From positions 1 through 21,176 of the IMG/VR virus record IMGVR_UViG_3300029893_000215: a DNA stretch of 21,176 bases, one strand, 5' to 3'. Origin of the DNA: a virus. The notes beneath the pieces are model-generated. The model had not been told where the DNA came from. It saw only the letters and a list, made by a program, of their open reading frames with translations, and made no database searches. This document shows positions 1 to 21,176 of this stretch, piece by piece. Numbering within the stretch: position 1 is the first letter of the stretch; the number at the start of each line of letters is the position of its first letter. Made by a program: the position numbers and the translations under genes.

Positions 1-615
1 CAATGGAAGGAAGTCGTGGCCGCCGTGAAGGAGAAGAACCTCGTCGCCTTCATCGACATGGCCTACCAGGGCTTCGCCGACGGCATCAAGCAGGACGCCG
101 TCGCCCTCGACCTGTTCGCCGCTTCCGGCCTGCAGTTCTTCGTCTCCAGCTCCTTCTCGAAGTCCTTCTCGCTCTACGGCGAACGCGTCGGCGCGCTGAC
201 CATCGTCACCTCGAGCAAGGACGAATCGGCGCGCGTGCTCTCACAGGTCAAGCGCGTGATCCGCACCAACTACTCGAATCCGCCCACCCATGGCGGCGCC
301 GTCGTCGCCGCCTGCCTCGCCAGCCCCGAGCTGCGCCAAATGTGGGAAGACGAACTGGCCGGCATGCGCGACCGCATCCGCGCCATGCGCACCAGCCTGG
401 TCGAGAAGCTCGCCGCCAACGGTGCGCCCGACTTCGGCTTCATCAATGTCCAGCGCGGCATGTTTTCGTACACGGGCCTGACGACAGCCCAGGTGGAGAA
501 AATGCGCGCCGACTACGGCATCTACGCCGTCGGCACCGGCCGCATCTGCGTCGCCGCGCTCAACACGAAGAACATCGACTACGTCGCCAAGGCCATCGCC
601 GCCGTGATCAAGTAA
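1..615 (+). CDS. Aspartate/aromatic amino acid aminotransferase, class I (C-terminal part, 5' end cut by window)
   Basis: This PLP-dependent fold-type I transaminase moves an amino group between aspartate or aromatic amino acids and 2-oxoglutarate in the cytoplasm. The reading frame is open from base 1 and ends at TAA 613-615, so about 204 C-terminal residues are visible. The motif SSSFSKSFSLYGERVG holds the PLP-binding lysine and the conserved downstream Arg-Val-Gly. RTNYSNPPTHGG and, near the C-terminus, GRICVAALN are typical of the AspC/TyrB family. The real start lies outside the window; the GTG at 16 is internal. It is the last host gene before tRNA-Val and the prophage. AspC and TyrB cannot be told apart from this fragment. 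Confidence 0.9.
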   Translation, partial: QWKEVVAAVKEKNLVAFIDMAYQGFADGIKQDAVALDLFAASGLQFFVSSSFSKSFSLYGERVGALTIVTSSKDESARVLSQVKRVIRTNYSNPPTHGGAVVAACLASPELRQMWEDELAGMRDRIRAMRTSLVEKLAANGAPDFGFINVQRGMFSYTGLTTAQVEKMRADYGIYAVGTGRICVAALNTKNIDYVAKAIAAVIK

Positions 616-618
616 GGC

Positions 619-624
619 TATAAT
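619..624 (+). promoter_or_regulatory. -10 box of the tRNA-Val promoter
   Basis: A perfect TATAAT lies four bases after the aminotransferase stop codon and 18 bases before the tRNA. The stretch after it is very GC-rich (GCGCGCCGCGC), the kind of discriminator seen in stringently controlled stable-RNA promoters. No convincing -35 hexamer is visible about 17 bases upstream, inside the end of the aminotransferase gene. Confidence 0.6.
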
Positions 625-642
625 GCGCGCCGCGCAAGTGTC

Positions 643-717
643 GGGCGGTTAGCTCAGCGGTAGAGCACTGCCTTCACACGGCAGGGGTCACTGGTTCGAT
701 CCCAGTACCGCCCACCA
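643..717 (+). tRNA. tRNA-Val, anticodon CAC
   Basis: A complete cloverleaf can be drawn by eye. The acceptor stem pairs GGGCGGT with ACCGCCC, the D arm is GCTC/GAGC, and the anticodon stem CTGCC/GGCAG encloses the loop TTCACAC. The T arm is ACTGG/CCAGT with loop TTCGATC. The discriminator base is A and CCA is encoded. The anticodon CAC reads GUG valine codons. The gene is intact, so the prophage beside it did not integrate into the tRNA; Mu-like phages transpose rather than use tRNA attachment sites. Confidence 0.97.
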
Positions 718-737
718 ACACATCGCGCCTGAACAAG

Positions 738-765
738 GGCCTGGAAACCGATCCAGGCCTTTTTT
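738..765 (+). terminator. Intrinsic terminator of tRNA-Val
   Basis: A 7-bp GC-rich stem (GGCCTGG with CCAGGCC) and an 8-base loop are followed directly by six T residues. It starts about 20 bases after the tRNA and ends about 35 bases before the proposed prophage end, so the host transcription unit is left whole. Confidence 0.9.
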
Positions 766-809
766 CTTTGCCGCGTCCGCGTGTTCAGCGTCGGCGCCAC
801 TGTAAGCGC

Positions 810-853
810 GCGCGCGTTTTGGCACCGTTTTGCGCGCGTTTTGGCACTACTCC
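810..853. repeat. Tandem 22-bp repeats at the prophage right end (putative transposase-binding sites)
   Basis: GCGCGCGTTTTGGCAC occurs at 810-825 and again at 832-847, a period of exactly 22 bp. The second half-unit after copy two diverges. MuA end-binding sites are about 22 bp and lie side by side just inside the right end, so these fit R1/R2-like sites behind the TG at 801. The last bases of copy two fall inside the stop codon of the first phage gene. The role is inferred from spacing and place, not from sequence identity to Mu. Confidence 0.6.
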
Positions 854-1206
854 TCGGAATCTTTAACCGCAGACCAAGCATGCTGATCTAGGCGTATCAG
901 GGCCAGGAATGGGTTGATTTGCTGAAGGGTAGCCAGAAGGCCAAAAAAGTCGTCTGCCACGAACGTAGCGATTCCGGAGTTTTCACCCATCAGGTCGACA
1001 TAGTAAGTCGGCACAACACTATCTGATCTACGGCGATAGACAGCGACCGACGCCCCCATCACATCTGCATCGGAACTGGAAAATTCTCGCTGATAGCCGG
1101 CTTCCCAAATAGCCTCGGCAACGCTGCTGTAATTTGAATTGGCGGTAGGATCGACGGCAGGCACAAAACATCCGCCATTGATGTCCCATTTATAGCAATC
1201 CATCAT
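847..1206 (-). CDS. Hypothetical protein at the prophage end, low-GC cargo gene
   Basis: I do not recognise this 119-residue protein. It starts MMDCYKWDINGG, is acidic toward the C-terminus (ends AVKDSEE), and shows no signal peptide, membrane segment or known catalytic motif. A Shine-Dalgarno GGGAGG precedes the double ATG; the second ATG at 1203 is an alternative start. Its DNA is clearly less GC-rich than the surrounding late genes, suggesting separate acquisition. It is the last gene before the phage end, and its stop codon overlaps the terminal repeat. In Mu this slot lies beyond mom and holds no gene of this kind, so it is probably a moron, perhaps for superinfection exclusion or anti-defence, but no motif supports a specific function. 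Confidence 0.75.
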   Translation of the reverse strand: MMDCYKWDINGGCFVPAVDPTANSNYSSVAEAIWEAGYQREFSSSDADVMGASVAVYRRRSDSVVPTYYVDLMGENSGIATFVADDFFGLLATLQQINPFLALIRLDQHAWSAVKDSEE

Positions 1207-1253
1207 CAGCCTCCCTTAGAAATGAAGGCTGATAATACGCCTGATAAATAGCC

Positions 1254-2000
1254 TTATCCGCCCCGAAGCCGCTCCGCCGAGACCCCGAAGTAATGCCTGC
1301 TAGCCTCGATCCCGACGAACCGCTTTCCCTGGGCTAGGGCCGCCACGCCAGTCGTCGCCGACCCCATGAACGGATCGAGGATTCTGGGGCCGCAGGCGGC
1401 CACAATATCCTCCATCAGGGGTAACGGTTTGCCTACCTGGTGCAGCTTGCCGCCGGCCTGCGGATTGACCCGAAATACCCCCGGCGAGTAACGCTCACCT
1501 TTAAGCGCACCTTTGCTGCCCCAGACGATGTATTCGGCCTGGCTGCGAAAGCCGCCCTTGTAGGGGCGGGCGCCGCCGGTCTTGTCCCATACCGCGATGC
1601 CGCGCCACGTTACTCCGGCGGCCTGCATGGCGTCGGTGGTAACGGGTAGTTGGCGCCAGTCGCTGAAGACGACCATCAGGCCGCCATCGGCCAGCTTTTC
1701 GAGGCACAGGCCCATCCAGAGCGCCGACCAATGCAGGTAGCTGCGCTGGTCTTTTGTGTCGCCAAGGAAGTCGGGGTATTTCGCCGCGCCGCTGTTGAGG
1801 TATTTGTCGCCGGTCGAGCGGGCGCGGTCGCCCTTGGATTGTCCGCCCGAGCTGTAGGGCGGGTCCGTCACCACGGCATCGAAGGGGCCGGCGATGCCCG
1901 GCAGGATCGCCAGACAGTCGCCTCGGTAGAGCTCGGCCCCTTCGAGCGTTACATGGTCCGGGTTGTTAAAGATCGGGGTGCTACTGCTTCTCTTGGCCAT
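1254..2000 (-). CDS. Phage DNA methyltransferase, N6-adenine/N4-cytosine type (beta order), in the mom position
   Basis: This 248-residue SAM-dependent enzyme should methylate an exocyclic amino group of adenine or cytosine, probably protecting phage DNA from restriction. The catalytic motif DPPY is at residues 46-49. The SAM-binding motif DPFMGSATTG is at 209-218, followed by FVGIEASRHYF. This IV-then-I order places it in the beta group of the N6_N4_Mtase family (PF01555). DPPY favours adenine, but N4-cytosine is not excluded. No restriction endonuclease lies beside it, so it is an orphan enzyme. The Shine-Dalgarno AAGGAA lies inside the upstream com-like gene, which overlaps it by 20 bases. 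The start codon sits in a hairpin, suggesting translational control by Com. Confidence 0.93.
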   Translation of the reverse strand: MAKRSSSTPIFNNPDHVTLEGAELYRGDCLAILPGIAGPFDAVVTDPPYSSGGQSKGDRARSTGDKYLNSGAAKYPDFLGDTKDQRSYLHWSALWMGLCLEKLADGGLMVVFSDWRQLPVTTDAMQAAGVTWRGIAVWDKTGGARPYKGGFRSQAEYIVWGSKGALKGERYSPGVFRVNPQAGGKLHQVGKPLPLMEDIVAACGPRILDPFMGSATTGVAALAQGKRFVGIEASRHYFGVSAERLRGG

Positions 2001-2163
2001 CGGTCGTTTCCTTTCGGCACGACGCTCGATGGCGCTCTTGGGTGAAGGGGCTCGCGGCCCTCTGGAAATTCAACGTCCCGCACTTGGGACATTTGATAGC
2101 GATGCGGCTGTATTCAGCCTCCGCCAGTTTTCTGTTGCAGTTACCACATCTGATCGTTTCCAC
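1981..2163 (-). CDS. com: Com-like zinc-finger translational activator
   Basis: This is a 60-residue protein of the Mu Com family (PF10122), a small RNA-binding zinc finger that activates translation of the downstream DNA-modification gene. Four cysteines in two CxxC knuckles are at residues 6, 9, 25 and 28 (IRCGNCNRKL and IKCPKCGTLN), with a basic tail. The GTG at 2163 was chosen because the protein then begins VETIRC, matching Mu Com (MKSIRC) in position and giving nearly the same length (62 residues in Mu). No strong Shine-Dalgarno precedes it, and an upstream start such as the TTG at 2349 is possible but would add an unconserved extension into the previous gene. Its 3' end overlaps the methyltransferase gene by 20 bases, as com overlaps mom in Mu. 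Confidence 0.85.
   Translation of the reverse strand: METIRCGNCNRKLAEAEYSRIAIKCPKCGTLNFQRAASPFTQERHRASCRKETTDGQEKQ
1996..2033 (-). promoter_or_regulatory. mRNA hairpin masking the methyltransferase start codon (Com-type translational switch)
   Basis: In the minus-strand mRNA, GCCATCG (2033-2027) pairs with CGATGGC (2002-1996), and GTCGT (2023-2019) pairs with ACGAC (2007-2003). This gives 12 base pairs with one 3-base bulge. The ATG at 2000-1998 is within the outer stem. The 11-base loop at 2018-2008 contains the Shine-Dalgarno AAAGGAA. In Mu, the mom start is held in an inhibitory stem-loop that Com opens by binding the mRNA; this arrangement is analogous. The pairing is seen directly; Com control is inferred from the gene order. 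Confidence 0.7.
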
Positions 2164-2195
2164 GTCAAAGCCCGATTCTTGTAGCCTTTGCCCCG

Positions 2196-2207
2196 CCGTG
2201 ATCACGG
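2196..2207. promoter_or_regulatory. 12-bp perfect palindrome with central GATC upstream of com
   Basis: CCGTGATCACGG is a perfect dyad lying 32 bases upstream of the proposed com start, in the 130-bp gap between com and the hydrolase gene. In Mu, the mom promoter is set by the activator C and by Dam methylation of GATC sites that block OxyR. A dyad containing GATC at the corresponding place could be an activator or repressor site. No clear -10/-35 pair is visible here, so this is suggestive only. Confidence 0.35.
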
Positions 2208-2293
2208 TGACGGGTCTTCGGCCATGATGCAGGCTGTCGCTGCTGATTGGCGGCCGGCTTGGGTGTTCCTGCACCCCTGCCGGTCGCCCGTCC

Positions 2294-2815
2294 TTATTTA
2301 ACAGCGCCCCGCTTGATTGCGTCCTTTCTCCCAAAGATTGCGACCTCAAGATCGGCCGGGCTCGGCACTTCCGGGAAGCGCACGCGCCAGCCGCAGGCGA
2401 TCAGGATGTCGCCGACGCGCTCCGAGCAGATGATCCCGCCGAAGTTCGGCGTCGACCGGCCGAACAGGTGATAGACGGGCCGCAGCGCGAAGGCGAGGTA
2501 GTCGCGCCAGCCGTAGAGCAGGTCGAGCAGCGATTCCAGCGAGTGCTCGCCGCTGAAGGTGTCGGCCAGGCGCTCGCGCTCATCCACGACGAGCCGGTCG
2601 AGGCGCGCCGGATCGACAGGCACCGGCACCCCGACCAGAACGACGTTGGCCGGAGCGTAGAGGCCGTCCCAGCGCCGCTTGCGGAAGATCCAGTGCTGGT
2701 CGTAGAACCAGCCGTCGGGCGAGACGAGGCCGACGTGGTAGCAGTGGCTGCCCGTCCAGAATTTCGTCAGCCGGCCGCTGATCTTCTTTCGGCTGTAGAT
2801 GAAGGCAACCTGCAT
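2294..2815 (-). CDS. Permuted papain-fold (NlpC/P60- or YiiX-like) hydrolase
   Basis: The 173-residue product shows the order seen in circularly permuted papain-like enzymes: histidine near the N-terminus (GSHCYHVGLV, His24/His27) and cysteine late (GGIICSERVGDIL, Cys130-Ser-Glu). Such enzymes hydrolyse amide or thioester bonds, in peptidoglycan, lipids or lipoproteins. No signal peptide or membrane segment is visible. The ATG directly follows the stop codon of the fibre assembly gene, with GAGG 8 bases upstream. In Mu-like phages a small gene of unknown role is common here, after the tail fibres. It could act on the cell envelope or modify a host lipid or protein. The fold assignment is moderate; the substrate is unknown. 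Confidence 0.6.
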   Translation of the reverse strand: MQVAFIYSRKKISGRLTKFWTGSHCYHVGLVSPDGWFYDQHWIFRKRRWDGLYAPANVVLVGVPVPVDPARLDRLVVDERERLADTFSGEHSLESLLDLLYGWRDYLAFALRPVYHLFGRSTPNFGGIICSERVGDILIACGWRVRFPEVPSPADLEVAIFGRKDAIKRGAVK

Positions 2816-3373
2816 CTACAGCGCCTCAAGCTCAACCTCGGCCGCCGCCTGCGCGACCTGCACGCCGGCGACGTCGGCCGCATTGCCGGCTGCCACCTTG
2901 CCGCGACGACGCGCGCTCTCGATCTGCGCGGCCTTGAATTCCCAGGCCGCGCCCTCGGCGAGGATCGCGTCGGCGGCTTCCTGCGGCGTCGCGCCGGTGG
3001 CATCGACTTCGGCCTGCACCAGACCGGGCACGGCGCCGGCGTAGCCGGCGCCCTTGAAGGCGGCGGCCTGCTGCGCCTTGAGCAGGTAGGTGGCCTCCTG
3101 ACCCGGCGCGATGGTGATGTAGCGCGCGCGCGCCACGCCGGCCGCGCGGTCGATGGCCGCCAGCGCGGCGGCCTTCACTTCGCCCAAAGTCGGCGCCGGC
3201 GGATCGGCGAGCATCGGCCGGCCCTCGCCATCGGCGACGATGCGCATCCCTTGCGACTGGCCGTCCAACAGTGCGGCATGTTCTTGAGGGGTGATCTCGA
3301 CGGCGTCGGCCGGGATGTTGTCGCCGTGAATTGCGCTGGCATAGAACGCGCCGGTTGTTTTTGAAAAATACAT
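2816..3373 (-). CDS. Tail fibre assembly protein (Mu U-like position)
   Basis: This 185-residue protein begins MYFSKTTGAFYASAIHGDNI and continues with an EITPQEHAALLDGQSQG segment, a layout common to tail fibre assembly/chaperone proteins next to fibre genes. The middle is rich in Ala and Gln, with a helical C-terminal half (residues about 60-185) likely to be coiled. Such proteins help fold or attach the fibre and are usually not prominent in the virion. AAGGAG precedes the ATG. It follows the tail fibre gene by 9 bases, matching Mu S-U order. The C-terminal half is not one I can assign to a named domain. Confidence 0.72.
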   Translation of the reverse strand: MYFSKTTGAFYASAIHGDNIPADAVEITPQEHAALLDGQSQGMRIVADGEGRPMLADPPAPTLGEVKAAALAAIDRAAGVARARYITIAPGQEATYLLKAQQAAAFKGAGYAGAVPGLVQAEVDATGATPQEAADAILAEGAAWEFKAAQIESARRRGKVAAGNAADVAGVQVAQAAAEVELEAL

Positions 3374-3382
3374 GATGGCTCC

Positions 3383-4021
3383 TTAATGACCGATGGCGAT
3401 CACGCCCACGACAGTGGTCTGCGCGGTGCCGTTGTTGACGGTGACTTGTGTGGTCGATGGCGTCGCGTTGATGGACACGTACTGCCCCGCCGATCCCCAG
3501 TCGCCGCCGAGCGCGAACAGACCGGCCGTCGGGAACGCCACCGGCAAGGTTATTGCCAGCGAAGAACTCGCGTTCACGGTCGCGGTGACCCACTGAATGA
3601 TCAGACTCCGCCGCACCCCAGACGTCTTGTCCCTGAACGGAATAGTCACGTAGTCATTACCTCCGGTACCACCAGCACCGAGCAAGCCAGCCAGAAGCGT
3701 GGCGGGTGTAACGGCACGCGCGGCATCCGTGCCAGCAAGCACTTCAGCGTCGGTGGCCAGCTCGACGAGGCCTTGGGCTTCTTCGGTGGCGGCCGGCACC
3801 TCGGGGATGCTCGCCGCGATCAGCGCCGCGATGGCCTGCGCGAGCTGCGTGTTGTCTTCCTTGTCGAGTTCGTCGCCGGCGAGGTCGATGACGTTGGCGA
3901 TTTCCTCCTGGAGTGCGTTGAGCCAGTCGGCGGTGACCGTCGTGGCGGGCACGGTACCCGACGGGTTGCCCTCGGTGAACAGGCCGCCAGGGGCGGCGGT
4001 GACGTGGTCGATTCTGTGCAT
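3383..4021 (-). CDS. Short tail fibre protein with gp53-like C-terminal domain
   Basis: The 212-residue product starts MHRIDHVTAAPGGLFTEGNP, an N-terminal sequence common in baseplate-attached fibres. A repeat-type segment follows (QGLVELATDAEVLAGTDAAR, residues about 85-105), then a beta-rich tip from SLIIQWVTATV to the terminal VVGVIAIGH, resembling the receptor-binding gp53-like fold of short fibres. It is less than half the length of Mu S (about 500 residues), so the shaft is very short or trimmed. AAGGAG lies just before the ATG, directly after the gp48 stop. As the adhesin it would set host range; no invertible or second fibre cassette is seen. Confidence 0.8.
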   Translation of the reverse strand: MHRIDHVTAAPGGLFTEGNPSGTVPATTVTADWLNALQEEIANVIDLAGDELDKEDNTQLAQAIAALIAASIPEVPAATEEAQGLVELATDAEVLAGTDAARAVTPATLLAGLLGAGGTGGNDYVTIPFRDKTSGVRRSLIIQWVTATVNASSSLAITLPVAFPTAGLFALGGDWGSAGQYVSINATPSTTQVTVNNGTAQTTVVGVIAIGH

Positions 4022-4030
4022 GGCGGCTCC

Positions 4031-4627
4031 TTAACCGTAAGCAAACAAAACGTGGGTGTGGGCCGGCTTCAGCCGGGTGATGACGCATTCGAGCAACTCG
4101 TTGCCCCAGGCGCGCAGGGGGTCGCCGGCGCAAGAGCGGCCGGCGGCGAAGTCGACGATGGTGGTCTCCGGCGCGTTGACCTGCCAGGCGAAGATCCACT
4201 CGTCGTTCGTCAGCGCGTCGCCGGCGCAGGACTGGCCGGCGCGGAACGGCCGGAACTCGGTGACCGTGATCGCATAGCCCAGGCTGGCAGCCAGCGCGAT
4301 GTAGTAAGCAGCGCTCTGCCCGCCGATAGTGGTGAGCTTGCCGACCAGCGCGGCGCGGCGCTGGGCCGTGGTCTGCGCGCCAGCCAGCGCCTCGACGCAG
4401 GCATCGGGCAGACCGGCCACGCGCTCCCAGTCGGCGAGCAGCTCGGCGGTGGTTCGTGGGTCGGCTTCTTCGACCAGGTCGGCGGCGCGGGCGTCGATGC
4501 GCGCCATTTCGTCGGCCCAAGCGGCGAGTAGCCGGGTCAGCTCGGCGTCGGCGTCGCGCGGCCAGGCCGGGCCTTGCGGCAGCAGCGCCTGAAGCTGGGC
4601 AAGGTAATCGGTGGCGGTCAGGCCCAT
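4031..4627 (-). CDS. Mu gp48-like baseplate/tail protein (YmfQ, DUF2313)
   Basis: This 198-residue protein matches the YmfQ/gp48 family (PF10076), a small baseplate component that follows gp47 in Mu-like phages. Typical features are the start (YLAQLQALLPQGPAWP), the central WERVAGLPDAC, an INxxTIGGQSAAYYIALA-like segment, and the C-terminal WGNELLECVITRLKPAHTHV. Two CAGD repeats (SCAGDALTN and SCAGDPLRAWG) are also family hallmarks. The start overlaps the end of the baseplate J gene by 10 bases, and the fibre gene follows after 9 bases. Confidence 0.9.
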   Translation of the reverse strand: MGLTATDYLAQLQALLPQGPAWPRDADAELTRLLAAWADEMARIDARAADLVEEADPRTTAELLADWERVAGLPDACVEALAGAQTTAQRRAALVGKLTTIGGQSAAYYIALAASLGYAITVTEFRPFRAGQSCAGDALTNDEWIFAWQVNAPETTIVDFAAGRSCAGDPLRAWGNELLECVITRLKPAHTHVLFAYG

Positions 4628-5670
4628 GTGATTGTCCCGAAGGTGGCCATCTCACCGACGGCATGCGTCACGTTCGCGGCCGGCACGGTAAGCGTGTGAT
4701 CGTTCTCGCCAGCGGCCAGCGAGATCGCCTCACGGATGTGCGACAGCAGGATCGTGGCGCCCGGCTCGGACTCGCGGCGCAGCAGGTCGCGCAGCTCGGC
4801 CTCGATGGCGGCACGGATCGCGGAGGTGTCCGGTGTAATCGAGATCGTGAAGTCGAGCGGTACGGCAACGGGCGCGACCACGGTCAGGTCGGCCGTCACC
4901 GGCCGCAGCGCATCGATGTACGCCTGTACCGCCGCGACCTCGCCGGCATCCGGGATCGGGCTGGCATCGTCGTCGCGCACGAAGCGCACGGTGACGGTGC
5001 CAAGGCCGAGTTCCTGCGGGTAGCACCAGGCGCGCGTGACGCCCGCCACTTCGAGCGCCCAGGCGACGTAGTCGTGCGACGCCCCGCCATGCGGCGGCGC
5101 CTGGATGCGGGCCAGCAGCCGCGCGCGCAGGCTGTCGTCGCTTTCGATATCGGCGCCGCCGGTGAGAGCGCCCGCGGTGACGGTGGCCGTCGAATTGACG
5201 CCGGCGATGGGCGCTTCCAGATTCAGCACCGAGGCCGCGACCGCGTTACCCACCTGCCCCACCGCACTCGCGGTAACGCCTACCTCGACCGACCCACCAG
5301 CGACGACGCCCTCGGCCGTCGTGACGTATTCCGCGCCGTCCGAGCGCAGCAGCGGCGTGCCGACGGGGATCGTCGCGCCGTTGGTGCCGGTGAAAACGAC
5401 CGCACCGATGGCCGGCGCCGCCGCAAGGCGTGGCACCTTCCAGATCGACGCGTGGCGCTCCAGCATTTCCGACTCGGCCGTATCCGGCAGCACCTGCCGC
5501 GCGATCCAGTCGAGGTAGCCGTAAAGGCCGTGCGCGGCGCCGGAATGCACGCGCGCCAGCACGTTCAGGTTCGAGCGGCGCAGCCGGGCGTCGGCGCCGG
5601 GCAGGCGCGTCTCGATGTCCGCTTCGGCGCGGGCGATCAGGGTCGGCAGGGCGGGGCGGGAAAAAGGCAT
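4618..5670 (-). CDS. Baseplate J-like protein (Mu gp47)
   Basis: The 350-residue protein belongs to the Baseplate_J family (PF04865), which forms the wedge around the tail hub in contractile tails. It opens MPFSRPALPTLIARAEADIE, the usual start of gp47, and carries the LARVHSGAAHGLYGYLDWIA segment at about residues 39-58. A beta-rich middle (FTGTNGATIPVGTPL) and the EVAGVTRAWCYP stretch follow. The C-terminus is an alpha/beta domain ending FGTITWA. AGGACA precedes the ATG. It lies between gp46 and gp48, with a 9-base gap and a 10-base overlap respectively, as in Mu. Confidence 0.94.
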   Translation of the reverse strand: MPFSRPALPTLIARAEADIETRLPGADARLRRSNLNVLARVHSGAAHGLYGYLDWIARQVLPDTAESEMLERHASIWKVPRLAAAPAIGAVVFTGTNGATIPVGTPLLRSDGAEYVTTAEGVVAGGSVEVGVTASAVGQVGNAVAASVLNLEAPIAGVNSTATVTAGALTGGADIESDDSLRARLLARIQAPPHGGASHDYVAWALEVAGVTRAWCYPQELGLGTVTVRFVRDDDASPIPDAGEVAAVQAYIDALRPVTADLTVVAPVAVPLDFTISITPDTSAIRAAIEAELRDLLRRESEPGATILLSHIREAISLAAGENDHTLTVPAANVTHAVGEMATFGTITWA

Positions 5671-5679
5671 CGCGGTGTC

Positions 5680-6129
5680 CTAGATAGAGTTCCAGATGGT
5701 CTCGAAGCGGTAGCGCACCGGCTGGCCGTTCGGTCGCGAGATCGCGACGGCCAGGCCGAGCACTTCGTCGCGCGGAATGAAGGCATCGACCTCGACGCGG
5801 CTGGCCACGCCGTCGCGCACCAGCCAGGCCAGCGCCTCCTCGGCGTAGCCCTTGGCCTCGGCCAGCACCGCGGGCAACTGCTTGCGCCGGCCGAGCAGCC
5901 ACAGGCGCGAGCCGAAGCGGTCGCCGTCGACAGTGGCGTAGGCATCGCCCCACCAGCCGCGCACGTCGCCGGGCGCCGGCACATCGTCCGAGGCGAGCGC
6001 GCGGGCGTCGGAGAAAAGCGACAGGATAACCGCCGTGTCGAGCCCAGCGTCGCTGGCCAGGCCGGGCGCGGCCATAAGCCAGTCGGCGCCCTTTTCGTAA
6101 CTGATGAAGATCGTGCGAATATCCGTCAT
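5680..6129 (-). CDS. Mu gp46-like baseplate wedge protein
   Basis: This 149-residue protein matches the GP46 family (PF07409), the gp25-like wedge component that initiates the sheath. It has the family start MTDIRTIF, then LDTAVILSLFSDARA, RGWWGD near residue 58, GSRLWLLGR near 73, and a C-terminus ending ETIWNSI. The ATG at 6129 was preferred over one 39 bases upstream because it overlaps the gp45 stop as ATGA, has GGTGAG upstream, and starts the conserved sequence. Confidence 0.92.
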   Translation of the reverse strand: MTDIRTIFISYEKGADWLMAAPGLASDAGLDTAVILSLFSDARALASDDVPAPGDVRGWWGDAYATVDGDRFGSRLWLLGRRKQLPAVLAEAKGYAEEALAWLVRDGVASRVEVDAFIPRDEVLGLAVAISRPNGQPVRYRFETIWNSI

Positions 6130-6641
6130 GCGCAGCTCACCTTGTCGCTGCCCTCGACGATGGGCCACAGCCCGGCGCTCGACCCGCTGCCGACCTCGAC
6201 GCGGTCGCCGATGCGGGCCACGCGCGGACCGCCCTCGGCGCCAAGATGCACATCGTCGCCCTTGACGACGATCTTCGCTCCCTCGACCTCGATGCGGTCG
6301 CGGTACAGGACGATCTTCTGGCCCTGGTCGTCGTAGATCGCCACCTCGCCCGCCGCCAAGCCCTTGACCCGATAGCGCCGATCATCGGCGACGATCACCA
6401 CGCCGTGGTCGCGGTCGCCGCCGAGCGAGAGATAAACGCCCTCGGCGCCCGGCAGCGGCACGCTGGTGAATCCGTAGTTCTGCATGCGCTCGATGCCGCC
6501 GCGCACCTCGCCGTCGAGCAGGCGCACCTGCACGACCTGCACGCCGGGCGCGTCGGAGATCAGGCTCAACACGGCGCGCGAGGCCATCAGGCGCAGGCGG
6601 CGCGCCAGCGGGCCGAGTGCCTTGACCAGTTCGCGGCTCAT
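6126..6641 (-). CDS. Mu gp45-like tail spike / baseplate puncturing protein
   Basis: The 171-residue product fits the Mu gp45 spike family (PF06890), a trimeric beta-helical needle that pierces the outer membrane on contraction. It opens MSRELVKALGPLARRLRL, followed by an OB-like domain (VQVVQVRLLDGEVRGGIERM and NYGFTSVPLPGAEG, residues about 35-70). The C-terminal half has repeating beta strands (VAIYDDQGQKIVLYRDRIEV). Mu gp45 is about 197 residues, so the needle may be a little shorter. The usual iron-binding HxH tip motif is not obvious. Start and stop both overlap neighbours as ATGA. Confidence 0.92.
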   Translation of the reverse strand: MSRELVKALGPLARRLRLMASRAVLSLISDAPGVQVVQVRLLDGEVRGGIERMQNYGFTSVPLPGAEGVYLSLGGDRDHGVVIVADDRRYRVKGLAAGEVAIYDDQGQKIVLYRDRIEVEGAKIVVKGDDVHLGAEGGPRVARIGDRVEVGSGSSAGLWPIVEGSDKVSCA

Positions 6642-7720
6642 GACTGCGCGTCCCACAGCAGCGACTTGCCTTTCTTCGACTTGCCGCCGTCGGCGATCAC
6701 GTCGAACGCCTCGCGGCGCGCCAGCGACAGCGTCGTGCGCGTGCCGCCGTCGTCGTCGAGCGAGTAGAGGCAGGCGGCGATCAGCAGCTCGGTATCGGCC
6801 AGCCACAGCGACGGCGCGTGCACCGGAACCAGGGTATTGGGGCGCCAGAGCTTGCCCGCGCCGTCGCGCCAGCCCTGCACCGTCACGGTGGCGCGCGTGC
6901 CGCGCCCCATGCGCACGTTGCGTTCCCACGTCACGCGCGCCCTCAGCGAGGCACCGGCACCATGCGCTTCCGCCAGCACGATCAGCGGGCGATGGCGCGT
7001 GATCTCCGCGTCGCGCACGGTGGCCGAAGGTCCGGCCGCCGCCGTGCCGTTGAAGTCGTCGTCCGAGCGTTCCTGCCCCTTCGCGGTGATCGTCGAATAA
7101 CGATCCTTCCAGTCGAACTGGCCGTTGCCTTCGAGGATGCTCTCGCCCTCGACGAGGGCCGTCGCCGCCCGTGCCGTGCCGGCGCGCGCGAGCACCAGCC
7201 CGCCCACACCGTCGGCGATCAGCAGCACGGCCCGTTGCCGCGCGGCCCGCTCCAGGCAGTCGAAGACCGTCTCGCCCTGCTCGATGTTGAAGCTCGTGAA
7301 GGCCGCGCCGACATCGGCCTCGACCTTGACCTTGATGCCGAAGGGCGCGCACAGATCGCGCGCGATGCGCTCCAGCGTCGCATTGATCCACTGGCCGGAC
7401 TTGTGAATGGCCGAACAATCGACCAGGTCGCCCGTGGCGTCGCGGCCCTGCACCGTCAGCGCGTGCGCCTGTTTGCCGAACGCCGGCTTCGCGTCGTCGA
7501 CGTAGCCCGTGACCACTGTCTCGCCATCGAGCAGCAGCTCGCAGGCATCGCCCGGCCGGATCGGCCGGCTTGCCGTCTGCCCTGGCCAGCGCTCGGTCAC
7601 GCCCAGTTCGAAGCCGTTGGCGACCTGCTCGATGGAACAGGTCGCGGAGACGGTCTTCCAGCCGCCGTAGACCGTGCCCGCCACGCGCAACTCGGCGCGG
7701 CCATGCGTCGCGGCGCTCAT
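6638..7720 (-). CDS. P: Baseplate hub protein P (Mu gp44-like)
   Basis: This 360-residue protein is the gpP/gp44-type hub, a gp27-like ring between tail tube and spike. It has the early GGWKTVSATCSIEQVANGFEL segment, GDACELLLDGETVVTGYVDD at about residues 57-76, the conserved VQGRDATGDLVDCS near 90-103, and a C-terminal tube-like domain including LEGNGQFDWKDRYSTI. GGAGGTG precedes the ATG. It overlaps both N and gp45 by four bases. Mu places a late promoter before P; here the start overlaps N, and no promoter space is visible. Confidence 0.92.
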   Translation of the reverse strand: MSAATHGRAELRVAGTVYGGWKTVSATCSIEQVANGFELGVTERWPGQTASRPIRPGDACELLLDGETVVTGYVDDAKPAFGKQAHALTVQGRDATGDLVDCSAIHKSGQWINATLERIARDLCAPFGIKVKVEADVGAAFTSFNIEQGETVFDCLERAARQRAVLLIADGVGGLVLARAGTARAATALVEGESILEGNGQFDWKDRYSTITAKGQERSDDDFNGTAAAGPSATVRDAEITRHRPLIVLAEAHGAGASLRARVTWERNVRMGRGTRATVTVQGWRDGAGKLWRPNTLVPVHAPSLWLADTELLIAACLYSLDDDGGTRTTLSLARREAFDVIADGGKSKKGKSLLWDAQS

Positions 7721-8922
7721 GCCAGCACCTCCAGCGGCCGACCGCCCTGTACGAAGCCCGGATGGCGCACGCCGTTGCGGATCACGATCTCGTCTTCGCG
7801 GCGCGCGTCGCCGAAGGCTCGATAGGCCACCACCAGCGCCGGCAGCGTCGTCGGCATCGAGACGGAAGCCAGGCGAGGCAGGTCGGCGCCGCGCGTGGTG
7901 ATGTCGCGCACCACGGCCACGCGCAGATCCATCAAGGGCGCGTAAGCATGCGTCGCGGCGGCGGCCTCGTCGTCCAGTGCGTCGGCGATGCGCTCGCGCA
8001 GCGCGGCGGCCTGCTGATAGCCGTAACGCGCCGCGACGAAGTCGAGGCCCGCCGCCGCGCGCGCCGACTCAATGACGGCGGCGCGGCGCACCAGCGCCTC
8101 GACGGCCGCGCGGTTCGCCGCCTGGGCACGACGCGCGGGCGTCGTCGTCGGCACGGACGACCGCGTCGAGCCGTAACCGAACAACCGCCCCAGCGCCGCC
8201 AGCGCGTCGAGCGGCGAGAGCAGGCGCGCGCGCAGCCCGCCGAATAAACCGACCACGCTGGAGGCTAGCGCCTGCGGCGTGCGGATCAGCGAGGAAAGCG
8301 ACGATGCCACACCCAGCAGATCGCCGGCGAAATCCGTCAGCGAGGACAGGTCCGGCACCAGCCCGTCGCGCACCGCGTCCAGCGCGCCCAGCGCCTCGTC
8401 CAGCACGGCCAGCGCGTCGTCCGCCACGAACTCGGGCAGGCCGGCCACGTCGAACACCTCCGCGAAATCGTCGAGGGCGGCTTCCTCGGCCGCGTCCGCC
8501 GCACGCTCGACGACGTAGGGCGTATGCACCGCCGCCGCCGGGTGCGCGTTCTCTCCGGCCTCGGTGAACTTGAGGCTGAAGCGCGCCATGCCGCCTTCAT
8601 CAACCAGCGATTCGGCCATGCGATACGGCGAGGTCAGCGCCACCCGCAAGCGGCCCAGCGTCGGATGCACCAGCTCGCCGGCGCCGGGCTGCTTCAGCGC
8701 ATCGCGCAGCGCGTCGCGGGCCTTGAAATAATCGGCGCCGAAGACGAAGGCTTCGAGCGAAAACTCGCCGGCCTTGCGGCCCATGTCCTCGACGAAGGGA
8801 TCGTCCCGCTGCGGGTATTCGTGCAGCACGCCGCGCCGGCCCTCTTCGGTGTCCGCGCTGCGCACATGAAAAGGCACGCCGCGAAAGCTCGCCTTTTGAA
8901 GCTGATCGCGCCACGCCGTCAT
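7717..8922 (-). CDS. N: DNA circulation/tail protein N (Mu gp43-like)
   Basis: The 401-residue product has the DNA_circ_N domain (PF07157) at its start: WRDQLQKASFRGVPFHV, then a FVEDMGRKAGEFSLEAFVFG stretch and LVHPTLGRLRVAL by residue about 110. Mu N is a tail/baseplate protein; the Pfam name comes from early claims about DNA circularisation after injection. The C-terminal two thirds are Ala-rich and helical. It overlaps the tape measure and P genes by four bases each, which places it in the tail-tip module. Confidence 0.92.
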   Translation of the reverse strand: MTAWRDQLQKASFRGVPFHVRSADTEEGRRGVLHEYPQRDDPFVEDMGRKAGEFSLEAFVFGADYFKARDALRDALKQPGAGELVHPTLGRLRVALTSPYRMAESLVDEGGMARFSLKFTEAGENAHPAAAVHTPYVVERAADAAEEAALDDFAEVFDVAGLPEFVADDALAVLDEALGALDAVRDGLVPDLSSLTDFAGDLLGVASSLSSLIRTPQALASSVVGLFGGLRARLLSPLDALAALGRLFGYGSTRSSVPTTTPARRAQAANRAAVEALVRRAAVIESARAAAGLDFVAARYGYQQAAALRERIADALDDEAAAATHAYAPLMDLRVAVVRDITTRGADLPRLASVSMPTTLPALVVAYRAFGDARREDEIVIRNGVRHPGFVQGGRPLEVLA

Positions 8923-10685
8923 GGCATCACCATCGTCGTGCCGCCGTCGATCGACAGCGGCACGTCGCGATTACTGGAACGGGCGGAAACCGAAGACAGG
9001 CGGCCCTCCTGGTCGAGACGAATGCGCACCTCGCCGTTGAGCTTGACCGCCTCGCGCGCCGACTCGTTGCCGAAGGCTGCCAGCGCCTTCGCGATGCCCG
9101 CGCCGATGGCGTCGCTGAAGGCGGTGCCCTCGATGAGCTTGCTGATTCCGGTGCCGGCCGCATAGCCGACGCCACCGGCCGCCAGCACTCCGGTGCCGGC
9201 GGTGGCCAGCCCGGCCGCGCCCATCGACCCCCAGGCCGACAAAGGCAGGCCGCCCGCCAGCACCGCCAGCGACTTCGCGCGCGAGGCGATCCGCCCCGCC
9301 GTGCGTGCCGTGCCGCCCGCCGCTCCGCCGGCCATGCCGGGCAGGCCCGCGCCGGGCAGATTGACCACATACACCGGCGTGACGCCGGCCATGCCCGCCG
9401 CGCCCCCCGGGGCGCCCGCCGCACCCTTGCCGCCGAATACCCCGCGCACCGCGCTGATCGCGCCGAGCCCCTTGCGCGCGATGATCGCGCCGCCGCCGAT
9501 CAGGGCGATCCACTTCGCGATCTGCATCCAGCGGTCGACGGTGCCGGGTTCGAGGCTGTTGAGCTTGTCGGCCAGCGACTGAATCGGGCCGGTCAGTTCG
9601 CTATCCGCGAAGCGCCCCCAGGCGGTGTAGAGATTCTGTAACGCCGCCGCCGAGGTTTTCGCGGCGCGCTCCGCGTCGCGCAGCGTGGCGGCACCATCGC
9701 CCTGCGCCCGCATGAACTGCTCGATGCGCTCCGGCGTCAGGGCGTTGAAGGCCCGGATCGACTCGGCGCCGAAGACGCTCCCCAGAATCGTGCGCCGTCC
9801 GCCGGACTTCTTCAGGACCTCCAGCAGGATCTCGTTGATCGGACGCAATACCTCGGCGCCGGGTTGCTTCGGGTCGAACAACTGGATGCCGTTGGCTTGC
9901 AGCACCTTGAGCTTTTCCTTGTCCTGCAACTCGGACAAAAGTCGCTCGAAGGCCGTCGCGGCCTGCTCGGACGATCCGGTGCCCATGCGGATCACCTGGA
10001 GCGCCGCGCCCATTTCCTTCAACACCTGGGCGCCTACGCGCCCACCCTTCACGGCGCCCGCGTAGGCGGTGATGACTCGCGGGCCGAGGGCGGCGAGGTT
10101 CTGGAGCGTGAAGGCGCCTTCCTTGCCTTGCAGGTTGAGGGTGTCGAGCGCGCGCAGGACATCGTCCGGCCCCTTGAAGCTGCCCATCTTCTGCAACTCG
10201 CCGAGCAGCTCGCCGATGGCCGTGCCCTGGGCGCCGGTGGCCTGGATCGCCACGCCGATGTTGCGGATGTTCTGGCGCGCGAATTCCAGATCGCCGGTCT
10301 TTTCGACGATGGCCTCGATGGCGCCGGTGATCTCGCCCGGATCGACGCGCACGTCGCTCATCTGCGCGACCTCGTAGATCTCGCGCTTGAGGGCGTTCAT
10401 GTCCGCCGCGCTCTTGTCGGCCTGGATGCCGAGGCGCGTGAAGCGCGTTTCCAGCGCCATCACCTGGCGGCCGGCCATCACCAGGCCGCCGCCGGTAAGG
10501 AAGGCCGTGTAACGGTTGCCGAGGCGGTCCAGTCCGCGCCCCACGGCGGCGCCTGCGGTGGAGAGCATGCGCATGTGCTGCTGGCCGCGCCGGCTCATGT
10601 CGGCGAGCGCATCCGATGCGCGGCGTGCCTGCTGTTGCAGGTTGCCGCTCATGTCCAGCTTGACGGATGCCTTGAGTTCGCTCAT
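8919..10685 (-). CDS. Tail tape measure protein (Mu gp42-like)
   Basis: The 588-residue protein sets tail length and is ejected with the DNA. Its N-terminal 400 residues are mainly helical, with many charged stretches such as LSELQDKEKLKVL and the conserved QNIRNIGVAIQATGAQG area. A Gly/Ala-rich hydrophobic part follows (about 390-530), including WIALIGGGAIIARKGLG and AAGLATAGTGVLAAGG, which would suit membrane passage. It is somewhat shorter than its Mu counterpart, so the tail may be shorter. It follows the chaperone frameshift ORF by 6 bases, the usual order. AGGGG lies upstream of the ATG. Confidence 0.92.
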   Translation of the reverse strand: MSELKASVKLDMSGNLQQQARRASDALADMSRRGQQHMRMLSTAGAAVGRGLDRLGNRYTAFLTGGGLVMAGRQVMALETRFTRLGIQADKSAADMNALKREIYEVAQMSDVRVDPGEITGAIEAIVEKTGDLEFARQNIRNIGVAIQATGAQGTAIGELLGELQKMGSFKGPDDVLRALDTLNLQGKEGAFTLQNLAALGPRVITAYAGAVKGGRVGAQVLKEMGAALQVIRMGTGSSEQAATAFERLLSELQDKEKLKVLQANGIQLFDPKQPGAEVLRPINEILLEVLKKSGGRRTILGSVFGAESIRAFNALTPERIEQFMRAQGDGAATLRDAERAAKTSAAALQNLYTAWGRFADSELTGPIQSLADKLNSLEPGTVDRWMQIAKWIALIGGGAIIARKGLGAISAVRGVFGGKGAAGAPGGAAGMAGVTPVYVVNLPGAGLPGMAGGAAGGTARTAGRIASRAKSLAVLAGGLPLSAWGSMGAAGLATAGTGVLAAGGVGYAAGTGISKLIEGTAFSDAIGAGIAKALAAFGNESAREAVKLNGEVRIRLDQEGRLSSVSARSSNRDVPLSIDGGTTMVMP

Positions 10686-10691
10686 GTGCCC

Positions 10692-10883
10692 CTACTGTTT
10701 CTTGCGGTTCAGATCGTCAAAACACCGCATCAAGCGGCGCAGGGTGAATGCGGCGAGCGCATCGCTCGACCAGCCGGTGCGCGTGGCGATGGCCACGCAC
10801 GCGGTCTCAAGCTGGCGCACCCACCCCTTCGTCTCGCCCCCGGTCGGCCACCGCCGCGCCGAGCGCACGGCCGACGGCGCCAT
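10692..10883 (-). CDS. Frameshift extension of the tail assembly chaperone (long form 10692-11187)
   Basis: This frame overlaps the end of the short chaperone and carries on with QLETACVAIATRTGWSSDAL, then LMRCFDDLNRKKQ, a small helical domain. Its own ATG at 10883 has no good Shine-Dalgarno. It lies in the +1/-2 frame relative to the chaperone, between it and the tape measure, exactly where tailed phages make a G-GT type fusion by ribosomal frameshifting. The long form would be about 160 residues and would recruit tail tube protein. Read as a fusion product, not as an independent gene. Confidence 0.75.
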   Translation of the reverse strand: MAPSAVRSARRWPTGGETKGWVRQLETACVAIATRTGWSSDALAAFTLRRLMRCFDDLNRKKQ

Positions 10884-11187
10884 CGAGCCGCTCGGCTTCC
10901 GCCTGGATCAGGGCCATGTCGCAGCCGGAGAGCTTGCGCAAATCCTCCAGCGTCGCCGGCCCGTTGATCGCGCCGAGGCGCGCGATCTGCCGGCGCAGCA
11001 GCGCCAACCCCATCGCCGCCGGACTGGCGACGAGCTGCGGGCCGCTGCGCGTATCGACCAGACGTTCGGCCTCGAACTGCGCATCGATCATGTCGCCGGC
11101 GCGCAGCTCGCGCAGCGTGACGCTCATGACCTGCTCGCCGCCCAGCTTGATGCCGTCGACGAGAGGGACAGTGACTTCGGCCGCCAC
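10807..11187 (-). CDS. Tail assembly chaperone, short form (Mu gp41-like)
   Basis: This 126-residue protein matches the Mu/FluMu gp41 tail assembly chaperone family (PF10109), with EVTVPLVDGIKLGGEQV, LRELRAGDMIDAQFEAERL and LLRRQIARLGAINGP, ending VADRGRDEGVGAPA. The start is GTG at 11187, not the in-frame ATG later in the protein, because a very strong GAGGAGGG lies 6 bases before it and the conserved family sequence begins there. It coats the tape measure during tail assembly. Near its 3' end it overlaps a second frame by a programmed shift. Confidence 0.88.
   Translation of the reverse strand: MAAEVTVPLVDGIKLGGEQVMSVTLRELRAGDMIDAQFEAERLVDTRSGPQLVASPAAMGLALLRRQIARLGAINGPATLEDLRKLSGCDMALIQAEAERLDGAVGRALGAAVADRGRDEGVGAPA
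10834..10842 (-). other. Probable -2 ribosomal frameshift site
   Basis: The mRNA reads CGG GGG CGA in the chaperone frame, 8 codons before its stop. A slip of -2 (equivalent to +1 in frame) joins it to the extension frame. The Mu gp41 counterpart is known for an unusual -2 shift at a G-run followed by CGA, so both the site and the direction fit. The shift itself is inferred. Confidence 0.6.
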
Positions 11188-11189
11188 GC

Positions 11190-11543
11190 TCAACCCTCCT
11201 CGCAAGACAGGCCGCCGAAGCGCAAGCCGACCTCGCCCTTGGAAAGCTCCAGGGCGCCCTTGCACCAGGCGTTCGCCAGCACGTAGGTCTTGCCGGTGTC
11301 GGTCTCGAAGATCACGCGCTCGTCGGTGATGTCCTGAAAGCTCTTCGCGCTGAAGGCCGCGTTGTGGGCGAGGGTGCAGTCGATCTCGGGCGCGGAGGTC
11401 TTTTCCGAGTAGCCGAGCACGCCGCCGTCGCCCAGCACGTCCTCGCGTTCGACGCCGCCGAACTTCAGCGTCGCCCCTTCCTTGCTGCGCAGCCGTTCGC
11501 CCTGGACAGTGACGAAAACGCGGCCGGTAACCTGATTGCTCAT
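11190..11543 (-). CDS. M: Tail tube protein M (Mu gp40-like)
   Basis: The 117-residue protein fits the phage tail tube family (PF10618): VTGRVFVTVQGERLRSKEGA at the start, then GGVEREDVLGDGGVLGYSEK and TDERVIFETDTGKTYVLANA. It polymerises as rings inside the sheath. AGGGGGA precedes the ATG. The stop lies three bases before the chaperone GTG, so the two are translationally coupled. Confidence 0.93.
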   Translation of the reverse strand: MSNQVTGRVFVTVQGERLRSKEGATLKFGGVEREDVLGDGGVLGYSEKTSAPEIDCTLAHNAAFSAKSFQDITDERVIFETDTGKTYVLANAWCKGALELSKGEVGLRFGGLSCEEG

Positions 11544-11555
11544 GACGATTCCCCC

Positions 11556-13034
11556 TTACAGGATGTACTGGACGGCCGCCGCGAAGACGTCGAACTGATT
11601 CACGACGTTGGGCGGGATGACGGCATTGACGCGGCACTCGTCGGCCTCGGAGCGCTGCACGATCAGGTCGGCCTTGAACTGCTCCAGGTCTTCGAGCAGG
11701 CCGACGCGGGCAAGCTGGGCCGCCGCCGCGATCAGCGTGGCGCGGATCAGCTTCGGCGTGGCGATCTTCTGGCCCGGCGCGATGTATTGCAGCACGTCGT
11801 CGCCGGCCAGCTTGTGCGCCGGGTAATCGCGCACCACCGCAAAGCGGAAGGTGTAACGCAGGTAATCGACGGTCCACTTGGTGTTGAGCTTGAGCAGGCT
11901 GCGGTCTTCCATGCCGAAGGTGTTGGTCTGGTAGGTCGTGATGACCTGCTCGACCATCGCCGCGCCCGATGGGTCGAAGATGATGGTGCTGATGCCGTCG
12001 TAGAGCAGCAGGTTGCGCTCCGCGTCGGTGAAGCGGTCGGCCTCGGCCGGGGCCAGCACGTCGGGCAGCGCCAGCCCCCGGAACGGGATGGCCGGATCGT
12101 TGGCGCCGGAGCGCTCGACGGCGGCGGCGAACTGCGCGGCCACCACCCAAGGCAGGGTCGGGCAACCCTTGAGGCCGGCAAAGGTGGTGTGCGGGCTGTT
12201 TCGCGCCGCGCCGTAGGCGGACAGGCCGGCGAAGGTACCGCCCTTGAACCCGAAGCAATGTCCGGTGCGCATGTCCAGGCCGCCCCAGCGACTTTGCAGT
12301 TCGGTCTCCATCGCCGCCACGTTGGCCACGTCGGTCCAGGGCATCACCACGGTGTAGAAGGCGCCGCTGCTCATGGCGGCGATGGCATCCAGCACGTCCG
12401 GGTTGCCGGTGCCGCCGGACAGGGCCACGATGGCGGCGGTCATGCCCTTGGGCATGACCTCGCCGGTGTAGTAGTTGAGGCGCACGTCGATGCCATTGCC
12501 TTCCTCGCCCTTGTGCTTGGCGGTGAGCGTGACCACGGCGGCCTCGGCGGCGGCGGTGACCGCCAGATCGGGCAGCGCAGTGATCGCGGCGGCGACGGCG
12601 GTGGCGATGGCGCTGGCCGATTGCGAGGCCGTGATACCCACCTTGACCGGCTTGCCGCCGACATAGAGGTTGAGCGTGCCGGCCTCGGTCGGCGTGCCGG
12701 CGAAGGTGATCGTGCCGGTGGCGGCTGCCCCCGCGCCCAGATCGTCCAGGGCCAGCGCCCACAGGTCGGCGGTCGGGTGCGCCTTGAGCACGGCGGGCAC
12801 CATCTGCGCCAGCATCGAGCCGCGCCCGAAGTAGTTGACGCCGTCGACCTCACGGGTGACGCGGGTCAGCACGCCCTCGGCAACGGTGCCGGTGGAAAGA
12901 CGCTGACCGAGCAGCAGCACGCGGCGCGGCATGTTGGGCAGGCCGCGCACCGCGCGGGTGTGGTCGATCTCCAGCCAGGCGCCGGGAACGCGCCAGTCGG
13001 TGGGGATCGACATGAAGGTGATGTTATCGGGCAT
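11556..13034 (-). CDS. L: Contractile tail sheath protein L
   Basis: This 492-residue sheath subunit makes this a myovirus-type tail. It starts MPDNITFMSIPTDWRVPG and shows the Mu L hallmarks: RRVLLLGQRL near residue 39, a tail-exposed Ala/Gly-rich insertion domain (about 105-200), and HCFGFKGGTFAGLSAYGAAR near 244. SPHTTFAG and the C-terminal core DYLRYTFRFAVVRDYPAHKL (about 386-405) follow. AGGAGG lies 6 bases before the chosen ATG; a second ATG at residue 8 is less well placed. Length is normal for the family. Confidence 0.95.
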   Translation of the reverse strand: MPDNITFMSIPTDWRVPGAWLEIDHTRAVRGLPNMPRRVLLLGQRLSTGTVAEGVLTRVTREVDGVNYFGRGSMLAQMVPAVLKAHPTADLWALALDDLGAGAAATGTITFAGTPTEAGTLNLYVGGKPVKVGITASQSASAIATAVAAAITALPDLAVTAAAEAAVVTLTAKHKGEEGNGIDVRLNYYTGEVMPKGMTAAIVALSGGTGNPDVLDAIAAMSSGAFYTVVMPWTDVANVAAMETELQSRWGGLDMRTGHCFGFKGGTFAGLSAYGAARNSPHTTFAGLKGCPTLPWVVAAQFAAAVERSGANDPAIPFRGLALPDVLAPAEADRFTDAERNLLLYDGISTIIFDPSGAAMVEQVITTYQTNTFGMEDRSLLKLNTKWTVDYLRYTFRFAVVRDYPAHKLAGDDVLQYIAPGQKIATPKLIRATLIAAAAQLARVGLLEDLEQFKADLIVQRSEADECRVNAVIPPNVVNQFDVFAAAVQYIL

Positions 13035-13064
13035 GGGGCCTCCTGTAGGGTGGGCGTTACGGCG

Positions 13065-13256
13065 TTACTTCTTGGGGGCGGGGGCGGGGGCGGTGGCGGC
13101 CTTGGCGGATTTCACCGGCGCCAGGCTGACGTCGCCGTCCTTCTTGCGGCGCAGCCAGAACGAATCGCGCTCGACCGTCTCACCTTCCGGCTTGAGAATC
13201 TGGCCGTCGGGCTTGCGCACGCGGGCGCCGTTGATGGGGGTGGCGATGACTTGCAT
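13065..13256 (-). CDS. Mu gp38-like small protein (DUF2635)
   Basis: This 63-residue protein begins MQVIATPINGARVRKPDGQI and contains ERDSFWLRRKKDGDV, the DUF2635 pattern (PF10948). An Ala-Pro-Lys tail follows. It always lies between gp37 and the sheath gene in Mu-like phages; its role is unknown, and a part in the head-tail joint or a tail chaperone role is only guessed. The start at 13256 is set by GAGGAG 8 bases upstream; a longer reading would run into the previous gene. Confidence 0.9.
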   Translation of the reverse strand: MQVIATPINGARVRKPDGQILKPEGETVERDSFWLRRKKDGDVSLAPVKSAKAATAPAPAPKK

Positions 13257-13267
13257 GGGGCTCTCCT

Positions 13268-13867
13268 CTAGGACTGGACGGTGACGGTCTCGGAAACCTC
13301 CGGGGCCGTGGTGGTGTGGTCGGGCGGATCGCCCGCCCACTTGGCATGCTCGGCGGCGCTGGCGTGCGGCGCGATGTCGTAGCTGGCGCGGAAGGTCTCG
13401 AAGTCGTCGAGCAGCGCGGGGTCGAGCAGCGGCAGCAGCGGCACGGCGCCGGCCGCCTCGACGCGCACCACGGCGACGTAAAGGCCGGCCTTGAACAGCG
13501 CTTCGTCCGGCACGAAATCGACGCCGGTCACGCGCCAGCGCAACTCGCCAGCGGTGCCGCTATCAGCCAGCGCGGCCACGCCTTCGACGATCTGGTAAAG
13601 GCCGATAGCCTTGCCGTCGCCCTTGCGGGCGGCGTCCTGGCCGCGCGGGTTGCGCGCGACGCAGGCAAAGCCGTAACGGGGCCGCGCCTCGCCATCGGCC
13701 ACCACGAAACCGGAGGGCGCTACATAGACCGCCGGCGCCTCGGCGCCGAAGCGGCCGACCAGGTTGGCGCCATCGATCTCCGGCAGGCTGGCGACGGTGG
13801 TCAGCTTCTGCCCCAGCGCCGCCGTCTTGATCAGGGCGATCAGGCCGTCTTCGGCTTCAGCCAGCAT
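13268..13867 (-). CDS. Mu gp37-like tail/connector protein (DUF1834)
   Basis: The 199-residue product matches gp37 (PF08873). It starts AEDGLIALIKTAALGQKLTT and contains APAVYVAPSGFVV and YGFACVARNPRGQDAARKGD near residues 65-84. GLYQIVEGVAALAD and the C-terminal FETFRASYDI follow. These proteins are thought to act at the head-tail junction or tail terminator, like minor tail proteins of other phages. It overlaps the end of the G gene by 11 bases and is followed by gp38 after 11 bases. Confidence 0.9.
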   Translation of the reverse strand: MLAEAEDGLIALIKTAALGQKLTTVASLPEIDGANLVGRFGAEAPAVYVAPSGFVVADGEARPRYGFACVARNPRGQDAARKGDGKAIGLYQIVEGVAALADSGTAGELRWRVTGVDFVPDEALFKAGLYVAVVRVEAAGAVPLLPLLDPALLDDFETFRASYDIAPHASAAEHAKWAGDPPDHTTTAPEVSETVTVQS

Positions 13868-14348
13868 TCAAGGCCCCCGCCAGGCGTGCCTGGAGAATGT
13901 CGAGGATGTCGGTCTCGTCGTCGCCGGACAGACCGAGGAATGGCCGCGCCGGCATCGTGACCTTCTTGACGGTGGCGAAACCGCCGCCAGCCAGGCGAAA
14001 GCGCAGCGCGCTGCCCTTGGCGCGGATCTCGCCGCCGAACTGGTGGATGGCCGCATAGATGCGATTCACACCCCACTCGGCGAAGTCGGCGCCGGATCGG
14101 CCCGACAGCGAACCGGCCAGGTGACCGGCCTGCGTCAGCGTGCGCCCGCCCGTGAGCCGGGCACGCAGGCTTTTCTTCCACTTTTCGCCGTCTGGCCCGG
14201 TCTCGGTGCGAAAGCGCTCGCGGGTGGTGTTCTGGCCCAGGGCGGCGATGTCGGCCATCGCCGCCGAGGCATCGCCGCCGAAAGCGATCAGGCCGCGAAG
14301 ACCGGCCTGGATGCGCGCGTCGTCGAACTTGACGGAAAAGTCGCTCAC
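13857..14348 (-). CDS. G: Virion morphogenesis protein G (Mu gp31-like)
   Basis: This 163-residue protein belongs to the phage virion morphogenesis family (PF05069, phage_tail_S), involved in head-tail completion. It shows LTGGRTLTQAGHLAGSL (about residues 70-86), RIYAAIHQFGGEIRAKGSAL (about 98-117) and the conserved C-terminal MPARPFLGLSGDDETDI. The start is GTG at 14348, overlapping the gp36 stop as GTGA. In Mu this gene lies between F and I; here it is between gp36 and gp37, a different order. Confidence 0.9.
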   Translation of the reverse strand: MSDFSVKFDDARIQAGLRGLIAFGGDASAAMADIAALGQNTTRERFRTETGPDGEKWKKSLRARLTGGRTLTQAGHLAGSLSGRSGADFAEWGVNRIYAAIHQFGGEIRAKGSALRFRLAGGGFATVKKVTMPARPFLGLSGDDETDILDILQARLAGALNAG

Positions 14349-14842
14349 CGCAGCCCCCCGTTCGCCGGCCGGCTGAAGACCTTGGCCGGGCCGCTGTATT
14401 CGACCAGGCCACCACTGGGCGGCGCGCTGGCCGGATCGCCGAGGCTGATCTTGCCGCCCGCGATGTCCCGCAGCGTGGCCACGGCCGCGTCGCGGCGCTT
14501 CTGGATGACCTCGGTCACCTGGTCGTCGTAGAGATTGTGGCGCGCCAGATCGCAGGCCAGCCGACGGATGATCGCCGGCGACGGATCGAGCGGCACGCGG
14601 TAACGCGAGGCGACGTAGCCGTCGATCTCGCTGGCGGCATCGGCCAGCGCCCCCTGAACGAGGGCCAGCACGGCGGCGGAAGCCGCCTGCTCCTCGGCCG
14701 TGAAGCCGGACATGTCGCCGCCTGCCGCCGCCGTCGCCAGCATCTGCGCCGTGACCAGGCGCGGAATGCTTCGGTCGGCGCGCTGCGCGATCTCCTCGGC
14801 GGAGAAGCGCTCCAGCAGGTTGGCGGCGGTGGCGTAGGTCAT
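14345..14842 (-). CDS. Mu gp36-like head completion protein (DUF1320)
   Basis: The 165-residue protein fits DUF1320 (PF07030): MTYATAANLLERFSAEEIAQ at the start, LADAASEIDGYVASRYRVPL near residues 92-111, then LARHNLYDD and a C-terminal GLVEYSGPAKVFSRP. It is likely a connector/adaptor protein between portal and tail, related to gp6/gp15-type adaptors, but this role is inferred. The stop overlaps the G start by four bases. Confidence 0.92.
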   Translation of the reverse strand: MTYATAANLLERFSAEEIAQRADRSIPRLVTAQMLATAAAGGDMSGFTAEEQAASAAVLALVQGALADAASEIDGYVASRYRVPLDPSPAIIRRLACDLARHNLYDDQVTEVIQKRRDAAVATLRDIAGGKISLGDPASAPPSGGLVEYSGPAKVFSRPANGGLR

Positions 14843-14848
14843 GAGACG

Positions 14849-15058
14849 TTACTCGGTTGCCGGAACTTCGATCTCGACCTCGACCACGGAAAGCATCGGC
14901 TCTGCCTTGAGCTGGGCGATCTGTTCCTTGGTGAAACCGGAAACGGGCACGTCCTGGGCATCCTTGCTCCAGGCGCGACCGGCGCGGCGAAAGCCGGCGA
15001 CCTTGGCGCTCACGCGCAGGCCGGCGACTTTCTTCGTCTTGGATTTCTGTTCTGCCAT
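14849..15058 (-). CDS. Small FluMu_N-type protein (Mu gp35-like position)
   Basis: This 69-residue protein has a Lys/Arg-rich start and the segment GLRVSAKVAGFRRAGRAWSK, the HI1506/FluMu_N-type fold (PF17891). A compact acidic C-terminus follows (SVVEVEIEVPATE). Similar small proteins stand directly after the major capsid gene in Mu-like phages; the function is not established. GAGGAG lies 8 bases before the ATG. Its TAA sits in a GTAACG context, like several other stops here. Confidence 0.8.
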   Translation of the reverse strand: MAEQKSKTKKVAGLRVSAKVAGFRRAGRAWSKDAQDVPVSGFTKEQIAQLKAEPMLSVVEVEIEVPATE

Positions 15059-15081
15059 GTTCAGACTCCTCTGGATTCAAT

Positions 15082-15133
15082 CCCCCTCCGCACAGCGCGG
15101 AGGGGGCATCACGGTTCAGGCCTCAAGCGGCCT
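15082..15133 (-). ncRNA. Two tandem RNA hairpins downstream of the capsid gene (candidate Mu-gpT downstream element)
   Basis: In the 93-bp gap after the capsid gene, CCCCCTCCGC (15082-15091) and GCGGAGGGGG (15097-15106) form a perfect 10-bp stem with a 5-base loop. Just upstream in the mRNA, AGGCC and GGCCT (15118-15133) form a 5-bp stem with a 6-base loop. Neither is followed by a U-run, so this is not a standard terminator. A conserved structured RNA has been described downstream of Mu-like gpT genes (Mu-gpT-DE motif, recalled from comparative RNA searches); the place matches, but I cannot verify its consensus. It could set mRNA stability or relative expression of the abundant capsid message. 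Confidence 0.5.
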
Positions 15134-15151
15134 CTCAGGGTGTTATGCGGA

Positions 15152-16189
15152 TCAGCCGGCGCCGGTCGAGCCCAGCGCGGTCTGCCAGAAGCCGTAGCCG
15201 CCGGCGGCGCGCGCCTCGGCGCCGAACTTGAACTTCTTGCGGTTGAACACGTCGTCGGCCTGCGGGTCGGTCTGCTGCACGAACACCGGCGCCTTGCGCT
15301 GCTGGTAGATGAATGGCTTGACGGCCTTCGTGGTATCCAGCAGGAACCAGGCGGTGTCCGAGGTCAGGCGCGCATCGCACACCACCTGCGCCGTACCCTT
15401 GTAGGGGTTGGCCTTGCCGTCGTCGAGGCGGTCGTTATTGACCAGAGCGAGCGCGACATGCTCCAGGGCCGGCGGCACCAACAGCACGTTCGGGGTGATG
15501 TTGAGCGGACGGCCCTCGTCATCCTTGAACTTGCGCATGGCCGTGCGGGCGGCGCCGTAGCTGGCGATGGCTGCGGCCTGCGTGGCGCAGGACAGCGCGA
15601 CGGTGAGCTTGTTCGATACGCTCACCCCGGCCACCTGGTGGTCGGTATCGAAGAAATACTGCCCATCGAAGCAGGGGTTGGTGAATCCGCCGTTGACCAG
15701 ATCCATCACGATCTCGTCGGGCAGCTGCGCGGCCGACTCGCCGGCCATCTGCGCCTGCGGCGCGTAAATGCCGAGCTGATCATCCTCGATGTCGTTGCGG
15801 TCGACCTCGACGGTGGCCTCCCAATCCTTGTTCTGGATGGTGTACTTGCCGGCCTCAAGGCTCTTGATGTTCTTGTCGCCGATCCACTCCCGCATCTTCG
15901 GGAACTTGGAGAGCCAGGCGTAATCGTTCTGACCCGAGACGGAAGGGATCAACATCGCGATCTTGTCCCACACCTTGGGCGCGGCGCCGAAGGCGTTGTT
16001 GAAGGTTGCCTTCAGGCTGATGAAGACGCTGTTGATGGCTTCCTTGTTCACCAGCATTCCGGCGAGCGCGATGGCCGGCAGCGCTTCGGGGTCGAGCGTT
16101 ACCGGGGGAACGGCCGCGCCGGCGGGCAGGGCCAGAAACGCCGCAACGCCGGCGGCGGCGAGAGCGACGAGTTTGAGCAGGGATTTCAT
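15152..16189 (-). CDS. T: Major capsid protein T (Mu-like gpT) with signal-peptide-like N-terminus
   Basis: Residues 45-345 match the Mu major head subunit (PF10124). MLVNKEAINSVFISLKATFN aligns with the start of Mu T. KIAMLIPSVSGQNDYAWLSK, the MREWIGDKNIKSLEAGKY stretch, the VDRNDIEDDQLGIYAP motif and a C-terminal KFKFGAEARAAGGYGFWQ follow, all HK97-type shell features. The chosen start adds 44 residues: a Lys pair, about 18 hydrophobic residues and LPAGAA, very like a Sec signal peptide. AGGAGA lies 8 bases before this ATG, whereas the ATG at 16057 (residue 45) has no such site, so the long form is favoured. Confidence 0.93.
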   Translation of the reverse strand: MKSLLKLVALAAAGVAAFLALPAGAAVPPVTLDPEALPAIALAGMLVNKEAINSVFISLKATFNNAFGAAPKVWDKIAMLIPSVSGQNDYAWLSKFPKMREWIGDKNIKSLEAGKYTIQNKDWEATVEVDRNDIEDDQLGIYAPQAQMAGESAAQLPDEIVMDLVNGGFTNPCFDGQYFFDTDHQVAGVSVSNKLTVALSCATQAAAIASYGAARTAMRKFKDDEGRPLNITPNVLLVPPALEHVALALVNNDRLDDGKANPYKGTAQVVCDARLTSDTAWFLLDTTKAVKPFIYQQRKAPVFVQQTDPQADDVFNRKKFKFGAEARAAGGYGFWQTALGSTGAG

Positions 16190-16232
16190 GGGGATGTCTC
16201 CTGGTGATTGCGGGGTTGTGCTGCGGGTCGCG

Positions 16233-16625
16233 TTACTCGACCCAGACGCCGTCGGATTCGACGCCGATCACGATGCCGGCCGCCGACTGCGTGTTGCCGC
16301 CGGCATTGGTCCCGGACACGGTCTCGTCGTCCTCGATGTAGCAGACCTTGCCGAGGCTGGCCTGCGTTACCGCGTCGGTTGCGCTGTTGGCGAACTTGAA
16401 CGCCTTCTTGCGGCGCACCAGCACGGTCTTGTCGCCGTCGGCGCCGCCGGTGTTATCCACCGCCTCCTCGGCGCGACCGAGATAGGTCAGCGTGGTGGCA
16501 GTGGCGCCGGGGGTGGCGTAGCCGGTGGCGTCGGCCGCGACGATCTTGCCGGCGCCGATGACGGCGTCGGCGGCTACCGGGACGGCGATCAGTTCGCCGT
16601 CCTTCATGGGAGTATTGCGATCCAT
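16233..16625 (-). CDS. Probable capsid decoration or head stabilising protein
   Basis: This 130-residue protein sits between protease/scaffold and capsid gene, the usual place for a gpD-like cement protein. It starts MDRNTPMKDGELIAVPVAAD, then GAGKIVAADATGYATP, a pattern of short beta strands found in DUF2190-like cement proteins. VLVRRKKAFKFANSATDAV and IEDDETVSGTNAGGNTQSAA follow, ending VIGVESDGVWVE. I cannot name a precise family. AGGAGA precedes the ATG, and a 6-bp hairpin (16225-16243) surrounds the stop codon. Confidence 0.7.
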   Translation of the reverse strand: MDRNTPMKDGELIAVPVAADAVIGAGKIVAADATGYATPGATATTLTYLGRAEEAVDNTGGADGDKTVLVRRKKAFKFANSATDAVTQASLGKVCYIEDDETVSGTNAGGNTQSAAGIVIGVESDGVWVE

Positions 16626-16650
16626 CGTGTTCTCCTGTCAGGTGGAAGGA

Positions 16651-17166
16651 TCAGGCCGCCGCAACCGCTTCGGCAGCGAGCGTCTTGGCGTAGTCTTCGG
16701 GGGTGACGCCCATCGCCTTGCAGACGGCAAGCTGGGTGTCGGTGAGCGTGGTGCCGTTGCCGCCGGCCGGCTTGTCGCCGCCGGTCTGGGTAGCGCCCGG
16801 CTTGGCGATCACCGGCTGGGCATCGATGAAGCCCTTGAGCGCGGCCAGATCGCCGGCCAGCTTGCGGGCGTGCGGCTCGGTGGCGGGGGTGAGCTTGCCG
16901 GCGGCGAGGCCGTCGGCGATCACCTTGTCGACCTCGGCCTGCGCCTTCTCGGCCTTGAGGGCGGCGAGCTCGGTGGTGGCGGTGGCCAGCTCGGTGCGCA
17001 CGGCGGTGAGCGTGGCGACCTCGACGTATCTGGCGGGATCGGGCGCTTGCGCCTTGAGGGCGGCCAGCTCGGCCTGGATCGGCGCGGTTTTGGCGTTCAG
17101 CGCGGCGAGCGCCTCGGCCTCGGTAGCCGTCTCGGACAAGCCGAGCGCAGCGAGCAATGCTTTCAT
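16651..17166 (-). CDS. Z: Nested in-frame scaffolding protein (Mu Z-like)
   Basis: An internal ATG in the protease frame (MKALLAALGLSETATEAEAL) has GGAGG 9 bases upstream, better than any start of the full gene. The 171-residue product would be the helical C-terminal part alone: an Ala/Glu/Lys heptad-like stretch (AELAALKAQ, ATTELAALKAEKAQAEVDK), then a Pro/Gly linker and the small LTDTQLAVCKAMGVTPEDYA end. In Mu the scaffold Z is made from an internal start of I in the same way. Expression as a separate protein is inferred from the ribosome-binding site and precedent. Confidence 0.75.
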   Translation of the reverse strand: MKALLAALGLSETATEAEALAALNAKTAPIQAELAALKAQAPDPARYVEVATLTAVRTELATATTELAALKAEKAQAEVDKVIADGLAAGKLTPATEPHARKLAGDLAALKGFIDAQPVIAKPGATQTGGDKPAGGNGTTLTDTQLAVCKAMGVTPEDYAKTLAAEAVAAA

Positions 17167-17727
17167 AGGTTCATCCTCCATGAAGAGCGCGGAAAGAGCC
17201 GCCGCGCCGGCTAAATCGGTGAGGCCATCGAGGCCGGGATCATTCACCAAGGCAGCATGCGCAAAGCCCTGCACGGCGCCAGTGCGGCTGTCGTAAGGAA
17301 ACACGGGGCTGATGTAGCGGTATTCCTTGTCGGCGATCATCTGCGCAGCCCGCACCGTCCACTCGACATCGACGGCGTAGATGCCGTCAGCGCGCAGTTC
17401 GAGGCCGCCGATCCATCCGGCAGCCGGGGCCGGCTTGCCGTTCTCGGCGGCGTTCAGCGTCTGGTGCTCGTAGTCGATAACCGGCTGCTTTACCATCCCG
17501 GCACGCAAGGCAACAATAGAGCGCGCCCTGTCTTCGGTGAGGAGCCAGCCGTTCGGAACCTTGTCCGCCCAGAACGAACCCGCCGCCGGCAGGAAACGGC
17601 CGAGGGGGATCAGGCGGAACTCGGTGGGCGCGTTACCGCCCGCCGTCAGATCGACGGAGAGAGCGGCGACGGCGAAATGGGAAGGAAGGCGGCGCGACAT
17701 GACCGGCATGTTGCCGATGCGCCGCAC
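16651..17727 (-). CDS. I: Prohead protease I (Mu-like_Pro)
   Basis: The 358-residue product combines an N-terminal protease (PF10123, about residues 15-185) with a C-terminal Ala/Glu/Lys-rich helical scaffold part. Typical are FRLIPLGRF, VIDYEHQTL with a likely catalytic histidine, PAAGWIGGLELRADGIYAVD, ADKEYRYISPVF and HAALVNDPGLDGL. It processes the scaffold and matures the head. The GTG at 17727 is the longest start; ATGs at 17709 and 17700 are equally possible, and none has a strong Shine-Dalgarno. An internal ATG at 17166 probably produces the free scaffold. A non-coding gap with a terminator lies upstream. Confidence 0.9.
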   Translation of the reverse strand: MRRIGNMPVMSRRLPSHFAVAALSVDLTAGGNAPTEFRLIPLGRFLPAAGSFWADKVPNGWLLTEDRARSIVALRAGMVKQPVIDYEHQTLNAAENGKPAPAAGWIGGLELRADGIYAVDVEWTVRAAQMIADKEYRYISPVFPYDSRTGAVQGFAHAALVNDPGLDGLTDLAGAAALSALFMEDEPMKALLAALGLSETATEAEALAALNAKTAPIQAELAALKAQAPDPARYVEVATLTAVRTELATATTELAALKAEKAQAEVDKVIADGLAAGKLTPATEPHARKLAGDLAALKGFIDAQPVIAKPGATQTGGDKPAGGNGTTLTDTQLAVCKAMGVTPEDYAKTLAAEAVAAA

Positions 17728-17850
17728 CCAGTTCCATTAACGCCGGTTAGAAACTGCCCGAAGGGAAAGAAACACCGAAAACCCGAAAATCGCCTCGCGC
17801 GCGGCGGGCGGCAATAGCGTTACCGGCGCGTTACCCGGCCCGTGGTGCGA

Positions 17851-17897
17851 TTTTTTTGCCCCCGCAGGCATCAGCGCAGCCGTCGGGGGTAAAAAAA
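17851..17897. terminator. Bidirectional intrinsic terminator between the F-like gene and I
   Basis: Seven T residues, then GCCCCCG, a 19-base loop, CGGGGGT and seven A residues form a symmetrical stem. Read on either strand, a GC stem is followed by a U-run. On the minus strand it would end the transcript coming from terminase, portal and F, which implies a fresh promoter before I, as Mu has. Confidence 0.8.
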
Positions 17898-17939
17898 CGC
17901 GCTACGGCGATTTCCCTCTTTAGGTGCTATGCTTCTCCT

Positions 17940-18042
17940 GCGGGCGCGACACGGTGATATTCCCCCGGCCGTAGCACGGCAGCAATGCCGGAGCGCCATG
18001 TGGGGTTGCCGGGAAACCGGACTGGGGGGCCCCACCGCCCGC
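17940..18042. ncRNA. Candidate structured RNA or DNA fold upstream of the central terminator
   Basis: GCGGGCG (17940-17946) pairs with CGCCCGC (18036-18042), closing about 90 bases. Inside, GTGGGG (18000-18005) pairs with CCCCAC (18030-18035) around a CCGG-GAAA-CCGG tetraloop hairpin (18009-18020), and GCCGT/ACGGC (17968-17980) makes another hairpin. TCCCCC (17961-17966) could pair with GGGGGG (18024-18029) as a pseudoknot. No ORF is present. The strand cannot be decided; the minus strand would be part of the late mRNA. It matches no RNA family I know. Confidence 0.4.
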
Positions 18043-18045
18043 TAC

Positions 18046-19224
18046 TCACTTTTCTTTCCCCTTCGCCAGCAGCCTGCGCACTTCCTCGTCGCGCTTGACC
18101 TGTTTGCTCGACAGTCGACGGAAGCTGGTCAGGAAAGCCGCGCGCCCGGTCTGCGTCGCCTTGACCACCGAAACGTAGCCTTCTTCCTCCAGCAGAAAGA
18201 GCATCGCCTTGTCGCTCTCCCGAATCGCTCGCCCGCGCGCCAGCGCATCCTGGACATAGCGGTATTCGTCGGCGGCGATCTCGGGGTGTTCCTTTGCCTG
18301 CTTGGTCATCGTCGCCGACGACAGGCGCACGACATCCGTCCGCAGGCCCATGCCGGCCGCGTGCGCGGCGCGCAGCGTGCCGATGGGCCAATCGCCGACA
18401 GGCGCCTTGAGCCATTCCGAGAACGATCCGCCGGCCAGCGCTGTCACGGCCGCCGGGCGCAGGTCGGCCGGCAGGCGCTCGATCTTACCGGCCATGAACT
18501 CGATCAGGTTGGCGCGGCGCCCTCCCGGCGGGTAGTTGAATTCCGGCGCCACCCCGACGGGCACGCGCTGCGTCTCGCCGGTGCGCTTGTTGGTGTAGTC
18601 GGTGTAACGCTCGGCCGGCGCGGTGCCGACCCTGAGGCCGCGCCGCGCCAACTGCCGCTCGCCCATCTGGATCACGCGGCACTTGCAGCCCCACGCCTTG
18701 ACCGGGTAGTGCGCCCGCCACCAGGGATCGTCCGCCGGCAGCACCAGGCCGTCCCAGGCCGCGTGTTCCTTGCGTTCGTGCGGACTGGGGGTGTGGTCGT
18801 ACATCAGGTATGGCAGGCTCGCCTTGGCGTCCTGGATGCGTTCCCACTGGCCCTCGGCGTGCGCCGTGCGCAGGTTGGTATCGTAGATGGTCTTGAGCCG
18901 GCGCGTGCTGCCGAGCTGCACTTCCTTGATTTCGCCGGTGGCGGGGTCGGGCATCGTGGCCTTGCCCCACCAGCCGCGCTTGACCAGGTTGGGCTTGAGG
19001 TTCGCCTTGAAGGTCTCGAAGGTGGTGCCGTCAATCAAGGCGGCATCGACCTGGGCGCGAATGTCGGCGAGCAGGTCGATCTGCATGGCCTTGGCCACGG
19101 TGAACGCGGCCTGGTGCTCCTGCTGCCAGACGTCGCGGTGATCGAAGCCGACCTTGTAGCCCTTCTGGCGGAAGTAGGCGATGGCCTCCTCCGGCGGCAG
19201 CGCCTTGAGTTCAATCCTCGGCAT
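18046..19224 (-). CDS. F: Head morphogenesis protein (Mu F/gp30-like) with C-terminal barnase/EndoU-like nuclease domain
   Basis: The 392-residue protein carries the Mu F/SPP1 gp7 domain (PF04233) at about residues 50-185. Its hallmarks are TIYDTNLRTAHAEGQWERIQ, HERKEHAAWDG (His149, His154 region) and PVKAWGCKCRVIQ with paired cysteines at 180/182. It is a minor head protein made with the portal. Residues about 295-375 look like an added domain of the phage barnase-EndoU-colicin E5 (PBECR) type: EHPEIAADEYRYVQDALARG, then FLLEEEGYVSVVKAT and AAFLTSFRRL, the usual strand and Ser-x-Arg ending of such RNases. The gene overlaps the portal gene by 14 bases. The nuclease assignment is by eye. Confidence 0.88.
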   Translation of the reverse strand: MPRIELKALPPEEAIAYFRQKGYKVGFDHRDVWQQEHQAAFTVAKAMQIDLLADIRAQVDAALIDGTTFETFKANLKPNLVKRGWWGKATMPDPATGEIKEVQLGSTRRLKTIYDTNLRTAHAEGQWERIQDAKASLPYLMYDHTPSPHERKEHAAWDGLVLPADDPWWRAHYPVKAWGCKCRVIQMGERQLARRGLRVGTAPAERYTDYTNKRTGETQRVPVGVAPEFNYPPGGRRANLIEFMAGKIERLPADLRPAAVTALAGGSFSEWLKAPVGDWPIGTLRAAHAAGMGLRTDVVRLSSATMTKQAKEHPEIAADEYRYVQDALARGRAIRESDKAMLFLLEEEGYVSVVKATQTGRAAFLTSFRRLSSKQVKRDEEVRRLLAKGKEK

Positions 19225-20761
19225 TCACCCGCCCCCAGATCGCGGCGGCGAAGTCGCCTTGGGCGATCAGCTCGGCCAGGGCAGAGGTGTCCATCCGTTC
19301 GAGCACCTGCGGCAGCCGGGCGCGGAATTCCTCCAGCGTCTTGCACTCTTCCATCAGCCGCTCGATGGGCGACACCAGCGGATTGGTAACGCGCTCCCAG
19401 TCGCTGGCCATGTCGTCGGCCAGGGCATCCAGCTCGTCGGTGGCATCCGCGCCCTCGGCCTTCAGCGCCGCCAGCGCGGCCCTGGTCTTGCCCTCCGGCG
19501 GCGGGGGCGGATCGCCGCCCAGCGTGGGCTCGTCGCCTTCCGGCTGCGGGATGCGGCCCTTCTCATGCACCCACGCCACCGGGATCGTGCGCATGCCGGC
19601 CGTGACCAGCTTGCCGACGCTGTCGGCCAGCGCGGAGAGATCCTCGGCCTCGCCGGTATCGAACACCAGGCGCGGGCAGCGGCGCGGGCTGTCGATGCCG
19701 CGATTGAGAGCCAGCAGCGAATAGATCAGGTCGAGCGTGATGGTGCCGGCGATCTGCCGGGCGTCGGCGTTGCGGATGTCGTCGCGCACCTCGCCGTGCA
19801 GCTGGGCGTTACCGGAGCCGAGGCCGGACGCCTTGGCCTCGGCGCTCATGGTCTGGCCGAGGATGGCCTTGCTTTCGGCGCTATCGGCCCAGCCCATCAT
19901 CGCCAGGTGCGGCGTGCTGTCGCCGCCGCCGGTGACTTTCTGGATTTCGAGCTGCATGTCGGCCGGCATGATGGCGCGGGCGTCGTGGCCCAGCGCCGTC
20001 ACGGCGCGCATCAGGCTGGCTTTCTCGTCGGCGCTGGCGCCCTGGTAATACTTGCCCACCACCATCGGCAGGCCGTAGGTTTCGAGGAACTCGGCGAAGT
20101 CGCCCAGGGCATAGGCCTTGTAGAGGAAGGGCCAGACGAGCGTGCGGTGCAGGCCCATGCGCCCCATGTAGCCAGTCTTCGGTTTGCCGTGGGTGTGCAG
20201 CACCCAGCCGAAGGGCTGGAGCGGCGCGCCGTCCACGGCGGCATCGAGCAGGCGCAGCTCGCGCCGGTTCTGCGAGAGGCGGAACCATTCTTGCGGGCGC
20301 GGGAAGAAGGCGGGCAGCCATTCGCGTCCCTCCTGTCGCCACTCAAGCTCGACGGGCGCGAAGCCGTGGCCGACGCCCTCCATCAGGGCGAGGATCAGAT
20401 CCTCGATGGGGTCGATGGCATCGGTCAGCACTTCCTTGACCCACTCGGCGTCGGCCTTTTCCTTCGCGCTGGCGTTCCTGGGCGGGACGATGTCCCAGTC
20501 CAGCCCCATCACGGCCAGCTTGCGCTTCATCATCTCGGCGTAGAGGTGCGCGTCGCGCTCTTCCATGTCGGCGAAGAGGCGATGCTGCGCCGTCAGGTCG
20601 CCGTCGTCGGCGGATCGCAGGATCGAGGCCAGGCGCGACGGCGTGAGACCGCCGAGCATCGGCGTGAGGTACTGATTCTCCAGCGTGGCGATGCGGCTGG
20701 TCTGCGGTTCCTTGAGTGCGCCGGTGTCGATGGGGTTGCCGTGTTGGTCGAGGATCTTCAT
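19211..20761 (-). CDS. Portal protein (Mu gp29-like, DUF935)
   Basis: This 516-residue portal (PF06074) forms the dodecameric DNA channel at the head vertex. It starts MKILDQHGNPIDTGALKEPQ, then LTPSRLASILRSADDGDLTA, MEERDAHLYAEMMKRKLAVM and LDWDIVPP. EGVGHGFAPVELEW, ALGDFAEFLETYGLPMVVGK and ADSAESKAILGQTMSAEAKA follow; all are family signatures. A Pro/Gly-rich stretch (GGDPPPPPEG, about residues 418-427) precedes the helical C-terminus. The ATG shares its A with the terminase stop (TGATG), so the two are coupled. Confidence 0.95.
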   Translation of the reverse strand: MKILDQHGNPIDTGALKEPQTSRIATLENQYLTPMLGGLTPSRLASILRSADDGDLTAQHRLFADMEERDAHLYAEMMKRKLAVMGLDWDIVPPRNASAKEKADAEWVKEVLTDAIDPIEDLILALMEGVGHGFAPVELEWRQEGREWLPAFFPRPQEWFRLSQNRRELRLLDAAVDGAPLQPFGWVLHTHGKPKTGYMGRMGLHRTLVWPFLYKAYALGDFAEFLETYGLPMVVGKYYQGASADEKASLMRAVTALGHDARAIMPADMQLEIQKVTGGGDSTPHLAMMGWADSAESKAILGQTMSAEAKASGLGSGNAQLHGEVRDDIRNADARQIAGTITLDLIYSLLALNRGIDSPRRCPRLVFDTGEAEDLSALADSVGKLVTAGMRTIPVAWVHEKGRIPQPEGDEPTLGGDPPPPPEGKTRAALAALKAEGADATDELDALADDMASDWERVTNPLVSPIERLMEECKTLEEFRARLPQVLERMDTSALAELIAQGDFAAAIWGRVNAED

Positions 20762-21176
20762 CACATCATCCTTCTGGAGGTGTCGCCGTAGTCGTCGGCG
20801 CGCGAGTCGGCGCCGGCGGTACGGCGCGGCATGGCCTGAAAGCCGGCGCTGCCGCCCATCATGGTGGTAACGGCCATCCACAGCATCTGCAAGCCGTCCG
20901 GGCCGTCGTCGTGGTCGGCCTTGGGGAAGTGGCGCAGCTGATCGATCAGCGTGGTCTGGCTCGGGTGCAGGCGGATCAGCCCGTTCGCCATGTGCGGCTG
21001 AAGGCTCTCGATGCGCAGCACCTTGTCGGAGATCGGCGTGATGGCGCGCGCCGGGACGGGAATGCCGCGCGCCGCGCTGCGCTTCACCAGCTCGGAGTAG
21101 AGGAACGCCTGAAACTGCACCGTCTCGACCACCCACAGCAGGCAGCGGTATTGCCGTTGCAGGTCGATGACGTCTT
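20761..21176 (-). CDS. Terminase large subunit, C-terminal end (Mu gp28-like, partial)
   Basis: About 137 C-terminal residues are visible; the gene continues past the window. The frame is open to the edge, reading DVIDLQRQYRCLLWVVETVQ, then FLYSELVKRSAARGIPVPAR, DKVLRIESLQPHMANGLIRL and FPKADHDDGPDGLQMLWMAV. This is the end of the RNase H-like nuclease of a headful terminase, with the DDxPDGL motif that precedes the last helix. A variable tail (GADSRADDYGDTSRRMM) follows. It cuts and packages the phage DNA, which in Mu includes flanking host sequence. The ATG at 21132 is internal, not the start. Confidence 0.9.
   Translation of the reverse strand, partial: DVIDLQRQYRCLLWVVETVQFQAFLYSELVKRSAARGIPVPARAITPISDKVLRIESLQPHMANGLIRLHPSQTTLIDQLRHFPKADHDDGPDGLQMLWMAVTTMMGGSAGFQAMPRRTAGADSRADDYGDTSRRMM

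Follow-up and report, generated by a model that had tools for sequence, protein, structure and literature searches.

Is the start codon of a phage DNA methyltransferase, buried in a predicted hairpin at its junction with an upstream com gene, controlled by Com as mom is in phage Mu, and if so, how would Com release it? The junction lies in a viral contig (IMGVR_UViG_3300029893_000215), the whole analyzed stretch of which (21,176 bases; hereafter, the window) looks like one end of a Mu-like prophage adjoining host DNA with a tRNA-Val. The minus-strand com gene (1981-2163; putative GTG start, stop TAG at 1983-1981) encodes a 60-aa zinc-ribbon translational regulator that a profile search assigned to PF10122 (E = 1.4e-13) and to phrog_6417 "translational regulator" (E = 1.4e-15). 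Taking a four-cysteine zinc ribbon scoring over the Pfam cutoff as the mark of the Com family, the product belongs to it, at 50.5 bits against a cutoff of 22.9. The methyltransferase (1254-2000, minus strand) is a 248-aa N6_N4_Mtase protein with DPPY and DPFMGSATTG motifs, matching PF01555 (E = 3.7e-25) and phrog_67 (E = 5.7e-55), with CcrM and DpnA among its PDB relatives. The two ORFs overlap by 20 nt, from the ATG at 2000 to the end of the com stop at 1981, and so com overlaps the start of its target as in a Mu-type switch. Between the methyltransferase and the apparent host boundary lies one last gene, a 119-aa ORF (847-1206, minus strand) that had no match in Pfam or PHROG. A direct repeat (approximately GCGCGCGTTTTGGCAC, 806-846), which may hold binding sites for the transposase at the right end of the prophage, separates this gene from the host tRNA. 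Positions 1-717 appear to be host DNA, carrying tRNA-Val(CAC) and, by reading, the end of a putative aminotransferase-like gene, so the record has the look of a fragment of an integrated prophage.

A preliminary description of the window had claimed a 12-bp hairpin at 1996-2033 with the methyltransferase ATG in its stem and the Shine-Dalgarno in its loop, and the predicted fold reproduced those coordinates exactly. On the minus strand, the 5' arm of this hairpin (hereafter, the lock; 2033-2019) consists of GCCATCG (2033-2027), a 3-nt bulge, AGC (2026-2024), and GTCGT (2023-2019); it is followed by the apical loop GCCGAAAGGAA (2018-2008) and a 3' arm (2007-1996) of ACGAC (2007-2003) and CGATGGC (2002-1996) that contains the ATG (2000-1998), giving a stem of 7+5 bp. 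The Shine-Dalgarno AAGGA (2013-2009), assigned from sequence and fold, lies in the apical loop, where a 2-bp CC/GG mini-helix touches it. The predicted fold therefore has the start codon in a stem and the Shine-Dalgarno in a loop, as a Mu-type switch does. Folding positions 1960-2060 of the minus strand, as the preliminary description had proposed, gave -28.4 kcal/mol (z = -2.2 versus dinucleotide shuffles), and in the predicted ensemble the start codon paired upstream with a probability of 0.9995. The stem was also said to pair well despite encoding parts of two proteins, and this held when Com amino acids were fixed and the 5'-arm codons randomized by phage codon usage: 0.5% of synonymous com recodings locked the start equally. 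Opening the start requires 11.05 kcal/mol in the window versus 3.23 +/- 2.02 in the recodings, none of 200 being as high, while the hairpin energy of -19.9 kcal/mol was attained by 4% of them. Just 4.2% of 191 control gene starts from related loci had an equally closed ribosome-binding site. As modeled, the start-codon hairpin is more than chance.

What the preliminary description overlooked, in an otherwise sound account of the start hairpin, was a tandem pair of candidate Com boxes, the strongly covarying elements of the junction. SELEX with Haemophilus sputorum Com selected GAGNNCC(N)2-3GAGNNCC, which folds as a hairpin whose stem varies but whose C-G closing pair does not (PMC6483171). Predicted box 1 (2048-2060, minus strand; GGGC-CGCGA-GCCC) has the CC(N)2-3GAG loop, and GAGGGCCGCGAGCCCC (2062-2047) fits the entire bipartite motif with a 2-nt spacer, being its sole match in the window (0.14 expected). 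Predicted box 2 (2022-2035, minus strand; GCGC-CATCGA-GCGT) lies within GAGCGCCATCGAGCGTC (2037-2021), which has a 3-nt spacer and one C-to-T departure in the flank, and is the sole window match (0.18 expected) when the 3-nt-spacer form is searched with YC allowed for the final CC. Like the SELEX hairpin, both boxes have the C-G closing pair. The com-methyltransferase RNA carries both matches; the rest of the window has none. By sequence and covariation, therefore, two Com-binding hairpins are predicted just 5' of the lock, as in Mu, and the upstream protein is a Com family member, which supports the earlier comparison with the mom inhibitory stem-loop. By analogy with the H. sputorum protein, the Com of this phage would be expected to bind these boxes.

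Box 2 overlaps the lock in such a way that it supplies the lock's 5' arm; the same nucleotides form both, and the two folds are mutually exclusive. In the locked ensemble of the window the probability of box 2 was 0.0, and switching folds costs 8-9 kcal/mol (-28.1 locked versus -19.8 kcal/mol with box 2 forced), a price that must be paid by Com binding. We consider it probable that the junction is a Com-operated, Mu-type translational switch retargeted to a DNA methyltransferase, a restriction-evasion gene. With the ATG held in the 12-bp hairpin, little enzyme would be made at first; as Com accumulates, it would bind the two hairpin boxes through their CC(N)2-3GAG loops, and its occupation of box 2 would favor refolding and free the ATG, since box 2 is the lock's 5' arm. 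Com-RNA contact and translational activation are here extrapolated from Mu and SELEX. The methyltransferase would thus be turned on late in the phage cycle, at a time when protection against restriction would benefit packaged DNA.

To place the window among its relatives, viral and bacterial contigs and annotated phages were scanned, yielding 186 nonredundant com junctions, of which 94 were retained at an 85% identity cutoff and with a usable gene downstream. Phrog_67-type N6/N4 methyltransferases (101) and D12 adenine methyltransferases (70, the start codons of some being uncertain) predominated downstream of com, with smaller numbers of Mom (5, Mu among them) and C5-cytosine methylases (3), plus one other N6/N4-type protein, L234. 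L244 and L265 were confirmed to encode Mom (PF25680), and L127, L221, and L259 belong to the same cluster. In a further dozen loci (L089:3071-4344, L158, L164, L187, L188, L194, L196, L207, L226, L238, L250, and L251), com is followed by a 49- to 65-aa ORF and then by phrog_11143, an uncharacterized ABC-ATPase/GNAT fusion of ~375 aa. Five or more kinds of downstream gene, drawn from unrelated families, accompany com in Mu-like and P2-like phages. In nearly all loci the two genes overlap, the target starting upstream of the com stop. Mom itself has been described as an acyltransferase-fold enzyme and, because of this likeness, com, the small ORF, and phrog_11143 may constitute an undescribed DNA-modification module. 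Com boxes also precede the C5-cytosine DNA methylases (PF00145) of L228, L098, and L242, a pairing of which we saw no annotation.

The boxes are concentrated at these junctions. CC(N)2-3GAG was flanked by three of three outer pairs in 144 of 202 occurrences within the 94 junctions versus 58 of 593 in other parts of those loci. Because position and loop motif were the criteria for picking box sequences, their closing C-G pair is fixed by that choice, and the test applies to the three outer pairs alone. Of the box 1 cells (53 distinct sequences), 99.1% were paired and 24 were compensatory (double-change); for box 2 (66 sequences), 97.3% were paired and 9 were compensatory, although part of this conservation could be at the protein level, because box sequences also encode the Com tail. 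None of 500 shuffles equaled either box on pairing, compensatory cells, or covariation score, and slid controls for both boxes had far lower pairing and covariation scores. On two enzyme trees, box 1 switched its outer pair type at least 7 and at least 11 times. The box 2 stem covaries independently (GCGC/GCGT, AGGC/GCCT, and ATGC/GCAT) at a mostly fixed 22-nt spacing from box 1, the distance in the window being 25 nt. A covariance model built from phrog_67-type loci only gave 89 matches (E <= 0.1) in 100 loci, among them the window and four others of the same partner family, part of the score being protein-driven sequence conservation, because Com itself is homologous. Matches numbered at most one per locus, stood at the com junction, and included D12, Mom, C5, and ATPase-GNAT loci. 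Across five host genomes (2.4-9 Mb), the model matched once in four and twice in the fifth; the second match there (L271) was weak, had no com on the examined strand, and was taken as chance. At the site in the window no Rfam 15 family scored above its gathering threshold; the host tRNA alone matched.

Opening a com-linked start took more energy than opening a control start (median 9.9 versus 6.6 kcal/mol, p = 1e-7), and of the com-linked starts ~37 of 94 exceeded at least 95% of their synonymous recodings, where ~5 were expected. The search for compensatory changes in the stem suggested by the preliminary description succeeded weakly: the main covarying lock pair, a C-G to G-C exchange beside the ATG, is a single evolutionary event on the phrog_67 methyltransferase tree. 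The 10/33 C-G versus G-C cells of the lock were accordingly rejected as strong covariation. Other lineages, and junctions with other partner genes, again show locking, each using its own sequences; in L221 (Mom), for instance, the TTG start is predicted to pair with CAA, and Burkholderia-type members are predicted to lock the Shine-Dalgarno, not the ATG. The predicted lock was weak in some junctions (L175, L245, L254, and L090). Among methyltransferase relatives listed without com, five had open starts and three GC-rich ones did not separate; L042, also listed as lacking com, turned out to carry boxes. Judged on predicted folds, the lock is conserved as a function, its main base-pair switch being one evolutionary event.

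RNAalifold, run on the start-hairpin alignment A2, picked box 2 instead of the lock, which suggested that the two exclude each other. In other lineages it is box 1, not box 2, that supplies the sequestering strand: box 1 GAGAGCCTC of Burkholderia-type loci is predicted to pair with GAAGGCTCTC at the Shine-Dalgarno, and in L224/L229 the box sequence GCCATCG is predicted to pair with CGATGGC at the start. At least one box was disrupted in 65 of 84 predicted folds, and nucleotides pairing with the ribosome-binding site fell in boxes more often than expected (54% versus 36%, p = 9e-8). Box disruption and box-enriched start pairing together favor activation by capture, whereby Com would bind and stabilize the box fold and so free the start. 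Whether Com plus the tandem boxes amount to a two-state RNA switch that phages can place ahead of varied DNA-modification genes, in which Com captures one of two exclusive folds instead of melting a stem, and which marks unknown modification enzymes such as the ATPase-GNAT phrog_11143, we regard as an evenly balanced proposition.

The strongest competitor to capture of box 2 is the Mu mechanism proper, whereby Com would bind box 1 only and destabilize the adjoining lock, with box 2 not refolded and contributing little or no contact. In Mu just one clear box is present, next to the translation inhibition structure (TIS), and the published model puts Com action proximal to the TIS (PMC6483171), but an idle box 2 is hard to square with a stem that covaries on its own at a mostly fixed distance from box 1; we hold this alternative to be possible and tentative. 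It is improbable that plain translational coupling suffices, with ribosomes ending com opening the hairpin and Com unneeded as an RNA binder. The near-universal overlap of com with the target start, the com stop lying downstream, would suit such coupling, yet it leaves unexplained the SELEX-matching, covarying boxes upstream of the start and their presence with all partners. Very unlikely, in our view, is that conserved Com-tail codons (RAxSP, ERHRAS) yield box-like or hairpin-like sequence by accident: Com tail residues are fairly conserved and the window's hairpin energy is within reach of synonymous recoding, as the 4% above attest, but the box stems stay paired while both the sequence and the encoded residues change (ER to AG in L123), and no shuffle matched their compensatory cells. 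Hardly credible at all is an RNA thermometer or other Com-independent sensor, since, although a start-codon hairpin alone could melt by heat or a changed host state, in the loci examined the element lies beside com, and it is missing from most methyltransferase relatives found without com.

Com capture of a box that doubles as a lock strand, the reading we prefer, would, if the switch works as proposed, explain how phages swap modification enzymes yet keep them off until needed. Mu com-mom has been treated as a special case until now; here the regulator and a covarying RNA element accompany at least five downstream gene kinds. Searches for new restriction-evasion enzymes could use the element as an RNA signature that Rfam lacks, and the boxes bear on the disputed question of whether Com recognizes a hairpin or a duplex. 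Tandem Com sites and Com-linked RNA structures in methyltransferase phages were undescribed in the open full-text literature searched. Neither that literature nor Rfam yielded a counterpart to the covarying box pair, to its overlap with the lock, or to its occurrence with several kinds of modification gene.

The exchange of the com target is not new: it occurs often, and the annotations of public phages, KS5 and B3 among them, already record it. Burkholderia KS5, Pseudomonas B3, and Stenotrophomonas Smp131 have the same gene pair annotated, translational regulator plus methyltransferase, and carry the same RNA element according to the covariance model; unlike the present analysis, their records annotate genes only, with no RNA structure described. 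In FluMu-type prophages an adenine methyltransferase gene downstream of com replaces mom, a likeness at the gene level. Against Mu itself, the preliminary description, in which the logic is the same and the downstream gene unrelated, was right that the target is not Mom and understated the rest, since more than logic is shared: this is the same Com system with its target gene swapped. The window resembles Mu com/mom in its homologous zinc-ribbon Com, the overlap of com with the target start, the CC(N)2-3GAG hairpin of the Com site, and the TIS-like placement of the start codon in a stem and the Shine-Dalgarno in a loop. Under a narrow definition of the com-mom operon, requiring Mom (PF25680) as the target, the window falls outside it, its target being the PF01555 N6/N4 methyltransferase. 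Unlike Mu, which has one box that is not part of the TIS stem, the window has two in tandem, the second within the start lock.

Follow-up and report, generated by a model that had tools for sequence, protein, structure and literature searches.

The Capsid Gene Lies in a Mu-Like Head Gene Cluster

The DNA analyzed here, which we refer to as the window, is a stretch of 21,176 nucleotides from the IMG/VR virus record IMGVR_UViG_3300029893_000215, and it is a fragment of a Mu-like phage genome that looks like a prophage with adjoining host DNA. Its tail genes are those of a contractile tail (sheath, baseplate J, and gp48), and the head genes, located on the minus strand, place the capsid gene among those for a protease, a small structural protein, gp36, gp37, and MuF, which is the head-gene context of gpT (Table 1). 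In D3112, the protease and the small structural protein are likewise encoded upstream of the capsid gene. At the left end of the window (1–717), a gene fragment for the C-terminal portion of a class I/II aminotransferase is found together with a tRNA-Val gene (643–717), and this is apparently host DNA adjoining the prophage end; an N6/N4 DNA methylase gene (1254–2000, minus strand) lies near the phage end, outside the structural module. In several related loci (L002, L025, L053, L079, L084, L122, and L125), the small structural (decoration) protein encoded upstream of the capsid gene is lengthened from ∼134 to ∼220–285 aa.

Table 1. Positions of the capsid gene, its upstream neighbors, and the parts of the N-terminal extension in the window.
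Feature	Position	Strand	Evidence or remark
Major capsid protein gene, Mu/D3112 gpT family, 345 aa including extension	15152..16189	-	PF10124, PHROG 371, AlphaFold model
gpT core, residues 45-345, equivalent to the entire protein of D3112, Mu, and JBD30	15152..16057	-	Sequence comparison
Hydrophobic Gly/Ala junction, residues 37-47 (LPAIALAG/MLV), Gly at core -1	16049..16081	-	Junction composition, 57 sequences
Acidic linker without K/R, residues 27-36 (VPPVTLDPEA)	16082..16111	-	Linker composition in 41 relatives
c-region, candidate signal peptidase I site P-A-G-A-A, residues 22-26 (AGA or GAA)	16112..16126	-	AxA-like
h-region, hydrophobic, residues 7-21 (LVALAAAGVAAFLAL)	16127..16171	-	Hydropathy, predicted helix
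n-region, residues 1-6 (MKSLLK), net +2	16172..16189	-	Translation; charge pattern common to 41 relatives
Shine-Dalgarno AGGAG, 8 nt 5' of long ATG	16198..16202	-	Sequence
Virion structural protein, PHROG 1731, D3112 orf34-like	16233..16625	-	43 nt upstream of long start
Prohead protease/scaffold, Mu gpI family	16651..17727	-	PF10123, 3.9e-79; candidate agent of extension removal

In its core, the window protein is a typical gpT. Family profiles matched across it, with Pfam Mu-like_gpT (PF10124) at 2.1e-97, beginning at residue 53 of the window protein, and PHROG 371 (major head protein) at 7.2e-109, beginning at residue 45. All of the best 50 phage-record matches listed also begin at residue 45, so this residue corresponds to the start in canonical relatives, as had been proposed when the locus was first read. 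The solved gpT capsid protein 8rkc, whose entry title identifies it as the JBD30 capsid, was matched by sequence at 4e-60. An AlphaFold model of the window protein built from an 81-sequence input reached a pLDDT of 86.9 (with 29 sequences, the pLDDT was 50), and the structures closest to it were the JBD30 procapsid (2e-18) and the Mu capsid (1e-15), so that both sequence and model indicate the HK97-like fold of solved gpT capsids. The window protein is thus like Mu gpT, D3112 orf35, and the JBD30 capsid protein in core sequence and fold, but these proteins are without its 44-residue presequence, MKSLLKLVALAAAGVAAFLALPAGAAVPPVTLDPEALPAIALAG, after which the core begins with MLVNKEAIN.

Sequence Evidence Supports Translation and Conservation of the Extension

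The original prediction held that a strong Shine-Dalgarno (SD) sequence favors the long form of the protein, and this was confirmed, since AGGAG is found 8 nt from the long start codon, while the ATG at 16057, which encodes residue 45, has no SD. For comparison, we assembled 100 non-redundant D3112-type gpTs, with cores deduplicated at 95%; an extension of 36–56 residues was present in 41 and absent from 59. In each of the 41 extended genes, the SD match is 4–8 nt at the long start and 3 nt or less at the core codon, whereas all 59 unextended genes have a match of 4–7 nt at the core start, a contrast that is partly built in because starts were chosen by SD strength. Independent of this choice are the open frame, which continues through the whole extension in all extended genes, the dN/dS of the extension, which is below 1 in each pair with a computable value, and the codon for residue 45, which in 15 of the 41 extended genes reads CTG or CTC, making the long form obligatory in those 15.

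Translation from 16057 only, which had been named as the outcome that would count against a long form, is accordingly unlikely. The broader possibility that the long frame is unused, with synthesis starting at residue 45 and the extension representing a chance open frame, draws on the isolated relatives that start at residue 45 and on the ATG that the window has at this position, but it is contradicted by the missing SD, the CTG/CTC core codons, the dN/dS values, and an architecture that far exceeds that of shuffled sequences (see below), and we consider it extremely improbable. Taken from these sequence comparisons, translation and conservation of the extension are well supported.

The Extension Has the Plan of a Signal Peptide Followed by a Second Conserved Part

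Among the relatives, the sequence of the extension evolves fast while its plan is kept: a K/R-rich start, ∼15 hydrophobic residues, usually an AxA or VxA motif, an acidic linker, and a hydrophobic, Gly-rich junction with the core. In the window protein, the best 12-residue stretch of the h-region has a mean Kyte-Doolittle hydropathy of 2.43. Signal-like N-termini were scored with a home-made rule, which is not SignalP and which asks for an uncharged 12-residue window of mean hydropathy ≥1.5, a net positive n-region, and small residues at -3/-1. The window extension passes this rule for the n-, h-, and c-regions of Sec signal peptides. So do 40 of the 41 extensions under the lenient form of the rule, compared to 6.3 expected from within-extension shuffles, and a strict AxA/VxA site is present in 29 of 41, compared to 2.3 expected from the same shuffles; the site is poor or absent in a few extended members (e.g., L073, L093, and L219). 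In a control stretch of E. coli DNA, OmpA, OmpF, SsuA, Elf/Ycb fimbrial proteins, and CsgI pass the rule and cytosolic proteins fail, although some E. coli inner-membrane proteins pass its lenient form, so that signal peptides and signal anchors are not separated by it. Only 23 of ∼604 neighboring gene products of the relatives (∼4%) pass the lenient rule, and among the other head and tail gene products of the window that were tested, the portal being left out, none has a signal-like N-terminus.

The extensions of L073, L076, and L178 (MKHTRYDMFVWILLLVGVGCLRWSGLVG...) contain a hydrophobic segment with Cys at its end and no AxA. A 'sig_peptide' annotation on the gpT of a Salinibacter phage (L324 2845–3855, MF580961) was rejected as spurious, as it covers the whole gene and the N-terminus is polar.

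The shuffles, the E. coli control, and the recurrence in relatives bear out the original prediction that a Mu-type capsid protein, normal in other respects, begins with a signal-like segment. The signal-like segment itself is confined to residues 1–26, as stated there, but residues 27–44 constitute a second, separately conserved part, made up of the acidic linker and the Gly-rich junction. In the 41 relatives, the linkers after the putative cleavage site average 19.5 residues and contain 8.6% D/E, and only 6 of their 799 residues are K or R (0.75%), compared to 10.6% in the core (binomial P ∼1e-30, a value overstated because the sequences are related). An early mature part free of positive charge is also characteristic of Sec signals.

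When 56 sequences were aligned at the junction, the profile was hydrophobic from -34 to -23, had an acidic peak at -10/-9, and became hydrophobic again from -6 to +3, where no charged residue occurs in any of the 56 sequences; the second hydrophobic segment has only ∼11 residues. N and K usually follow, with K or R at +5 of the core in 38 of 56. Gly occupies position -1 in 53 of 57 sequences, about four fifths of them have Gly or Ala at -2 and -4, and Met, Leu, or Ile is found at +1. In the AlphaFold model, helices are predicted at residues 2–19 (pLDDT ∼77) and, with low confidence, at 34–45 (∼56), with coil between them, ahead of the HK97-like core.

The Extension Is Widespread and Has Been Repeatedly Gained or Lost

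Extended gpTs were found in Betaproteobacteria (Nitrosomonas communis, Nitrosomonas halophila, Nitrosovibrio, Nitrosospira, Sideroxydans, Gallionella, Herbaspirillum, and Rhodocyclaceae), and also in Mariprofundus ferrooxydans. The plan, including the Gly-rich junction, recurs in distant Mu-type gpTs (L222, L245, L248, L263, L276, L283, and L287, and, judged by eye, L223), one of which, L222, has a core 42% identical to that of the window. Of the non-redundant Mu-type extended sequences, 15 of 16 fit the plan, the exception being L279. The extension is missing from the isolated phages and contigs checked, comprising D3112, RS1, B23, Mx4, two faecal contigs, and two plasmid prophages, as well as from the gpTs of Mu and JBD30. 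Retention of the extension by betaproteobacterial relatives was thus borne out, and lack of conservation, the other outcome named as counting against the original prediction, does not hold, since many relatives (41 of 100 gpTs overall), though not all, have it; it may be present or absent even between close relatives. With cores that are 86 and 87% identical to that of the window, L026 is unextended and L027 and L032 are extended.

On the core tree, the trait requires 22 changes, at least 9 of them forced by well-supported branches, which is fewer than with shuffled labels, and the sequences indicate that the extension has been repeatedly gained or lost. Pair alignments place the difference in a coding block of ∼130 nt that is added or deleted. 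The distance from the upstream gene to the capsid start is about 10–110 nt in most loci, both extended and unextended, which also argues for a coding block that was inserted or deleted. Similarity among extensions tracks similarity among cores weakly (Mantel r 0.20, p 0.002); together with the junction common to distant gpTs, this fits an old element subject to frequent loss or to recombinational exchange better than it fits a series of separate origins.

The extensions of L073 and L076 are near-identical and their cores differ (dN 0.11), a hint of recombination at the gene start. The 5' untranslated DNA of the unextended L146 aligns with linker-coding DNA of the extended L134, as if an SD arose within a lost extension; the alignment is short and may be due to chance.

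Gene neighborhoods are essentially alike with and without the extension. A few neighbor families differ by Fisher test, uncorrected for kinship and flank length, and no gene in the relatives' neighborhoods was found to come or go tellingly with the extension. In 14 of 14 genomes searched, nine of which encode the extended form, there is one gpT gene, and a second, unextended copy was not found in any of them. If the prophages are functional, the shell must therefore be made of the extended protein, the sole gpT of its genome. Roughly half of the related phages do without the extension, so it is not essential to gpT assembly.

Possible Functions of the Extension

The extension resembles Sec signal peptides such as those of E. 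coli OmpA and OmpF in its positive n-region, h-region, AxA-like site, and non-positive mature start. It differs from them in having a second conserved hydrophobic, Gly-rich segment within ∼20 residues, and in being placed on a capsid protein whose assembly has to take place in the cytoplasm; its export is putative. A fully functional signal, by which gpT is partly or wholly exported to the periplasm for a non-shell role, would account for the ordinary Sec architecture and the export-compatible mature start. However, the single gpT gene in each of the 14 genomes must also form the shell, the other head proteins tested in the window lack a signal, and SD-preceded internal starts near the core, from which a separate cytoplasmic form might be made, occur in only 3 of 41 extended genes. 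We regard export of this kind as very unlikely. The single gene also makes the non-capsid purpose raised by the original prediction less likely, and of the three options offered there, a tether to the membrane is the best, because K and R are almost absent from the linker and from the whole stretch between the hydrophobic region and the core. This near absence is expected of a segment that is inserted into or translocated across a membrane, and not of a scaffold-binding segment or a structural arm.

A shell needs portal, scaffold, and terminase, all in the cytoplasm, and yet its subunit here has a signal-like N-terminus; a presequence attached to a capsid domain that stays cytoplasmic reconciles the two. 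We therefore propose, tentatively and at somewhat less than even odds, that the extension serves as a membrane-targeting presequence, by which newly synthesized capsid protein is docked at the inner membrane, and that it is cut off or withdrawn before maturation. The positive, hydrophobic first ∼21 residues would direct newly made gpT to the inner membrane via a Sec/YidC route and, once inserted, keep the N-terminus on the inner side. The K/R-free acidic linker would then lie on, or cross to, the periplasmic face, so that the AxA-like site could be cleaved by signal peptidase I, and the short Gly-rich hydrophobic junction segment would reside in or on the membrane, leaving the capsid domain in the cytoplasm. 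Capsid protein would thereby be concentrated at the membrane for prohead assembly and be set free once the presequence had been cleaved off or withdrawn, yielding a shell protein close to canonical gpT starting at residue 45. In this proposal, insertion into the membrane, topology, cleavage, and any advantage for assembly are points that we infer. Several points argue against it: an AxA signal normally leads to full export, which would part the shell protein from DNA and ATP; the second hydrophobic segment, at ∼11 residues, is short for crossing a membrane; and many related phages do without the extension, no gene was found to accompany it tellingly, and a few members have a poor AxA site or none.

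The main rival to membrane docking, or else a second step following it, is cleavage by the gpI protease at the junction. It is possible that the extension is a delta-type segment of this sort, as the original prediction also suggested: a cytoplasmic presequence with no membrane role that is enclosed in the prohead and cut by gpI between Gly and Met/Leu, after spacing the subunits, binding scaffold, or slowing folding. The junction, with its Gly at -1 and Met/Leu/Ile at +1, is the best conserved part of the extension, a cut there would restore the canonical N-terminus, a gpI-family protease is encoded two genes upstream of gpT, and protease/gpT fusion proteins exist (NF045540/NF045541 domain matches), making N-terminal additions removed by a protease plausible. 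But the positive n-region, the AxA sites, and the K/R-poor linkers are left unexplained, the junction motif was not found in 93 protease/scaffold proteins, and unextended close relatives retain the same protease family, so that we judge a purely cytoplasmic delta-like role unlikely. The delta segments of HK97 and T4, which the prohead protease removes, are likewise N-terminal on the shell protein, and the gpT extension may resemble them in being removed before maturation; it differs in its signal-like plan and in being freely lost between close relatives.

The extension could also be retained in the virion, where it would form a longer hydrophobic arm at the N-terminus of the shell protein, linking capsomers to one another or lining the head interior. 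In JBD30, the N-terminal arms of gpT reach neighboring capsomers and hook at pseudo-twofold axes, taking differing positions in hexamers, pentamers, and beside the portal (PMC11445458), and in the extended proteins the hydrophobic pattern runs across the junction into the core. A retained arm should nevertheless conserve its sequence and not just charge and hydropathy, whereas dN of the extension is well above that of the core in most pairs, and such an arm would have no need for a signal-like n-region or an AxA site. This arrangement seems to us decidedly unlikely.

Relation to Known Assembly Pathways

Membrane docking of gpT would have two partial parallels. M13 procoat consists of a signal, a short acidic loop, a second hydrophobic segment, and a positive cytoplasmic part, a plan like that of the gpT extension in an unrelated protein and virion. 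The second segment of procoat is a full transmembrane segment, in contrast to the ∼11 residues in the gpT extension, which are followed by an HK97-like domain of 300 residues. In the second parallel, T4 proheads are initiated at the inner membrane, a step in which YidC is implicated, and detach once maturation cleavage has taken place (PMC9958956). T4 prohead initiation (gp20, gp40, and YidC) is thus bound to the inner membrane with release after maturation, as proposed here, but in T4 the portal makes the membrane contact, while in our proposal the shell protein does. Extending the proposal to the whole set of sequences, so that many scattered Mu-like tailed phages would build heads from capsid protein that a cleavable hairpin at its own N-terminus, resembling that of procoat, delivers to the inner membrane, is a more doubtful step.

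The gpT core belongs to a known family, and the presequence on a tailed-phage gpT is new. Searches of the open-access literature turned up no description of a tailed-phage capsid protein with a signal peptide, and the absence of the extension from the isolated phages checked may be the reason why the trait has gone unremarked. The export-like segment on the shell protein suggests that shell protein may reach the cell membrane in a manner not described before. The shells of tailed phages are generally assumed to form from soluble protein in the cytoplasm. An export-type presequence that recurs on the shell protein, and that has been lost and kept many times among close relatives, would imply one of two things: some HK97-fold capsids are assembled at the membrane, or the plan of a signal peptide has been put to a second use in capsid maturation. 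Natural pairs of close relatives that differ in the extension, such as L027 and L026, make the question directly testable, and if the proposal is true, it would define a route by which an HK97-fold capsid is assembled while docked at the membrane.
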